Assembly (NCBI RefSeq): GCF_019976975.1
Contig: NZ_AP024630.1
Location: 2,170,001 to 2,234,000 of the forward strand
Length of the DNA stretch: 64,000 nucleotides
Origin: Arthrobacter sp. NtRootA1
GTDB lineage: Bacteria; Actinomycetota; Actinomycetes; Actinomycetales; Micrococcaceae
Direction of reading: 5' to 3'
The position numbers were made by a program, and so were the translations under genes. Shown in pieces: positions 1 to 64,000 of this stretch (within the stretch, counting starts at the first letter, position 1; each line of letters begins with the position of its first letter). The notes below the pieces were generated by a model, which worked only from the letters and a program-made list of their open reading frames with translations, was not told the origin of the DNA and made no database searches.

Positions 1-1
1 C

Positions 2-787
2 AAGGGGATTTTCGGGAGCCCCTGGAACGGGCTGGACAACTTCAAGTACTTCATCGCCAGCGGTGATGCTCCACGGATTGTTACCAACACTTTGGTCTTG
101 AATGTCCTGTTCCTGGCTGCGTCACTGGCCGCAGGGCTGTTGTTGGCGGTTATGCTCAACGAGCTCAGGGCCCGCTTTTTCAAGCGGTTCATGCAGTCAG
201 CGATCTTCTTTCCCTACTTCGTTTCCCCGATCGTCATCAGCATCATGCTGCAAGTCCTGTTGTCAGGTGCCCAGGGAAACGGCGGGGCAGTCAACGATAT
301 GTTGGGTATTTTCAATCTCCCTCAGGTCAGCTGGTACACGGAACCTGGCCCTTGGCCCTGGATCCTCACCATCGTCAAAGTCTGGCAAATGGGCGGATAC
401 ATGTCAGTGATCTTCCTGGCAGCAATCACCTCCATCCCTGAGGAAGTCTACGAAGCCGGCATGCTCGATGGCGCCAGTCGTACAAAGATGGCCGTATCCA
501 TCACGCTGCCCCTGCTTCGACCCACTGCGGCCATCCTTCTCGTCCTTGGCGTGGGGAGAATCTTCTACGGTGACTTCGGCACCATCTACGCGATTGTGGG
601 CGATAACGGCACTCTGTTCTCGACCACTGACGTCATCGACACCTACGTTTTCCGTTCGCTGCGCACCATTGGTGACTTCGGCACCACAGCGGCCATCGGC
701 CTTTTCCAGTCCATTGTCGGCTTCATCCTGATTACCGCTGCTGTCCTCGTGCAGCGCAAGTACTCCAAAGAGACGACGATCCTGTGA
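2..787 (+). CDS. ABC sugar transporter permease, LplB type (5' partial)
   Basis: Inner-membrane permease of a carbohydrate (CUT1-type) ABC importer. The frame is open from the window edge, so the true start lies upstream; about 261 residues are visible. Several hydrophobic segments are present, and the cytoplasmic EAA loop that docks the ATPase is clear (EEVYEAGMLDGAS). Length and sequence style fit LplB/YtcP-like permeases. The stop overlaps the start of the next permease by four bases (GTGA), so the two are translationally coupled. Context with the binding protein at 1867 and the arabinan-type glycosidases suggests import of arabino- or xylo-oligosaccharides; the substrate is inferred. No ATPase gene is nearby, so a shared MsiK-type ATPase is likely. 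Confidence 0.9.
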   Translation, partial: KGIFGSPWNGLDNFKYFIASGDAPRIVTNTLVLNVLFLAASLAAGLLLAVMLNELRARFFKRFMQSAIFFPYFVSPIVISIMLQVLLSGAQGNGGAVNDMLGIFNLPQVSWYTEPGPWPWILTIVKVWQMGGYMSVIFLAAITSIPEEVYEAGMLDGASRTKMAVSITLPLLRPTAAILLVLGVGRIFYGDFGTIYAIVGDNGTLFSTTDVIDTYVFRSLRTIGDFGTTAAIGLFQSIVGFILITAAVLVQRKYSKETTIL

Positions 788-1785
788 CCAGCACACGCGC
801 CAAGACGGCCCACCCGAATCCTCAGCCGGGACCGCTCCCGGAAAAACCAGCCACAACACAGGACTCCACTATGTCAGCACTCACCAGGACATCCCGAGTT
901 TCGAACACCTCGAGCAAAACGGCCAAGCCCAAACCGGAACCCTTTACCGTTGCGAGCTACATCGGAGTCAGCCTCTTCGGGCTCTTCTCACTCATTCCGC
1001 TGTGGATGATCATCGCCGGGTCTTTCACCAAGGAATCCGTGCTTGCCCAAAAGGGGTACAGCTTCTTTCCCAGCGAATTCTCCCTGGAGGCCTACCAAGC
1101 GATCTTCGGCGGCACTGCTTTACTCAAGGGGTACGCGGCCACGCTGTTCATCACCATTGTCGGGACGGCTCTCTCTCTTTGTGCCACCGCCGCCCTCTCC
1201 TGGGTCATCGCACGACGCATGCCGCGGATCAGTCGACCGCTGACTGTCTTCGCCTACCTGCCCATGCTTTTCAGCGGTGGCCTGGTCCCGCTCTACCTGC
1301 TGGTCACCCAGGTCCTCAACCTGCAGAACAGCTGGTTCGCTGTGATTCTTCCGCACATGATGGCCCCATTCCTGGTGTTCGTTGCTGTCAGCTTCTTCCG
1401 GCAGCTGCCCGAAGAGATCCTCGATTCGGCCAAGGTGGACGGGGCAGGGGAGTTGCGGATCTTCTTCCAGATCGTGCTGCCGCTTTCCAAACCCATCCTC
1501 GCCGTCATTGGGTTGTTCTACGCCGTCGCGTACTGGAACGAATGGTTTACCGCGCTGCTGTTCATTTCTGATCCAGAGAAATATCCGCTGCAACTGATGC
1601 TGCAGAACCTCATCGCCAACGTCACCAGCGCCGCGCAACTGCCCAGCGCAAGCGCAGCAGCAGCTCCGATCTACCAACTGCGGCTCGCCCTGACCGTAGT
1701 CACCATCGGACCGATCCTTCTGGCCTACCCGTTCGCGCAACGATACTTCGTCAAAGGCCTGACACTCGGCGCCACCAAGGGCTAG
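784..1785 (+). CDS. ABC sugar transporter permease, LplC/YtcP type
   Basis: Second inner-membrane permease of the same CUT1-type importer, partner of the upstream permease. The C-terminal two thirds hold about six hydrophobic segments and the EAA loop (EILDSAKVDGAGELR). The GTG at 784 overlaps the upstream stop and gives 333 residues. An in-frame ATG at 871 gives 304 residues, which is closer to the usual family length, and the first 29 residues are polar and look poorly conserved. Translation from 871 is therefore a real alternative. The binding protein follows after 80 bases. Confidence 0.92.
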   Translation: MTSTRAKTAHPNPQPGPLPEKPATTQDSTMSALTRTSRVSNTSSKTAKPKPEPFTVASYIGVSLFGLFSLIPLWMIIAGSFTKESVLAQKGYSFFPSEFSLEAYQAIFGGTALLKGYAATLFITIVGTALSLCATAALSWVIARRMPRISRPLTVFAYLPMLFSGGLVPLYLLVTQVLNLQNSWFAVILPHMMAPFLVFVAVSFFRQLPEEILDSAKVDGAGELRIFFQIVLPLSKPILAVIGLFYAVAYWNEWFTALLFISDPEKYPLQLMLQNLIANVTSAAQLPSASAAAAPIYQLRLALTVVTIGPILLAYPFAQRYFVKGLTLGATKG

Positions 1786-1866
1786 GAACCTTTCATCTCC
1801 AGCTGTAAAAGCATCGCTTAACCAACTACAAAAGTCCCGCCCCGGGACGCCACAAAGGAGTGCAAC

Positions 1867-3420
1867 ATGTTCGAAAACAACCGATTCTCCCGCCGAGGCT
1901 TCCTCGGTTTGGCAGGCGGGCTTGGGGTAGCCATGGGCCTCGCTGCCTGCGGCACCTCAGGATCGTCCGCAGGAGGAGCTGTCAAGGGAACAACTTCCAA
2001 AGCCGTGCTGCCCAGCGCCGCACCTGGCAATTGGAAGGAAGTCCTCGACAAGGTCAACACCAAACTTCAGTCAGACCTCGGCTTCAATTTCGACGCCCAA
2101 TTCATCAACTGGTCCAACTACCAACAGCAGGCGCTGCTGAAGTTCACCGCAGGAGAAGACTTTGACACCGCGCTGCAGGCGCTATGGCTCAACATGGCCC
2201 AACTGCAGCAAAGCGGATCGCTGACCGACCTGAGCCAGGAAATCTCCAAGTACAAGAACCTCAACGCGGCATTGCCCGAAAAACTGCTTGCATCCAACAC
2301 CTGGGATGGCAAACTGTGGGGCATCCCGCAGGTCAACAGTGCAGCGCGAGTACAGCACTTCGCAATCCGCCAGGACCTCGCCGACAACCTCGGTTTCAGC
2401 ACCATTGAAGACTACGACCAGCTTGAGCGATTCTTTTACGCCGTAAAGGAGAAGGGCAACGGCGTCGTGCCATTCGGCGCCAATGCCAGCAACACCAACC
2501 TCCTGGCCGTTCCCACGCCCACCGCAATGTTCAATGCCGAGTCCTGGGAAAACCCGGACACAATCGCCTTCGCGTTCAGCGGCAAGGGTGTGTTCTTCAT
2601 CTTCGACAAGGACGCCAAGCAAAGCGGCTCCTCCAAGCCCGTGCCCTTTTGGGAAAACGCCGGCGTGGTCGACACTCTCCGCCGAATCCGCAAGTACCAC
2701 CAGGACGGAATCATTAACGCGGATGCGCTCAACGCCGACGCGGCCACCATCAAGAGTCAATGGACGGCAGGAAAGTTCGCCACCACCTGGGCCATCACCG
2801 ATGGCACCAGCAGTGCCGCTCTTCCGGCGCTGCAAAAGGCAGTCCCGGGCGCGGCTCTGGGCAACATCATGCCGCTCAAGGGCGGTCTGTCCGCAAAACC
2901 GAACCAGACATTCCAGGCTGACAACCTCGTAGTGGTCAGCTCCAAGTCGGGCAATCTTGACCGAGCCCTGCAGCTGCAGGACTGGCTCTCCATCAAGGAA
3001 AACCACGATCTCCTCTCCTACGGCGTCGAAGGCAAGGACTGGGAAGCAGTCGGCGACGACAAGTTCAAGCAACTCAGCGACTACTCATTTCCCGGCTACG
3101 CCCTGGCGTGGCGAACGTCGCTGGAGCGCAAATCTGCCTCCATCTCGGCCACGGAAGAGAAGATCTTCGACTGGGCCCAGAACTACGACAACTTCACCAC
3201 CGACCCGTTCGCATCCTTCATCCCGGATGCGACCCCGGTCAAACAGCAGTTGGCGGCCCTGGCCAATGTCGTCACCGAGTTCGCCAACCCGCTCTACTAC
3301 GGACTGGTCGATGTGGATTCCCAGCTGGACAAGCTGAAGAAGGCCGCAGACTCCGCCGGCCTTCCGGCGCTCCAGGCAGAAATGGAAAAGCAGGCCGACG
3401 CCTACTTGAAGAAGTCCTAA
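1867..3420 (+). CDS. Extracellular solute-binding lipoprotein (CUT1 sugar importer)
   Basis: Substrate-capturing lipoprotein of the importer encoded just upstream, 517 residues, within the range of LipO-type binding proteins. The N-terminus has a twin-arginine motif (SRRGFLG, about residues 8-14), a hydrophobic stretch and a lipobox (LAAC, Cys about residue 28). This predicts Tat export followed by lipid anchoring. The ATG is preceded by AAAGGAG at good spacing. A perfect 28-bp palindrome follows the stop. The ligand is not readable from sequence; neighbouring GH43 and GH127 genes point to arabinose- or xylose-containing oligosaccharides. Confidence 0.93.
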   Translation: MFENNRFSRRGFLGLAGGLGVAMGLAACGTSGSSAGGAVKGTTSKAVLPSAAPGNWKEVLDKVNTKLQSDLGFNFDAQFINWSNYQQQALLKFTAGEDFDTALQALWLNMAQLQQSGSLTDLSQEISKYKNLNAALPEKLLASNTWDGKLWGIPQVNSAARVQHFAIRQDLADNLGFSTIEDYDQLERFFYAVKEKGNGVVPFGANASNTNLLAVPTPTAMFNAESWENPDTIAFAFSGKGVFFIFDKDAKQSGSSKPVPFWENAGVVDTLRRIRKYHQDGIINADALNADAATIKSQWTAGKFATTWAITDGTSSAALPALQKAVPGAALGNIMPLKGGLSAKPNQTFQADNLVVVSSKSGNLDRALQLQDWLSIKENHDLLSYGVEGKDWEAVGDDKFKQLSDYSFPGYALAWRTSLERKSASISATEEKIFDWAQNYDNFTTDPFASFIPDATPVKQQLAALANVVTEFANPLYYGLVDVDSQLDKLKKAADSAGLPALQAEMEKQADAYLKKS

Positions 3421-3425
3421 GCCCA

Positions 3426-3453
3426 CTGTGGCCCGGGACGTCCCGGGCCACAG
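3426..3453. terminator. Perfect 28-bp palindrome after the binding-protein gene
   Basis: Two 14-base arms are exactly complementary with no spacer, centred between 3439 and 3440, starting 6 bases after the stop codon of the binding-protein gene. As RNA this would form a very GC-rich hairpin that could attenuate transcription or stabilise the transporter mRNA. There is no following T-run, so it is not a textbook intrinsic terminator. Confidence 0.6.
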
Positions 3454-3559
3454 TACTTCTGCAACGACGTCAGCCAGGATCTCCCTAACCACAGCACAGC
3501 CCATAACGCCGGGAACTGCGCTGGGGAGCATGTCATCAAGTCTCCATGGAGAAGAAACC

Positions 3560-5167
3560 ATGATCCGCAATCCAATCCTTCCGGGCTTCAATCCCGACCC
3601 GTCGATCATCAACGCCGAAGGCCGCTACGTAGTTGCGACCAGCACGTTCGAATGGTTCCCCGGGGTTCGCTTCCACACGTCCAACGATCTCGTGTCATGG
3701 AACCCGGCAGGGTACGCCCTTACCGATCCTGCCCAACTGGATCTTCGCGGCATACCCGATTCGGGAGGCATCTGGGCACCCTCCCTCTACTTCCATGGCG
3801 GCCGGTACTGGCTCCTTTTCACCATTGTCAGGACCGTTGGCAAAGCAAAGGACGTCGACAACTACGTCACTACCGCACCTTCACTTGAGGGGCCATGGAG
3901 CACCCCGGTGTACGTTGGTTCACGCGGATTCGACGCCTCGCTGTTCCATGCCGCCGACGGAAAGCTCTACCTCGTGGGCCTGCGCTGGGACCACCGCATT
4001 GGACATCCAAGTTTTGGTGGCATCCAACTTCAAGAACTCAACCCTGCCACCCTGGCCAGGATCGGCACGCCACGGATCATCTACCAAGCCGAGGAACTGA
4101 CCGAAGGACCCAACCTCTACTTCCGCGATGGCTGGTATTACCTCCTACTCGCCGAGGGTGGAACTGGTTGGAACCACGGAATCCGTCTGGCACGATCACG
4201 CAACGTCTGGGGGCCCTACGAGGCTGATCACCAGCCCGTCCTCACCACCCGAGACCTTGACCCCATCGCCGTCGCACGGGACGGCAAAAACGGGGTCTCC
4301 TTTGGGTTCCACAAGGCCGGCCACGGCGAACTGCTCGTAACCGACGACGGCGACTGGTACATGATCCATCTGGCATCCCGACCGGTAGAGGCCAACGAGG
4401 GAGCCGTTTGCCCGCTTGGGCGCGAGACATGCCTTCAGCAGGTTCGATGGACCGATGATGGATGGCTCCGGCTGGCCCACGGCGGACATTGGCCCGCCCT
4501 GAATGTGCCCACTCCCGCAAGCACCAAGGGACAACCCCAGCCACCGTCCAGATATCGCAGCATCCTCTCACCGGCCACTCTTGGCCAGACCTGGCTGACG
4601 CTACGAGTCCCTGCGACCGACACCTGGAGCACCTGGGCCATAGACAATCCAGATAGCCAAGTTCTGCGCCTCACCGGCCGCGACACACTCCGCTCGCTAG
4701 ATAAGCAATCGCTGGTCGCCCATCCCGTCACCGAACGGAACGCCCGTCTTCGTGCTGTTGTCCATGCCGACCCTCATGAGCCAGCCCACCGTGCAGGTGT
4801 CGCCGCGTACTACGACACAATCGGGCATGTCTTTTGGCATGTGACAGCCACGGACGAAGGAAAGAGGGTCCTTGCCGTCGAACGCCGTGACCATAACGGC
4901 GAATACGGGCAGATGCTGGGCTTCGACCCCGGAGAGAGCGGCCCCGTGCACCTGGAAATCACGTTCCACAAAGGAACCGTGAGCGCGGCTGCTTCCCACG
5001 ACGGCGAACTCTGGCACCCCTTGGGCGAGCCATTGGACATCAGCTTTCTCAGCGACGACCATGCCGGACTACTTCGTTTCACCGGATGCTTCACGGGGAT
5101 CGCAACGAGCGACGTGGCAGAACACTCATGGAGTGCCGAATACGAACACGTCGAGTTCATGAGCTGA
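3560..5167 (+). CDS. Glycoside hydrolase family 43 (beta-xylosidase/alpha-L-arabinofuranosidase)
   Basis: Predicted exo-acting glycosidase that releases xylose or arabinose from imported oligosaccharides; no signal peptide, so cytoplasmic. The five-bladed GH43 propeller is recognisable: the N-terminal general-base Asp in NPILPGFNPDPSI, the pKa-modulating Asp in GFDASLF and the general-acid Glu in LTEGPNLY. The C-terminal third looks like the beta-sandwich (DUF1349/concanavalin-like) found in XynB-type enzymes. The frame is open from 3428, but ATG 3560 has GGAGAAG upstream and begins directly with the conserved GH43 N-terminus, giving 535 residues. Confidence 0.93.
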   Translation: MIRNPILPGFNPDPSIINAEGRYVVATSTFEWFPGVRFHTSNDLVSWNPAGYALTDPAQLDLRGIPDSGGIWAPSLYFHGGRYWLLFTIVRTVGKAKDVDNYVTTAPSLEGPWSTPVYVGSRGFDASLFHAADGKLYLVGLRWDHRIGHPSFGGIQLQELNPATLARIGTPRIIYQAEELTEGPNLYFRDGWYYLLLAEGGTGWNHGIRLARSRNVWGPYEADHQPVLTTRDLDPIAVARDGKNGVSFGFHKAGHGELLVTDDGDWYMIHLASRPVEANEGAVCPLGRETCLQQVRWTDDGWLRLAHGGHWPALNVPTPASTKGQPQPPSRYRSILSPATLGQTWLTLRVPATDTWSTWAIDNPDSQVLRLTGRDTLRSLDKQSLVAHPVTERNARLRAVVHADPHEPAHRAGVAAYYDTIGHVFWHVTATDEGKRVLAVERRDHNGEYGQMLGFDPGESGPVHLEITFHKGTVSAAASHDGELWHPLGEPLDISFLSDDHAGLLRFTGCFTGIATSDVAEHSWSAEYEHVEFMS

Positions 5168-5285
5168 AAGACAACCCCGGTAGCAGCATGACTCTTACTT
5201 CCAATAACAACCACGGACGCCATGGGCCGGCAGAACGGCACTCGATAAATGGGTTCGCCAGCACAGAAAGTGAAAAGGACGTCAA

Positions 5286-6335
5286 TTGAGTGCAGTACAG
5301 CACAGCTCTGACACGCCAGGAGACCCCCGGTTCAGACCCAAGGTTGCCCTGGCCATGCAGGACATCGAGCTGCGGGACGCGCTGTTCTCCAAGCGACTGC
5401 GGGCCAGACTTGAAGCCGTGGCAGACTGCGACTTCAGCCATGTCATTCAAGACTTCTCTCGTGTCCAGGACGACTATCTTGAAGACGTTGATGTCCTGCT
5501 CACGGGATGGTTCTCACCGGTCATCGATAAAGAGGTCCTGCGCAGAATGCCGCGGCTGCGGCTGGTCACCCACGCTGGAGGCAGCGTCAAAGGCCACGTC
5601 ATGCCCGAATGCTGGGAACAAGGGATCCGCGTCACCACGGCCGCCGAGGCAAACGCGCTGCCTGTGGCTGAGTTCACGCTCGGGCTAATCCTGCTCGCGG
5701 GCAAGTCAGCGTTGGCAGCAAGCCACCTCTACGTTCAGCGCCAGGCCAAGATTGACCGGGAGCTGGAGTTTCCAGGTACAGGGAGTTACGGCAGAGTAGT
5801 GGGCATCGTCGGGGCTTCGACCATCGGGCGCCTTGTTTTGGATCGTTTGCAGCCCTTCGACTTCGACGCGCTCCTCTACGATCCGACGCTTTCGGACGAA
5901 CAAGCGCGAAGACTGGGCGCCACTCGCGTCCAACTCGACGATCTGATGGCAGGTAGTGACATCGTCTCAATTCACGCACCCGTCCTGCCCGAGACCATCA
6001 ACATGGTCGGGCAGGCACAACTTGCAGCCATGAAAGACGGAGCGACACTGATTAACACGGCCAGAGGTGAACTGGTCGAATCCTGGGCTTTGCGACACGA
6101 ACTCATCACGGGCCGAATTAACGCCTATCTTGACGTCACAAGCCCCGAGCCACTGCCCACGGGAGATCCGCTGTACGGGTTGCCCAACGTCCTGCTGACC
6201 CCGCACATCGCAGGCTCAATGGGGACCGAACTGCACCGCCTTGCCGCTTACGCTCTGGACGAGATCGAACTCTACGCGGCAGGCCTGCCACCGAAGTTCC
6301 CTGTTGAGCTGACCGACCTTGCAAAGATGGCATAG
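5286..6335 (+). CDS. D-isomer-specific 2-hydroxyacid dehydrogenase
   Basis: NAD-dependent oxidoreductase interconverting a 2-hydroxyacid and a 2-oxoacid, 349 residues. The nucleotide-binding loop reads VGIVGASTIG, a variant of the usual GxGxxG with Ser in place of the central Gly. The catalytic Arg lies in NTARGELVE, and the Glu/His pair in SPEPLP and LTPHIAG. The TTG start at 5286 follows AAAAGGA at suitable spacing and is supported because the hydroxyacid-dehydrogenase fold begins soon after; it is still less certain than an ATG. Placed between GH43 and GH127 on the same strand, it may handle a sugar-acid by-product, but the substrate is unknown. Confidence 0.88.
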   Translation: MSAVQHSSDTPGDPRFRPKVALAMQDIELRDALFSKRLRARLEAVADCDFSHVIQDFSRVQDDYLEDVDVLLTGWFSPVIDKEVLRRMPRLRLVTHAGGSVKGHVMPECWEQGIRVTTAAEANALPVAEFTLGLILLAGKSALAASHLYVQRQAKIDRELEFPGTGSYGRVVGIVGASTIGRLVLDRLQPFDFDALLYDPTLSDEQARRLGATRVQLDDLMAGSDIVSIHAPVLPETINMVGQAQLAAMKDGATLINTARGELVESWALRHELITGRINAYLDVTSPEPLPTGDPLYGLPNVLLTPHIAGSMGTELHRLAAYALDEIELYAAGLPPKFPVELTDLAKMA

Positions 6336-6476
6336 CGATGACTATTTACTGACGCGCCGGCGCTATCGGTATCCTCCGGCAGGCCCCGGTGCATGGAGCC
6401 GCTCGGCTCGCCGCTGACCTTGCGTCGCACGATCAACACCCCAGAAGACTAAAGCCCCACGGGCAAAGGAGACTAC

Positions 6477-8405
6477 ATGCAAATCACAGACGAGAAACTT
6501 CACTACGCTGCGCCGGTGACACCAAGCACTGGAACCTTCTCACCGCTACCGTTGACTGCGGTCCAGCTGGCGGGAGGCTTCTGGGGCGATCGGCAACAGT
6601 TGAACCAAGAGGCAATCATCCCCCACGGAACGGATTGGGTCACCCGTCTGGAATGGCTCGGCAACCTCGAAAAAGCGGCGACCGGCGAAAGATATGAACA
6701 CCGCGGCCGCGAGTTCGCGGACTCCGAGGTGTACAAACTCATCGAAGCTATGTCCTGGGAGCATGCCCGCACCGGGCAATCTGACCTCGACGGGACATTG
6801 GAATCGTTCATCAACAAACTGGCAGCAGCGCAGGATCCAGATGGGTACCTCCACACACTTTTTGGCCGCCCCTGGCAGCAGCCCCGCTATTCCGATTTCA
6901 AATGGGGCCACGAACTCTACTGTTTCGGTCACCTTATTCAGGCTGCGGTCGCCAACTACCGTGCAACAGGGACAGAGAAGCTCCTGGCTGTAGCCATGAA
7001 GCTCGCTGATCACGTGTGCACTATGTTCGGTTCCTCGGGCCTCAACAAGGTGTGCGGTCATGCCGAAATCGAATCCGCCCTCGTTGAGCTATCCAGGCTC
7101 ACCGGGGAGCGTCGCTACCTTGATCAGGCGAAGATATTCATCGAGCGCCGCGGTACAGGGACACTGCCACTTATTGAGTTCGGCCAAGCATACTGGCAGG
7201 ACGACGTTCCCGTGCGGGCCGCCACAGTCCTTCGTGGTCACGCAGTTCGGGCGCTCTACCTGGCCGCTGGCGCCGTAGATGTAGCTGTCGAAACCAATGA
7301 CCAAGAGCTGCTCAATGCCTTGAAGCAACAGTGGCATAACACTGTCGCCCGACGGACGTACATCACCGGCGGCATGGGTTCGCACCATATGGACGAGGCA
7401 TTTGGGGACGACTTTGTGCTCCCCCCGGACCGTTCGTACTGCGAAACCTGCGCGGGCGTTGCGTCGGTGATGTTCAGTTGGCGGCTGTTGTTAGCCACCG
7501 GAGAGGCAAAGTACGCAGACCTCATCGAGCGGACACTCTACAACATTGTGGCGACGTCACCTGCCCCCGACGGCAGATCGTTTTTCTACGCCAACACGCT
7601 GCACCAACGAACCAGCGTAGGCGAGGCCCCGCTGAACGAAGACGGGGTGTGCATCCGAGGCGGATCAAGTGGCCGGGAGGCGTGGTTTGAGGTGTCCTGC
7701 TGCCCGCCGAACGTTGCCCGGACGCTGGCCAGCCTCGGATCCTACCTGGCTACATCGGATGAGACAGGCGTTCAGATCCACCAGTATGCTGCCTCCCGGA
7801 TCCGTGCTGACATCATTTCTGGCCCCGTCGAACTTGCCATCGAGACGGATTACCCTGCCAGCGGCAGTATCAAAGTCACCATCGTCGAAGCACCGGCGAC
7901 CCCCTTCACCGTGGCATTACGGGTACCGGACTGGGCCCACGGTGCAACCATTGCTGCAGGAGAGGGTGTGCAACGTGTGGCACCCGGAATGGCGACTGTG
8001 ACCCGGTCGTTCCAACCCGGTCAGCAGCTGCTCCTCGAGCTGCCTATGGAGCCACGGTTCACGATGCCAGATGATCGGATAGATGCAGTCCGCGGCTGCG
8101 TGGCAATTGAACGAGGGCCAGAGGTTTTCGCATTGGAATCCGTCGATCTGCCTTCAAGCGTTGCGCTTGAAGACGTTCTGGTAGACGTCTCATCCGGCCT
8201 GACCTACTCCGATGGAACAGTCAACCTCACGTTGAGCACAGTGGTGCGAACGCCTGCACGACAGAGCCAATGGCCGTTCGCCTCAGAAACTGCCGCAAGC
8301 GCTGCCAACGAACGAATCGCTGCTGAAGTGCCGTTAGTCCGCTACCACTCCTGGGCGGAGCGGGGAGCCTCCACGATGCGGATCTGGATCCCTGCCCGGG
8401 CGTAG
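6477..8405 (+). CDS. Beta-L-arabinofuranosidase, GH127 (DUF1680)
   Basis: Cytoplasmic exo-enzyme removing terminal beta-L-arabinofuranosyl residues, 642 residues, near the length of Bifidobacterium HypBA1. The zinc-cysteine active site of the family is intact: Glu323 and Cys325 in YCETC, and Cys408/Cys409 in SCCPPN. In HypBA1 these positions bind zinc and one cysteine is the nucleophile. The alpha/alpha-barrel occupies roughly the first 420 residues and beta-sandwich domains follow. ATG 6477 has AAAGGAG upstream. Its presence argues that the locus targets arabinofuranosyl side chains, as in extensin, arabinan or arabinogalactan proteins. Confidence 0.94.
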   Translation: MQITDEKLHYAAPVTPSTGTFSPLPLTAVQLAGGFWGDRQQLNQEAIIPHGTDWVTRLEWLGNLEKAATGERYEHRGREFADSEVYKLIEAMSWEHARTGQSDLDGTLESFINKLAAAQDPDGYLHTLFGRPWQQPRYSDFKWGHELYCFGHLIQAAVANYRATGTEKLLAVAMKLADHVCTMFGSSGLNKVCGHAEIESALVELSRLTGERRYLDQAKIFIERRGTGTLPLIEFGQAYWQDDVPVRAATVLRGHAVRALYLAAGAVDVAVETNDQELLNALKQQWHNTVARRTYITGGMGSHHMDEAFGDDFVLPPDRSYCETCAGVASVMFSWRLLLATGEAKYADLIERTLYNIVATSPAPDGRSFFYANTLHQRTSVGEAPLNEDGVCIRGGSSGREAWFEVSCCPPNVARTLASLGSYLATSDETGVQIHQYAASRIRADIISGPVELAIETDYPASGSIKVTIVEAPATPFTVALRVPDWAHGATIAAGEGVQRVAPGMATVTRSFQPGQQLLLELPMEPRFTMPDDRIDAVRGCVAIERGPEVFALESVDLPSSVALEDVLVDVSSGLTYSDGTVNLTLSTVVRTPARQSQWPFASETAASAANERIAAEVPLVRYHSWAERGASTMRIWIPARA

Positions 8406-8479
8406 CAGTCGAGTTTGGACAGACCACCACTCCTACAGCCGATGAAGGACTTCCACACTTTCTCCGCAGAAAGGCAACC

Positions 8480-10270
8480 ATGGCGCACTTCAACGCTGCA
8501 ACCTTGCTCGCCGACGTTATTCGCGACCCCGCGGCTTTCCAGATCATTGCCAACCACATCCCTGAGCTGACAGCAAACCCCATCCTGCACACGCTGTACC
8601 ACTACGAACTGGGCCTGATACTTGGCACAGAGGAATCCCTGCGCGACAACCCGGCGAAGAGGGATGAAATTCTAGCGATGATCGAGGCGTTGCAGCCCTC
8701 GCCATCGGTGGACCGGACAATAGCGCGGAAACCGCTCGCTGCCATCGAGGACTCTGGATCACCGGTCCTCGCCGGCCGCCACCCAGAGTACGCAGCCGAA
8801 GGACGGAAATGGGAGAAGTATGAGGTGCGACTTCACGGCCCGTCCCATGGCAATCCGTTTACAGACGTCGAACTGTCAGCGGAGTTCACCTCGGATAATC
8901 AAACGCTGACGGTTTCTGGCTTCTATGACGGCGACAGCACATATCGGATTCGTCTGCTCGTCCCCGCCGAAGGCGAGTGGACGTTCACAACCCGTAGCAA
9001 CGCCAAGTCCTTGGACGCCATTTCGGGAAGCTTTACGGCAGCTGCCCCGCTCCCGGAATCACGCGGACTCGTCCGCGTGGCCGACACATTCCACTTCGCA
9101 TACGACGACGGCACCCCGTACCTTCCGGTTGGCACGACATCCTACGCCTGGACCCACCAAGGCAGCGAACTGGAGGAGCAGACTCTGCTCACTCTTGCTT
9201 CCGGCCCCTTTAACAAGGTGCGAATGTGCGTGTTTCCCAAGTCGTACATGTTCAACGAAAACGAGCCTGAGATCTACCCCTACGAGGGGTCGTTCCAGGA
9301 CGGATTCGACTATTTTCGACCCAACCCACTCTTTTATCACCGTCTGGAAGGGCGAATCGAACAACTTGAAGAGCTGGGCGTCGAGGCCGATCTGATCCTG
9401 TTCCACGCCTACGACAGATGGGGCTTTTCGCGCATGAACGCCACGGCGGATGACCTGTACGTCAAGTACATAACTGCCAGGCTGGCTTCTCACCGGAACA
9501 TTTGGTGGTCCCTAGCCAATGAGTTCGACCTCCTCTTCGAGAAAACCGTCGAGGACTGGGAACGTTTTGCTGTTCTGGTGCAAGAGAATGACCCGAACAA
9601 CCACCTCATCTCGATCCACAACTGCAGGGAGATGTATGACCACTCAAGGCCCTGGATCACGCACTGCAGCATCCAACGTATAGATGCCTACTTAACCGCC
9701 GAGATGACAACAACGTGGCGGCAGGAGTGGCATAAACCCGTAGTCATCGACGAATGTGCCTATGAAGGGAATATCGACCAAGGCTGGGGCAACATTACAG
9801 GTGAGGAAATGACGCGCCGTTGCTGGGAGGGCGCGGTGCGCGGGGGCTACGTCGGTCACGGGGAAACATACATCGCTCCGAACGACATCCTCTGGTGGGC
9901 CAAAGGTGGACGGCTGCATGGAACGAGCCCGGACAGGATTGGATTCCTAAAGCGCGTAATGGAAGAAAGCCCCAAAAAGCACCTTGAACCCCTCAAAGGT
10001 TACGGGGATGCACCCAGCGCCGGGATAAAGGATCAGTACGAATTGATATATCTCGGATTCAACCAGCCACGGTACCGACGCTTCGTAAAGCCCTCCGGTG
10101 TGCAGTTCGAGATCGACATCGTAGACACCTGGAACATGACAATTGAGACCCTCCCCGAAACTTATGAGGGTAGGTTCAGCATTGATCTACCAGGCCGGCA
10201 GTACATGGCCATCCGCCTTCGTGCCATAACCGAAGAACCCGCCAGCGGCAACGTTGATCCGCAAGCCTAG
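8480..10270 (+). CDS. DUF5060/DUF4038/DUF5605 putative glycoside hydrolase
   Basis: Putative TIM-barrel glycosidase of 596 residues without a signal peptide. About 100 N-terminal residues are helical. A DUF5060-like beta domain follows (about 110-200; KYEVRLHGPSHGNPFTDVEL), then a DUF4038-type barrel with WWSLANEFDLL and VIDECAYEG near the ends of the barrel strands, which carry candidate acid/base and nucleophile Glu residues. A DUF5605-like beta domain is C-terminal. Relatives include GH140-type enzymes, but the specificity cannot be read here. The start follows AGAAAGG. The gene ends the plus-strand run and shares a bidirectional terminator with the convergent lectin gene. Confidence 0.82.
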   Translation: MAHFNAATLLADVIRDPAAFQIIANHIPELTANPILHTLYHYELGLILGTEESLRDNPAKRDEILAMIEALQPSPSVDRTIARKPLAAIEDSGSPVLAGRHPEYAAEGRKWEKYEVRLHGPSHGNPFTDVELSAEFTSDNQTLTVSGFYDGDSTYRIRLLVPAEGEWTFTTRSNAKSLDAISGSFTAAAPLPESRGLVRVADTFHFAYDDGTPYLPVGTTSYAWTHQGSELEEQTLLTLASGPFNKVRMCVFPKSYMFNENEPEIYPYEGSFQDGFDYFRPNPLFYHRLEGRIEQLEELGVEADLILFHAYDRWGFSRMNATADDLYVKYITARLASHRNIWWSLANEFDLLFEKTVEDWERFAVLVQENDPNNHLISIHNCREMYDHSRPWITHCSIQRIDAYLTAEMTTTWRQEWHKPVVIDECAYEGNIDQGWGNITGEEMTRRCWEGAVRGGYVGHGETYIAPNDILWWAKGGRLHGTSPDRIGFLKRVMEESPKKHLEPLKGYGDAPSAGIKDQYELIYLGFNQPRYRRFVKPSGVQFEIDIVDTWNMTIETLPETYEGRFSIDLPGRQYMAIRLRAITEEPASGNVDPQA

Positions 10271-10277
10271 ACGAAAT

Positions 10278-10306
10278 GGGCGAGGCACTGTTGTAGTGCC
10301 TCGCCC
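10278..10306. terminator. Bidirectional hairpin between convergent genes
   Basis: A perfect 12-bp stem (GGGCGAGGCACT with AGTGCCTCGCCC) and 5-base loop sit 7 bases after the stop of the plus-strand glycosidase and 50 bases from the stop of the minus-strand lectin gene. A decayed copy of the same hairpin occurs near 23,008-23,035. Confidence 0.75.
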
Positions 10307-10356
10307 ACTGGTGTTCCAGACCAATCGGCTAACGGGTCTGCATATTCAGGACTTTC

Positions 10357-12585
10357 CTACCTGATGGTCCATTTCTGGTTGGTCTGGCCGTTGCAATTCC
10401 AGATCACCACCGGGGATCCGTTGGTTGTGCTTCCTTCTTTGACGTCGAGGCATTTGCCGGACTGCTGCCCGATAAGCTGCCGGGTCAAAGGACTGTAGCT
10501 CCACTTCTGGTTCGTTCCGCCAGTGCAGGACCATTGCTGCACAAAGGCACCATCGGCGACTGATTGTCCGCTCACATCGAGGCATTTCCCGGACGAGGCG
10601 TTGACGAGTTGCCCTGAGGCGTCGAGAGTCCACTTCTGGTTCGTGCCGCCGTCGCACGTATAGATGTCCACGACCGCGCCGTCCCGGGGATCGAACGACT
10701 TCAGGTCTAGGCATTTCCCTGATTGCGCGCCCAGGACTGCCTTGGCCTGCGGTTGCTGCTCGGCAACGAGCTGCCATTCCTGTGAACCATCGGTCGCAGA
10801 GTTCTGGAGTGTCAGCGGTGAGCCGGCTGTGGAACCGGTCAGGTAGACGTTCGTGTTCTTCGCTGCCTGGAAGCGGTAGTAGCCGTTGCCGTTGTCAATG
10901 ACGTTCCAACTGCCTGACGCTTTGTTGTCCACCCATTGTCCGATGCGTTGCCCTGTCGTCGCGTTTCCGGTCCAGATGGAGGCCTCGCGTCCGCCGGATT
11001 TATTCAGGAGTGTCTTCTTGCCGTCGGCTTTGGTGACCATGTGCCAGTACTGGGTATCGGGGTTCTGCGCCGCGCCTGTCGGTTCAAGGACGACGTCGGG
11101 GACGTCTGCGTTGCCGATGTTCGCGTCATTGGTGTTGTTTCCCGTGCCCATCACTTGGCCGGTTTTGCGGTTTACCACCCTGTAGTAGGTGCCATCGGAT
11201 TTTCCGAGGTCCACCTCGCCGTAGCGAATCGCGGCCTGGCTGCCGGCGCCGCCCCAGCTCGCCTGCAGTATGACGATCCGGCCGGTGCCGTTCACGTATT
11301 GAAGGTTGCGGGTGTATCCGGATCCGACCGGTGTCTGGTACTCCGTCCAAGCGCCGTCGCTGCGACCGCTGTTATTGACCCACACGTTTCCACTGCCCGC
11401 GGCGTTGTAGGCAATCCGCCCGTCGGGGAGGGTGACTAGAACGGGACTGCCGCCTTGAGCCAATGAGTGGGAACCTGCGTCTACCGGTAGTCCGGTGATC
11501 TCTTCGCCGTCGAAATCGCTGGCAGAGCGGAACTGCAGGGGGTCATCGGCAATCTTGAACCTGACGTTGGTTCCGCCGCCCCAGTATTCGTATGTCAGTA
11601 ACCATTTGCCGTCCGTGGTCTGGGCGATCGTGGTCATCCCGGGGCGTCCGCCGCCGATCTCGGTCTTGCCGCTGCCCATGTTCTGCGTGGACCCCGAGAC
11701 GTCCACGACGGGCGCGCTCCAGGAAGCGCTGGTGCCGTCCCAGGTCTTGTGGACAAGAATCTGACCCTCCGAGTCCGGGGCCGCGGCGTTGTTCGGGTCA
11801 AGGATCGGCACGCCGGTGACCGGATCAAAGCCCAGATAGTCATTCTCGTCGGAATAGTAAGCCACGAGCTTGCCGGCATGCACCATCAGAAACGGCTCCC
11901 AGATGGGGTCAACCTGCCGGGCCGTGTTCTCCGCGGCGATATTCGTTCCGGTCGCACCAGCGCTGCCGCCCTGCCATCCAGCCGTCGCGATGACGTTCAG
12001 GACGTTCCACGTCATTCCGCCATCGGTGCTCGAGAAGAGCGCGAGCGCCATGTCCTTGCGGTCTCCGTCATTTGTCGGCACCCAGTTCGGATCGGCGGCC
12101 TTGTGCTCTTTGTAGTAGGCGTCCTCACCAGTCACGGTGCTTGCCAGCAGGAGAGTACCCGCCGTGAGGTTTCCAACATCCTGCGGCAGCGTGTAAAGGT
12201 AGGGGCTCGCCCAGTTGCTGGTGTACTTGGCGAACTGAGGGTCGCTGGAAAGGTAAGCCGGTGCCTTGACCTCTGACAGCGGCTGCCATGACGTTCCCTG
12301 GTCATCGCTCTTATAGACGGGGAGCGTCTGTCCGGTAGCCCCTTGAGACTCGGCAACGACGGTTGACTTCTCAAACGTCGCCACCAGACGCCCGCTCGGC
12401 AACTGGGTCGACTTCACATAAATGGCACAGTTGCCGCGACCTTTAAGGCAGGGCTGATCGGCGGGAACCTGGTACATAACCCCGCCCTCGGGTGCGTAGG
12501 CCTGGGCACTGATCGCGGGCAGGTACAAAAGTGACACTGCGGCAACGAAGACTCCAAGAGCCTTCACCAGCCTTCTTTCCTTCAT
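10357..12585 (-). CDS. Secreted sialidase-fold (GH93-like) hydrolase with ricin-type lectin repeats
   Basis: Predicted exported carbohydrate-active enzyme of 742 residues. A Sec signal peptide occupies about residues 1-30 (MKERRLVKALGVFVAAVSLL to AQA). A BNR/sialidase-fold propeller spans about 40-420, with ASP-box-like blades such as SSTDGGMTW and SDDQGTSW. A first lectin-like beta-trefoil follows, then a C-terminal CBM13/ricin B domain with three GKCLDV and NQKW repeats. GH93 exo-arabinanases combine such a propeller with lectin domains and fit the context, but the propeller family is an inference. The frame is open from 13008; ATG 12585 is chosen for its AAAGGAGG site and the signal peptide. 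It is divergent from a lacI gene with shared operators. Confidence 0.85.
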   Translation of the reverse strand: MKERRLVKALGVFVAAVSLLYLPAISAQAYAPEGGVMYQVPADQPCLKGRGNCAIYVKSTQLPSGRLVATFEKSTVVAESQGATGQTLPVYKSDDQGTSWQPLSEVKAPAYLSSDPQFAKYTSNWASPYLYTLPQDVGNLTAGTLLLASTVTGEDAYYKEHKAADPNWVPTNDGDRKDMALALFSSTDGGMTWNVLNVIATAGWQGGSAGATGTNIAAENTARQVDPIWEPFLMVHAGKLVAYYSDENDYLGFDPVTGVPILDPNNAAAPDSEGQILVHKTWDGTSASWSAPVVDVSGSTQNMGSGKTEIGGGRPGMTTIAQTTDGKWLLTYEYWGGGTNVRFKIADDPLQFRSASDFDGEEITGLPVDAGSHSLAQGGSPVLVTLPDGRIAYNAAGSGNVWVNNSGRSDGAWTEYQTPVGSGYTRNLQYVNGTGRIVILQASWGGAGSQAAIRYGEVDLGKSDGTYYRVVNRKTGQVMGTGNNTNDANIGNADVPDVVLEPTGAAQNPDTQYWHMVTKADGKKTLLNKSGGREASIWTGNATTGQRIGQWVDNKASGSWNVIDNGNGYYRFQAAKNTNVYLTGSTAGSPLTLQNSATDGSQEWQLVAEQQPQAKAVLGAQSGKCLDLKSFDPRDGAVVDIYTCDGGTNQKWTLDASGQLVNASSGKCLDVSGQSVADGAFVQQWSCTGGTNQKWSYSPLTRQLIGQQSGKCLDVKEGSTTNGSPVVIWNCNGQTNQKWTIR

Positions 12586-12759
12586 AGCCCCTCCTTTGGG
12601 GTTGGTGGCAACTGTTTGGCCCCGCCTTGGTGTATTCACCGATTTCGCGGATTCCGAGGCGCCGTTGTACACGGCGACGATCGGGAAGGTGGGGATGCGT
12701 TCATGGAGCCTTGTGTTTCGTTGGCACCATGAAGGACTGTGAGGAACGCTACAAGACAG

Positions 12760-12839
12760 TGTTACCGGAAACAAGAGTCTGCAGAACTTTGTGCCACTGA
12801 AGGCATGGCGTCCCATTCGATGCGATGTTTCCGGTAAAC
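12760..12839. promoter_or_regulatory. Two LacI-type operators in the divergent lectin gene/lacI promoter region
   Basis: The 326-base divergent spacer (12586-12911) carries two copies of a palindromic box: TGTTACCGGAAACA at 12760-12773 and TGTTTCCGGTAAAC at 12826-12839. They fit the consensus TGTTWCCGGWAACA with the central CG step typical of LacI-family operators. The same box occurs three times before the GH42 operon and the paralogous lacI. The likely ligand-responsive repressor is the adjacent LacI protein, controlling itself and the lectin enzyme. Confidence 0.8.
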
Positions 12840-12911
12840 TGGCTGCGATACGCTGAACCCAAGGTTTCGGCTCAGAGGCCCGGAAGGGTCCGATGTTTCT
12901 GGGGGTTACAC

Positions 12912-13958
12912 ATGGAGTTGGATTTGCCCAAAGACCTGGAGCAACCCGGTCTCGATCCGTCCAAGCCCGCAACAATCTACGATGTGGCCCGCTTCGCCGG
13001 CGTGTCACATCAGACGGTGAGCCGTTTCCTTAGGGGCTATGAAGGAATACGCCCCGAAACCCGTGACAGGGTCATCAACGCACTCCAAGAACTGGGCTAC
13101 AGGCCGAACCTTGCTGCCCGCTCATTGACGACCGGCCGATCCCACCGTATTGGTGCTTTGACGCACGAGATTGACCAAGTCGGCCCCAGCAAGATTGCGC
13201 AGGGGGCCAGTCTTGCCGCCCGTCAGGCAGGGTATTTGCTGGACATCGTGACACTCGACATGAGTAACCGTGACGCGATTAACGAAGCCTTGGAGTTGAT
13301 CATGCAGCACGATCTGGCCGGTGTGCTGGCGCTTTCATCCACTGACGAGATGACTCAGGCCTTCGAAGCTGCCGACTTCCGAGTACCGGCATACGTAGCT
13401 GCCGAGAGCGATGACGCCCGCGGAGGGCATCCCTCCGAACTTTCTTCTGTAGGGCTGCCCGCACTGGTAGGGCACCTCGCAAGCTTGGGTCACGAGCGAG
13501 TGCTGCATATCGCCGGGCCCACCACTTATTCCGCGGCACGCAACCGCGTTCGGGCTTACCAGCGGGCAGCTGCGGAGTGTGGGATGAGCTCCCAGGGTGT
13601 CCTCGATGGGGACTGGTCGGCCAAGTCCGGTTACGACGCCATCATGGCCTTGTCGGGTCCGCTCACGTTTACGGCTGTTGTGGCCGCAAACGACCAAATG
13701 GCGTTAGGTGCAATCCTTGCGCTGACTGAACGCGGTTATCGTATTCCCGACGACGTCAGCGTCACGGGCATTGATGATATCCCTGAAGCAGCCTACTTCG
13801 CGCCGCCGCTGACCACACTCAGGGTTGACTTCGCGACCCAAGGCCGCATCGCCGTCGAACAACTCCTGGCACGGATAGAGCACCGTGTGCTGCCGCACAG
13901 TCCGAGCCTCCCGTCAAGTCTGATCGTTCGGAAATCGACAGGTCCGGCAAAACGCTGA
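12912..13958 (+). CDS. LacI-family transcriptional regulator (paralogue 1)
   Basis: DNA-binding repressor of 348 residues. The N-terminal helix-turn-helix and hinge helix are clear (TIYDVARFAGVSHQTVSRFL, then RPNLAARSLTTGRSHRIG). The periplasmic-binding-fold effector domain ends in the usual VTGIDDIPEAAYFAPPLTTL region. It is nearly superimposable on the regulator at 21167-22264, differing mainly in the first 25 residues and scattered positions. The frame is open from 12825, but ATG 12912 precedes the first conserved segment. The effector is presumably an arabinose- or galactose-derived sugar; this is inferred from the neighbours. Confidence 0.92.
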   Translation: MELDLPKDLEQPGLDPSKPATIYDVARFAGVSHQTVSRFLRGYEGIRPETRDRVINALQELGYRPNLAARSLTTGRSHRIGALTHEIDQVGPSKIAQGASLAARQAGYLLDIVTLDMSNRDAINEALELIMQHDLAGVLALSSTDEMTQAFEAADFRVPAYVAAESDDARGGHPSELSSVGLPALVGHLASLGHERVLHIAGPTTYSAARNRVRAYQRAAAECGMSSQGVLDGDWSAKSGYDAIMALSGPLTFTAVVAANDQMALGAILALTERGYRIPDDVSVTGIDDIPEAAYFAPPLTTLRVDFATQGRIAVEQLLARIEHRVLPHSPSLPSSLIVRKSTGPAKR

Positions 13959-14072
13959 AGCAGAACGATTACCCTCCAGCCCCGAGCGCCCATTGCTATG
14001 CCCGAACTTCTGGGCTCCCTCGCGGGCTGAGGAGATCCCACGCTGCACACGGCCATCGGCCGGAGCGTGTAA

Positions 14073-15083
14073 TCAGCTTGATTGCCGGTAGACCATGCGA
14101 TGTCTCAGGGTTCGTTTGGCTTCCATAGCACCGGGGGAGATCTTTCCGTCAAGGAGGTCCTCGACAAGTTGAACAGTTGTTGCCCCAACCTCGTTGAAAT
14201 CGAGCGATAGTGTGCTGAGTTCCGGCGTCAACAACTCACCTATAGCTATGCCGTCCATTCCGATGACGGAGCACTCTCGCGGAACCGATTTACCGGCGGC
14301 GGCGATGGCTTTCATTGCGCCAATGGCCATGACGTCGTTGAAGGTAATGAGGGCATCCGGAAGAAGATTCGTTTCCATGAGGGAGGACACCGCCGTTCGT
14401 GCGCCCTCCGCAGAGCCTTCGGCATTGAGGAAGGTTACGGGAACACCAATTTCACCTGCTTGCCGAGCGAACGCTTGTGCACGGACCGACAGTCCTAAAG
14501 GGGGAGCGGAATCGAGGTAGGAAATTCTCGTTCGTCCCTGGCTGATGAGATGGCTGAGCGTGAGCTGGGCCGCATGGACGTAGTCAAAGGACACTTCTCC
14601 GGCGGCACCGGGGTACTCCGGGTGGTCCAAGAGGACCAGCGGGCGCCTTCCCAAAACCCTTTGGCAGGTCGCAAGTCCGCTGCCTGACCATCCGATGACT
14701 GCGTCAACCTGTGGTGCGATTTGCTCGATTGCCAGCATCATAGTGTCTGGATCGGAAGCGGACTCGTTGAGCGTGATTTGCCAACCTCGTCGGGTGGCGT
14801 GGTGGACAACGCTGGAAACGACGGCGGGGAAATAGGAGTTTGTTAATTCGGGCACCACCATACCGACGCACGTCCCGGCACCTTGCACAAGCCCTTTGGC
14901 AAAGCGGCTTGGTGTGTAGCCGAGTTCTTCGGCGAGCTTGCGGATCCGGTCTTTGGTGTGAATGTTAATGCCCGGCATGTCGTTTATCGCCCGGGTAACA
15001 GTCTGCGTTGACACGCCACCTTCTCGGGCAACGTCCTTGATGGTGACGCGGCGGTTTTTGGAATCGGGGGAGGGCGCCATCAT
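14073..15083 (-). CDS. LacI-family transcriptional regulator (third, unrelated to the paralogue pair)
   Basis: Repressor of 336 residues with N-terminal helix-turn-helix (VTIKDVAREGGVSTQTVTRA), hinge region (YTPSRFAKGL) and a sugar-binding effector domain containing the DVMAIGA and GMDGIAIGELLTPELSTL motifs. Two adjacent ATGs (15083, 15080) could both serve. It lies downstream of the GH42/importer operon on the same strand but behind a strong hairpin, so it may have its own promoter. It is clearly diverged from the two paralogous LacI proteins and probably recognises a different operator. Confidence 0.9.
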   Translation of the reverse strand: MMAPSPDSKNRRVTIKDVAREGGVSTQTVTRAINDMPGINIHTKDRIRKLAEELGYTPSRFAKGLVQGAGTCVGMVVPELTNSYFPAVVSSVVHHATRRGWQITLNESASDPDTMMLAIEQIAPQVDAVIGWSGSGLATCQRVLGRRPLVLLDHPEYPGAAGEVSFDYVHAAQLTLSHLISQGRTRISYLDSAPPLGLSVRAQAFARQAGEIGVPVTFLNAEGSAEGARTAVSSLMETNLLPDALITFNDVMAIGAMKAIAAAGKSVPRECSVIGMDGIAIGELLTPELSTLSLDFNEVGATTVQLVEDLLDGKISPGAMEAKRTLRHRMVYRQSS

Positions 15084-15198
15084 TTTGACGGATTGGGTGG
15101 GAGTTGGTTCTTCAACTGGGGGACGGCCCGTGGTTTTGACACCGATGCATGTATTGCCGAAGCAAGCTGTTCGGCCTCAACGAGGCAACATGACTGTC

Positions 15199-15231
15199 CA
15201 GCCGCCGTCTTCATCGTGGCGACGGCGGCTG
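15199..15231 (-). terminator. GC-rich hairpin after the GH42/importer operon
   Basis: An 11-bp perfect stem (CAGCCGCCGTC with GACGGCGGCTG) and 11-base loop lie 48 bases past the stop of the last small gene of the minus-strand operon. No T-run follows. It probably separates that operon from the third lacI gene. Confidence 0.6.
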
Positions 15232-15278
15232 GCGGTACCGTGTCTGGTAGGGGATTCACGAAACTCATGTTCGGGTTT

Positions 15279-15488
15279 TCAAAGCATTCGTTGTTGCGTT
15301 ATTCCATAGGGGACCTGGTCAGAGAGTTGCACGGTGTATCTGCCGGGAGCGTGGCGGGTGACGAGAATTCCATGGGTTCTGGTGTGCAGGGCCAGAGCTT
15401 GGAGTGACTGGTGGGCATTGTCGAGTTGTTCGTCCAACGCCGCAGGGTTGGTTACCTTTATGTCGATGGTTGCTGGTGCAGCCGTCAT
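15279..15488 (-). CDS. Small conserved protein, 69 aa, function unknown (family shared with 44181-44408)
   Basis: A 69-residue soluble protein that starts 13 bases after the second permease gene, with an AAAGGAA site before its ATG, so it is the last gene of the importer operon. Its pattern (IDIKV, a short helix, RTHGILVTR, GRYTV, VPYGIT) recurs in the 75-residue product at 44181-44408. The shared core RTHGIL-x-TR...V-P-x-G-x-T argues that both are real genes of one family. No membrane segment, signal or metal-binding motif is seen. I do not recognise the family and assign no function. Confidence 0.75.
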   Translation of the reverse strand: MTAAPATIDIKVTNPAALDEQLDNAHQSLQALALHTRTHGILVTRHAPGRYTVQLSDQVPYGITQQRML

Positions 15489-15501
15489 GGGTGATTCCTT
15501 T

Positions 15502-16434
15502 CTATTCTTTGACGCCGCCTGTGGTGAGGCCGGCTTGCCAGTAGCGCTGGAGGACCAGGAAGGCGATGATCAGGGGCACGATGCTGACGAGTGAGCCGGT
15601 GATGACGGTGGAGAACAGGGCTTGGGCTCCGCCTCCGGCTGCGCTGGCGGCCTGTTGCTGGGCGAGTCCGACGGTCAGCGGGTATAGCGATGAGCTGTTG
15701 AGCATGATGAGGGGGAGGAAGTAGTTGTTCCAGGTAGCGACGAGCGCGAAGAGGAAGACTGTAACGACGCCGGGACCCAAGAGCCTGAAGCCGACCTGCC
15801 AGAAGATCCGGAATTCACCGGCTCCATCGACGCGGGCGGCCTCGATGAGTGAATCCGAGATAGCGTCGGCGGCGTAGACGCGCATGAGGTAGACGCCGAA
15901 GGGGCTGACCAGGGAGGGCAGGATGACGGCCCAGGGGGTATTCGTGAGTCCGGCCGTGTTGAAGAGCAAGTAGGTGGGCAACGCCAGGGCAGTCAGGGGG
16001 ATCATGATCGCGCCGAGGATGATGCTGAAGAGCAGTTTGTCGCCGGGGAACTGGTACTTCGCGAAGGCGTATCCGGCTGCTGTTGCCAGGATGGAGGCGA
16101 TGACGGCGCTGACACCTGCGTAGAGCACTGTGTTGATGACCCATTGCAGGAACAGTCCGTCCCGTACCGTGAAGACGGAGACGAGGTTGTTCCAGAGTTC
16201 AAAGGTCTTGCCGAACCAGAGTCCGAAGGTGGAGAACAGGTCCGCGTTGGATTTGGTGCTGGCAACGATCAACCAGAACAGGGGGAGGATAAAGTACAGG
16301 GCGCACAGCCACAGCAGCACCGTGAGGAGCGTACTGCGCTGGCTTTCCCGGGGGCGGAGCTTTTTGCGGGGTGCCGGTGTCGTCGGGGGTGCAGGTTCGT
16401 TGGTGGTGTCTGATGTGATGTGCATGGTTGTCAT
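15502..16434 (-). CDS. ABC sugar transporter permease (second importer)
   Basis: Inner-membrane permease of 310 residues with six hydrophobic segments and the EAA loop (DSLIEAARVDGAGEFR). It belongs to the MalG-like half of a CUT1 importer. The frame is open far upstream, but ATG 16434 overlaps the stop of the preceding permease by four bases (ATGA), which fixes the start. Its polar N-terminus is rich in Thr and Pro. It works with the permease at 16431-17387 and the binding protein at 17458-18810. Confidence 0.92.
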   Translation of the reverse strand: MTTMHITSDTTNEPAPPTTPAPRKKLRPRESQRSTLLTVLLWLCALYFILPLFWLIVASTKSNADLFSTFGLWFGKTFELWNNLVSVFTVRDGLFLQWVINTVLYAGVSAVIASILATAAGYAFAKYQFPGDKLLFSIILGAIMIPLTALALPTYLLFNTAGLTNTPWAVILPSLVSPFGVYLMRVYAADAISDSLIEAARVDGAGEFRIFWQVGFRLLGPGVVTVFLFALVATWNNYFLPLIMLNSSSLYPLTVGLAQQQAASAAGGGAQALFSTVITGSLVSIVPLIIAFLVLQRYWQAGLTTGGVKE

Positions 16435-17387
16435 TTGCTGGCCTTTCGCTGCCGTCGTTCGCCGCGCTGGGTCTGCAATTGAACGACGTACGAGACAATG
16501 GCGATGACGATGCCAAGAAGGAACGCGATCGCGGCAGCATAGTTGACGTCTTGGTTGACGAACGCCAGGTTGTAGGCATAGAAGTTTGGGGTGAAGCCGT
16601 TCGTGACGGCGTTGGGTGCTATGGCGTCCAGCAGGCTGGGTTCGTTGAACAACTGGAACGTGCCAATGATGGAGAAGATGACGGTCAGGATGATGGCTGG
16701 TCGGATGGCGGGGATCTTGATGTTCCAGGCAATGCGGAATTGACTGGCCCCGTCGATTTCCGCGGCTTCGTAGAGTTCCCCGGGGATTCCGCGCAGCGCC
16801 GCGTACATGATGATCATGTTGTAGCCGACGAACTCCCAGGTGACGATGTTCATCATCGAACCAAGGATCGATTGCTGGCCCAGGAAGTTGGGCGATTCGA
16901 GGCCGAAACTGTGGAACAGTTGCGCGAAGGGGCCGAAGTCGGGACCGTACAGGTAGCCCCACATGAGGGTGGCCACAACTCCCGGAACGGCATAGGGCAC
17001 AAAGTAGAGCAGACGCAGGGCCTTCGAGCCCCGGGCCCTGCCACTGTCCAGGGCGAGGGCAAGGAACAGGGCGACTGCCAGCATGATGGGAACCTGCACG
17101 AGGAGGAAGACGCCCATCCGGCCGATCCCTGCAAGGAACTCAGGGTCGGTGAGGGCCTCGACGTAATTTGAAAGCCCGGCGAAGGAAAGCCCACCGATGA
17201 GTTGACTCTTGAACAGGCTCAGGTACCCGGCGTAGCCGAGGGGGATGACGAGCATCGCGATGAACACGATGAAGAACGGGAGAACGAACAGGTAGGCCGC
17301 TGTGACCTGGGTGCGGCGGCTGGATGTGGATCGCCGGACGGTGGATCCTGCGTTCCGGGTGGCCGGGATGATGGTGTCGCTTGCCAC
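16431..17387 (-). CDS. ABC sugar transporter permease (second importer)
   Basis: MalF-like permease of 318 residues: a basic, Ser/Thr-rich N-terminus followed by six membrane segments and the EAA loop (GELYEAAEIDGASQFR). GTG start at 17387 is preceded by AGAGGAT. The gene lies between the binding protein (70-base gap) and the second permease (four-base overlap), a standard importer order. The GH42 gene at the head of the operon suggests that galactosides or galacto-oligosaccharides are carried. Confidence 0.92.
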   Translation of the reverse strand: MASDTIIPATRNAGSTVRRSTSSRRTQVTAAYLFVLPFFIVFIAMLVIPLGYAGYLSLFKSQLIGGLSFAGLSNYVEALTDPEFLAGIGRMGVFLLVQVPIMLAVALFLALALDSGRARGSKALRLLYFVPYAVPGVVATLMWGYLYGPDFGPFAQLFHSFGLESPNFLGQQSILGSMMNIVTWEFVGYNMIIMYAALRGIPGELYEAAEIDGASQFRIAWNIKIPAIRPAIILTVIFSIIGTFQLFNEPSLLDAIAPNAVTNGFTPNFYAYNLAFVNQDVNYAAAIAFLLGIVIAIVSYVVQLQTQRGERRQRKASK

Positions 17388-17457
17388 TGGAATCCTCTTG
17401 TTGGGGCTGATTTGGGAACCGGGAAGCGGGGACAGGGTCCCGCTTCCCGGCAGGGTG

Positions 17458-18810
17458 TTACTTGACGGTGAAGCCTTGGTCCTTGGCGTAGGAGACGAGC
17501 GTTTCCTGCCATTTGTCCAGGGCGGTGTTCAGGTCGCCCTTGGCGCCGATGGCCGTGCCGACAATTTCATTGAACTGCGAGTAGGCGTATTCGGTGAAGG
17601 GAAGCCATTGGAAGTCGGTGTCTACGGTGTTTGAGATCTGCCCGAACAGCTTGTTGACCTGCTGGCCGCCGAAGAACGCGACCTTCTGGTCAGTGTAGGA
17701 GGAGTCTTCCAGCACGCTCTTGGCGGCGGGGAACAGGAACTGCTTGGTTGCGAACATCTTGGTGGATTCTTCATCGTGGTTGATGAACTTGGCCAGTTCG
17801 GCTGCGGCGATCGGGTTCTTTGTGGTCTTCAGCACGGCGTCAGAGGAGCCTCCCCAGTTTCCGGAGACCTGCTCACCTGCGCTCCACTGCGGCAGCGGGG
17901 CTGCGGCCCATTTTCCGGCGGTGTTTTCAACCGTGCCTTGGAGGAAGATCGGCGCCCAGGCTGCGGTCAGCCAGCCGGCGTACTTATCACTGGCCAAACC
18001 TTGGTAGTACTGGTCGTTGAAATCTGCGTCCACCGAGATGAGGTCCTTCTGGATCAGGTCCTGCCAGTAGGCGAGCACCTTTTTGGCCTCGGCGCTGTTG
18101 ACGTTGATGCCGACCGTTTTGTCACCGTCATAGCTGAACGGCTTGACGCCCGCCTGCCACAAGAGCCCGATCACCTGAGCGGGGTCGTTGGTGGGCAGGT
18201 TCGAGATGTAGGAGCCGGTCTTTTCTTTCACGGCCTTCGCGTCGGCCGCGTACTCTTCGTAGGTTGCCGGTGCTTTGGTGATGCCCGCCTTTTCAAGGAT
18301 GTCGGTCCGGTAGAGGTTGCCCATCGGTCCCACATCCTGGGGGACGGCCCACACGCCCTTGTCGTTCGAGACTTGCTTCCAGGCCCAATCCACGTAGTCA
18401 CCGGATATGTCGTCTGCCCCGTACGGGCGGAGATTCAGCAGGGAGTTCGTGAGGTTGAATGAGGGAATGTACTGGTATTCAAGCTGGATCACGTCAGGGG
18501 CACCGTCGCCGGACTGCAGGGCGGTGCGAACCTTTTGGTAGTGCTCCCCGCCCTGTCCGACGTTCTCGACTGTGACGTCGATTTGGGGGTACTTTTTCTC
18601 AAACAGGGCTACTTCATTCTGGACGTCCGGAAGCCAGGTCCAGAACGTGAGCTTTGTCGGGGTGCTCATGGCCTTGTCGAAGTCCTCCTGCGACATGGCC
18701 GTGGCTGACTGTGCGGGGGATGTGCCGGCTGGGGAGCAGCCGGTGATCATGAATCCGGTGATACCGGCCAGCACGGCCATGGCCGCCGCTGTTTTTGACG
18801 CCTTCTTCAT
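17458..18810 (-). CDS. Extracellular solute-binding lipoprotein (second importer)
   Basis: Binding protein of 450 residues for the importer encoded downstream. The N-terminus is a Sec-type lipoprotein signal: MKKASK, a hydrophobic core and lipobox ITGC (Cys about residue 24), followed by a Ser/Thr/Ala linker. The mature part starts with LTFWTWLPDVQNEV, typical of family 1 sugar-binding proteins. The frame is open to 18885, but the earlier codons lie partly in the GH42 coding end and lack signal character, so ATG 18810 is used. A gap of 44 bases separates it from the GH42 gene. Confidence 0.92.
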   Translation of the reverse strand: MKKASKTAAAMAVLAGITGFMITGCSPAGTSPAQSATAMSQEDFDKAMSTPTKLTFWTWLPDVQNEVALFEKKYPQIDVTVENVGQGGEHYQKVRTALQSGDGAPDVIQLEYQYIPSFNLTNSLLNLRPYGADDISGDYVDWAWKQVSNDKGVWAVPQDVGPMGNLYRTDILEKAGITKAPATYEEYAADAKAVKEKTGSYISNLPTNDPAQVIGLLWQAGVKPFSYDGDKTVGINVNSAEAKKVLAYWQDLIQKDLISVDADFNDQYYQGLASDKYAGWLTAAWAPIFLQGTVENTAGKWAAAPLPQWSAGEQVSGNWGGSSDAVLKTTKNPIAAAELAKFINHDEESTKMFATKQFLFPAAKSVLEDSSYTDQKVAFFGGQQVNKLFGQISNTVDTDFQWLPFTEYAYSQFNEIVGTAIGAKGDLNTALDKWQETLVSYAKDQGFTVK

Positions 18811-18854
18811 CGTGGCTCTTTCTTTGGTTGTTGGTGGATCAATGATCCGGATAC

Positions 18855-20960
18855 TCACCGGCTGACGAACGTGCTGGTGCCCCACGCGTCAAGTGAGAGA
18901 ATTGTGCCCGCCTCGTGGCTGATGCCCGAGACAGGATCGAAGACGGGCAGGGCCAAGGTGATCTCCTGCTTGTCCCATCCCCAGTTGAAAACGAACCATG
19001 CACGGCTCCCTCCGGCCACCGTGCCGGAGGACACATACAAGGGCAGCTTGACCTCCCCGGCAAGTTCAGTGGCGACGGGAGTCGGTGCCGCCCAGGCAAA
19101 GATTCCCCGTGCCAGTCCCGGAGAAGGAACGCAGCCGACCATAGTGACCCGGCCACTGCCCTGGGACATCGTGGTGACGGCCGGGAAATCGCCGAACCTC
19201 GGATGGTCGTATTGGGCGAGGACGCTCGCGCCTTCGGATCTCAACCCGTCAATCCAGGCCTCCGCCGAAGCCGATTCGTCCAGGACCAGCCCGTTGGGGC
19301 TGGGGACAACGCGGACAGCACCGTCCAGGTTCGAGTACTCCTCGTACCAGACCCCTGCGAGGTCGTTGAGCTTATCCGGTGCTACTGCGACCCGCGCCCG
19401 GGCTTCTTCGTCGGCGTAGCCGGTGCGTGGTCCGATGATGAGGTGCCCGCCTTCTTTGACGTAGTCGCGCAGTAGGTTCAGGTCCTCGTCGGTGGTGATA
19501 TAGATGCCGGCGGCAACAAGAATCGGAAACTTGCGGGCAAGCTCCGAAGCGCCGATGGCATGGGATTGACTGATGTGGAGGATGCGGACCTGGCCCCCGG
19601 CGCCAATTACGCCACGGTGAAAAGCGTCCACGATGCGTTCGTAGGATTCCTCATCAGGGGCACCGTTACGGTGAAGGGGCGGCATGTACTGCATCGCGTA
19701 GCGGCTGGGGTTCGACCACAGGATCGCTACGTCGGCGTCTGGTTCGTAGCCGTCGAGTGCCAGCCCGATTTGCTTGAGTTCGGCGCCGATTTCCGCCACT
19801 TCGGTGTAGACCCTGCCTGGCTTGAGGCTGTGGGGCAGTAGCCCGCCCCAGTACGTTTCGGTGCCGTAGGGGAGTGTGTGCCAGTGCCAGTATTCGACCA
19901 TGGCGGCGCCCCGGGAAATAAGTGCGAAGGCAGACTGTTTCAGTTGCCCCGGGTAGGACGGAAAGTTCTGGTCTGCCGTGCCGATGGACTGGGCGTTGGT
20001 TTCCGTCACGAGGTACCGGGCTTGCTTGGATGAATACATCCGGTCCGCTTGGCGGAACAGCCCCGCGACGCCCGTCGTGGTCCAGTAATTCGGCTGCGCA
20101 AGCTGCTCGTGCGCGTCCAAGTGGTCCTGCATGCCGTAGTACGGGTTGCCGGCCCCGATGTTGAGATTGGAGAACAACTGCTCGTCATCCAGCGCCCGGC
20201 GCGGGTACTGAAGACAAGTGGTGACAAACTGTCCGGGGAGGGCATATTCGCGGACCAGCCCTGCCTGCCAGGAAATGAAATTGGTGGTCAGCTCCGCCTG
20301 GAACCGCCGCCACGCCAGGTCGTACTGCGGGAAAGTGTTTCCGTCCGGCCGCCACAACTCTGACCAATCACCGATCCGGTGGGACCAGTACGTCAAACCC
20401 CATTCCCGGTTGAGGGTCTCGACGTCCTGGTACCGTGCCTTCAACCATCGTAGGAAGCGCACGAAAACACCGTGGTTGTGGAAAATCTCCAGTCCAGGTT
20501 CGTTGTCTACCTGGAAACCTACGACTGCTGGATGGCCAGCGTAGCGACCCAGTACGGCACGGATGACACGCTCAGCATGGAACAAGAAGCCGGGATGAGT
20601 GTAGTCAACCTCCTGCCGGGCGCCCCACGCTATGGGCTCTCCGGAGCGGCGCTCCGCCGCGATTTCAGGGTGTGCCTCCTGCAGCCAAGGCGGAACCGCG
20701 TAGGTCGGGGTCCCAAGGACGACCTTGATGCCGCGCTCTTGGGCGGCATCAAGGACCGGAGCCAACCACTCAAGATCGAATTCGCCGTCACGGGGTTCCC
20801 ACGTTGACCACACCGATTCCCCTACACGGATGACATTAATCCCTGCGTCGTGCATCAAATCGAGGTCTTGGTGCAATCGATCCGTGCGGTGGTACTCAGG
20901 GTAATAGGCAACACCGAACAGCAGTCCGGACGGTTCGTAAACTGAAGGGCGAAGGTTCAT
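18855..20960 (-). CDS. Beta-galactosidase, GH42
   Basis: Cytoplasmic beta-galactosidase of 701 residues, the usual GH42 size. It starts with the TIM barrel (GVAYYPEYH, RVGESVWSTWEP). The acid/base Glu154 lies in VDNEPG and the nucleophile Glu320 in LVTETNAQS. The trimerisation and C-terminal beta domains follow. The frame is open from 21137, but ATG 20960 precedes the first conserved segment. As first gene of the importer operon it hydrolyses the imported galactoside. Three LacI-type operators lie 58-138 bases upstream in the region shared with the divergent lacI, which implies induction by its own substrate pathway. Confidence 0.95.
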   Translation of the reverse strand: MNLRPSVYEPSGLLFGVAYYPEYHRTDRLHQDLDLMHDAGINVIRVGESVWSTWEPRDGEFDLEWLAPVLDAAQERGIKVVLGTPTYAVPPWLQEAHPEIAAERRSGEPIAWGARQEVDYTHPGFLFHAERVIRAVLGRYAGHPAVVGFQVDNEPGLEIFHNHGVFVRFLRWLKARYQDVETLNREWGLTYWSHRIGDWSELWRPDGNTFPQYDLAWRRFQAELTTNFISWQAGLVREYALPGQFVTTCLQYPRRALDDEQLFSNLNIGAGNPYYGMQDHLDAHEQLAQPNYWTTTGVAGLFRQADRMYSSKQARYLVTETNAQSIGTADQNFPSYPGQLKQSAFALISRGAAMVEYWHWHTLPYGTETYWGGLLPHSLKPGRVYTEVAEIGAELKQIGLALDGYEPDADVAILWSNPSRYAMQYMPPLHRNGAPDEESYERIVDAFHRGVIGAGGQVRILHISQSHAIGASELARKFPILVAAGIYITTDEDLNLLRDYVKEGGHLIIGPRTGYADEEARARVAVAPDKLNDLAGVWYEEYSNLDGAVRVVPSPNGLVLDESASAEAWIDGLRSEGASVLAQYDHPRFGDFPAVTTMSQGSGRVTMVGCVPSPGLARGIFAWAAPTPVATELAGEVKLPLYVSSGTVAGGSRAWFVFNWGWDKQEITLALPVFDPVSGISHEAGTILSLDAWGTSTFVSR

Positions 20961-21017
20961 TGAGACGTGTACTCCGTTGTCGTGCTCGAAAGGTATGTGA
21001 GGTACGTTACGGGAGGA

Positions 21018-21098
21018 TGTTACCGGAAACAAGGCTATTTGGAATTTTCTGTTACCGGAAACAAACATCGCGCTTCCGCGGCGATGTTGCCGGTAAAG
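21018..21098. promoter_or_regulatory. Three LacI-type operators in the divergent GH42/lacI promoter region
   Basis: Two identical boxes TGTTACCGGAAACA at 21018-21031 and 21050-21063 are 32 bases apart, about three helical turns, so they face the same side of DNA. A third variant, TGTTGCCGGTAAAG, lies at 21085-21098. They match the two boxes before the paralogous lacI at 12912. Helical phasing and multiplicity suggest cooperative binding or looping by the adjacent LacI paralogue over both promoters. Confidence 0.82.
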
Positions 21099-21166
21099 TA
21101 GTTTCAGTACGCACGAGACCGAACGTCTCGGCACCAAGGCCCGGAAGGGCGGATCAGGGGGCCCGT

Positions 21167-22264
21167 ATGGAACTGGAAGTGCCTAAAGGCATGAATCAAG
21201 CTGGATCCGAAGACCCAACTGACCGTTCTGATGTCGACCCTACGAAGACCCCGACGATCTACGACGTGGCGAGGCTGGCTGGGGTCTCCCACCAGACGGT
21301 CAGCCGCTTCCTGCGGGGGTACCAAGGAATCCGACCCGAAACACGGGAAAGGGTCCTAAAGGCCCTCCATGAAGTGGACTACCGGCCGAACCTTGCTGCA
21401 CGCTCCTTGACGACCGGCAGATCCCACCGCATCGGTGCCCTGACCCATGAAATTGACCAAGTGGGTCCCAGCAAGATCGCCCAGGGTGCCAGCATTGCCG
21501 CTCGCGAGGCGGGCTACCTGTTGGACATCGTCACGCTGGACATGAGCAACCGGGACGCCATCAACCAGGCCCTGGAGCTGATCATGCAGCATGATCTCGC
21601 CGGCGTCCTGGCGCTGTCATCAACCGATGAAATGACGCAAGCTTTCGAAGCGGCGGACTTCCGTGTACCCGCGTACATAGCTGCCGAGGAAGATGACGCC
21701 CGTGGTGGGCATCCATCCGAGATCACGTCCGTGGGACTGCCTGCCCTGTTGAGCCACCTCGCAGGCCTGGGACATCTGCGGCTGCTGCATATAGCCGGGC
21801 CCACTGCGTGGTCAGCCGCGCGGAACCGCGTCCGGGCTTATGAGCGCGCTGTGGCAAAGCACGGACTGGGCTCCCATGGCGTTTTGTATGGCGACTGGTC
21901 GGCCAAATCCGGGTACGACGCCATCATGAGCCTCAAAGGGCCCCTTCCTGTCACCGCTGTGGTCGCCGCAAATGACCAGATGGCTCTGGGTGCGATGCTT
22001 GCGCTGACTGAACGCGGCTACCGCATTCCCGAGGACGTCAGCGTGACCGGCATTGACGACATCCCCGAAGCGGCCTACTTCGCGCCGCCGTTGACCACAC
22101 TCCGGGTTGACTTTGCCACCCAAGGCCGCAACGCTGTCGAACAGCTCCTTGCCCAGATCGAGCACCTCGTACTTCCTCCCAGACCAGCCCTGCCATCCCG
22201 CCTCGTCGCCCGGAAATCAACGGGCCCGGTAGGGCGGAACTTATCCGACTTGTCCGGGCAGTAA
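21167..22264 (+). CDS. LacI-family transcriptional regulator (paralogue 2)
   Basis: Repressor of 365 residues with helix-turn-helix (TIYDVARLAGVSHQTVSRFL), hinge (RPNLAARSLTTGRSHRIG) and sugar-binding domain. It is a close duplicate of the protein at 12912-13958, with a slightly longer N-terminal leader. ATG 21167 is chosen by alignment with that paralogue; the open frame extends to 20960. Because the recognition helix is identical in both (SHQTVSRFL), cross-regulation of the two operons through the same operator is likely. It is divergent from the GH42 operon. Confidence 0.92.
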   Translation: MELEVPKGMNQAGSEDPTDRSDVDPTKTPTIYDVARLAGVSHQTVSRFLRGYQGIRPETRERVLKALHEVDYRPNLAARSLTTGRSHRIGALTHEIDQVGPSKIAQGASIAAREAGYLLDIVTLDMSNRDAINQALELIMQHDLAGVLALSSTDEMTQAFEAADFRVPAYIAAEEDDARGGHPSEITSVGLPALLSHLAGLGHLRLLHIAGPTAWSAARNRVRAYERAVAKHGLGSHGVLYGDWSAKSGYDAIMSLKGPLPVTAVVAANDQMALGAMLALTERGYRIPEDVSVTGIDDIPEAAYFAPPLTTLRVDFATQGRNAVEQLLAQIEHLVLPPRPALPSRLVARKSTGPVGRNLSDLSGQ

Positions 22265-22365
22265 AACTAAAAACCCGCTGGCAGGCGCCTCAGCACCGCA
22301 GGCTCTCCCACACCGCCGCCCCGCTCGCTACATGCGCAGCGGAAAACTGAACAAGGAGCATGGAC

Positions 22366-22968
22366 ATGACCCTCGAAGCAGCAGGGCTCCCACCCCTGAC
22401 CTGGACGAGCGTCGAAGGTCAAGCGGAGTACGAGCCCACATCTGCGACGCTGACCCTGACAGCTGCGCCGGGAGTCGATTGGAGTAACGATTCCCTCGGC
22501 GGGCAGCAGCAACATCGGGCCTCGGCACTTGGCTTCACCGCGCCAACATCTTTTTCGCTGTCCGCCAGGGTCAGAGTGGAGGCACCCCGGACGACGTTCG
22601 ACGCCGGGGCGCTGAGCCTGTGGGTGGATCAAGACCACTGGGCCAAGCTCTGTTTCGAGCATTCTCCCCAGGGCGAGGCGATGGTGGTCAGCGTTGTAAC
22701 AAACAACTATTCCGACGACGGCAACTCGACTGTTGTCGCAGAGCCATGGGTCCACCTCCGCGTGAGCCGGATAGGGCCAGCCTGGGCCTTCCATTACTCC
22801 GCCGACGGCAAGATGTGGAGCTTCGTCCGCTTGTTCAGGTTGGGCACGCCAAACCACGTCCATGTCGGGTTCCTGTCACAAGCACCACTGGGCGGGAGTT
22901 GTGTGGCGACGTTCGACATGATCCACCTGACGAGGCAACCACCCTCCAACCTGCGGGACGGTAGCTAG
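22366..22968 (+). CDS. DUF1349-family concanavalin-like protein
   Basis: A 200-residue beta-sandwich protein recognisable as DUF1349 by the pattern APGVDW, FDAGALSLWVDQDHWAKLCFE and the terminal VGFLSQAP segment. No signal peptide is seen. Relatives are often standalone partners of glycoside hydrolases or regulators, with a presumed carbohydrate-binding role, but the function is not established. Of two in-frame ATGs (22360, 22366), the second has the better distance to AAGGAG. It follows lacI paralogue 2 by about 100 bases on the same strand. Confidence 0.85.
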   Translation: MTLEAAGLPPLTWTSVEGQAEYEPTSATLTLTAAPGVDWSNDSLGGQQQHRASALGFTAPTSFSLSARVRVEAPRTTFDAGALSLWVDQDHWAKLCFEHSPQGEAMVVSVVTNNYSDDGNSTVVAEPWVHLRVSRIGPAWAFHYSADGKMWSFVRLFRLGTPNHVHVGFLSQAPLGGSCVATFDMIHLTRQPPSNLRDGS

Positions 22969-23004
22969 CGTCGCGGCCGGGATAGCGAGGACTTGTCCAC
23001 ATTC

Positions 23005-23146
23005 GAGTAGGCGAGGCACTGTTTCAGTGACTCACCTAGCCCGTGGCTCAGTTTATTCGTTGATGATTTTCACATCCATAGCGCTTCTACCTGATGGCCC
23101 ATTTCTGGTTGGTCTGGTTATGGCAGCTCCAGATAATTACACGTAA
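23005..23146 (-). pseudogene. Remnant of a second ricin-lectin gene 3' end and its terminator
   Basis: The minus strand at 23087-23146 reads IIWSCHNQTNQKWAIR then TAG. The intact lectin gene at 10357 ends VVIWNCNGQTNQKWTIR then TAG, with the same bases following the stop. Beyond it, 23005-23035 resembles the terminator hairpin at 10278-10306, with stem mismatches. No further lectin coding sequence is recognisable upstream. It is the decayed tail of a duplicated gene. Confidence 0.8.
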
Positions 23147-23471
23147 GCGCGTCCGGAACTGGCTTGTGTTGGATTTACCTGTCCGGCTGCCCCCGGCTTC
23201 CTCGCTGCAGCTTGGCTCGGACGAACTGCAAATGACAATGCGCTCGGCATGCCGATCGCTATCTGAAGCAGGCAAGCATTGGCCTACAGCTGACGTGGAA
23301 AAACGTAGAAAGATCCTTCAGGACGAGTTAACGCAGCAGCTTCCACTCCCGTGCTCTGAATGCCGATAATTATCGTTTCGTCAGTTAGTCGATAGCGATC
23401 GCCTTAGGCTACTCGGATCTATCCTCATCGACTCTCGCGTTGGTTAGGCCCACGATCACTTCGATTAGAGC
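23147..23471. other. Gene-less stretch before the IS256 element
   Basis: About 325 bases between the lectin remnant and the left inverted repeat of the IS element. Open frames here are short, lack ribosome-binding sites and resemble nothing I recognise. It probably contains decayed sequence. Confidence 0.5.
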
Positions 23472-24851
23472 GGGACTGTCCGATAAACGGTGTGTGGGCT
23501 CCGGCGGTTTTCATTGTTTGATGCTTCTTTCGAACCGTCCGGCGAACGTTATGGCGAACGCGTTGAGCGCGGGCTTCCACCTCATGGTCCAGCGTGCTCT
23601 TCCGCCGCCCGTTGGATCAAGGGATCTGGTGACCAGATACAGGCATTTCAGGGCAGCATTCTCGTTCGGAAAGTGACCTCGGGCCCTCACGGCCCTGCGG
23701 TAGCGGGCGTTGATCGATTCGATCGCGTTCGTCGTGCAGATAACCCTCCGGATCTCGACGTCGTATTCCAGGAACGGCACGAACTCCGCCCAGGAGCACT
23801 CCCAAAGCCGCACGATTGCCGGATACCGTTGTCCCCACTCTGCCGTGAATTCAGCGAACCGGTCTTTGGCTGCCTGCTCGGACGGGGCGGTGTACACGGG
23901 TTTGAGTGCCTTCACGATGCCGTCGCGGTGTTGGCGGCCGGCATAGCGGAAGCTTTTTCGGATCAGGTGAACGATGCATTGCTGCACGATCGTGCGTTCC
24001 CATGTGGTCGTGATCGCTTCCGGCAAGGCCCTTGAGCCCGTCGCAGACAGCGATCAACACATCTTCCACACCCCGGTTCTTCAACTCGGAGAAGAACTGC
24101 AGCCAAAACCGGGCACCCTCGCCACTGTCACCGGCCCAGATACCCAGGATGTCCCGTTCCCCGTTCGCGGTTACTCCCATGACGACATAGAACGGGGTAT
24201 TGCGTACCTGCCCGTCACGGACCTTGACCACGATCGCGTCAACGAAGAGCACCGGATAAACCGGATCCAGCGGCCGGGAGGACCATTCGGCCAGTTCGGC
24301 TGCGACTTTCTCCGTGATGCGGCTGATGGTGTCTTTAGAAACTCTGGCCCCTAAACCTCCTCGAAATGCGCGGCGATTTCCCCGGTAGTCAGCCCACGTG
24401 CCGAGAGCGAGAGCACGACCTCGTCGATCCCGTCCAAAAGCCGTCTCCGTTTCGGCACGATCATCGGCTCAAATGACCTGTCCCGGTCCCGGGGCACCTC
24501 AATCTCAACCGGGCCGATCTCGGTCAGCACGGTTTTTGATCTCGTGCCGTTACGCATGTTCGCGGCGACCGGTTTCTGGCCATGCTCATGCCCGAGGTGC
24601 TCGGTCAGTTCCGCGTCCAGTGCCGCTTCCAGGACGTTCTTCGTGAGCTGGTTCAGTAGTCCGCCAGGGCCCACCAGGCTCACGCCCTGTTCCTTGGCCT
24701 GCGCGAGCAACCGCTCCGCAAGCTCCTTCTGGTCAATGATTTCTCCCGTCACAGGATCGATCATCATCCCTGTCATCTCGGTCGCGGATTCTGACACGGC
24801 CGTCTCCTTCGGATCAGGCCGAACCCCACACACCGTTATTCAGACAGTCCC
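23472..24851 (-). mobile_element. IS256-family insertion sequence (inactive)
   Basis: A 1380-base element bounded by imperfect 27-base inverted repeats: left 23472-23498 begins GGGACTGTCCGATAAACGG, and right 24825-24851 begins (minus strand) GGGACTGTCTGAATAACGG; both end in TGTGTGGG. A single Mutator-type transposase frame fills it on the minus strand. I could not find the 8-base target duplication expected for IS256 elements, so the ends may be off by a few bases or the flanks rearranged. Confidence 0.88.
23511..24833 (-). pseudogene. IS256-family (Mutator) transposase with two compensating frameshifts
   Basis: The reading runs in three pieces. 24833-24351 covers the N-terminal part (LLNQLTKNVLEAALDAELTE, TGEIAAHFEEV, stop). 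The middle is in a different frame (LFVDAIVVKVRDGQVRN to VCDGLKGL). The C-terminal part from about 24026 returns to the first frame (PEAITTTWERTIVQQCIVHL to FERSIKQ). One base appears lost near 24351 (EVYGARVSKD becomes EV-stop) and one gained near 24027. The two catalytic Asp of the DDE site (LFVDAI, VCDGLK) are still readable. All domains are present, so the inactivation is recent or, less likely, a sequencing artefact. Confidence 0.88.
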
Positions 24852-25293
24852 GTTTCTGCTGGCGAAACCGGCGTCGTTTGCCGGAACAGCTTCGCCGTGG
24901 CGTTTCGGCGTTCGAGGATGTCATGGCAACCAAGATCGGGCAGCTCAAGCCAGGTTAGGCGTGCGATGTTTTCTGCTTGTTGTACATGAGGAAGCAGATC
25001 GCAGCAGCGCGATCAAGGGCATTTCCAGAACCCTAGTAGTGACTGGTGAGTTGGTCAGAGAGACGTCCAGGCCGACGTCGGTGAAAGAGCGGTCGTTGGA
25101 GTTATCGGATTAAGTCATGTCGGGAGTGTTTGAGCGAACCATAGAAGTGTGAAAGGAGGTGGCACTATGGAGGATTCTTGCCCCCGTCCGGCCCTTGAAA
25201 TTCCACTACATCTAGCCCTCGATTCGGGGCGGCTACCCGTCCGCTGCGCCGTCTGGGACGTCCTGCGTGGCACTGGTTCCATGGAAAAAGAGG
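24852..25293. other. Gene-less stretch between the IS element and the island repeat
   Basis: About 440 bases without a recognisable gene. The one notable signal is a strong Shine-Dalgarno-like AAAGGAGGTG at 25151-25160 before ATG 25167, opening an 88-codon frame that runs through the dyad and the tRNA-Leu fragment. It has no recognisable protein character and I do not call it a gene. Confidence 0.5.
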
Positions 25294-25312
25294 GTGTGCA
25301 CAATGTGCACAC
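25294..25312. promoter_or_regulatory. Perfect 19-base dyad GTGTGCACAATGTGCACAC
   Basis: A perfect palindrome around a single central base at the start of the left island repeat. A near-identical dyad (GTGTGCACGTTGTGCACAC) lies at 25777-25795 in the same repeat, and half of it survives in the right repeat near 37,770. Such symmetry suggests a protein-binding site, possibly for a recombinase or repressor of the lost integration module. Confidence 0.55.
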
Positions 25313-25404
25313 CTTTCGCCTCGGATTGCCTCGTACAAGCGCCGGGCTGGCCCGGATTCCGCAGGTTTCCGCGACTTCCCAGCAATATCAAGGCCGGGAA
25401 TCGC

Positions 25405-25426
25405 GTTCGAGTCCCACCTCGGGCAC
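25405..25426 (+). other. 3'-terminal fragment of a tRNA-Leu gene (left att-like core)
   Basis: Twenty-two bases beginning GTTCGAGTCCCACC and ending CTCGGGCAC match the T-loop, T-stem and acceptor strand of actinobacterial tRNA-Leu. The 5' part of a tRNA (acceptor GCCCGAG, D-arm, anticodon) is absent upstream, so this is not a functional gene. tRNA 3' ends are common integrase attachment sites. Confidence 0.7.
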
Positions 25427-25433
25427 GGCATAA

Positions 25434-25454
25434 CCCCTCGTCAGAGGGGTTTTT
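25434..25454 (+). terminator. Intrinsic terminator after the left tRNA-Leu fragment
   Basis: Stem CCCCTC/GAGGGG with a four-base loop, followed by five T. An identical copy is at 37416-37436. This is the natural terminator of the ancestral tRNA gene, carried along with the att segment. Confidence 0.8.
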
Positions 25455-25776
25455 GCTTTTAACTGTTGACAAACGTTGACAAGTCCCGCTGACTTGTTGT
25501 TCCGGCTGGTGCCTGGCCGCCGGAATCGGCCTGTTCAGTTTGGATGTGGGAGCGGGGTTGGCGTCCTGGCTGGTGGGCGCTCCGCTGGCTCTATGCTGCG
25601 GTCATTCGAGTTCCTTCTTTCGGTTCTGTCCGGTAGGTCTGGGGCGGCCTACACCTGTTCATGGGCTAGGGGATTAGGTACGACATGACTTCCGCAGATT
25701 TCCATCTCGTCGGTTTCAGCCATGAGATTTCCGGCATAGCACGGCGCCGAATACTTGCTTTGTCGGGCCAAGAGAG

Positions 25777-25795
25777 GTGTGCACGTTGTGCACAC
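25777..25795. promoter_or_regulatory. Second 19-base dyad GTGTGCACGTTGTGCACAC
   Basis: Matches the dyad at 25294-25312 except at two central bases and is followed by TTAAGTCTG, a sequence also seen after the half-site near 37,780 in the right repeat. The role is unknown; likely the same binding protein as the first dyad. Confidence 0.5.
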
Positions 25796-26183
25796 TTAAG
25801 TCTGTTTTGTTTCTGACCACGGTCTGCTCTCTTTCTTGCCTTCATGTGTTCATTTCGCCCGCCGGATTCGGCGACATGACAAGGCAAGCACCCATGGTGC
25901 TGTCCCGGCGCTTCGTCTCGTTCTTGGTGAGCAGCTGCATTCCAGCGACGAGGGTGACGGGGCTGTGCTGTCTCGAGACCGTCGGGCTGTCAGGTTTGGG
26001 TGTGGTTCAACGTGACGGGATTGGCATCTTTCGCATAGGGATCACGGCGGGCCCTTGGCTCAATCCCATCAGGGTAGCGGGCGCGGCGCTATGTCGGGCC
26101 CAACCGAAAGACTAGTCACGCCACAACGCAAGGACTGCCGCTGAGATGCCATCGTTCCCAACGGGTCTCGGGCGCCTCTCACG

Positions 26184-27269
26184 TCACAGTGCGTCCAGCC
26201 AGTAGCGGTCACGGGCCAAAGACCTGAGTGTGAGCGCCTCCTGCGGCACCCGAATGCCGGAGCGCAGCATGTCGGCGGCTTCCAGCATCAATCTTGCGTC
26301 CTCAAGCCATCCGACGAAGGCGCCAGTCTGTTCAGCGGTGAGGGGTGGCTGGCCGCCCTGGCGTATGCCACTGCCCAGCAGGGCGCGATACAGATCGAGC
26401 GCCGGGGTAACGGGCGGCAGCCTCTCTCGTGCCGCGGTTTCGGCGGTATTGCGAGGGATGCGCAATCCGGCGGCATCTAGATCGCCAAAGTACCGCACAC
26501 GCTCCAGGCCGGGCAGGTCGCCGACCGACCGCACGGAAGCCTCGAACGCGCCTCCGGCGCCCCATGCAACGTGGCCGACGGGCCCCGGATTTGGCGCCAG
26601 AACAGTACGAATGCTGTGGAAGGTGTTGTCGTTCTCGACCACCAGCAGTACGGGCCCGTCTCCGATTCGAACGACGGGCAGGGGTGGGTGGGTGCGGAAC
26701 GTTCGCAGCAGAGTGAGGCTGAGCCGTTCCGGCGCGAACACATTCGTGGTCAGGAGGCCATCGAGCGCCTTCTCGTGCCCGAGAACCTCCAGCGATCGCT
26801 CGCGCAGCGGTATGACGTCGGCTTCGCGGCCGTGGTCTCGGAGCCAGTTGTTGACCAGGCGGAGCTGGGCGACCTGCCCCAAGGTCAGGCGGGTGCGCAG
26901 CACCCAGGCAAGTTCAGGGCGCCAAGCGACGGTGCGGGCGAGTGCAGCCGCGGACTCAGAGGGCGCCGGCGGCGCCAGCGTGAGCCTGGACGGCAGGTGT
27001 GGCCAGGCGTGGATGTCCTGCTTCTTCGATGGAGTCACCAGCCCGGCTGCCGCTAGCTGCTCGATGGCTTGCGCGAGCCCAGCCCGCCGGTCGGGCCGTC
27101 CGGCGGAAGCGGGGTCGGCCGTGGCCCACAAGGGCCACAGGTCCGTCAGGGTTACTGTCCGCCCAGTGACACGCTCAAGCAGGGTCCCCAGCCGGACGGC
27201 GCGCGGGCTCAGTTGCACTGCAGTGCCATCTCCCGGCTGGCCGGGTTGACGACTGTCCCTAGCGGTCAC
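26184..27269 (-). CDS. Wadjet JetD/MksG-like TOPRIM nuclease subunit
   Basis: A 361-residue protein, last in a four-gene operon; its start overlaps the SMC stop by four bases (ATGA). The C-terminal half is TOPRIM-like, as in DUF2220 of JetD: Glu212 in VVENDN after a hydrophobic strand, and Asp263/Asp265 in YFGDLDAAGLRIP, the acidic residues that hold metal for DNA cleavage. The N-terminal about 180 residues are helical and winged-helix-like, where JetD has its DUF3322 arm. In known Wadjet systems this subunit cleaves plasmid DNA once the SMC complex has extruded it. The similarity is by motif and gene order, so the assignment to Wadjet is inferred. Confidence 0.75.
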   Translation of the reverse strand: MTARDSRQPGQPGDGTAVQLSPRAVRLGTLLERVTGRTVTLTDLWPLWATADPASAGRPDRRAGLAQAIEQLAAAGLVTPSKKQDIHAWPHLPSRLTLAPPAPSESAAALARTVAWRPELAWVLRTRLTLGQVAQLRLVNNWLRDHGREADVIPLRERSLEVLGHEKALDGLLTTNVFAPERLSLTLLRTFRTHPPLPVVRIGDGPVLLVVENDNTFHSIRTVLAPNPGPVGHVAWGAGGAFEASVRSVGDLPGLERVRYFGDLDAAGLRIPRNTAETAARERLPPVTPALDLYRALLGSGIRQGGQPPLTAEQTGAFVGWLEDARLMLEAADMLRSGIRVPQEALTLRSLARDRYWLDAL

Positions 27270-30200
27270 GGCATCTCCATCGGCTCATCGGCGTCGCGCA
27301 CTTCGCGGGCAGGAGTGGCCGGGTGGCGGTGGACACGGGTCGCGGTGACGGTGCCTGGCGCGGACGGACCGCCGTTCTGGTCCCCATTGGCGGCAAGTTC
27401 GCCGTCAGAGTATGGGGCTGGCAGCTTGCGGCGCATGACCTCGGCGACCCGAATGTGCTTCAGCCCGGCGCGCAGGTCGGCGTCGTTGCGCAGGCGCACC
27501 CACAGCGGGAACGCGGCGAGCACCCGGTCATCGGAGATGCCTGTCGTGTAGATCAATTGGACACCCAGAGAGCGGGCGACGGACTGTTGCAGGTCGATCA
27601 GGTAGGAGGCGTTCGCGCGCCCGATCGGGTTGTCGAGGAAGAGAACGCCGGAGTGCTTGGACCGCATCTGGCCGCGTTCGTTCGCGGCGAGAGCAGCCAG
27701 AGTGCAGTACAAGACGATGGCTGCAGTCAGCTCCTGCCCGCCCGAGAACACATCGTTCATCTCCTCGATACTGACCCGTTCGTCGCGGAGCACGGAGTCT
27801 GGCTTGAGGACGTCTACGGTGAACCCCGTTGGAACCGAGGCGTTGAGGGCGTTAAGCAACAGCGCCATCCCGTCGCGGCGCATACTGCGGGACTGTGTGC
27901 CGACAGCGCGGGAAGCGTACTCACTGGCGACCCGGTCGACAACCTCTCCGACGCGCACGCTGATCGCGGTGCGGTCCGGCTCGCTGAACGCGATCCGCAG
28001 GAACGGGCGTCCGCCCCATTCAGCGAGGTCCTCAGGTAACCGGGACAGTTTGGTGGCCCGGCGTAGGGTCTTGAGGGCCTGGTCGACCAGCGCGCTGAGC
28101 CGGTCGACGATGGTCTTGCGGTGCCTGTTGGCGTTCTCCAGGTCGCTGGTCAGGGTCGCCAGTCGAGCCTGGAGAGAGATGGACCACTCGGCAGCACGTA
28201 CCGGGAGCGTGTTCCGGTTCGACTCCAGTATGCTGCGCCGCGCCTGGGTGGCCAGCGATTCATACCGGGCCAGGCTGGCGTACGCGACCAGCTCCTGGGC
28301 TGCGTCCGCGAGCTCGTTACGGCAGCTCTCGAGCCGGTCCTTGGTGTCACGCAGTCTGTCGACCGCGACGGATGCAGCCTGCTGGGCAGCGGCCTCGTCG
28401 GCGGTGTACGCCGTCGCAGCAACGCCTGCTGGGACACCCTCAGGGACTCCTCCCAGGAGGGTGACCAGTGGCAGCAGCGCCTCGTTGATGCCGCGGGCGG
28501 CGTCGTCAGCTGCCCGGCGCTGCTGCTCGAGCTTGCTGACGATGCCGGTCGCTTCGTCGAGGCGCTGCTGAGCCTGCCGGGACTCCTGCTGCGCTTCGAC
28601 CTGGAGCTCACGGCCATGCCTGGGGTTGGTGGGCTGCCATTGTTCGCCAAGGCTGGTCCACGATCGCCGGCCAGGCTCGGTCGGAGAAGCATCCAGAACC
28701 GCCTGTTCCAGCTGCCCGGCGCGCTTGCCGAGGCGGTCGGCTTCGGCCCGCAACGTCGAGACGGCGCGGCGTGCGTTGTCGGCGCCGACGCTCCACGACG
28801 CACGGTCGGCACCCGCTGGTGTCGCGCGGAGCCGTTCGGCCTCGACGACGTGCCCGGCGTCGCGCAGGGCAAGCGCAGAGCGCTTTGACTGGACCTTCTC
28901 GGCGGCCTCCTCGGCGCGGCGGCGCAGGTCGGCGTCGACGGCTGCGGCCAGGTAGGTCTGCTGGGCTGCGGCTGCTGCCGCCCGCAGGTCAGCCAGTGAC
29001 GTCGTCGGAACTTCCTGCGAGGGCTGCCCGCTTGTTGAGGGCACTTCGTCACGGGCGGCCCGGTGGCGTCGAGCCTGCCCACGTGCCTGCTCAGCCAGAC
29101 GGGCGTGTTCCTCCTGTGTCTGCTGGGCACGTTCACGGCGGTCGAGTGCGTCGCTGGCGGCTGCGTTTTGCCGGTGGACCTCTGCCTCGTGCTCTGGTAG
29201 GAGCTGCTGCACCTGGGCGGCGGACTCGACGAGGTAGGCGAGGCCCTCCAGCTTCGCAGCGCGTTCTGAGGCGCGCCGCTCTTGGCCCGCTATCTGCTCG
29301 ACGTCGGAATCCGCCCGCTCGTGATCGGCAGTGGCCGTCTCCAGGTCTCCCTCGGCAGCGTCGAGACGCTCCTGCGCGGCGCTTGCGCGAGTGGCGGCGT
29401 CGGCTGCAGTCTCGCGGAGCTTGGCAAGGTGTCCCGGAGGGTTCGAATTCCGCCATCGGTCGAGGTCGCTGCATGCGGTGGTTACTATGCCCAGCTGCTC
29501 GGCGCCGAACTGGAGCTGCTCGCCTCGGCGGGTCATCTGCTCGCGCAGTTCCTCGCGCCGCTGGGCGGCGGACTCCTCGTCGAACAATGCCGGGGTCGGG
29601 TCTACCACGAACACGTCCGAGCACTCGTCTCCGTCCCGCACGGCGGGTGCGTCGACCTCTGAGATGCTGGCGTTGATGCTGAGCAGATCGGCGCCGGACC
29701 CGACCGCGACTGCCGCTGCCGGAAGCAGCCGCGCCTCGGTCAGGGCCTGACGTGCTGCGGGCATCTGGTCGCGGTCGATGACCACCACCCCGTCAGCCAG
29801 GGCGGGGTGTTCGGCGATCAGCTCAATGCGCTGTGCGGCCGGAACGGCATCGTGCAGATAGCGCCAGCCGGCGTGCGCGACGACGCTGGCGGCGTCCAGG
29901 ACCTCCAATGCCCGTTCGACTTCTTCGCGCGGAGGGAGCAGCCCGCCCGTGCCGAGCGCCTCGACAACCCGTGCATCCTCGCGCTGGGCTGTCCGCGACT
30001 CATCGAGGTGCTCGGTGTGGTCCACGATGTCGCGGGCGAGCTGGGCAAGGAGTCGGTCGCATGACTCCTCGAGCTCATCGACGCTCAACGCGTCACCGGA
30101 CTCCGGTCTGTTGTCCTTGGTGGGGGCGGACTCTGCTCCGGCGGCCTCTGCGAGCACGGTGAGATGGCCCAGTCGCGTAGCCTCGTCCTCGACTGCGCGC

Positions 30201-31951
30201 AGGTCACGGGAGGTGCTGTCGGCGGCGGCGGTTCTGGTCCGGAGCTCCTTCTCGGCTTCCTTGACCGCGCCCGTGGCTCGTTTCACCTTCGTTTCCGCGG
30301 CGGCGGCTTTGTGCTTGGCCTCGGCGAGGCGCGTGACGATGGTGGCGTGGACGCCTTGGGCGGTCTCCACGACGTTGGGCACCTGCCCGGGCGTGGTCCC
30401 GGCTGGCACCAGCCCGGCAGCGGCCTCGGCGGTGAGCCTATCAGTCGCCGCGCCAACCGTCTGGACGGCCGCCCGGTGCCGCTCACTGGCGGCGGCGGCG
30501 GCCCCCAGCGCACGGCTGCGGGCAGCATCGGCGTCGGCCGCTGCCTGCTTGGCGGCGGCAACTTGGGCGTCGTTGTCGGAAGCCTCCCGGTCACTGGCAT
30601 CGGCCTCGGCCAGGTACTTCGCAAGCAGCCGGCCAGCGGCTTCGTCGCGTCGTGCCAGCGCGGGCGCGGCGTCATCGTCGGCGGCCGCGACCTGCTTGGC
30701 CAGATCGTCGGCGGTCGCGATGGCTTGGTCACGTTCCTCAATGGCGGCGATGGTCTGCCATCCGTGCAGCTCCAGGTCGGCGGCAATGAGCTGCTCCTTG
30801 GTGTCTGTCGCCTGCGTCTCGGCTTCGTCAAGCTCGAGCTGGAGCGTCTGGCGGCGGACCTCGTTGAGGAGCGCGCGGGCGGCGTCACGCTCGGTAGACC
30901 GGGTGACGACGGCCGTCTGTGCGGCTGCGTATTCTGCGGACAGCTGGGACACGTTCTCCCGCTCGAACCGCAGGCGCAGGTCGAGCTCAACGGCCAGGGT
31001 TTCGGCGCCACGGAGAGCGGCTGCCGCGTCGTGTGCGGCCTCCTGGTGGGCGATGTACGCGACTGAGAGCGGGTCCAGGCAAGCGATGACCCCCTCGAGG
31101 AAGTCGCGCTCTAGCAGCATCTGCTCGCGGTCGGCGAGGTTCGCTGCCCACTGGCTGAACGTCTCGGCGACCGAGGAGGCGTCCTTGGGATCGGTGACGG
31201 TCGTCAGCAGCCAGTCGACAAACTCCCTGGAGGAGGCGTACTTGAACGCCTTGGCGGCTTCGCCCTCGTCGACGTTCATCCGGCGCTGGATGTCGAATAA
31301 GTCCGGTTCGATACCGCGCTCGCGCAGGTGTGCGCGCCACCGACCCTGGTCGTCGCCGAGCCAATTTAGCTCGGTGGTCGCCTCGAGCCGGTCTACTTCC
31401 TGCACGGCCTCGCGGAACCCTTCGAGCCGTCGTCGGTGCCCGTCGTGAGCGACCGGAAGCGTCTCGAGGTCTAGTGATTGGCTGGGCCGGAAGGAGTACC
31501 AGGCCTCGGCGACCGGGTACTTGTCACCGCTGCGAGTTCGCCGCTGGTATACCTTGGCGGTCACGAGCCGTTCCCCGGTGGTCACGTGCATCCATTCCAG
31601 CGCTACATGGCCGGTGTCGCCGTCGAGGACGAACTTGTCGAGCGAGGCGCCGCCGACGGTGTTGCGGCGCCCGGGCAACACCACGCTGAACAGCAGCTTG
31701 AGCAGGACCGACTTGCCGCCGCCGTTCTCCAGCAGCAGCAGCGAGAAAGGCGAAGGCCGCCGCGTGAGGGCGTCGAACAGGCTCCGCGGAGGGACTTGCT
31801 CCCCGAGGCCGGACAGGTCAATGGTGACATCGGAGTAGCGGGCACCGCGGGGGCCGATGCTAACTAGGCGAGCTCGGTTCAATTCGTACATGGTGGCGTT
31901 CAGCTCCCGGAGCGGATGTTGCGGATCGTCGCGATGGATGTGGCAGTACAT
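27266..31951 (-). CDS. Large SMC-like coiled-coil ATPase (Wadjet JetC/MksB-like)
   Basis: A 1561-residue ABC/SMC-type ATPase. Walker A is at residues 75-81 (ENGGGKS). Long Ala/Glu/Arg-rich coiled coils run from about 290 to 1370, interrupted near 690-850 by a globular, hinge-like segment (VVVIDRDQMPAARQAL). The ABC signature FSGGQ is at 1402-1406 and Walker B LFLDNP at 1437-1442. The residue after the Walker B Asp is Asn1441, not the usual catalytic Glu. It is longer than typical JetC. The C-terminal about 60 residues are disordered. ATG 31951 lies 7 bases after the upstream stop; an in-frame ATG at 31891 has a better GGGAG site. Confidence 0.82.
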   Translation of the reverse strand: MYCHIHRDDPQHPLRELNATMYELNRARLVSIGPRGARYSDVTIDLSGLGEQVPPRSLFDALTRRPSPFSLLLLENGGGKSVLLKLLFSVVLPGRRNTVGGASLDKFVLDGDTGHVALEWMHVTTGERLVTAKVYQRRTRSGDKYPVAEAWYSFRPSQSLDLETLPVAHDGHRRRLEGFREAVQEVDRLEATTELNWLGDDQGRWRAHLRERGIEPDLFDIQRRMNVDEGEAAKAFKYASSREFVDWLLTTVTDPKDASSVAETFSQWAANLADREQMLLERDFLEGVIACLDPLSVAYIAHQEAAHDAAAALRGAETLAVELDLRLRFERENVSQLSAEYAAAQTAVVTRSTERDAARALLNEVRRQTLQLELDEAETQATDTKEQLIAADLELHGWQTIAAIEERDQAIATADDLAKQVAAADDDAAPALARRDEAAGRLLAKYLAEADASDREASDNDAQVAAAKQAAADADAARSRALGAAAAASERHRAAVQTVGAATDRLTAEAAAGLVPAGTTPGQVPNVVETAQGVHATIVTRLAEAKHKAAAAETKVKRATGAVKEAEKELRTRTAAADSTSRDLRAVEDEATRLGHLTVLAEAAGAESAPTKDNRPESGDALSVDELEESCDRLLAQLARDIVDHTEHLDESRTAQREDARVVEALGTGGLLPPREEVERALEVLDAASVVAHAGWRYLHDAVPAAQRIELIAEHPALADGVVVIDRDQMPAARQALTEARLLPAAAVAVGSGADLLSINASISEVDAPAVRDGDECSDVFVVDPTPALFDEESAAQRREELREQMTRRGEQLQFGAEQLGIVTTACSDLDRWRNSNPPGHLAKLRETAADAATRASAAQERLDAAEGDLETATADHERADSDVEQIAGQERRASERAAKLEGLAYLVESAAQVQQLLPEHEAEVHRQNAAASDALDRRERAQQTQEEHARLAEQARGQARRHRAARDEVPSTSGQPSQEVPTTSLADLRAAAAAAQQTYLAAAVDADLRRRAEEAAEKVQSKRSALALRDAGHVVEAERLRATPAGADRASWSVGADNARRAVSTLRAEADRLGKRAGQLEQAVLDASPTEPGRRSWTSLGEQWQPTNPRHGRELQVEAQQESRQAQQRLDEATGIVSKLEQQRRAADDAARGINEALLPLVTLLGGVPEGVPAGVAATAYTADEAAAQQAASVAVDRLRDTKDRLESCRNELADAAQELVAYASLARYESLATQARRSILESNRNTLPVRAAEWSISLQARLATLTSDLENANRHRKTIVDRLSALVDQALKTLRRATKLSRLPEDLAEWGGRPFLRIAFSEPDRTAISVRVGEVVDRVASEYASRAVGTQSRSMRRDGMALLLNALNASVPTGFTVDVLKPDSVLRDERVSIEEMNDVFSGGQELTAAIVLYCTLAALAANERGQMRSKHSGVLFLDNPIGRANASYLIDLQQSVARSLGVQLIYTTGISDDRVLAAFPLWVRLRNDADLRAGLKHIRVAEVMRRKLPAPYSDGELAANGDQNGGPSAPGTVTATRVHRHPATPAREVRDADEPMEMP

Positions 31952-31958
31952 GTGGTGG

Positions 31959-32783
31959 TCACAGCTGGCTCACCGTCTGGTCGGTCCACTCGACGGGCGT
32001 AAGCGTTCCGGTGCCGTCGGTGATCTCGGTGATGCCGAGGGAGAGTAGCTCGGCGAACATGCGGCTGCCGGCCTCGGCAACCTGGATGCGGTACCGGCTG
32101 GTGGTGGCGTAGGTGCCGCCGTCCTCTTCGCTGCGCTTGACAAGCATGCCTTGGTCGGCCAGGAAGGTGAGAGCTTTGCCAACTATGCCGATGGTCGAGG
32201 ACGCCACCCGGCGTCCGTCGCCGGAGCCGGGTGTCGCGGCACGGCGCTGGTAAACCCGCCAAGCTGTTTCCAGATCGGGGGTATCCGCTGACGGATCGAC
32301 GTCGTCGCCGGCTTCGGCGGCGGCCTCACTGAGGCGGCGGCAGGCTTCACGGACAAACGCCTCGACGCCGTTGACGGTGACGCGGCCCACGTAGGCAGGG
32401 TTGGAAAGGTCGGCGGGGCGAGGATAGGCCAGGGTGGCGGCGCCGAGATGCGCGAGTGCGTGCAGGACGCGTTCTGCGGCCTTGCCTTCCCCACCGGAGC
32501 GGCGGGCGTAGTCAGTCATCCGGACTGCGAAGACGCTTTCCTCGCTGCTGGCGACGACGAGACCGTGCCGGTCGTCCGCGTCTAGGATGACGAGATCCAG
32601 CCCCAGGCAAATGGCTTTGACGAGTTCGGCGAACCCGTCATCATGGTGGAACCGGCGGACGAGTTCGGCGTAGGTTTCGTCGCGCGCTGGGCGCAGCTTG
32701 GGGCGCAACGCAAACGCCACCAAACGGGAGGCATCGGCGACGGCCCCGACGGAGCTGGCAGTGGTCTGACCGGTTGAGCTCAT
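31959..32783 (-). CDS. Wadjet JetB/MksE-like (KITE-type winged-helix) subunit
   Basis: A 274-residue soluble protein whose start overlaps the upstream stop by four bases. It is the second gene of the SMC operon, where JetB/MksE stands in known systems. The sequence shows an N-terminal helical region, a strand pair (LVILDADDRHGLVV) and a C-terminal winged-helix-like unit (VGKALTFLADQGMLVKR, then a beta hairpin GTYATTSRYRIQV). This matches the tandem winged-helix build of KITE proteins that bind kleisin. I cannot place it in a named DUF with certainty; the role follows from size, fold hints and position. Confidence 0.65.
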   Translation of the reverse strand: MSSTGQTTASSVGAVADASRLVAFALRPKLRPARDETYAELVRRFHHDDGFAELVKAICLGLDLVILDADDRHGLVVASSEESVFAVRMTDYARRSGGEGKAAERVLHALAHLGAATLAYPRPADLSNPAYVGRVTVNGVEAFVREACRRLSEAAAEAGDDVDPSADTPDLETAWRVYQRRAATPGSGDGRRVASSTIGIVGKALTFLADQGMLVKRSEEDGGTYATTSRYRIQVAEAGSRMFAELLSLGITEITDGTGTLTPVEWTDQTVSQL

Positions 32784-34483
32784 GGTGCGTTCTCCTGGAT
32801 CATGTTGCTGTTCATGTTCCCCTCCGGTTTTACGTTCGTGGGGCCGGCATCAATGGTCTCGGTCCCATCGCTGGCCCAGTGGCTGCCGTCGGCGGTTTCG
32901 AGGACGATAGGTTGAGTGTCGCCGGACCGGGTCTGGAGGACCTCGGCGCGGGCGACCAGGAGATCGGCGCCGGCGAACGCCGGGTCCTGGAGCACGGTCC
33001 CGTCATCAAGGGCGATTAGCACAGTTGCGTCGTGGTGGCGTCGTGCGACACCGATCTCCTGCGCAGCCAGGGCAAGGACTCGGACCACGACCAGCAGCGG
33101 CAGGTCTTCAGCGTCGGGGTCCTCGGACTGACGTGCGCGTGCGTCGGCCAGCAGCCCGGACAGGCGCTGTGGCGCAGCGGGGTCGAGATCCAGGAGGGAT
33201 GCAAGATGTTCGTAGCTAGCGCCTGGGAACCGCGGCGGTTCCTCGTCGAGCTCGATTTCGGGATCCTCGATGAGGCCGCCGAGGGGGTCTCGTTCGGCCG
33301 GCGGCGTGATGAGTCCTTCGAAGAGGTCGACCAGACGCAGCGCGTGCGGGACGATGAGGCCGGCGGCAGGGCTGAAGAAGCGCAGCAGGGGCACGTCCGC
33401 TTCAGCGACGGGACGGGTTAGCACCGGCTGGAGCAGCTGGGCATGCAGGTCAAGGGCGGCCCGGATCGGTCCGGGGGCGAAGGTCTGGCGGTCCTGTTCG
33501 GCACGGAACCGGCGGCCGGCGGTCTGGAGGCCCGCTTGGAGCTGGTCGTGGCGGCGGAGGCAGTCACTTACGAGGTCGACCAGACGCGCTGCGTGCGCCT
33601 TGCGGGCGGGGGTGTCGGCGGTGTCGCGGACTTCGGTGAGGTTGACCAGAATGGCGTTTTCGGCCCGATAGCGGCCTTCGATGTGGGCGAGGGCTTCGTC
33701 GATAAACGCCGGCATGGCCTGGGCCCAGTCGACGTTACGGACATCACGGCTGGTGGCCTCGAGCCGTTGCCGGAGCATCTCGCCGTACTGGATGGTGCGG
33801 TAGCGGGCGTTTTGCGCCGCGGCTTGTGCTTCGCTGAGCCGGCCACGCTTTATGAGGATATCCAGGCGGACGTCGGCAGCTATATGCGCGGCTTCGAGGT
33901 CAACCTCGAGCGCGCCGACGAGGACATTCACAGCTTCGTTCGACGCGCGCAGGTAGAGGTCCCCGTCGAGGCCGCGCGTCTCCTCAAGCAGCTTGAAGTC
34001 GAAGGTGCGGCGCTCGTACCCGCCCGGCCCGGTCAGGCCATATACGGTGCGGAACCCGCGGTCAGTAGATCCGACGTTGAGGAGGTTCTCCAGCACCCAG
34101 CTCGCAACACGCTGATGTTCCGCGAGTGCGCGGTCTGGAGCTTGTGCGGTGACACCGGCGGCCAGATCTTTCAGCACGGACACGGGGCGGGCACCGGTGT
34201 CGAAGTCCATCGCGATGGTGACTAGGTCGATGGCGTGCAGCGCGAGCTCGGCCATCTGGTACACGGTGTAGTCGGCTGACTGTACTTGGGCCTTGCGGGC
34301 GTCAAGATCATGCAGCGGTGCCGTCGTCGCAAGCGCTTTCACCCGCTGGGCGAAGCCGGCCGAAGTCAAAGCCCTATCAGAGATAAGGTCACTTGCGGCA
34401 TCGTCAAACGGGCGGCCTGGCTCGAATTCGACTTCCATACAGGTCAGGGTAACGGCGAGCGGTGACATTATGGGCCGAGTCAC
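32780..34483 (-). CDS. Wadjet JetA/MksF-like (kleisin-type) subunit
   Basis: A 567-residue, mainly helical, acidic protein and first gene of the SMC operon. Kleisin-type partners (JetA, MksF, MukF) occupy this place and have similar length and composition. Visible parts are an N-terminal globular region (to about 250), a helical stretch with AQAAAQNARYRTIQYGEMLR, and a C-terminal region with a long acidic linker (DPEIELDEEPPRFPG). No enzymatic motif is seen. The GTG at 34483 lacks a clear ribosome-binding site; ATGs at 34468 and 34438 are alternatives. The assignment is mostly by operon position. Confidence 0.62.
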   Translation of the reverse strand: MTRPIMSPLAVTLTCMEVEFEPGRPFDDAASDLISDRALTSAGFAQRVKALATTAPLHDLDARKAQVQSADYTVYQMAELALHAIDLVTIAMDFDTGARPVSVLKDLAAGVTAQAPDRALAEHQRVASWVLENLLNVGSTDRGFRTVYGLTGPGGYERRTFDFKLLEETRGLDGDLYLRASNEAVNVLVGALEVDLEAAHIAADVRLDILIKRGRLSEAQAAAQNARYRTIQYGEMLRQRLEATSRDVRNVDWAQAMPAFIDEALAHIEGRYRAENAILVNLTEVRDTADTPARKAHAARLVDLVSDCLRRHDQLQAGLQTAGRRFRAEQDRQTFAPGPIRAALDLHAQLLQPVLTRPVAEADVPLLRFFSPAAGLIVPHALRLVDLFEGLITPPAERDPLGGLIEDPEIELDEEPPRFPGASYEHLASLLDLDPAAPQRLSGLLADARARQSEDPDAEDLPLLVVVRVLALAAQEIGVARRHHDATVLIALDDGTVLQDPAFAGADLLVARAEVLQTRSGDTQPIVLETADGSHWASDGTETIDAGPTNVKPEGNMNSNMIQENAP

Positions 34484-34743
34484 AGGGAGCCCGCTAGTTC
34501 TGACGCGGAAGGTAAGCGATAACGGAAGGTCAGTATACTGGTGATGACCCGCTTGTCCCGGTCCAAGTGGTGCGGCTCTCCCAGGTGAACCTTCGGGCCA
34601 ATAGCGGCCCCTCCTTCAGAAGGAGGGCGATGGGCTGACCAAAGATGTAGTCCCTTTATACCGGCTGACAGTGCGAGTTGTGCCTTCGGAGATGGCTCTT
34701 TGAATGACTTGCAATGCATATGCCTTCAAAGTCATAATTGCCT
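34484..34743. promoter_or_regulatory. Divergent intergenic region between the SMC operon and the toxin gene
   Basis: About 260 bases must hold promoters for both the SMC operon (leftward) and the toxin-antitoxin pair (rightward). A hairpin with an 8-bp stem (CCCTCCTT/AAGGAGGG, 34609-34627) is the only clear structure. No confident -10/-35 pair is named. TA antitoxins usually bind in this position and might affect both promoters, but no matching dyad stands out. Confidence 0.45.
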
Positions 34744-35157
34744 ATGGAACTTTTCTGGCCGGACAGCTTTGACGAGCAGCTGGACCGACTCGAAGAGGAG
34801 GCCGAAAGCGGTGATGAGAGGGCTAAGGCTGTATTCGAATATGTAGCCGCAGAGATGGACTATCTGCGGCGCCTGAGCGCACCACCCGCCGAAGAGACTC
34901 CGACACTCAAAACGGTGCGTCAGGCGAAGAGGTACCAAGTATGGCGGGTTTCTCACCCGTACCATCACGGGATCGCCGTCCGATTGATCGTCTGGTTTCC
35001 ACCCGATGAGAACACAGCGGTGGTGGCCCTGTTTTCAGGTGATAAAGCCAACATGGGCGATGTCTTCTACGACAGTGTGGGAAGCAGAGCTGACCAAATA
35101 ATCGATCAATGGATCAGAGAAGGGGAGGTTGATGAAAATGGTGAGGAAGACATTTAG
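34744..35157 (+). CDS. HigB/RelE-like toxin (type II TA)
   Basis: A 137-residue protein with the pattern of phage-derived Gp49-like/HigB toxins: a helical N-terminal part (FDEQLDRLEEEA), then a beta core with YQVWRVSHPYHHGIAVRLIVWFPP and VVALFSGDKAN, and a C-terminal helix. Such toxins are ribosome-dependent or free mRNA endonucleases. ATG 34744 is preferred over a TTG six bases upstream; no strong ribosome-binding site is seen. The end overlaps the start of the helix-turn-helix gene by 20 bases, giving a toxin-first order as in higBA. Confidence 0.78.
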   Translation: MELFWPDSFDEQLDRLEEEAESGDERAKAVFEYVAAEMDYLRRLSAPPAEETPTLKTVRQAKRYQVWRVSHPYHHGIAVRLIVWFPPDENTAVVALFSGDKANMGDVFYDSVGSRADQIIDQWIREGEVDENGEEDI

Positions 35158-35497
35158 GAAGGGCGATGACCGGCTCGGACGTATCCTGGCAAAGCCGGGT
35201 ATGACAGAACGCGTAGCCGAAATTCGGGAAGCTTCCGCACGCGAGGACCGTATTTACGCCCTTAACCTAGCCACAATTCGCAAGGCCGCAGAACTGACAC
35301 AGGATGACTTGGCCCAGAGGCTTGGAATAGATCAGAGTGTTGTTTCGAAGACAGAGCGCCGCGAAGACATGCTTCTGTCAACGCTTATGGACTATTTGTC
35401 AGCCGCGGGCGTAGAAGACGCAAAGATGGTGGTGCACGTTAACGGCCGCGAAATTGAACTGGACCTCCGCAGTCTGCAGCATCAAGTGCAGGGCTGA
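35138..35497 (+). CDS. HigA/XRE-family antitoxin
   Basis: A 119-residue helix-turn-helix protein. The XRE domain lies in the middle (LATIRKAAELTQDDLAQRLG, then VSKTERREDMLLSTL), with a C-terminal strand-rich tail (KMVVHVNGREIELDL). As an antitoxin it would bind the upstream toxin and repress the pair. ATG 35138 lies 9 bases after GGGGAGG; ATG 35132 and TTG 35129 are in-frame alternatives. The 20-base overlap with the toxin gene shows translational coupling. Confidence 0.82.
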   Translation: MVRKTFRKGDDRLGRILAKPGMTERVAEIREASAREDRIYALNLATIRKAAELTQDDLAQRLGIDQSVVSKTERREDMLLSTLMDYLSAAGVEDAKMVVHVNGREIELDLRSLQHQVQG

Positions 35498-35643
35498 GAA
35501 CGTTTGCGGAAGGACCCGGCATCGCCATCCGGAGGGGACTCCGCATAGTCGAGCTTGCTTCCGGTGATGTGGCCACTGCTCGCGCGGCTGGGGGAGTGCG
35601 GCCGGTCTCAAGAGTCACGTGAATGGGGCAAAAAGGAAGTGTG

Positions 35644-35814
35644 GACAGTAATGATGAAATTGGTTGTGTCGCGGCGTGGCTCTAAGTGTGGCTGACGCCC
35701 TGTGAGGGGTTTGTCTTGACATTGATCTGTCCGCCGCGACACGACCGCACTAAACGCGGCGGCCAGGTGGACATGACCTTATAGGAGCCTGTTCCGAAGA
35801 GTCCCATTACTGTC
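35644..35814 (+). ncRNA. Candidate IS110 bridge RNA region
   Basis: The 240-base leader of the IS110 transposase holds two nested inverted repeats: GACAGTAATG (35644-35653) with CATTACTGTC (35805-35814), and GTGTCGCGGCG (35666-35676) with CGCCGCGACAC (35732-35742). Both are perfect. Nested long-range stems enclosing internal loops are the expected layout of the bridge RNA that guides IS110-type recombinases and is encoded upstream of the transposase in the IS110 group. No covariation or expression data are available; the call is an inference. Confidence 0.45.
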
Positions 35815-35878
35815 TTGTCTGCCCACCCGGCCGGCGTGCCCTTTTCTCATCGCATGCAAAGGTCAGGGCAGTTTCATC

Positions 35879-37139
35879 ATGGCAAACGAACATCTGGAAG
35901 TCATCGCCGGGATCGACACCCACGCCGGTACCCACCACGTCGCCCTCATCACCGACACCGGCCGGCACCTGGCCGACAGGCAATTCCCTGCCGCGGGGTC
36001 CCGCTACCAGGGCATCATCGAGTTCATCGCAGAGTTCGGTCCGGTCCTCGCCGCCGGCGTGGAAGGGACCGGCAGCTACGGTGCCGAACTCTCACGCGTA
36101 CTCGTCCGCGAGGGCATTCACGTCGTCGAGGTGATGCGCCCGAACCGGCAGGCCCGCCGGCTGCAGGGAAAATCCGACCCGCTCGACGCCTATCAGGCCG
36201 CCGAATCGGTATTGTCCGGCCACGCCGGCGCCACCCCGAAATCCCGGGACGGAGCCGTGGAATCGCTGCGGGTACTGCGCGCCGAGCGCGCCACCGCAAT
36301 GCGCGCCCGGGTCGCCGTGATGGCCCAGGTCAAGGCGATCCTGGTGACCGCACCGGAAACGATCCGCGCCAGATACCGGGCCATGACCAGTCCCGCTTTG
36401 ATGGCCGCGCTGGAAAAGACCCGGCCCGCCGGACCGGCCTCCGAGCCACTCACCAGCACCGCGACCGTGCTCAAACGCCTCGCCGTCCGCTACCGGCACC
36501 TGCACCAGGAACTGGCACTGATCGACGCCGAACTCGACGCCATCCTCGCCCTCCACGCACCGATGCTCCGCGATCTCCAGGGCGGGCACCGACGTCGCCA
36601 GCCAGCTCCTCGTAACGGTGGGAGACAACCCCGAACGCGTGAGCTCCGAAGCGAAGTTCGCCGCACTGGTCGGCGTCGCCCCGATCCCCGCATCATCGGG
36701 AAAGACCGCCCGTCACCGGCTCAGCCGCGGCGGCGACCGGCAGGCCAACAAAGCCATCCACCGCGTGGTCCTCGTGCGGATGAGATACGACGCCAGGACC
36801 AGGGCCTATGTGGCCAGGCGACACCAGGAAGGCAAGAGCACCAAGGAAATCATGCGCTGCCTCAAGCGCTACGTCGCCCGGGAAATCTACGACCAACTCC
36901 TCCACCCGCGACCCGGCCCCGACGCCGGAACACTCCGGACGGTACGCACGACCAAGCAGCTGACCCTTCAGCAAGCCGCCGACGCCCTCCACGTCTGGCC
37001 CACCGCACTGTCCCGCCTCGAACGCGGACTCACCCACGACAACGACTTCCACCAACGCTACGAAACCTGGCTCAACTGCCAGTCCCCGGCAACCGTGCAC
37101 ATGCCGGATCCCGGGTTGGCCCGCGTGCTGCCTGCCTGA
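35879..37139 (+). pseudogene. IS110-family transposase with a 2-base deletion
   Basis: The N-terminal DEDD domain is intact to about codon 233 (AGIDTHAGTHH with catalytic Asp, GVEGTGSYG with Glu, SDPLDAYQAA with Asp). After LRDLQG the frame breaks near 36580; inserting two bases restores a GVGTDVASQLL reading. The second frame carries the C-terminal Tnp_20 domain (SEAKFAALVGVAPIPASSGKT with the catalytic Ser region) and an added helix-turn-helix-like tail (LTLQQAADALHVWPTALSRL), ending at 37139. The family is not known for programmed frameshifting, so it is read as inactivated unless the deletion is a sequencing error. Confidence 0.85.
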
Positions 37140-37386
37140 CCATGGCCGCGCAAGCCCCGGGGTCAAGGGCGGCCGCATGGCCGTCGCGCAGCGATCGCAG
37201 GAGCGACCCTTGAGGCCGGAGCGGCGGCCACGGTAACCTGCGCGGCCGCGTGGCTCAACAACCGTTGACAACAATAGGAGCATCAATGTCCACACTTTGG
37301 GCTTCGGTCTCAGTCGTACGTTGGCCGGACTGGCTCGGATTGGCGATGTTTCAGGTGTTCCCAGTGTTGCCAAGGCCTTGAATGCA

Positions 37387-37408
37387 GTTTGAGTCCCACC
37401 TCGGGCAC
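37387..37408 (+). other. 3'-terminal fragment of a tRNA-Leu gene (right att-like core)
   Basis: Twenty-two bases starting GTTTGAGTCCCACC and ending CTCGGGCAC. It matches the left fragment except at the fourth base. The upstream bases do not form the rest of a tRNA. Confidence 0.7.
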
Positions 37409-37415
37409 GGCATGA

Positions 37416-37436
37416 CCCCTCGTCAGAGGGGTTTTT
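37416..37436 (+). terminator. Intrinsic terminator after the right tRNA-Leu fragment
   Basis: Stem CCCCTC/GAGGGG, loop of four, then five T; identical to 25434-25454. Confidence 0.8.
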
Positions 37437-37955
37437 GCTTTAATGTGTGTACAAAGCTTGACATTTCCCTCTGTTTTGAGGTCCCGGGTGGTGCCTGGCC
37501 GCTGGGTTCGGCCTGTTCAGTTTTGGGTGGGGGAGCGGGTTCAGTGCCTTGGCTGGTGGGCGCTCCGCCAGCTGGGTTTTGGGGTCATTCAGCCCTCCTT
37601 TGCGGGTGTTGCGGTGGTTGCTGTTGGCCGTTCACTGCTTCATGGTTGTCGCGTGTGCCGATGACATGACTTTCACGGAAATTTTTGAAGAGTTTTTCCG
37701 GATCCGGTTCAACGATGCTTCCTGCCGCCTGCCGACTCGTCGTGTTTGTCCGGCCAAAGGTGGTGGGTACAGTGTGCACGTTTAAGTCTGCTTTGTTGGT
37801 GGCCACGGTTTGCTCGCTTTCTTGCTTTCACGTGTTCATTCCGCGTGCGGTCATCGGCGGCATGACTAAGCGCCAAAGCTCAGAGGCTGGGGTCGGCACT
37901 TGGTCCCATGTCTTGTTAGCAGTTGCATCCGAGCGACGGTGGGCGGCGAGGCTTT

Positions 37956-37983
37956 AGCTACCTTTCGTCAGCTACCTTTCGTC
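37956..37983. repeat. Tandem duplication of a 14-mer
   Basis: AGCTACCTTTCGTC occurs twice in direct succession at the outer edge of the right island repeat. It is probably a small replication-slippage or junction scar. Confidence 0.7.
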
Positions 37984-38126
37984 GCGGTCGACTTGTCAGC
38001 TTAGGGTCTATGGCCTTGGGCGTAAGCCGCCCAGATATCGGCGACATGCGCGCTAGTCTGACGCTATTTCGGAGGGGATCTGACGACAGGTTGAGGTGTA
38101 GTGCGGCCTGACGCTAGCACCGAATC

Positions 38127-39461
38127 GTGCTGGCCCCTGTGCTGCTATCCATTCGCTGGCGAATCGCAGCCCGCGAATCAAGGGCTGATGGGAAATCCGT
38201 GCTTGTGCTCGAAGGGCGCGACCGCCTCGGCGGGCGTACCTGGTACAGGAAGTTCAAGGGAACAGATCAGGGAGTCGAAATCGGCGGAACCTGGATTGCC
38301 CCCGACCAGCAGAAGTTCGTGCAGGCGGAGTTGGAACGCTATAAGGTACAGACCTTTCAAAGCCCGGTAGCATCAAGCTTTGGCTGGGGCCTCGACGGCG
38401 AGATGCTGAACACTGGATTTCCGATCCCAGCCGACGAATGGGCGGCGCTGGAGCATGCCATCGTACAGATTGACAAGGATGCCGAACGAATCCGCTTTTA
38501 CGAAGCACCCCTCGGGCAGACTGGCCTGGAAGACTTGGACATCCCATTCTCGGCATACGTCGACGCCCTCAACGTCCCGGCCAAGACGCGGGACTTCCTT
38601 CTTGCGTGGCCTACGTTCTACTTCGGGGCTTACCCTCAAGAGCTTTCAGCCCTTCACGCTATTTCCTGGGTGAGCGGTTTCGGAAGCTCCGTGGGGTGGT
38701 ACACCCTGTTGTCCGACAAATTTGTGGGAGGAACGAAGAATCTTATTGAGCACATCCTCCACGAAGCGAATGCTGACGTGCGGTACGGCTCTGCAGTGGA
38801 ATCGATCGTGGACGAAGATTCGCAAGTGCGGGTCCTCACCCAAGATGGCCAGACAATCCTCGCAAGGTCCGTCATCGTAACTGCTCCTGTCAACACCTGG
38901 GAACGAATCAACTTCGTACCCGAACTGCCCCAAGCCCACCGGGCCATGGCCACCGAGAAGCAGGCAGGGCAGTCCGTAAAAGTCTGGGCACTCGTGCCCA
39001 AGTTGGAAAAGGACTTTTACGGCATCGGGATGGACACTACGTTCAAGTGGATTGCGTCGGAATACACAACCGATGACGGGACCTACCTGTGCTGCTTCGC
39101 CAGTGCGGAAGCAGACATTGACGCAACAGACATGGATGCCGTTACCAACGCCGTGCGCCAATTCCTCCCTGAAGCAACGGTCCTCGCACTGGACTCGCAC
39201 GACTGGAACAAGGACGAGTTCTCTTTGGGAACGTGGATGGCCTACCGGCCGGGCCAGGTCATGAAATACTCCAACCAGCTTCAAGTACCTCACGGGCGCG
39301 TTCACTTCGCCAATTCTGATCTGGCGTCCGGATGGGCCGGTTGGATTGACGGTGCAATAGAATCCGCATTCACGGCAGCAAATGCCTCAAACGACCTGTT
39401 AGCCTCCGAAAGTGCTCACATTCCGGATGCTCCAGAGAAGGCAAAAGTATCCAAGTCGTGA
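38127..39461 (+). pseudogene. Flavin monoamine oxidase, 5'-truncated
   Basis: From about 38166 the frame is a good flavin amine oxidase: AARESRADGKSVLVLEGRD, the RLGGRTW motif that follows the FAD-binding sheet, the substrate domain, and the C-terminal FAD-contact segment SDLASGWAGWIDGAIESA. The first about 25 residues of the family, with the FAD dinucleotide-binding GxGxxG loop, are missing and replaced by unrelated codons (MLAPVLLSIRWR). The gene therefore seems cut by the rearrangement at the island's right edge. The rest has no stop or frameshift, so the loss is recent. A product would be unlikely to bind FAD. Confidence 0.82.
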
Positions 39462-39526
39462 GCACAACGTAGGTCACTACGGCTCCGGTATTTATGCTTA
39501 TCTACTGCATTTCCCATTTAGGGGAA

Positions 39527-39565
39527 GAGAACCCGGATCAGATTCTTCACCTGATCCGGGTTCTC
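39527..39565 (+). terminator. Strong hairpin after the amine oxidase
   Basis: Perfect 15-bp stem (GAGAACCCGGATCAG with CTGATCCGGGTTCTC) and 9-base loop, 65 bases past the stop. No T-run. It most likely terminates the amine oxidase transcript. Confidence 0.7.
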
Positions 39566-39708
39566 GACCTTAGTGACATCCAGGGGAAGTATTAGATTCC
39601 GTGTCCCCTGCTTCTCGCTAGCCCTTGAGGCAGGGAGCTCGGGACACAGAAGACGTGAGTGTGACGGCCGGTCCAGGTTTGACGGTTTTGTGGGCAGAAT
39701 GGGCTCAT

Positions 39709-40085
39709 ATGCGGCAGATACGTGATGTCCAAAGCAAACGAGTGACCTTCTGAGCCACTTCGAGGCAAAGGAAATTGAAGGCACCCCACCACGGCGGAGC
39801 TGGAACGTGGCACCGACCCAGAAACGTGCCGATCGTGGCAGAGCGTTTGGATGAGGGCACAATCGACAGGCGTCTGCTGATAGCCCGCTGGTGCCTGATT
39901 CCTTCCCGGGCAAAGGACGCCAAGATCGGCTCCAAGCTAATAGATGCTCGTAGCGAATCAATCTTGGAGAAGCCGTCCTTCCGTTCTGCTGCCAGCGGTC
40001 AGTTTAAAGTTGAAGTTGACAACCACGAATGGCAAGGTCGAAGCCGACAACACCAACGGGAGGACAAACCCTTCACGGGCCTATG
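39709..40085 (+). pseudogene. SRAP (YedK/HMCES-like) abasic-site protein, decayed
   Basis: Pieces of an SOS-response-associated peptidase family protein are spread over frames. The start reads ATG then GGCAGATACGTGATGTCC, a damaged form of the MCGRYVMS start, so the catalytic Cys2 is lost. Then LLSHFEAKEIEGTPPRRSWNVAPTQ carries the family motif NVAPTQ. In another frame follow VPIVAERL, RWCLIPSRAKDAKIG and LIDARSESILEKPSFR. After that the sequence skips the conserved PADGYYEW region and ends in KPFTGLW. At least two frameshifts and one deletion are needed, so the gene is dead. Confidence 0.8.
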
Positions 40086-40088
40086 GGC

Positions 40089-40796
40089 TCAGGCGTGTGT
40101 AGGCTCGTTATACCGAGTGCGTAGTAGACCGCGACAGAAGTGGGCGTTTCCCTCGATTGAGATTCGTGTTGCCTTGGCGAACCTTATTTGAACTGCCAGG
40201 TCGGTGGTGTCCCAGGGGGAACCATCGGCGTTGACGAGGAGGAACGCGTTGTCGTCTATGCTGATCCCGAGATCGCTTCGGCGCCGCACCAGAGCTTCTC
40301 GTTCCTGCATAGGCGGCACATCCTTGAGCCGAATCGACGGCAGCAATTCTGGGACGACCGCATAAATGGATACGAGTCTCGCGATCACGCGCTCAAGGGA
40401 TGCGAGGTGGGCCTTCGATCGGAAGATGGCGCGAAGGTCGTCCAGGCCGCTTGATGCTTCGTCCGGGTAGGCGTCGGCAAATCCGACTCCCGCGGCCACA
40501 GCCGAGTTGATGCGCTCGGAGTCAGCATTACCCTCAAGCTCAACCCGAGTGGACATTTCGGGAAACTCCGTCCGCAAGGCATCAGCGGAATCGGCCGCCA
40601 TCATGAACGCGAAGTTAGGGGAGCAGAAGGCCGTCGGTAGTCTGAGGGTGGCTGTGACGACCCTGCCGTCCGTCTCTACCTTCCCGACGAATCCGAGGGT
40701 CGTGAGCGGCTCATCCAGTTCCGGGTCAGTGACGGTGGAAAGTGCCCGCCATGCTCGGTCTTCGATCAAGCCAAAACGCGTGCTTGTCGCGGTCAT
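40089..40796 (-). CDS. DUF59/MIP18-type metal-sulfur cluster assembly-like protein
   Basis: A 235-residue protein. The first about 100 residues are a DUF59 domain (AWRALSTVTDPELDEPLTTL, then TATLRLPTAFCSPNFAFMMA with one conserved-looking Cys). The C-terminal half is helical and then strand-rich and not recognised. The start ATG overlaps the amidohydrolase stop by four bases (ATGA), so the two are coupled. In actinobacterial propane-monooxygenase loci, as I recall them, a DUF59 gene follows an amidohydrolase gene and is thought to help assemble the diiron enzyme. That role is inferred here, since no such oxygenase is in the window. Confidence 0.78.
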   Translation of the reverse strand: MTATSTRFGLIEDRAWRALSTVTDPELDEPLTTLGFVGKVETDGRVVTATLRLPTAFCSPNFAFMMAADSADALRTEFPEMSTRVELEGNADSERINSAVAAGVGFADAYPDEASSGLDDLRAIFRSKAHLASLERVIARLVSIYAVVPELLPSIRLKDVPPMQEREALVRRRSDLGISIDDNAFLLVNADGSPWDTTDLAVQIRFAKATRISIEGNAHFCRGLLRTRYNEPTHA

Positions 40797-41821
40797 TTTT
40801 CCAGCGCGCCCACGGGTTCGGCTTCGGTCGTTGCGGGATTCAAGCGGAGGTGCTCGGGCACCTCTATGTGCGGATAGAGTGCGGCGGCGTTGAGGCCCAG
40901 AATCTTCTTCTTCTGTGCCACCGTGATCTCGCCGTATTCGCCCTGCATATCTTCCGGAATCTGGAAGTCGACGAACTTCTCCACCAGCCACTTGGGCTGC
41001 CAGAGGGCATAGTCGGAACCGAACAGGATCTTGTCCTCACCGATCCAGTAGAGGAGCTCGCCGATGATCTGAGCCCAGTAACGCGGTCGGGTATGGATGA
41101 AGGGCATCGCGACTGCGAGTCCTCCATAGACATTGGTCTCCTGCGTCGCGATCCAACAGAAATCCTCGAGTCTGGGAAGGCCGACGTGCTCGACGATGAA
41201 GTTCAGATCCGGGAAATCAGTGGCGCAGTAGTCGATGTCAGCGACGTCGAACGAGTCGCGGTCGAGTGGCTTTATTGTCGGTCCCTTGTGAACGTGGATG
41301 TTCTTGATCCCGAGCTCCTGGCACTTCTCCAGATAGCGGTAGGTTTCGCGGTCGCTCATCTTGAACCCGCGGCTCTCACCATGCCACTCCGCCGTATAAA
41401 CCTTGACGCCCTTTAGACCGAACTCGTGGGCGGCGTCCTCCAAACGGCCAAGCCCTGCCTCACCAAATCGAGGATCGAAATTATGGTTGTAGGTGAGGCG
41501 CTCCGGCGACCGGCGAGCCATGTCCTGAGCAAGGTCGCGACTGAATCCGTTCTTGTAGAACGCTGGGAGTGCCGCCGGGTTGAAAATCGCGTGATCGACG
41601 TAACCATTTTCGAAGATGTCTGTCATGAAATTCTGTTCGGTGTACTTCTGATACTTGCGGAAATCCCACACGTACTCCTCGGGAGAGAGGTTTCGGTGGT
41701 AGGCGTAGAAGCACTCAATGAACTCCGCTCCGTGAATGTTCCGCTGGTTCTCGTCCGAGCCATCCCACATGTGGACATGGGAGTCCACTACGAAATAATC
41801 TTCCCCGTCTTTGGAGTACAT
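40793..41821 (-). CDS. Amidohydrolase-family protein (COG2159-type)
   Basis: A 342-residue TIM-barrel hydrolase or decarboxylase-like protein. Metal-site motifs are visible: DSHVHMWDG near residue 13, HVHKGP and VEHVG in the middle, and FGSDYALW near residue 265. The long acidic-aromatic segment NLSPEEYVWDFRKY resembles the amidohydrolase of propane-monooxygenase clusters, whose reaction is not firmly known. It is transcribed leftward from a region holding the conserved palindrome at 41893, is divergent from an alcohol dehydrogenase and is coupled to the DUF59 gene. Confidence 0.85.
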   Translation of the reverse strand: MYSKDGEDYFVVDSHVHMWDGSDENQRNIHGAEFIECFYAYHRNLSPEEYVWDFRKYQKYTEQNFMTDIFENGYVDHAIFNPAALPAFYKNGFSRDLAQDMARRSPERLTYNHNFDPRFGEAGLGRLEDAAHEFGLKGVKVYTAEWHGESRGFKMSDRETYRYLEKCQELGIKNIHVHKGPTIKPLDRDSFDVADIDYCATDFPDLNFIVEHVGLPRLEDFCWIATQETNVYGGLAVAMPFIHTRPRYWAQIIGELLYWIGEDKILFGSDYALWQPKWLVEKFVDFQIPEDMQGEYGEITVAQKKKILGLNAAALYPHIEVPEHLRLNPATTEAEPVGALEK

Positions 41822-41892
41822 CTCGACCCTCGTTCTCTATCCCGCGACAGCTGCGTCGCGGTATTGAATACTGCATGTCAAAGGCAATCTAC

Positions 41893-41906
41893 CAATCATA
41901 TGTTTG
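41893..41906. promoter_or_regulatory. Catabolic-regulon palindrome 1 (amidohydrolase side)
   Basis: CAATCATATGTTTG within TACCAATC...GTTTGATA. It lies 72 bases before the amidohydrolase start. It is one of six sites of pattern TANCAANC-N4-GTTTGNTA found only at promoters of the 41.9-60.8 kb region. Confidence 0.7.
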
Positions 41907-42035
41907 ATACTGCAAGGCACATCTGAAGACATGCCCGGCTATATCCTGAAATGTGGCCCCAGATTGGTTCAAAACTGGACCCGTCAAAGGGGCGCTTGCT
42001 CCGGAAGGGCGGGTGGCAAGCCCCCGCTAGCCAAC

Positions 42036-42049
42036 CAACCACTTGTTTG
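42036..42049. promoter_or_regulatory. Catabolic-regulon palindrome 2 (alcohol dehydrogenase side)
   Basis: CAACCACTTGTTTG followed by TTAGC, 40 bases before the alcohol dehydrogenase ATG. Same pattern as the site at 41893; the divergent spacer thus has one site for each direction. Confidence 0.7.
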
Positions 42050-42088
42050 TTAGCGTGGTCACCACGTGATCGACAGTGAGGTAGGAAA

Positions 42089-43117
42089 ATGAAGGCGCTT
42101 CGTCTCCACAGATATCAGCAAGCACCCTCGATGGATGAGATCGACGAGCCAACGGTCTCTGGTCCCTGGGATGTGATCGTCGAGATTGGCGCGGCAGGCG
42201 TCTGCCGCACGGATCTACACATCATCGAGGGTCAATGGGCAGAGATCCAGAAACCCGATCTGCCATATACCCTCGGGCATGAGAACGCCGGTTGGGTGCG
42301 GGAGGTGGGCAGCGCCGTCGACAATGTAAAGCCGGGAGACCTGGTGATTCTGCATCCGCTCGTGACCTGCGGGCTCTGCGCCTCATGCCGCATCGGACAG
42401 GACTCGCATTGCGAGCGTGCAAGCTTCCCCGGCATCAACGCAGACGGCGGTATGGCCGAGCTGATCCGGACAAACGCCCGGGCAGTGGTCAAGTTGGACC
42501 CTTCGCTCACCCCCAGCAAGGTGGCGGCCTTGGCGGATGCCGGCCTAACGGCCTACCATGCGGTGAGAAAAGCCGCCCCCGGGCTATTCCCCGGCTCGCA
42601 CGCCGTTGTGTTCGGCGCCGGTGGGCTGGGCCACATCGGGGTGCAGGCTCTGGCTGCGATCACTAGCACCGAGATCACCGTAGTGGATCGGAGTGAATCG
42701 GCTCTTGAGCTGGCGAGGACACTGGGGGCCCACCATACGATCCTCGCCACAACGGACGACGCGGTGAGGAATGGAGTGCGGGATATCACCGAGGGCGGGG
42801 CGCATGTCGTGTTCGACTACGTCGGGGAGTCGGGCGCAGAGAAGATTTCTCCGCAGCTGCTGCGCAACCAGGGATCGCATTACGTGATCGGCTATGGCGG
42901 GGCAATCGAGCTACCGACCATCGAGGTCATCTCGAAAGAAATCAGCGTGGTAGGGAATCTGGTCGGCACCTACACAGACCTGGTCGAGCTGATGACTCTT
43001 ACGGCCAAGGGTCTCGTCACCCTTCACACCTCGGAGTATCCGCTCGATGCCGCTCTTGATGCGCTGGACGATCTTCACCGCGGGCGGGTCGTTGGACGCG
43101 CCATTCTCGTGCCCTAG
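42089..43117 (+). CDS. Zinc-dependent NAD(P) alcohol dehydrogenase (MDR family)
   Basis: A 342-residue medium-chain alcohol dehydrogenase. Catalytic zinc ligands are in GVCRTDLH and GHENAG. The structural zinc site is the four-Cys cluster CGLCASCRIGQDSHC. The Rossmann loop is VVFGAGGLGHIG with an acidic residue after the second strand (VVDRSE), favouring NAD over NADP. ATG 42089 follows GAGGTAGG. Divergent pairing with the amidohydrolase/DUF59 genes fits the alcohol dehydrogenase of propane-monooxygenase-type loci, which oxidises secondary alcohols. The substrate is inferred only. Confidence 0.9.
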   Translation: MKALRLHRYQQAPSMDEIDEPTVSGPWDVIVEIGAAGVCRTDLHIIEGQWAEIQKPDLPYTLGHENAGWVREVGSAVDNVKPGDLVILHPLVTCGLCASCRIGQDSHCERASFPGINADGGMAELIRTNARAVVKLDPSLTPSKVAALADAGLTAYHAVRKAAPGLFPGSHAVVFGAGGLGHIGVQALAAITSTEITVVDRSESALELARTLGAHHTILATTDDAVRNGVRDITEGGAHVVFDYVGESGAEKISPQLLRNQGSHYVIGYGGAIELPTIEVISKEISVVGNLVGTYTDLVELMTLTAKGLVTLHTSEYPLDAALDALDDLHRGRVVGRAILVP

Positions 43118-43383
43118 ACGACTGGCGGGTGTGCCAGGCGCGCCGAGTGCATGGCTGGGGTGTCTGTTCTTAACAGTTCATCTGTTGTAGTTGGCTGTTG
43201 CTGTTCCCGGCGGGTGCCCCGCCGTCGTTGTTGGTGTGGGGCGGCCTGCGGTCATCGAAGACCTCGGAAGTAGCGCTCGGTCGCCCGTCGGGCGGCCTAG
43301 CGGCTGGCGAGACTGTATTCGCTGCGGGAAGTGGCATCAGCATCAGAGTCAGGTGTTACTGGCCATTTCTTAGCGCGTCCGGG

Positions 43384-43510
43384 TAAGGGAGGCACGGTTG
43401 TGGTCGGTCATAGTCCAGCCGATGACCATGCGGGTGTGCAGGTCGATGACGGTGGTCAGGTAGCGTCAGGCCTCACGGGTGCGCAAATAGGTGATGTTTC
43501 CGATGGGCTT
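43384..43510 (-). pseudogene. IS3-family OrfB (integrase core) remnant
   Basis: The minus strand reads KPIGNITYLRTREA, an in-frame stop where a Trp is expected, then RYLTTVIDLHTRMVIGWTMTDHNRASL. This is the central rve segment of an IS3-type transposase with its DLHTR region. Nothing else of the element is clear, so it is an old fragment. Confidence 0.8.
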
Positions 43511-43799
43511 CGTTCCGGCGGCATCAGAGGCAAGGGGTGGAGTCCTGGCTGAAGGTGGTCCAGAAGGCCTTCTCCGGGTCCGATGGTCCGTGCGGTGGCA
43601 GAAGATCCCGACGGAGGAAGCGAGGGTTTCAGCGATGCTGACCAGTGGAGAGCCACCGGTCAGCATTTTCGTCGAAGACCGCGTCCCTGTACTGGATGGG
43701 TTTGCAGGCGTCCTGGGCTGTTCCCGCGATCGGCCGTGTGATGGTGGGTCTATGAGGCTGCGATGGAAATCACGGCGCCGGCTTTGGCCGCGGTGCGTC

Positions 43800-44140
43800 C
43801 TTAGAACGCCGAATCGGGACCAAAGGAGCGCGTTCAGCCCGAGCGCTCCGGAATATCCGTAGCCCGAGCCCCGCTTCTGGTATTCGTGGACTTCGACGAT
43901 CGTGGCGTCCACCTCCACCAGTGTATATCCGCCCGTGCCGGCCTGAAGCCGAGGGGGCCCGGGCCGGCCAGGTTCAGCAGAACCTGGAGTCGACCGCATC
44001 CAGTTGGCGGAAGTGCCCGCAGGTGACGGATCGTAGGAACGAGCCCGCGGTCGAGAGCGCATAACGGGCCTGGAAGAGCCTGCGCACCTCGCCGTCGTCG
44101 GAATTGCACCCGCGGTGGTCCCGACAGAGCGGCCCTGAGC
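43800..44140 (-). pseudogene. IS1380-family transposase remnant
   Basis: Fragments in shifting minus-strand frames resemble an IS1380-type transposase: DDGEVRRLFQARYALSTAGS and SVTCGHFRQLDAVDSRF near 44,000-44,110, then YTLVEVDATIVEVHEYQKRG and GYGYSGALGLNALL near 43,815-43,925, which includes the first catalytic Asp. Frameshifts separate the pieces. With the IS3 fragment it marks an insertion-prone joint between the alcohol dehydrogenase and the next operon. Confidence 0.7.
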
Positions 44141-44180
44141 CCGAATAGTTCGAAGTACAGGAAGCGTGTCGGCAAGTCCA

Positions 44181-44408
44181 CTAGGCGGTTTGGTGTCGGA
44201 GATCGAGTTGGTCCGTGTGGCCAAAGGGGACTGCACTGCTGAAAGCGACAATGAAGTGCCCATCGCCAAGCCGGGTCAGTAGGATGCCATGCGTCCGTTG
44301 CCCCTTGGCGCTGTCGATCATCTGGTCGACCGCAGCGGCGAGGCAACGGTCCATTGAGGCCCTGTCGTGGACTCTAATTTCGATGGGTTCCAGCTCTTGG
44401 ACGGTCAT
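44181..44408 (-). CDS. Small conserved protein, 75 aa, function unknown (family shared with 15279-15488)
   Basis: A 75-residue protein with AAGGAG before its ATG. Its core (IEIRV, a helix, RTHGILLTR, GHFIV, VPFGHT) parallels the 69-residue product at 15279-15488 along the whole length. It lies 97 bases after the phosphotriesterase-like gene on the same strand, so it may be the last gene of that operon, as its relative is last in an importer operon. No signal, membrane segment or Cys/His metal site is present. I assign no function. Confidence 0.72.
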   Translation of the reverse strand: MTVQELEPIEIRVHDRASMDRCLAAAVDQMIDSAKGQRTHGILLTRLGDGHFIVAFSSAVPFGHTDQLDLRHQTA

Positions 44409-44505
44409 TCCTGGTCTCCTTAGTGGTTGGTAGCAGCCGCAGGCGATACTGGGCCAGCCTTGTGCCCCATGAGGTGTGCCCCATCGCGGGAAATGTAGTC
44501 CCGCT

Positions 44506-45492
44506 CTAGGAACCGCCCCGTCCGCCCGAGAGAACCGTTGCGGGGTTCATATGCGTCATCTGGTACAGATCGTCGTCAGAGATTCCCGCTTCCTTCAGGT
44601 GATCGATAACGGTGTTCGGCACGTACGCCAAGTTCCAATCCGGAAGATGCTCGGCGAAGTAGTCACCTGAGATGACATCGCTCCAGGTGACTGAATCACT
44701 GGAAAGCACCATCTTGGATGCGTAGCCGAGGCGACAGAGCTCGGCCACAACCTCTACGCGTTGGGAGGTTGTCAAAGTGGCACGTCCTGGCATGGTGTAG
44801 CCGAACCTGTCCATCCCGAGATACGAGCCCCGGTCTGCCAGAGCTGTGAGATAACTCAGGTCCGTACTGTCGCCGCAGTGTCCGATTATCACGTGACGGA
44901 GATCGACACCTGCGTTGGCAAAGACGTCCTGTTGCTGGAGACCCACCTGGTTGCCCGCGTGAGTGTGGGTACAGATCGGAGCACCCGTGCGCAGATGAGC
45001 GCGCGCCGCCGCCAACAAAAGCCGTGTGTTGTTTTCGTCCACAACTGGGTCGGAGCCGGTCTTGATGATTCCCGCTTTGATCTCGGTTCCATCCATGCCC
45101 ACTTCGATGTCGTGAACGAACAGATCGGCCAGCCGGTCTGGATCGATACCATCCGCAGCATCTCCAACCACTCCCTGCAGATAGAGCGGCAGCGGTTCGT
45201 GAGGGTGCGCCCCGGTAGCGGCGACGATGTTCACATCGGTGAGGCGGGCAACTTCCGTCAACAGCGACAGATCCCGTCCCATGTTGGGCGTTGTCATGTC
45301 CACGATCGTCTTCACACCGAGACTTTTCGCCCGAGAGACCTTGGCTGCAACGGCCGCGACGGCAGCATCGCGGTCAAGGAGGTGCGGCCATCGCTCGTAC
45401 ATGCCCACTGACAGCATGAACAGATGTTCATGCATGAGGGTGAAGCCAATTGATGCTTCCTCGGCGGTACCGCTTACCGTGTGGATGCTCAT
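44506..45492 (-). CDS. Phosphotriesterase-family hydrolase (PTE/PLL-like lactonase)
   Basis: A 328-residue binuclear-metal TIM-barrel hydrolase. Ligands are in order: HxH in LMHEHLF, a Lys in EIKAGIIKTGSD as the candidate carboxylated lysine, His in CTHTHAGN and IGHCGD, and Asp in LSSDSVTW. Family members hydrolyse lactones or phosphotriesters; in this catabolic setting a lactone intermediate is the likely substrate. The frame is open to 45738, but ATG 45492 begins the usual pattern (SIHTVSG to LMHEH). The gene follows the FAH gene by 88 bases. Confidence 0.9.
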   Translation of the reverse strand: MSIHTVSGTAEEASIGFTLMHEHLFMLSVGMYERWPHLLDRDAAVAAVAAKVSRAKSLGVKTIVDMTTPNMGRDLSLLTEVARLTDVNIVAATGAHPHEPLPLYLQGVVGDAADGIDPDRLADLFVHDIEVGMDGTEIKAGIIKTGSDPVVDENNTRLLLAAARAHLRTGAPICTHTHAGNQVGLQQQDVFANAGVDLRHVIIGHCGDSTDLSYLTALADRGSYLGMDRFGYTMPGRATLTTSQRVEVVAELCRLGYASKMVLSSDSVTWSDVISGDYFAEHLPDWNLAYVPNTVIDHLKEAGISDDDLYQMTHMNPATVLSGGRGGS

Positions 45493-45580
45493 GACAGCCC
45501 GAACGGCTGGGATCCGGGGGAGGGGCAGAGCCGGGTCCGGTCGACGCGGGAAATGAGTCTTAGAGCTGTGATGAACACTG

Positions 45581-46429
45581 CTATACCTTTCTGTTCTGTC
45601 CAATATTGCGGGTGCAGGGGTTGGAGAGCGAACCAATGCCGTCGATGGTGGAGGTGAGACGCTGGCCCGCTTCCAAGAAGCGGGCGGGATTGCGCGCAGC
45701 TCCGATTCCACCGGGTGTTCCCGTAGCGATAACATCACCGGGGACGAGCGTAATGAATTGACTGATGTATGACACGATCTCTGCGGGGTTGAAAATCAGC
45801 TTTGAGGTGCTCGACTTCTGCACGACATCCCCGTCGACGTCACATCGCACTTCCAAGTCACGTGCGTGGTCGATTTCGTCCGGCGATACGAGGTGTGGTC
45901 CGATCGGAGTCGACGACTCGAAAGTCTTTCCCTGAAGATACTGCGACGTTCGAACTTGCCAGTCGCGCATAGAGACGTCGTTGACGACTGTATACCCGGC
46001 GATGGCATCCCAACTCTTTTCCGGGGGGGCACTGCGTACCTGCCGGCCAACGACGATGCCGAGCTCAATTTCCCAGTCGACCGCGTCGGAAGCATCGGGA
46101 AGCACCAGCTCATCGAACGCGCCGATGAGGCTCCGCGAGTACTTGGCGAAGAGGGTGGGGAATTCCGGGATCATTTGTCCAGTCTCGGCTGCGTGGTCTT
46201 GATAGTTCAGGCCGACGCAGATGATCTTCTCCGGATTCGGTACAACAGGCGCGAGATCCACCTGGTGTTCATCGAGCACGAGACCTATGTCGGTCTCTGC
46301 GGTCTTCCGCCAGTCCCCGCTCGATTCCAGGACGCTTCGAACGTCCGAGTACGGGAGTACGTAATATAGCCCGTTCTCTACTCGGGCTGCCGCGGTGCTG
46401 CCTTCTAGCCTGATCGTTGCAAGTCGCAT
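45581..46429 (-). CDS. Fumarylacetoacetate hydrolase (FAH) family protein
   Basis: A 282-residue FAH-superfamily enzyme, acting on carbon-carbon bonds or isomerising 2-oxo acids after ring cleavage. Metal ligands are visible as Glu in DWEIELGIVVG and Asp in VNDVSMRDWQ. The loop GLNYQDHAAETG supplies the usual His/Glu dyad region, and GTPGGIG closes the fold. ATG 46429 has GGAGAG upstream; an earlier in-frame start at 46489 adds residues without homology. It fits a meta-cleavage route as hydratase, decarboxylase or hydrolase of the cleaved product. Confidence 0.92.
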   Translation of the reverse strand: MRLATIRLEGSTAAARVENGLYYVLPYSDVRSVLESSGDWRKTAETDIGLVLDEHQVDLAPVVPNPEKIICVGLNYQDHAAETGQMIPEFPTLFAKYSRSLIGAFDELVLPDASDAVDWEIELGIVVGRQVRSAPPEKSWDAIAGYTVVNDVSMRDWQVRTSQYLQGKTFESSTPIGPHLVSPDEIDHARDLEVRCDVDGDVVQKSSTSKLIFNPAEIVSYISQFITLVPGDVIATGTPGGIGAARNPARFLEAGQRLTSTIDGIGSLSNPCTRNIGQNRKV

Positions 46430-46562
46430 GACTGCTCTCCTCATGATTGTCGCAAGCCAGCACCAGGGCTGACTTACGGGGTGGACCACTCAGGCAGAGG
46501 CCAGCCGAACGCGTGTCAGCTGCTCGGGGGTCGCCGTCAGGTTATGTTGTTAGTGCTGGTTT

Positions 46563-48125
46563 CTACCGGAGTCGATGGCGCATGACCTTCCCGCCAACAT
46601 TTCGGGGGAGAGCCGACGTGAACTCGATTCGACTTGGCTGCTTGTAGGAGGCGAGCTGCCGTCTGCAAACAGCCTCGAGTTCGCCCAGAGACGGCGATAC
46701 GTCCGAAGCCCGAACGACGTATGCGACGGGTGTGGAACCCCACTTCTCGTGGTGGACGCCGACGACGGCGCATTCGATGACGCCCGGAATCTGAAGCAGG
46801 ACACGCTCGATCTCGCTCGGATAAATGTTCATGCCGCCGGAGATGATGAGATCGGTGCGACGGTCCAGTACTTCGATGTACCCCTCCTCGTCGATTCTGC
46901 CGACGTCGCCAGTGTGATACCAGCCATTGCGAAATGCCTTCGCTGACGCCTCTTCGTTGTTCCAGTACCCGTCAGCAAGAGAGCCGGAGCGGACGATCAG
47001 CTGACCGACGGAACTGCCGTCGTGAGGGAGCTTGTTTCCGTGTTCGTCGATGAGTCGGACGACGGTCTCCGGTACGGATCGGCCGGTCGATGAGAAGATT
47101 CCTGGTCGGCGCTCTGAGTAGTCCAACGCCGATGTGGCAGCCACGAGTCCTCCCGAGTTTTCCGTCATGCCCCACCCCTCGACCAAGCGGGGGCCGATGG
47201 CGTCCACGAGGAGTTCCAGGTGTTCCTCTGGTGCCTTGGCCGTGCCGTGGAGCAGACTCTGCAGCGATGGCAGCGTTAGCCCTTGCTCGCGAACAATGGT
47301 GCAGAAGTCGACGATCGGCGGACCAGGCAGAGTAGTGAATGTCGCGTGGTGCCGATCGATCGCATCAACGAGTCGCGGTGTGTCGAAATTGCTCATGAGG
47401 ATCGTCGTGCCACCTACTGCCAGATGGGGCAACACATGGGCGGGAATACCCGCGGATGACGATAGTGACAGCGCAAATATCTGGGTGCTGCCGATGCTGT
47501 AGCGGTTTGCGACTTGATTAGTTTGGACGATCGAGCGAAGTGAACGATGGGTCAACCTGGCTCCCTTAGCGAGACCTGTGGTGCCGCTTGTGTAGGCCAG
47601 AACAGCCAGGTCGTCGGGAGCAGGGCTGATTGGCGTTGGAGGGGTCGGCTGTCCGGAAGCGCGAAATCCCTCGTACCCGCGTGTGGCGGCATCGCGATTG
47701 GCCCCTGTCGTCACCGTCAGCCGAATGGAGTCGCGGTTTTCGAGTGCCTCGACCCGCTCTGCCGTACTGTCGTCGATGAAGAGAGCGACTGCTCCGGAAT
47801 CGTCGAGCATGTGTTGTGCCTCGAAGGATGTGTGCCGCACATTGCATTGGACGACCACCATACCGGCCTTCAGGCAGGCCAAATATGCCTCCATATAGCG
47901 GATGTCATTTTCCATCCAGATCGCTACACGATCCCCGGACGAAATGCCCGCGCCCAGCATCGCGTTCGCAATGCGGTTGGTGTTGTCATCGAGCTCGGCG
48001 TAAGTGACGCCGATTCCATCCAGCATGCGGATCGCAATGCGGTTAGGCGCCCGTTGAGCACCAATTCGCACGAGAGAGCCGAGGTTGTATGCGGCGGGGT
48101 TAAGGAGTGTCTGTGTGGTGGTCAT
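46563..48125 (-). CDS. Acyl-CoA synthetase (AMP-dependent CoA ligase)
   Basis: A 520-residue ANL-superfamily ligase that activates a carboxylic acid to its CoA thioester. Core motifs are all present: YTSGTTGLAKGA (P-loop), GWGMTENSG (A5), WYHTGDVGRIDEEGY with the hinge DRRTDLIISGGMNIYPSEIE region, and the C-terminal lysine in PRNVGGKVMR. ATG 48125 follows GGAGGG; upstream codons to 48218 look non-coding. It is divergent from the acyl-CoA dehydrogenase pair with a shared regulatory site, so activation and oxidation of the same acid are likely co-controlled. Confidence 0.93.
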   Translation of the reverse strand: MTTTQTLLNPAAYNLGSLVRIGAQRAPNRIAIRMLDGIGVTYAELDDNTNRIANAMLGAGISSGDRVAIWMENDIRYMEAYLACLKAGMVVVQCNVRHTSFEAQHMLDDSGAVALFIDDSTAERVEALENRDSIRLTVTTGANRDAATRGYEGFRASGQPTPPTPISPAPDDLAVLAYTSGTTGLAKGARLTHRSLRSIVQTNQVANRYSIGSTQIFALSLSSSAGIPAHVLPHLAVGGTTILMSNFDTPRLVDAIDRHHATFTTLPGPPIVDFCTIVREQGLTLPSLQSLLHGTAKAPEEHLELLVDAIGPRLVEGWGMTENSGGLVAATSALDYSERRPGIFSSTGRSVPETVVRLIDEHGNKLPHDGSSVGQLIVRSGSLADGYWNNEEASAKAFRNGWYHTGDVGRIDEEGYIEVLDRRTDLIISGGMNIYPSEIERVLLQIPGVIECAVVGVHHEKWGSTPVAYVVRASDVSPSLGELEAVCRRQLASYKQPSRIEFTSALPRNVGGKVMRHRLR

Positions 48126-48299
48126 CGTTGCCCTCCGAGCATTGGTCCTGGTGTGAAAGCGATCGAACGAATGCGATGATCCGATTTCCGCGTCAAGCAG
48201 CATGTTGGTCGAATGCAACCATCATGTACCCCGATCGCCTCCCGATCGAAGATAAAGTCCGCCCACTTGCCAGCTTGGGCCTGCAATACGGTATGCTAC

Positions 48300-48318
48300 C
48301 AAACAAACGATCGATTTG
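48300..48318. promoter_or_regulatory. Catabolic-regulon palindrome 3 (CoA ligase/acyl-CoA dehydrogenase)
   Basis: CAAACAAACGATCGATTTG in the divergent spacer. It is an irregular version of the regulon box: the dyad CAAACGATCGATTTG has one extra central base. It follows a TATGCT-like -10 for the rightward operon, so a bound repressor would cover the start site. Confidence 0.55.
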
Positions 48319-48375
48319 TAGAGCTCGCGAGTAACCAAGTGTTCGCGGGCCTGGCTGTAAGCGAAAGGTGGCACC

Positions 48376-49521
48376 ATGACGACCGTGAATAATGATGTCT
48401 GTGCAGGCGACGCGGACTTAAGCGATTTTGCGCTGCGTGCCGAGGAATGGCTGCAGACTGCGGTGCCCGTTGAGTGGCGGGAGTCCCGAGGTGCTCTCAG
48501 CGGCGAGGAATCAGATGCAATCCGGCGCGAGTGGGACCTTCAGCTGTGGCGCGGAGGATTTGCGGGGATAGCTTTTCCCAAAGATTTTGGTGGCCAGGGC
48601 CTAGGTCTGGCCGAGGACGTGATATTTCACGTGCTTGCAGCCAAGGCGCAGGCTCCCGACGGCTTCTCGCGCGTTGGCAAAACGCTTGTTGCCCCCATGG
48701 TGGTTCGCAGCGGAACCGACTGGCAGAAGGAACGCTATCTTCCGCCCTTGTTGCGCGGGGAGGAATTGTGGTGCCAAGGCTTCTCCGAGCCGGACGCCGG
48801 ATCTGACCTTGCTGGCGTGCGGACCCGCGCAGTGCGAGACGGTGACGGCTATCGAATCACCGGGCGCAAGACCTGGACCACGTTTGCCCAGCACGCCGAC
48901 CGAATATTTGTTCTGGCAGTCACTGATCCCGATGCACCGCGCTACAAGAACCTGAGCATGTTCCTTGTGGACATGCGCGCACCGGGCGTGTCCATCAACG
49001 ACATCCGGCAGATTTCCGGCGCCATCCACTTCGCAGAGACACACTTCGACGGCGTATTTGTTGCGGAACGAGATCGTGTGGGGAATGAAGGTGACGGGTG
49101 GAAAATAGCCATGGAGTTGCTCGGTGATGAACGGGGTGGCTCCGAGGCTGCTGCCCGGTATGTCGAAATCAGATCCGATTTGGACCTGCTGTTCCGCACC
49201 TGCGGCGATCGGCCGGAATTGGCGAACGCACTGCAGGAACTGGACGAGCGCACCGAGACTCTACGCTGGCATCTTGCCAAGGTGATTGATCTTGAGGGCA
49301 TGGGTGGTGAGGCATTCGCGCGGGCAGTATCAGTCCTCAAGGTTCTATGGAGCGAGCTATGGCAAGTCGTGGCGCGGGTGGGTTTCGAGGCTCACGTTCC
49401 TGCCGACAGGGAGCATTGGCGCTACCAGTTTTTCGAGTCGAAGGCTGTATCAATTTACTCAGGCACGAATGAGATTCAGCGTAACCTCATTTCGGAACGA
49501 GTTTTGGGGCTGCCGCGATGA
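48376..49521 (+). CDS. Acyl-CoA dehydrogenase (large partner)
   Basis: A 381-residue FAD flavoenzyme that introduces a double bond into an acyl-CoA. Signature segments are present: GFSEPDAGSDLAGVRTRAV, ITGRKTWTTFAQHAD, and the C-terminal YSGTNEIQRNLISERVLGLP. Length is standard. The stop overlaps the next acyl-CoA dehydrogenase start by four bases. Actinobacteria often use paired, unequal dehydrogenases as heterotetramers for ring or side-chain acyl-CoAs, as in the FadE pairs of steroid degradation. Electrons would pass to the ETF encoded at 60.8-62.6 kb. Confidence 0.93.
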   Translation: MTTVNNDVCAGDADLSDFALRAEEWLQTAVPVEWRESRGALSGEESDAIRREWDLQLWRGGFAGIAFPKDFGGQGLGLAEDVIFHVLAAKAQAPDGFSRVGKTLVAPMVVRSGTDWQKERYLPPLLRGEELWCQGFSEPDAGSDLAGVRTRAVRDGDGYRITGRKTWTTFAQHADRIFVLAVTDPDAPRYKNLSMFLVDMRAPGVSINDIRQISGAIHFAETHFDGVFVAERDRVGNEGDGWKIAMELLGDERGGSEAAARYVEIRSDLDLLFRTCGDRPELANALQELDERTETLRWHLAKVIDLEGMGGEAFARAVSVLKVLWSELWQVVARVGFEAHVPADREHWRYQFFESKAVSIYSGTNEIQRNLISERVLGLPR

Positions 49522-50420
49522 ACGTTCTCATTGATACAAAGGCCGGAGAAATTGGCGAGCTTGCGTCTGAGGCGATAAGCGACATCATCGAACGGGCCAC
49601 CGCTGGAACAAGCATCACCGCCTACGCCGAAGGCGAATCGCCTTTGTCGTGGAACGCGCTTGAGGAAGGGGGGTGGGACCTCGTTGGGATCCTTGACGAT
49701 GGGGAAGGAGCTCAACTGCGAGATATTGTCGCCATCGCTCAAGTATGGGGAACTCGCCTGATCCCCTTACCGTACCTGGAAACTGTGATCGCTAAACGTC
49801 ACTCGGAGATAGCCCGAAGTTGGGACGGTCCCGTGTCCTTCGCGTTACCCACTTCGACCCTCGGGCCTGGAAAGCAGCGGTATGTCCCATTTGGACAGTT
49901 CGCAGGCCTGCGTGTGGTTACAGCCCTTGGCGGCGATTCTGGTCAACTCATTGAAATTCCGGAAGGTCGCCCAGCCGGACTGGATCTTTGTGCTCGTGGT
50001 CTGGAAGTGGATGTGATCCTGACTGATTTCTCGGAAACTGCAGCTCGGGAGCTCGCCGTCGTCTATGCAGCCAGCTCAGTTGGAGCTGCGAGGCGAATGC
50101 TTGAACTCGGTGTCACCTTCGCGAAGGAACGCCAGCAGTTCGGTCGACCTATCGGCTCGTTCCAGGCAGTCAAACATCATCTGGCAGATGCGTTGATCGC
50201 CGTAGAAGAGGCTGACACCGCAGTCATTCGAGCAAGTCGGACCACTGAAGGCGTACGGCAGACTACGGAGTTCGTCGTCAAGCGCTGTATTGATGCGGCC
50301 GAACTCGTCCTCCAAGTGCACGGTGCACTGGGGTTCACCTGGGAGATGGGTCTGCACTACTACCTGCGCCATATGCTCACGGCACAAGAGATTGTCGGTG
50401 GATTACGCAACTGTCCGTGA
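49518..50420 (+). CDS. Acyl-CoA dehydrogenase (small partner)
   Basis: A 300-residue acyl-CoA-dehydrogenase-like protein, shorter than the usual 380. The N-terminal and middle domains are reduced, while the C-terminal helical domain keeps ARRMLELGVTFAKERQQFGR with its FAD-pyrophosphate Arg and the segment PIGSFQAVKHHLADA. The YSGTNEIQ-type end is absent and replaced by QVHGALGFTWEMGLHYYLR. Start overlap of four bases with the large partner implies fixed stoichiometry. It is probably the second subunit of a heteromeric dehydrogenase. Confidence 0.9.
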   Translation: MNVLIDTKAGEIGELASEAISDIIERATAGTSITAYAEGESPLSWNALEEGGWDLVGILDDGEGAQLRDIVAIAQVWGTRLIPLPYLETVIAKRHSEIARSWDGPVSFALPTSTLGPGKQRYVPFGQFAGLRVVTALGGDSGQLIEIPEGRPAGLDLCARGLEVDVILTDFSETAARELAVVYAASSVGAARRMLELGVTFAKERQQFGRPIGSFQAVKHHLADALIAVEEADTAVIRASRTTEGVRQTTEFVVKRCIDAAELVLQVHGALGFTWEMGLHYYLRHMLTAQEIVGGLRNCP

Positions 50421-50727
50421 ACTACGCGTTCGGGGTTGCTGAATCCACGAGCGACCCCGAACAGACCCCGATCGCTAATCTCTGTAGGCCTTCGTGGCAG
50501 GACCCGGACCGTTGACGGTCAAGCATTACCTTTTTACGATAATACCAATCGGTTGTTTGATTAGTTCTTAATGCCGATGAACTGTGAACCTGAAGGGTGT
50601 AATTCTTGTTCCCCTTCTTACTGCCTGTTGTGGCCACCTTGGCCCGACTCCGACTGGCTCTATTATGCGACTCAGTCAAGGGCACCATCTCAACCCGGAG
50701 ACGGGTTCCGACCTTTGCGAGTCACCT
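50421..50727. promoter_or_regulatory. Promoter region of the hydratase operon with regulon palindrome 4 (50546-50559)
   Basis: About 300 bases between the dehydrogenase pair and the enoyl-CoA hydratase. CAATCGGTTGTTTG at 50546-50559, inside TACCAATC...GTTTGATTA, directly follows an AATAAT-like -10 (TACGATAAT). This points to a separate, repressed promoter for the plus-strand genes from 50728. Part of the span could encode an N-terminal extension of the hydratase if translation starts at 50584. Confidence 0.65.
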
Positions 50728-51564
50728 GTGTCATATGAATGCATACTTCTAGAGCACGATGGCCCAGTTGCGTGGATCACACTCAACCGGCCACAACGTC
50801 TCAACGCGATGAACGATCAACTGTTGACCGATCTCGACAGTGCGCTGCAGAGCCTGCGGGGTACGAAGAATCGGGTAGTGGTCATACGCGGCGCCGGACG
50901 TGCCTTCTGCGCCGGCTACGACGTGTCCCCAGATTCCGAAGAGATAGGGTACGCCTCAGCACGCGGGCCCGTGGGTGACCGCGACAGGCTGCTGTCCAAT
51001 ATCGAATTATGGACCCGAATCTGGCGCCACGAGCAGCCGGTCATCGCGGCAATCCACGGGCACTGCATTGGCGGCGGCACCCAATTGGCATCCTTATGCG
51101 ACATAACGATCGTCGCCGATGACGCATCGATTCAGTCATCTCCCTCCCTGCCGATCGGTGGCGGATATCTTTCCCCTCTCTGGGTGCACCTGGTGGGACC
51201 GAAACGCGCGAAGCTGATGTCCTTCGATGCAGGTCGACGCATCTCGGGCACGCAGGCCGTGGATTGGGGTTGGGCCACCGAGGCAGTCCCCGCCGATCAA
51301 CTCGAGACTTACGTGCGCGAGTTGGCCTATTCGATTGCAAGGACGCCGGGTAACCTCCTCCGGCTAAAAAAGGAGGCGATCAATCGAGCGGCCGAAATGG
51401 ACGGACTGTTGAGCTATGCGCGGACGGGTGCTGAGACCGATGCACTGCTTCACCTCACTCCGGAGGTGGCTCTCGCCCAAGCCTGGATCAAAGAACTTGG
51501 TCTCAAGGGCGCGATCCAGCGGTTCCGTGACGACGGTCTGCCTGATATCGAAGACGCGCAGTGA
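50728..51564 (+). CDS. Enoyl-CoA hydratase/isomerase family protein
   Basis: A crotonase-fold enzyme acting on the enoyl-CoA made by the dehydrogenases. The oxyanion-hole segments are GAGRAFCAGYDV and AAIHGHCIGGGTQLASLCDI; the active-site region continues in LPIGGGYLSPLW. The usual Glu pair is not obvious, so isomerase, hydrolase or lyase chemistry is possible. GTG 50728 gives 278 residues and the standard start (SYECILLEHDGPVAWITLN). The frame is open to 50584, giving up to 326 residues. The stop overlaps the cyclase-family gene by four bases. Confidence 0.88.
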   Translation: MSYECILLEHDGPVAWITLNRPQRLNAMNDQLLTDLDSALQSLRGTKNRVVVIRGAGRAFCAGYDVSPDSEEIGYASARGPVGDRDRLLSNIELWTRIWRHEQPVIAAIHGHCIGGGTQLASLCDITIVADDASIQSSPSLPIGGGYLSPLWVHLVGPKRAKLMSFDAGRRISGTQAVDWGWATEAVPADQLETYVRELAYSIARTPGNLLRLKKEAINRAAEMDGLLSYARTGAETDALLHLTPEVALAQAWIKELGLKGAIQRFRDDGLPDIEDAQ

Positions 51565-52475
51565 ACATACTGCCACCCTATTCGGACCTTCCGAAACTTG
51601 GGGGACTCGACATCAGGCATTCCTGGGACGTTTTGTCCTCGCCCATGGGGACGCTTTCGTTCGTTGAACCGGAGGACATCGTACGGGCGGGCAAGCTCGT
51701 CTCGGCCGGCGCTACAATCCCTCTGAACCTCCCCATCAACGCCTTCGATCCACCGCTGTTCGGGCGGGCGCCCATTGGCCATACAGTGCTGCAGCCGACC
51801 GGTAATGAGGCCGAGGACCTGATTGATTCGTTCAACCCGCAGGCCTCTTCTCAACTCGACGGCCTTGCGCATGTTCGTGCCCGTGAGTTCGGGTACTTCG
51901 GCGGACTCCTTGAACTCGCAGAAGCCCGCGAGCGAATCGGTATCCAGCATGTCGCATCGCGAGGTATCGCAGCTCGCGGTGTCCTACTGGATATCGCTGA
52001 AAGCGATGGCGGGGAAGGCCTCACACCATTCGACGGGCGTATGTACGACACCAAATTGCTCAACGACGTGGCCGATGCGCAGGGGGTCGAGATCCAATCA
52101 GGCGATGTTCTGCTCATTCGGACGGGGTGGGCGCCAGGGTATCTGCAGCTGCCGGCGTCCAATCGGAGGCCCCCCTCGAGCTGGAACGGCCTGAGAGCAG
52201 ATGAGGCCATGGCTGCGTGGCTGTGGGATCACCGAATCGCCGCGGTGGGAGCAGACAACCCCGCTGTGGAGTGCGCGCCCGGCGCCCGTGATATTGGTTC
52301 TCTGCACCGTCGTCTGCTGCCCGCACTCGGAATGTCAATGTTCGAGCTACTTGACTTGGAAACGCTTAGCGAAATGTGCAAGCGCCTGGGGCGATGGGAA
52401 TTCCTCTTCGTCTCTGTACCCCTGCATCTCAGCGGAGGGGTCAGTTCGCCTGCGAATGCGATGGCGATCCTCTGA
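51561..52475 (+). CDS. Cyclase-family protein (kynurenine formamidase-like, PF04199)
   Basis: A 304-residue metal-dependent hydrolase-fold protein. The family's HxGTHxDxPxH segment is altered here to SQLDGLAHVRARE; a late RTGW and GADNPAVECAPG region is typical of the fold. Members open rings or cleave amides and lactones. In this operon it may hydrolyse a cyclic intermediate. The start overlaps the hydratase stop (ATGA). The altered metal motif makes the exact reaction uncertain. Confidence 0.85.
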   Translation: MNILPPYSDLPKLGGLDIRHSWDVLSSPMGTLSFVEPEDIVRAGKLVSAGATIPLNLPINAFDPPLFGRAPIGHTVLQPTGNEAEDLIDSFNPQASSQLDGLAHVRAREFGYFGGLLELAEARERIGIQHVASRGIAARGVLLDIAESDGGEGLTPFDGRMYDTKLLNDVADAQGVEIQSGDVLLIRTGWAPGYLQLPASNRRPPSSWNGLRADEAMAAWLWDHRIAAVGADNPAVECAPGARDIGSLHRRLLPALGMSMFELLDLETLSEMCKRLGRWEFLFVSVPLHLSGGVSSPANAMAIL

Positions 52476-52537
52476 CTAAGTTGAACTCCCTAGCCCGCGG
52501 CAGATCTGCACGGTGCTCAACATCTGGAAAGTACATC

Positions 52538-54550
52538 ATGCCCGTTGAAACCTCGTGGTCTGGGTCGACAGCGATCCTGACACTAAATAATCCGCCCATG
52601 AATACTGGAGACGCAATTCTCCGCCGCGACCTTCGGGACGCTCTTCTCAGCGCTGCGGCTGTTGCGGACCTCGACGGCGTGGTCATTGAATCGTCGGGAC
52701 GCCACTTCTATGCGGGGTCAGACATCGGTGAGCTTGATCATCCAATCGAGGAACCGCAGCTGACGGCTGTTATCACCCTTATCGAGGCGATGCCGGTGCC
52801 CGTTGTCGCGTCAATCAACGGGTTTGCACTTGGCGGAGGGCTCGAGCTCGCGCTCGCCTGTGACGCACGCATAGGGGACACTAGTGCGATAGTGGGATTC
52901 CCCGAGGTGACACTCGGCATAATCCCCGGAGCTGGAGGTACCGTCCGGGCTGGACGTCTCATCGGGCCTGCCTCTGCGATTGATCTCGTCGGATCTGGGC
53001 GGCGGGTTGACGCCAGGGAGGCAAAAGAACTGGGTATCCTCGACCGGGTCGTAGAGCCTCGCAGGCTGCGCGATACCGCCATCGAATATGCATCCACCAT
53101 GGGCACTAAGCGGCGGGTTCGAGACCTACCTGTTCCCGCGTTCGATCCGGCGGTGATAGAAGACGCGGCTCAACGCGCTGCAACGCGCGCACGGCCGAAT
53201 GTGCTCGAAGCCATCGCCATGGTGCGCCGCGGCCTAACTCTGGGACCGGACGAGGCGCTTTTGGAAGAGCGTGCGATTTTCGACAGACTTCGACGTACTG
53301 ATGAGGCAGCGAATCTTCGCTACTTGTTCTTCGCCAAGCGGACGGCCGTCAGGAGCCTGCGCGCCTCGACGAGTGAACGGAGAATCGATCGGATCGCAGT
53401 GGCCGGGGCGGGCACTATGGGTGCGGCGGTTGCGCGGCTCCTTAACGCTTGCGGATTTTCCGTTATCGTTTTCGATCTAAATGCGACTGCCCTGGAGCGA
53501 GTTGGTGCAACGAGCGCGATTGTGACTACGGACCGGCTGCAGGATCTCGCCGATTCGGACGTCGTTATTGATGCGATCTTCGAGGACATGCAAGTTAAGC
53601 GGCAGTTCTTCACGGATCTGGAACCACTGGTATCCGATGAAGCTATATTCGCCAGTAATACGTCCTATCTCGACCTCGATCAGATTGCCAGTGTTCTCAA
53701 TCGTCCGGAGCGGTTCGCCGGGTTCCATTTCTTCAACCCGGCTGATCGTAACCCGTTGATCGAGGTGGTGCGCACGGCGTCGTCGAGTGCGGAGACCATC
53801 GAAGTACTCGCGGGGTTGGCGCGCAAACTAGGAAAGACGGTGATTCCAGCGCGTGTGGGTGACGGGTTCGTTGCCAATCGCGTGTATGCAGACTACCGCT
53901 GTCAAGTCGAGTTCTTGATGGAGGAAGGTGCGAATCCGCAGGAAATCGATGCAGCGATGCGCGACTTTGGCCTCCCGATAGGTCCTTTCGCGGTTGGCGA
54001 TATGTCCGGCCTTGATATCGCCTGGGCGCGCCGGAAGCGCCTCGCGGCGACCCGCGACCCTCTTCAGCGCTATGTCGTAGTTCCCGATACACTCTGCGAA
54101 CTCGGCCGCTTCGGCAAGAAGACGGGTGCAGGGTGGTATAGCTATGCGGACGGTGCGGCTCGAGGGACCCCCGATTCACAAGTCGCGGCCATCATAGATG
54201 CGGCTCGTGCTGAAAAGGGAATTACTCCGCGGGCGATAGCTGCCCGGGACATCCAGTTGCGGGTGCTCGGATCTATGGTGTGCGCGGCGGCGGTCGTGCT
54301 GCGGGCCGGCGTCGCTGACCGGGCCAGCGACATCGACATCGCTTTAACGGAAGGATTCGGATTCCCGCGTTGGCTGGGTGGCCCGCTCCGCTACTTTTCC
54401 AGCTTCAAGGACGACGACGTCGTTCGTGTCCTCAAAGCGGTCTTTGAATCCGACCCGATTGCGTTCGCAATTGCCGAACCCGCACTTCTGGGCGAGGTGC
54501 CACAGGATATTCGCGTTGCTCTGGACGCTGTCCGGGCTCCGAATCGCTGA
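52538..54550 (+). CDS. FadJ/FadB-like enoyl-CoA hydratase/3-hydroxyacyl-CoA dehydrogenase fusion
   Basis: A 670-residue bifunctional beta-oxidation enzyme. Residues 1-190 form a crotonase domain with GGGLELALACD and GFPEVTLGIIPGAGGT, which carry the two catalytic Glu. A linker follows, then the dehydrogenase with NAD loop VAGAGTMGAAVARLL (about residue 290), the catalytic His in FHFFNPADRNPLIEVV, and the two C-terminal dimerisation domains. The frame is open to 52376 inside the cyclase gene; ATG 52538 has GGAAAG upstream and starts the homology. The enzyme would perform hydration and oxidation steps after the acyl-CoA dehydrogenases. Confidence 0.93.
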   Translation: MPVETSWSGSTAILTLNNPPMNTGDAILRRDLRDALLSAAAVADLDGVVIESSGRHFYAGSDIGELDHPIEEPQLTAVITLIEAMPVPVVASINGFALGGGLELALACDARIGDTSAIVGFPEVTLGIIPGAGGTVRAGRLIGPASAIDLVGSGRRVDAREAKELGILDRVVEPRRLRDTAIEYASTMGTKRRVRDLPVPAFDPAVIEDAAQRAATRARPNVLEAIAMVRRGLTLGPDEALLEERAIFDRLRRTDEAANLRYLFFAKRTAVRSLRASTSERRIDRIAVAGAGTMGAAVARLLNACGFSVIVFDLNATALERVGATSAIVTTDRLQDLADSDVVIDAIFEDMQVKRQFFTDLEPLVSDEAIFASNTSYLDLDQIASVLNRPERFAGFHFFNPADRNPLIEVVRTASSSAETIEVLAGLARKLGKTVIPARVGDGFVANRVYADYRCQVEFLMEEGANPQEIDAAMRDFGLPIGPFAVGDMSGLDIAWARRKRLAATRDPLQRYVVVPDTLCELGRFGKKTGAGWYSYADGAARGTPDSQVAAIIDAARAEKGITPRAIAARDIQLRVLGSMVCAAAVVLRAGVADRASDIDIALTEGFGFPRWLGGPLRYFSSFKDDDVVRVLKAVFESDPIAFAIAEPALLGEVPQDIRVALDAVRAPNR

Positions 54551-54683
54551 TTTCTACGCCGCTGAGGCTTAGCCACACGATGCTGGAATCGGGAGGGGAG
54601 TTGCTCGGCGAAGAAGGATAGGGCCATATAAAGGCCCAAGGTCGGCAAAGTATGGAACTGTCGTAATTTTGATGCTAATCTAA

Positions 54684-54697
54684 CAACCAGTCGTTTG
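54684..54697. promoter_or_regulatory. Catabolic-regulon palindrome 5 (monooxygenase operon)
   Basis: CAACCAGTCGTTTG within CTAACAACC...GTTTGATGAG, 74 bases before the monooxygenase ATG and just after a GCTAATCT-like -10. It controls the operon 54771-60781 if the site is a repressor operator. Confidence 0.7.
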
Positions 54698-54770
54698 ATG
54701 AGCCGGTATTTCCCGCTCTCGCGAAACTACAAAAGACATCGGTGTCTAGCTCCGTGGAGGAAGCGCACAT

Positions 54771-56381
54771 ATGGAAACCTTTGACGTTATCGTCTCTGGC
54801 TACGGTCCGACCGGGCAGGCTTTTGCATCTTTGCTCTCTCGGCTTGGTCATCGTGTTTGTGTCATAGAAAGGTGGCCCTCCCTGTATGGCCTTCCCCGGC
54901 TATGCACCATCGACGGCGAGTCCGCGAGGATCGTCCAGGCTGCCGGCAACATCGATGAGGCACTTCGTGACTCGCACCAACTTAGGCGCACCCTGCTCCT
55001 GAATGAGGACGAGCAACTCATTTTGAAGATGGATCACGATCGCATCACCACCAGCGGTTACCCGAGCCATATTTCGATGTATCAGCCGCATATCGAGGAC
55101 GCCATGGACGCGGCGGCCCGTGAGCACGGCGCTACCGTCTACCAAGGATGGGAAGTGCAGTCTTGGACCCAAAGCGAAGATGGTGTCACGGTCGAAGCGC
55201 GGCAGACCGGGTCCAATGATCCCGCAGACACCATGACTCTCCAGGCAAAATACCTTATCGGCGCGGACGGAGCACGAAGCGCCGTCCGGGAAGCCGCTGG
55301 CATCGCGAGGGAGGGCTCCGATTTTCGCAGTGCCTGGATCTGCGTCGACGCCGTGCGCAAACGTACTCTGCCGAAATTCTGGGGCCTGTCGGAAGACATG
55401 CGGGAGTCGGTTATCATGGCGGCACCCGAGGGCCGGGCGTTCGCGGTTATCCCCATTGGTGACCGACGGCTTCGATTCGAGTTCTACGCCGACCCGGCGA
55501 GCGCGCACGACGAGCGGATGGGCTTCGATGCTGGCTATGAGGTGCTTGAGCGCGTGCATGGATTGACGCGGGACGATGTCGAGATCTACCGGACGGTGCT
55601 CTTTCCCTTTGAGAGCAGACTCGCCCGCACGTGGAGGAAGGGGCGGGTTCTGCTGGCGGGGGACGCCGCCCACACCATGACGCCGTTCCTTGCCCAGGGA
55701 GCCTGTTCCGGATTGCGCGACGCGGTGAATCTTTCGTGGAAACTTGATCTTGTTCTGCGCGGCGCGAGCGATCCTTCATTGCTCGACATGTACTTCGTCG
55801 AGCGCTTTCCGCAGGTCAGCGAGGTGGTTGCCGTATCCGAGCAAATCGGAGCTTGGGCGATGGAATTGGATCCGGTGAAGGCTCGAAAACGTGACAAGGA
55901 CTTGCTTGATGGAGCTGTGTTGCCGCCGCCGCCACCAGCCGCCGACATCGATGAGGGAATCCTCTTCAAGCATGACATTGAACCGGCAGTGGGCCAGCTC
56001 GCCCCCCAAGGACGTGTGTCCTTTGGTGGGCGTGAAGGAAAATTTGACGACGTCTTTGGCTGGGGGTTCCAACTCATCGTGCGGGACGCGGACGTCTCCA
56101 GAAGCTTCTCGGACGAGGACCGTGCGTTTCTCGAGGCGATTAACTGCTCCGTCGTCGGTGTCGGTGACGTAGAGAGAAACGGCGTGGCAGTCGACGTCGA
56201 CGGATCGTATGCCGCCTACTTCGACGAACACCGCATCGTGGGAATTCTCGCTCGGCCGGATTTCTACGTCTTCGGAGTTATGCACGAGATCGAGGACGCG
56301 GCTGTCGTCGTCGGCGAGCTGCGCCGGCAGCTGAGTGGATCGCACGAACAAGCGGTGCACGAAGCAGCGCACGCCGGCTAG
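54771..56381 (+). CDS. FAD-dependent aromatic monooxygenase (MhpA/PHBH-type)
   Basis: A 536-residue class A flavoprotein hydroxylase. FAD motifs: SGYGPTGQAFASLLSRLG (N-terminal dinucleotide loop), KYLIGADGARSAVR (DG motif) and RVLLAGDAAHTMTPFLAQG (GD motif). The C-terminal about 130 residues are the thioredoxin-like domain seen in MhpA and phenol-hydroxylase relatives. It uses NAD(P)H and O2 to hydroxylate a phenolic ring, preparing it for extradiol cleavage. ATG 54771 follows GGAGGAAG. First gene of an operon with an alpha/beta hydrolase and a dioxygenase-like VOC protein. The ring substrate is unknown. Confidence 0.92.
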   Translation: METFDVIVSGYGPTGQAFASLLSRLGHRVCVIERWPSLYGLPRLCTIDGESARIVQAAGNIDEALRDSHQLRRTLLLNEDEQLILKMDHDRITTSGYPSHISMYQPHIEDAMDAAAREHGATVYQGWEVQSWTQSEDGVTVEARQTGSNDPADTMTLQAKYLIGADGARSAVREAAGIAREGSDFRSAWICVDAVRKRTLPKFWGLSEDMRESVIMAAPEGRAFAVIPIGDRRLRFEFYADPASAHDERMGFDAGYEVLERVHGLTRDDVEIYRTVLFPFESRLARTWRKGRVLLAGDAAHTMTPFLAQGACSGLRDAVNLSWKLDLVLRGASDPSLLDMYFVERFPQVSEVVAVSEQIGAWAMELDPVKARKRDKDLLDGAVLPPPPPAADIDEGILFKHDIEPAVGQLAPQGRVSFGGREGKFDDVFGWGFQLIVRDADVSRSFSDEDRAFLEAINCSVVGVGDVERNGVAVDVDGSYAAYFDEHRIVGILARPDFYVFGVMHEIEDAAVVVGELRRQLSGSHEQAVHEAAHAG

Positions 56382-56422
56382 CCGCCAAAAGTTATTCGAC
56401 ACTACGAAGGAGACAAAAGCTT

Positions 56423-57406
56423 ATGTCCAATCTGAAGTCTGCGCTCTACTACGATCCGACCGCGATGTTCGAAGTCGACAGCCGCGACGTCGAATACCTC
56501 AATGTGGACGGAGTGACCCTCGTCGCTACGGTCTTCCAGCCGCGGGGCCAGGGTCCGTTTCCCATGCTCATCGACGTCCACGGCGGCGGGTGGCGTCTTT
56601 TCAGTCGCACACGACAGCGTCCTATCGATCTCGAACTCGCCTCGCATGGCATCGTGGTCGTATCGCTCGATTTCCGCCAAGCGCCCCCGACGTCGACATT
56701 CACCCGCGTCGATGGTCCTTATGCCCCCTATCCGGCTACATTCAGCGACGTCAATTTCGGCATCCGATGGTTCAAGGCACACGCCGCAGAGTTCAACGCA
56801 AATGCCGAGGGTGTCGGTGCCCTGGGGGTCTCCAGCGGTGCACACAACGTTCTTATCAACGCAATGTTGGGGCACGAGGCACCCTTTACGGCAACGACTC
56901 TTCCCAATGCGGATTCGGTCGATGCCAGTCTCGCGTACATCGTCTGCTCCGGATCCCCAGTCGACCTGGTCGACATGATGGTGGACGCGAATGTCACCGA
57001 AGCTGCTCCCGGTATCGAGGTGGGTGAACCTGACTTCTACGGCTTGCACGAATACTTCGGAGGCGTGAAGGAGGTCACTGCGCTGAGTCCGTTGCACATC
57101 GTCTCTTCGCGCACGGACATCGCCACTCCGCCATTGCTTCTCATTCATGGCGATGCCGACGATATGGGAGGCGTTTCGACAGACCGTCAGGTAGCCTTCG
57201 CTGGCGCTTACGCCAAAGCTGGCGGGATCGTGGAACTCGCGATCTACCCCGACGCGCCGCATATCTTCCTCAATCGGGGTCTCGCTCCCGAGAGCGAAAA
57301 CCTCGTCAGGGCCCTCGCTGGGATAGCAGGATTCATTCAGCGCCAACTGGCCTACACCGACCAACCATTCAACCCTGTCGCCGGTTCGGCTACGGATACC
57401 GTCTAA
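56423..57406 (+). CDS. Alpha/beta hydrolase (HSL/BD-FAE-like esterase or C-C hydrolase)
   Basis: A 327-residue alpha/beta hydrolase. Oxyanion motif DVHGGGW near residue 55, nucleophile Ser in GVSSGAHN, acidic residue in HGDADDMGG and His in DAPHIFLN form the triad. The HGGGW motif resembles hormone-sensitive-lipase or feruloyl-esterase-like enzymes more than classical meta-cleavage hydrolases such as MhpC. It could remove an ester group from the substrate or cleave a ring-fission product. AAGGAG precedes the ATG; it sits 41 bases after the monooxygenase. Confidence 0.9.
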   Translation: MSNLKSALYYDPTAMFEVDSRDVEYLNVDGVTLVATVFQPRGQGPFPMLIDVHGGGWRLFSRTRQRPIDLELASHGIVVVSLDFRQAPPTSTFTRVDGPYAPYPATFSDVNFGIRWFKAHAAEFNANAEGVGALGVSSGAHNVLINAMLGHEAPFTATTLPNADSVDASLAYIVCSGSPVDLVDMMVDANVTEAAPGIEVGEPDFYGLHEYFGGVKEVTALSPLHIVSSRTDIATPPLLLIHGDADDMGGVSTDRQVAFAGAYAKAGGIVELAIYPDAPHIFLNRGLAPESENLVRALAGIAGFIQRQLAYTDQPFNPVAGSATDTV

Positions 57407-57427
57407 AACCAATAGGAGTAACTGCTC

Positions 57428-58345
57428 ATGCTTATCGCCGACATCGGACATATCGCCTTCCGCGTCCCGGACGTCGATGTCTCTGTCAAATACGTCACGG
57501 AAGTACTCGGGATGCTCGAAGTTGAGCGCATCGGAGATACCGCGTACGTAACTCAAGGAAGCCCCTACCCCTCCGTTTGGCCGCAGTGCAACCACCACAT
57601 CATGGAGTTCATTGGCGGATCCGAGGGACCGGAGTTCGACCACATCGGTCTCATCGCCCAGGATCAAGCTGCACTGGACGAGATCCGTGCGCGAGCCATC
57701 GCGATCGGGGCGACGATTGACTCTTCTGTTACCAGTGAGCCCGGAATTCCGGAACTTCTGCGCATTATCGCACCCACTGGACACGTCATCGACACCTATG
57801 TGGAGATGGAACAGGTCGAACGCGACTACCAACCCAAGGGGGTCATGACACACCGGCTGGCACACGCGTTCATGTGGACCCAGGATGTTAAAGGGTTGGT
57901 CGAATTCCTTATCGACGTATTCGGATTCAAGGCGTCCGACTGGATCGGGACACCCGAAGATCCCTACATCGGCTTCCTGCGGTGCCACCTTGAGCATCAC
58001 ACGATTGCGGTTGGACGCGGACCGATCGAGGGCGTTCACCACTACGCCATGGAAGTACCCGGCACGGCTGACCTCGGACGCTTGGGCGACCAACTCGCGC
58101 GCTCGGGTCTCGGATACATGTGGGGACTTGGACGGCATGGTGGTGGGGACAACATCGCGAGCTACCATGTAGCACCCGATGGGTTGCTCGTAGAGGTATA
58201 CGCGGACATGCAGAAGATCGCCGGAGATGGATGGAAGCCACGCCACTGGAGCGTCGAGGACCCTCGCGGCGGTAACCTCTGGGGCGAAATGCCCGGGGAT
58301 TTTCAGAAGCTCATGGCCCCGCACGCACCGATCGCCAAGCGCTAG
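57428..58345 (+). CDS. VOC-family extradiol dioxygenase-like protein
   Basis: A 305-residue protein with two vicinal-oxygen-chelate modules, the size of BphC-type extradiol dioxygenases. In the C-terminal module the expected iron ligands can be read: His in LAHAFMWT, His in VHHYAMEV and Glu in LVEVYAD. The N-terminal module starts GHIAFRVPDV. The enzyme would cleave a catechol-type ring next to the hydroxyls with O2. Its place just after the flavin hydroxylase and the hydrolase supports a hydroxylation, ring-cleavage and hydrolysis sequence. TAGGAG precedes the start. Confidence 0.88.
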   Translation: MLIADIGHIAFRVPDVDVSVKYVTEVLGMLEVERIGDTAYVTQGSPYPSVWPQCNHHIMEFIGGSEGPEFDHIGLIAQDQAALDEIRARAIAIGATIDSSVTSEPGIPELLRIIAPTGHVIDTYVEMEQVERDYQPKGVMTHRLAHAFMWTQDVKGLVEFLIDVFGFKASDWIGTPEDPYIGFLRCHLEHHTIAVGRGPIEGVHHYAMEVPGTADLGRLGDQLARSGLGYMWGLGRHGGGDNIASYHVAPDGLLVEVYADMQKIAGDGWKPRHWSVEDPRGGNLWGEMPGDFQKLMAPHAPIAKR

Positions 58346-58371
58346 CCTTGCCGGTCAGGGGGCGAAGCCGG

Positions 58372-60003
58372 ATGAATGAAACTACGACCCGATATGGGGG
58401 ACATGTCGTCGACCAACTCGGGGTGGCTCCGGGATGGTCTTGGACGCAGGTCGCTCCTCCAAGCTCGCTGGTCGGTGCAAATGGACTGGTGTTCGGGCCG
58501 GATGGAGACCTCTATGTCGCTGAAGGGCATGGAAGCGAGATAAGTGCGATCAACACTCGTGACGGGAGTGTGCGGAACATCAGTCGTTCTGACGACCCCA
58601 TCGAGTGTCCTGACGACCTCGCGTTCGGCGCGGACGGCACGATGTACGTCACCGAGTTTGCTCTCGGAAGGGTCAGTATGCGGCATCCAGGCGGTGAGGT
58701 TAGCGTTCTGGATGCCGACGTGCCGTCGGCCAACGGCGTGACGACCCATGGTGACAGGGTATTCGTCGATGAGTTTCGTCCGGGCGGACGCATCATGGAA
58801 CTCTACCCCGACGGACGTGAGCGAAGGGTGATCGCCGAGGGCGTCGATTGGCCCAACGGCTTAGCGGTGGGACCCGACTACCACCTTTACTACCCATCGG
58901 TCTTCGCAGGGGAGCTGTGGAAAGTTGGCATCGACGCAGGTTCACCCGAGCGCGTAGCCTCCGGATTAAGCAGTCCAACCGCGGTCAAGTTCAGCCCTGA
59001 GGGCGAACTCTATGCATCACTGGCTGGAGGCGATGTGCTGCGGGTGGACCCGCGGTCGGGTTCAACCGTCGTCGTGGCATCCCTGCCGCAAGGAACCGAC
59101 AACTTGGCGTTCCGCAGGGACGGCTGGCTGTTCGTATCCAATCAGCTCAACGGGAGCATAGTCGGAATAGACCACGACGGCGCGTCGGCGGTCCTTATCA
59201 GTCCTGGTCTCGTGGGTCCGTTCGGGATCGACGTCGCACCAGACGGCACAATCTGTGCTGCAGACGCTCTGAGTTACGCGGTCTTGAGACAAGATGGCGT
59301 CATCGATCGACCAGCATCTGTAAGTATCCCTGGTTTTCCAGGGGTCTTGCGTTCAGTCACGTATCTCAGCGACGGACGGCTCGCCCTCGGAACGACAGCC
59401 GGCGGCATAGCGGTCTACCGTCCGGGAAGCGACGCGCAGTTTCTGGCAAAAGGAATCAATGGGCTGATGGGAATCACCAGCACCCGAGACGGTGCGATAA
59501 TCGCCGCGGCATCGGAGAGCGGTGAGATCCTGCGAGTCGATACTACCGGCGTGGCCGTTCTCGCAACGGGCCTTGCGCGCCCTATGGGCGTCGCGGTGAC
59601 TGAGGATGGGGGAGTGATTGTGTCCGAGTCAGGGTCAGGACAACTACGATATTTCAATCCGGACGGGTCCTCGAAATTGCTGCTAACGGGCCTTGGTGAA
59701 CCTCACGGCGTCGCCGCTTCCGGCGACGACGCATACGTGATCGATCGCCAAACGCGGGAGCTGCATCATGTAGCGCTCAGTGGTCGTATACCGAGCTCGG
59801 TAATCGCGAATAACGTCCCTGTCGGACCCGCCGCTGGAGTGGGCGAGACCATTGTCGCCGGACTCCCGGGGCTCGCTCCCGGTCCATGGCTTCCCTTCGC
59901 CGACCTGGCCATTGCTCCGGACGGTTCCGTCGTGGTGGGTTGCGACGGGTCAGGCGGCATCATCGCAGTCAAACGCGAACCTGAAAAGTCGAGTGTCGAT
60001 TGA
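58372..60003 (+). CDS. SMP-30/gluconolactonase-like beta-propeller protein
   Basis: A 543-residue protein made of repeated propeller blades (GLVFGPDGDLYVAEG, DDLAFGADGTMYVTEF, PNGLAVGPDYHLYYPS, FGIDVAPDGTICAAD and more). Two six-bladed propellers in tandem would fit the length, since family members usually have about 300 residues. SMP-30-type enzymes hydrolyse lactones with a divalent metal. No signal peptide. ATG 58372 has AGGGGG at fair spacing; an earlier GTG-type start near 58348 is possible. It is the fourth gene of the monooxygenase operon. Confidence 0.85.
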   Translation: MNETTTRYGGHVVDQLGVAPGWSWTQVAPPSSLVGANGLVFGPDGDLYVAEGHGSEISAINTRDGSVRNISRSDDPIECPDDLAFGADGTMYVTEFALGRVSMRHPGGEVSVLDADVPSANGVTTHGDRVFVDEFRPGGRIMELYPDGRERRVIAEGVDWPNGLAVGPDYHLYYPSVFAGELWKVGIDAGSPERVASGLSSPTAVKFSPEGELYASLAGGDVLRVDPRSGSTVVVASLPQGTDNLAFRRDGWLFVSNQLNGSIVGIDHDGASAVLISPGLVGPFGIDVAPDGTICAADALSYAVLRQDGVIDRPASVSIPGFPGVLRSVTYLSDGRLALGTTAGGIAVYRPGSDAQFLAKGINGLMGITSTRDGAIIAAASESGEILRVDTTGVAVLATGLARPMGVAVTEDGGVIVSESGSGQLRYFNPDGSSKLLLTGLGEPHGVAASGDDAYVIDRQTRELHHVALSGRIPSSVIANNVPVGPAAGVGETIVAGLPGLAPGPWLPFADLAIAPDGSVVVGCDGSGGIIAVKREPEKSSVD

Positions 60004-60019
60004 AACGAATGGAGAAGCT

Positions 60020-60781
60020 ATGACGTCGAACCTGTTGACTGGACGAGTTGCGCTCGTTACCGGTGCGGGTGAGGGAATCGGGCGCGCTTCCATGCTCGCA
60101 CTGGTGGAGCACGGAGCGAACCTAGTGGGCTGCGACGTGGACGAGGACGCCCTCGCGGAAACCTGTCGCCTTGCCAATATCCTTCGGCCGGGCTCGTCCC
60201 GATACATGCGAGGAGACGTAACCAATCCTGACGACGTCGGGGCGGTCGTTGCCTTTGCTGTAGCCGAGTTCGGAAAACTTGACGTCGTCCATGCAAACGC
60301 TGGAGTTTCCCAGCCAGCCTCAGTTGCCGGCGATATCCCGCTGAATCTGTGGAGGCGTGTGCTCGAGGTCAACCTGACAGGTCTGTTCGTGACATTTCAG
60401 GCGGCGGTACCCGAACTCGTGAAATCGGGAAGCGCGTCCTTTATTGCGACAGCATCGGGACTTGGCGTCGTAGGCGCACCGGGGCTCGCCGCCTATGTCG
60501 CGAGCAAGCATGCTGTGCTTGGATTCGTTAAGTCTGCCGCCCTTGATTACGCCCAGAGTGGGCTTCGCGTCAACGCCGTAGCTCCTGGCATGACCGACAC
60601 GCCGATGCTCTCGTCGTCTACCACCGCCGAAATACGATCTGACATGGCTGCCTCAATCCCTGCTGGCCGTTTCGGAACGCCGGATGAGATCGCAAACGTT
60701 GTTGTCTGGCTAGCATCTGAGCTTTCCAGTTACGTCGTCGGTACCACGATTGTGGCCGACGGGGGAAACTCGATCTGCTGA
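60020..60781 (+). CDS. Short-chain dehydrogenase/reductase (SDR)
   Basis: A 253-residue classical SDR. Cofactor loop TGAGEGIG with Asp after strand 2 (GCDVDED) indicates NAD. NAG motif in VHANAGV, catalytic Ser in ATASGLGV, Tyr and Lys in YVASKHA, and a C-terminal GGNS end. ATG 60020 follows GGAGAAG; the frame is open to 59852 within the propeller gene. It likely oxidises an alcohol intermediate of the pathway. The last gene before the ETF promoter. Confidence 0.93.
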   Translation: MTSNLLTGRVALVTGAGEGIGRASMLALVEHGANLVGCDVDEDALAETCRLANILRPGSSRYMRGDVTNPDDVGAVVAFAVAEFGKLDVVHANAGVSQPASVAGDIPLNLWRRVLEVNLTGLFVTFQAAVPELVKSGSASFIATASGLGVVGAPGLAAYVASKHAVLGFVKSAALDYAQSGLRVNAVAPGMTDTPMLSSSTTAEIRSDMAASIPAGRFGTPDEIANVVVWLASELSSYVVGTTIVADGGNSIC

Positions 60782-60804
60782 ACCAGTCCGCTATGCTTGT
60801 TTAG

Positions 60805-60818
60805 CAAACAAGCGTTTG
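60805..60818. promoter_or_regulatory. Catabolic-regulon palindrome 6 (ETF operon)
   Basis: CAAACAAGCGTTTG within TTAGCAAAC...GTTTGGTAGA, 36 bases before the ETF beta start and after a TATGCT-like -10. This ties the electron-transfer genes to the same control as the catabolic enzymes. Confidence 0.72.
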
Positions 60819-60853
60819 GTAGACTATGTTTCTAGCCAAAGTTGGGAGCGCAT

Positions 60854-61630
60854 ATGAAGATCGTCGTCTTGGTCAAGGACGTCCCGGATACCTATGGGGA
60901 TCGAAAGCTAAATCTGGAGACGGGACTGGCTGATCGTGACACAGTGGAAATGGTCATGGACGAAGTCTGTGAGCGTTCGCTCGAGGTCGCGTTGAGCTAT
61001 GCAAGAAAGAATGCAGGGACTGAGGTAGTGGTGCTTTCCATGACTCCGTCGGGGGCAACTGCCACGGTGCGGAAGGCTTTGGCGATGGGGGCGGCCTCCG
61101 CCGTTCAGGTGGTCGACGATGCGCTAACGGGGGCCGACCTGGGGCTGACAGCTGAGGTACTCGCGGCAGCACTCACCCGAATCGGGTTCGATCTGGTGAT
61201 CGCGGGAAATCAGTCCACAGACGGTTCGGGTGGCGTGATCGCTGCCATGATTGCCGAGTTGTTGGATACGCCACAGCTCTCGTCGTTGAGCTCGGTTGCC
61301 ATATCAGAAGGTGCGGTGTCCGGCCTGCGTGCCTCAGACGGCGCGTCCCTGCAGGTGTCCGCCGAAATGCCGGCGGTAATCTCCATCACTGAGGCCCTGC
61401 CGGAGGCGCGATTCCCGAGCTTCAAGGACATCATGTCCGCCAAGAAGAAACCCATCGAGACGTTGTCGCTGAAGGATCTCGGCGTCAGTGCGGAAGATCC
61501 AGAAGCATCCCGGTCGATTGTGATTGCCCTATCGGAGAAGCCTCCGCGCGCCGGGGGCACGAAGATTGTCGACATGGGCGACGCGGGCGAGCAGCTTGCG
61601 GATTTTCTCATCCAGAACCAGTTGACTTAA
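60854..61630 (+). CDS. etfB: Electron transfer flavoprotein beta subunit
   Basis: A 258-residue ETF beta. It starts [18 protein letters not shown], contains the AMP/ADP-binding segment [21 protein letters not shown] and the [20 protein letters not shown] region, and keeps the family end (FLIQNQLT). It passes electrons from acyl-CoA dehydrogenases to the membrane via the alpha-subunit FAD. ATG 60854 follows GGGAG; an in-frame GTG or TTG 12 bases earlier is possible. Ten bases separate it from the alpha gene. Confidence 0.95.
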
Positions 61631-61640
61631 GGAGATCGAA

Positions 61641-62609
61641 ATGGTTGCATACGCGGAAGATGCGATCCTGGTGTATCTCGATGTGACGCCGACGGGCGAG
61701 CTCGCCCGTTCCAGTGCAGCGTTGCTTGGGGCCGCCGCCGTTGTCGGCACCCCAATAGCGCTGATTGTGGCCGACGGGACCGAGCTTGCCTCGGACGCCG
61801 CGGCGTTGGGTGCGGCTTCAGTCTTGGTCGCCCCTATTGGCGCCGGACTCACCGTACCCCTGGTCGACGCACTGGTGGCTGCGGCAGGCCTGGTTCGTCC
61901 CGACGCCATCCTCGTGTCCAACTCGATTGAAGGACGCGATGTAGCCGCCCGATATGCAGCACGCACCCGGTCGACGCTCGCCGTGGATGCCGTCGGTCTT
62001 GCACGAGACGCAGAGGGGATCGTCATCCAACATTCGGTGTATGGGGGCGCCTACAACGTCGAGTCTGCGGCCACTTGGGGTACGCCTGTAATTACGGTAC
62101 GCCAAGGCGCCATTGAGGCGCGGGCCGAGGCAATGCCACCGGCTGCGGAGCAACTTGTGGTGCAGCCATCGGGGCGGCGCTCGGCGTCGATCGGTTCGGT
62201 GGACATCGCGGTGGTCGCCACGTCCCGCCCGGAATTACGGGGAGCGGTCTCCGTAGTGTCGGGTGGTCGGGGACTGGGTTCGAAGGAACAGTTTGTGCTC
62301 GTGGATCAATTGGCCGACGCCCTTGGTGCCGCGGTCGGCGCGTCGCGGGCCGCTGTTGACGCGGGTTACGTGCCGCAAGCACATCAGGTGGGCCAGACCG
62401 GTGTCTCGGTGTCGCCCCAGCTTTATGTCGCACTGGGTATATCGGGGGCGGTCCAGCACAAGGCGGGAATGCAGACAGCCAAGACTATCATCGCGATCAA
62501 CAAGGATGAGGAGGCACCCATTTTCGAGATTGCGGATTTCGGTGTCGTCGGCGACGTATTCACCGTAGTGCCGCAATTGATCGCGGCTTTGCAAGCGCGG
62601 AAGGTCTAG
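61641..62609 (+). CDS. etfA: Electron transfer flavoprotein alpha subunit
   Basis: A 322-residue ETF alpha. The C-terminal FAD-binding domain is typical: [56 protein letters not shown] and [21 protein letters not shown]. The N-terminal domain is shorter in motifs but has the usual fold pattern. AAGGAG precedes ATG 61641. With etfB it forms a dedicated electron carrier for the acyl-CoA dehydrogenase pair in this cluster. A cytochrome-b-like gene begins 5 bases after its stop. Confidence 0.95.
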
Positions 62610-62614
62610 AGCCC

Positions 62615-64000
62615 ATGGGGATGTATAGGGGAGTTACACGCCGTGGTCTGCGACGGCGCCTGGGTGGTGAGCCATGGCCTATCTCTGTGTCGGCTCCTGA
62701 GCGCGGCCAGGCCGAGGGGAATGCGGGGGCTGAAGAGCCTTTTGAACGCTTGGCGGCAGGTTCCGCGGCGTCGGTAGACTCCCCCGTCGGTATTTCATCG
62801 ACCGCTGTTGTGTCGACCACCGGCTCGGCAGTCCTTGCCCCCCGCCGCGGGCTCCCACGCGTTTCCGGAGGCGAACCCTGGCCTTCCGTACCCCACGTCA
62901 TCCCCGAAATTCCGGGATTACTCGAGACAAATTCAGCGATCGCAGACAAACCGGCACCGAAACCGTCTTCGGTAGTCGAGGCCGTCCAGGGGTCAGTCAG
63001 TGAACCGGTCGCCGGTCCGACACCGCTGCGTCGGGGGCTCCCGCGAGCTGTCGACGGCGAGCCCGCGATGGGATCCGCACCGAAGCCTAATGCGTCGCCC
63101 TTGCTGGCCCCCCAAGCGCCGAAGACCGTCTTCGACCACCCTGCTGCGGCTCCAACAGAATCCGTCGATGCCGTGCCAGCGGTACCGCACAAGCCGGGAA
63201 TGCCTACCTTGGGTGTGTTGCCGGCGCCATCGTCGAGCAGTAAGGCCCCGCCATCCGAGCCGAAGCGCCGCAGATCCCGCACAGGTGTTCAGTGGTGGCG
63301 GTCGGGCCTTCTAGGTGGCGGTGGGATGCTTGTTGCCATGGCAGCGCTCGTGCTTGCAGCACGATGGTTCGTCTCGCTTGATGATGTACAGGATTTCCTG
63401 ACAACTTATCCGGGGGAGTCGCGTCTGCCGGATACTGCGTCGGTGGGGATTCCCGGCTGGCTGGGTTGGCAGCATTACTTCAATACGTTCTTCATGGTGC
63501 TGATCATCCGTACCGGATGGCAGGTGCGCACAGATAAGCGTCCACGCGTGTTCTGGACGCCTCGATGGTCCATGAATGGCGGAGGCAAGGTCAGCCTTTC
63601 GCTGTGGTTTCATCAGTCCCTTGACCTCTTGTGGCTGATCAACGGCCTTGTCTTCGTCGTCCTGCTCTTCGCGACTGGCCAGTGGATGCGGGTTGTTCCT
63701 ACCGGCTGGGATGTCATTCCGAACGCTGGCTCGGCAGCGCTACAGTACGTATCCTTGGACTGGCCGACCGAGAACGGATGGGTCAACTACAACAGCCTGC
63801 AGGTGCTCGCCTACTTCCTGACTATCTTCATTGCTGCACCGCTGGCCGCCATCAGCGGTGTACGCATGTCAGGCTTCTGGCCCAAGAACGCTTCCAGGTT
63901 GAATAAGTTCTACCCGCTCGAATGGGCGCGCGCGGTGCATTTCCCAGTGATGCTCTACTTCGTGGTTTTCATTGTCGTGCACGTCACTCTGGTCATGGCG
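62615..64000 (+). CDS. Cytochrome b-type membrane protein with repeated RRGLPR/GEPWP leader (3' partial)
   Basis: Open from ATG 62615 to the window end (462 codons), no stop, so the C-terminus is missing. Residues 1-225 are low-complexity, rich in Pro, Ser and Ala, with a motif repeated three times: TRRGLRRRLGGEPWP, PRRGLPRVSGGEPWP and LRRGLPRAVDGEPA. From about 230 there are hydrophobic segments (LLGGGGMLVAMAALVLAA, LLWLINGLVFVVLLFA, LAYFLTIFIAAPLAAI, FPVMLYFVVFIVVHVTL) with membrane-face His residues (GWQHYF, WFHQSLD, RAVHFPV, VVHVTL) suited to heme b. This resembles cytochrome b561/b6-like subunits paired with molybdopterin enzymes. Five bases from etfA, it may link the operon to the membrane chain. 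Confidence 0.75.
   Translation, partial: MGMYRGVTRRGLRRRLGGEPWPISVSAPERGQAEGNAGAEEPFERLAAGSAASVDSPVGISSTAVVSTTGSAVLAPRRGLPRVSGGEPWPSVPHVIPEIPGLLETNSAIADKPAPKPSSVVEAVQGSVSEPVAGPTPLRRGLPRAVDGEPAMGSAPKPNASPLLAPQAPKTVFDHPAAAPTESVDAVPAVPHKPGMPTLGVLPAPSSSSKAPPSEPKRRRSRTGVQWWRSGLLGGGGMLVAMAALVLAARWFVSLDDVQDFLTTYPGESRLPDTASVGIPGWLGWQHYFNTFFMVLIIRTGWQVRTDKRPRVFWTPRWSMNGGGKVSLSLWFHQSLDLLWLINGLVFVVLLFATGQWMRVVPTGWDVIPNAGSAALQYVSLDWPTENGWVNYNSLQVLAYFLTIFIAAPLAAISGVRMSGFWPKNASRLNKFYPLEWARAVHFPVMLYFVVFIVVHVTLVMA

Follow-up and report, generated by a model that had tools for sequence, protein, structure and literature searches.

A Wadjet type III jetABCD operon in Arthrobacter sp. NtRootA1, the Walker B motif of its SMC subunit, and nuclease-free relatives in another genus

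The window analysed here is a 64,000-nucleotide stretch of the Arthrobacter sp. NtRootA1 genome and carries four adjoining minus-strand genes which resemble the subunits of an SMC-based plasmid defence system. A preliminary description had read them as a relative of Wadjet, possibly a distinct subtype. The locus raises the question of which type of Wadjet it represents, if any, and whether it is an acquired defence system or part of the cell's own chromosome maintenance.

Layout of the operon and its place among the Wadjet types

The genes run from position 34483 to 26184 of the window:

32780..34483, minus strand: jetA (type III), putative kleisin-position subunit, 567 aa (PADLOC JetA3, PDLC00567, E-value = 1.2e-167; alignment A3)
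31959..32783, minus strand: jetB (type III), predicted KITE-like subunit, 274 aa (PADLOC JetB3, PDLC00573, E-value = 4.6e-5)
27266..31951, minus strand: jetC (type III), long SMC ATPase, 1561 aa as annotated (PADLOC JetC3, PDLC00588, E-value = 0, 1151 bits; alignment A4)
26184..27269, minus strand: jetD (type III), predicted TOPRIM-type nuclease, 361 aa (PADLOC JetD3, PDLC00594, E-value = 9.4e-95)

All four frames are intact and show no internal stops, in agreement with the positions and lengths first given for them. The junctions had been described as ATGA overlaps or a 7-base gap. This is correct for jetA/jetB, which displays the ATGA overlap, and for the 7 bases between jetB and jetC as annotated, but the jetC/jetD overlap is GTGA, jetD having a GTG start codon. 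Conservation of JetC begins at Met21 (MYELNR), with M21, Y22, E23 and L24 invariant in the 11 aligned sequences (alignment A4, 11 rows including the window, locus L008 excluded). The jetC open reading frames of two other loci, L006 and L012, start at the Met21 equivalent and have no earlier start codon. Because the Met21 block is invariant and these two frames begin there, the true jetC start is probably at 31891, which would give a protein of ~1541 aa and a gap of ~67 bases after jetB. The jetA start codon is uncertain because the first ~40 residues of JetA are not conserved.

The order jetA-jetB-jetC recurs in 11 of the 11 loci found by JetA, so the arrangement is not due to chance. A conserved set of four genes, as anticipated earlier, is found only in part, jetD being next after jetC in 8 of these loci. 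It is absent from L006 and L012, whose assemblies give no JetD match (0 in either), and in L008 the contig stops inside jetC and a JetD match lies on a different contig of the same assembly. A set on a Polaromonas plasmid shows the same order, with the last gene annotated as a Wadjet JetD-domain protein.

With respect to type, JetA, JetC and JetD all match PADLOC type III profiles with the low E-values listed above, and the JetB3 match is weak (20.6 bits). Pfam JetD_C is over its cut-off in JetD (29.1 bits vs 22). DUF3375 and DUF4194 are unlisted for JetA or JetB among Pfam matches with E-values up to 10; this includes PF11855 (DUF3375) for the window JetA, a family that matches the other, type I JetA of the same genome at 2.4e-85. 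TIGR02680 is unlisted for JetC at E-values up to 1 and has no match elsewhere in the genome. Type I was rejected as JetA and JetB have no DUF3375 or DUF4194 match, and type II was rejected as neither JetC nor the genome has a TIGR02680 match. Since the type III profiles match and DUF3375 and TIGR02680 are unlisted, the operon is, as judged by profiles, a member of the already described Wadjet type III and not a new subtype. Thus the earlier assignment to a Wadjet relative with JetABCD order, outside the common DUF3375/DUF4194 type, is upheld, for JetB weakly, and the suggestion of a distinct subtype is contradicted. That the four genes represent a new subtype would draw on the weak JetB3 match and on NCBIfam, where none of the four proteins matches over a cut-off, but given the JetA3, JetC3 and JetD3 matches it is most improbable.

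The length of the SMC had also been taken as unusual. In the accessible part of PMC12647877, Wadjet is divided into types I-III, Wadjet-III is without a hinge channel, and channel-less SMCs tend to have longer coiled coils, except for a few within Wadjet-III. A long JetC is therefore expected, as a long SMC is reported there as usual for type III. The window operon shares gene order and the long SMC with other type III systems and is, apart from its weak JetB match, an ordinary member. Type I displays the same kleisin-KITE-SMC-TOPRIM order and also has Pfam JetD_C, and the window JetB model is type I-like. However, the window JetC is ~1500 aa with Asp-Asn (DN) in Walker B, whereas type I JetC is ~1120–1160 aa with Asp-Glu (DE), and hhalign gives no alignment of the window JetA and JetB profiles to those of type I (probabilities 0.5 and 0.7, no profile match). 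A long SMC is also found in type II, but the type II SMCs that were read have E or D in Walker B.

Searches of solved structures gave only unrelated matches, both by sequence (JetA, JetC and JetD) and by profile (JetA, the JetC C-terminus and JetD). A model of JetB built from 12 sequences (pLDDT 71.5) gives as its best VIA-align match the E. coli JetABC 8as8 chain C (Z = 7.9, 177/195 residues aligned, rmsd 4.9), followed by P. aeruginosa JetABC 8dk1 chain E (Z = 7.8). MukE 7v8p has Z = 7.0, and the MukE, MukEF and MukBEF chains range from 7.0 to 6.7. The top seven entries are all JetABC, MukE, MukEF or MukBEF (Z 7.9–6.7, 168–183 residues aligned), and in these complexes the length of the matching chain served to identify it as the KITE subunit, as the table of matches gives the complex name only. 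Matches to the JetABC and Muk chains cover JetB residues 5–252; the next entries are ORC chains with a winged-helix stretch, which align over residues 88–249 only (Z = 6.5). In Foldseek, MukEF and JetABC chains likewise head the list (best E-value = 0.009). Values of Z just under 8 lie in the range where common or chance arrangements occur, and with this limit the model is consistent with a KITE-like fold closest to the JetABC and MukE/MukEF chains, as had been suggested for this protein. The kleisin role of JetA is putative and rests on gene position and the JetA3 profile, because the JetA model is too poor for a fold search (pLDDT 51).

The JetC ATPase motifs and the JetD nuclease site

JetC shows a Walker A motif ENGGGKS (K80), an FSGGQ signature (positions 1402–1406) and a Walker B motif LFLDNP (D1440, N1441). 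These motifs had all been recognized before, but the Asn in the place of the catalytic Glu went unremarked. An hhalign comparison puts N1441 on the glutamate E1073 of type I JetC, in matches of modest strength which set the register (probability 29 and 49, E-value = 6e-4 and 1.8e-4). Walker B is Asp-Asn in 42 of the 42 type III JetCs whose motif was readable, counted as sequences and with several near relatives among them. These comprise the window, L004–L007 and L009–L014 (10), L096–L111 (16), L135–L144 (10), the plasmid records L051–L055 (5: Salmonella, Polaromonas, Streptomyces, Rhodococcus and Microvirga). The L096–L111 sequences were found through profile A5, which itself contains DN and may bias them toward DN; L135–L144 were found through JetD and JetA matches and not through this profile. 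By comparison, type I JetCs display DE in 7 of 7 sequences and type II JetCs DE in two and DD in two (n = 4), the motif in both types having been chosen by eye as the candidate whose register fits its place behind the signature.

The ATPase of C. glutamicum MksB is impaired by the Walker B change E1042Q according to the available part of PMC10123090. With Asn standing for the catalytic Glu, ATP hydrolysis by type III JetC would have to depend on a different residue or proceed slowly. D1474, in the switch loop after Walker B, is invariant and is a candidate for the replacement catalytic residue. In the open-licence literature, as far as it was accessible, no paper describing the Asn Walker B or a core Streptomyces jetABC was found, which is weak evidence of absence.

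In JetD, residues E212, D263, D265 and Q343-E344 are invariant in 9 of 9 aligned sequences (alignment A1, 9 rows including the window; L006, L008 and L012 excluded), and the TOPRIM site previously placed at Glu212 and Asp263/Asp265 is confirmed in this respect. The accessible part of PMC10123090 gives E236 and D279 as the metal ligands of MksG and proposes E349/E351 as further catalytic residues. By motif, the JetD acidic residues appear to correspond to MksG E236/D279.

There is good reason to regard the operon as a Wadjet type III system, complete and horizontally acquired, in which a loop-extruding JetABC motor would trigger the cutting of small circles by JetD. The motor, formed by JetA (kleisin), JetB (KITE) and JetC (SMC), would load on DNA and use ATP to extrude loops. 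On a small closed circle such as a plasmid, extrusion would reach completion, the JetD TOPRIM nuclease would be triggered and the circle cut; linear DNA and the large chromosome would escape JetD. In PMC10586767, in the part available, JetABCD cleaves circular DNA in an ATP-dependent manner, and total extrusion followed by JetD activation is proposed. Extrusion, the sensing of size and shape, and cleavage are what we infer for the window locus from experiments on other Wadjet systems, with this model as the most likely one, and caution is needed mainly because an Asn in Walker B is unexpected for an active SMC ATPase.

Probable acquisition by the host lineage and the repeats around the operon

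Among 99 genomes searched, JetA is found in the window's own genome only and in none of the 98 others (60 of the same genus and 38 of the same order). A housekeeping locus present at the same place in all relatives, which would have spoken against the earlier reading, is therefore rejected for this lineage. The closest copies come from actinobacteria of other families and from a linear Rhodococcus plasmid of 77 kb. The Nocardioides cremeus set shows identities of 79, 86, 68 and 69% to the window A, B, C and D, and the Rhodococcus plasmid 78% for JetA and 83% for the JetC C-terminus. A linear plasmid makes sense as a carrier because linear DNA is left uncut by reconstituted JetABCD (PMC10586767, part of the text). 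The phages searched gave no match to the system. The GC content is 0.63–0.69 over 24–36 kb of the window vs 0.58–0.61 elsewhere in it. When flank DNA was compared with 61 genomes of the genus, the left flank was found in 9 and the right in 41 (many short), and the two flanks were not seen side by side in any. The operon is accessory and horizontally acquired.

Two copies of a direct repeat bracket an interval of ~12 kb that contains the operon:

25301..25964, plus strand: left copy of a ~690-bp direct repeat with the tRNA-Leu(CAA) 3′ end, core at ~25360–25460 (20/20 tRNA-end bases)
37284..37953, plus strand: right copy of the direct repeat (19/20 bases of the tRNA-Leu(CAA) end)

The two share 70% identity. 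The genome contains eight copies of the repeat, which share one strand and lie between 2.075 and 2.493 Mb. Five of the eight, including the left window copy, carry the tRNA-Leu(CAA) 3′ end with 20/20 bases; the others are the right window copy, one with a small deletion and one (L030) without the tRNA end. The intact tRNA-Leu gene is situated at 1.9445 Mb, and a tyrosine-recombinase open reading frame starts ~0.1 kb beyond it. The repeats can be read as an array formed long ago by integrations at the tRNA-Leu gene.

Broken transposase genes adjoin the operon. Within the bracketed interval there is also a small gene pair:

34738..35497, plus strand: divergent gene pair, one product of 139 aa with no family match and one of 122 aa with a helix-turn-helix

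From its layout, this pair may be of the toxin-antitoxin kind. Elsewhere, the same genome carries a type I jetABC whose jetC is immediately followed by an IS110-family transposase gene; JetD gives no match at that locus. A degenerate remnant of JetD_C is found at another place.

These remains bear on whether the type III operon is itself a decayed or inactive Wadjet copy carried in an integrated element, as the broken transposase genes, the drift of the flanking repeats to 70% identity, the transposase-associated type I set lacking JetD, and the JetD_C remnant could suggest. However, none of the four type III frames is interrupted across 8.3 kb, and the residues invariant among orthologs are kept, which makes decay improbable.

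Nuclease-free jetABC in genus g31

The type III SMC is also found in a different setting. A profile of the JetC C-terminus matches 16 of 396 genomes of the phylum, and 11 of the 16 belong to one genus, g31, which is probably Streptomyces. This assignment draws on the genome sizes in g31 (5.5–12.4 Mb), the many species represented and a gene pair beside the core locus (below). JetA is found in 147 of 150 of them. The JetD profile matches 15 of the 150, counted from best candidates (13 at most scored per genome) and with a profile of close type III relatives that could miss distant JetDs; 11 of the matches are strong (E-value = 3.7e-40 or lower) and 4 are weak and short (1.4e-7 to 6.2e-5). All 11 genomes with a strong JetD carry at least two JetA matches. 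Two JetA matches without any match to JetD are seen in one other genome, G619.

The g31 core loci examined show jetA-jetB-jetC with Walker A, FSGGQ and DN in 11 of 11, and none of the 11 gives a JetD signal within 11–20 kb (best tblastn E-value = 0.27). PADLOC applied to one core set gives JetA3 at 1.2e-185 and JetC3 at 0, with no match for its JetB. Median dN/dS values are 0.16 for A, 0.19 for B and 0.23 for C (55 pairs each): the core jetABC evolve under purifying selection. Among neighbours, counted if common to at least 5 loci, a GntR-type regulator occurs at 8 of the 10 other loci, and further genes are shared by 5–7. A DUF742 and ATP/GTP-binding gene pair also neighbours the core locus, an arrangement which we take to be typical of Streptomyces conservons. 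The plasmids searched contained no near relatives of the g31 jetABC.

In trees of JetA and of JetB (36 rows each) the g31 core copies form one group, with support of 98/97 and 99/98, respectively. These trees call for at least three changes in the JetD state, in the g31 core, L006 and L012. We infer loss of JetD rather than gain because JetD is the more widely present, on trees with long branches and no outgroup.

As to previous work, the available part of PMC10482375 reports that Wadjet is enriched in Actinobacteria (42% of genomes) and located toward Streptomyces chromosome ends; in the main text available, the term JetD is absent and a jetD-less core set is unmentioned. In the accessible part of PMC13121528, on SMC in Streptomyces, the word Wadjet is absent.

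With its presence in 147 of 150 genomes and some common neighbours, the nuclease-less g31 cousin would show the same-locus-in-relatives pattern that the host lineage does not. The jetD-less sets of g31 in this respect parallel MksBEF. The MksBEF/MukBEF condensins have the three subunit kinds in common with the window system, which differs in having jetD and in its accessory status. Near-universal cousins under purifying selection could indicate that the window operon too is a MksBEF-like chromosome-maintenance complex, with JetD as an accessory and no role in defence. This is unlikely, as the system is absent from the host's own relatives, jetD is intact, overlaps jetC by 4 bases and keeps its catalytic residues, and att-like repeats enclose the locus, a stretch of high GC. 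An acquired plasmid-defence system thus continues to be the preferred reading of the window operon.

For the family as a whole, it is tentatively proposed, as a reading with nearly even chances, both that type III hydrolysis differs or is very slow without the Walker B Glu and that the nuclease-free form is a domesticated core SMC in g31. The genus is probably one with linear chromosomes, Streptomyces, and the MksBEF parallel would then have arisen from a different Wadjet type.

The window locus is one more type III Wadjet in a known class, and it is the family-level observations that raise its interest. A family of SMCs lacking the very residue whose mutation serves elsewhere to block ATP hydrolysis would offer a direct test of the timing of loop extrusion. 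The near-universal nuclease-free jetABC of g31 may be an instance in nature where a plasmid-cutting machine has become one kept by the cell, a transition proposed so far for MksBEF.

Walker B of JetC and type III sets without jetD

The SMC ATPase JetC of the window's Wadjet type III operon departs from types I and II at Walker B.

27266–31951, minus strand: jetC, with N1441 at the Walker B position

The motif reads Asp-Asn in the window JetC and in 41 other type III JetCs, N1441 being placed at the position of the type I glutamate by hhalign with modest scores. In contrast, type I SMCs (n = 7) display Asp-Glu, and type II SMCs (n = 4) display Asp-Glu or Asp-Asp.

Type III jetABC is also found without jetD, the gene of the TOPRIM-type nuclease. 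In an actinobacterial genus, probably Streptomyces, all 11 core loci read (L096–L106) consist of jetABC without jetD, and genus-wide jetA matches are present in 147 of 150 genomes and jetD matches in 15 of 150. Nakamurella silvestris and Actinoplanes couchii (loci L006 and L012) carry type III jetABC as well, and no JetD match was found in their assemblies.

The NtRootA1 genome has a second Wadjet locus, L070.

Genome 4.836–4.850 Mb: type I jetABC (DUF3375, DUF4194 and an SMC of 1156 aa)

Here an IS110-family transposase gene directly follows jetABC in the place of jetD. Apart from the window jetD, JetD_C is matched at just one place in this genome, by a remnant with stops at 1.173 Mb.

Plasmid-borne sets and neighbours of the operon

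Complete type III sets are found on plasmids of Rhodococcus (L054), Streptomyces (L053), and Polaromonas (L052). Two of these plasmids, of 77 and 417 kb, are linear, and the third is a 172-kb circle.

Broken transposase genes flank the window operon on both sides, and a divergent gene pair lies beside jetA.

23511–24833 and 35879–37139: broken transposase genes, Mutator and IS110 families
34738–35497: divergent pair, a 139-aa protein followed by a helix-turn-helix protein

No family match was found for the 139-aa protein. The pair is laid out like a toxin-antitoxin module, and from this layout we infer such a function.

Repeat array and tRNA-Leu

Two copies of a repeat are situated in the window.

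25301–25964 and 37284–37953: repeat copies

The 1.94–2.49 Mb stretch of the genome contains an intact tRNA-Leu gene, which adjoins a tyrosine-recombinase open reading frame, and after it eight copies of the repeat, all on one strand. Most copies carry the tRNA-Leu(CAA) 3′ end. Only two of the genome's six integrase-domain matches fall inside this ~550-kb stretch, which suggests that a small number of integrases serve an extended series of att-bounded inserts.
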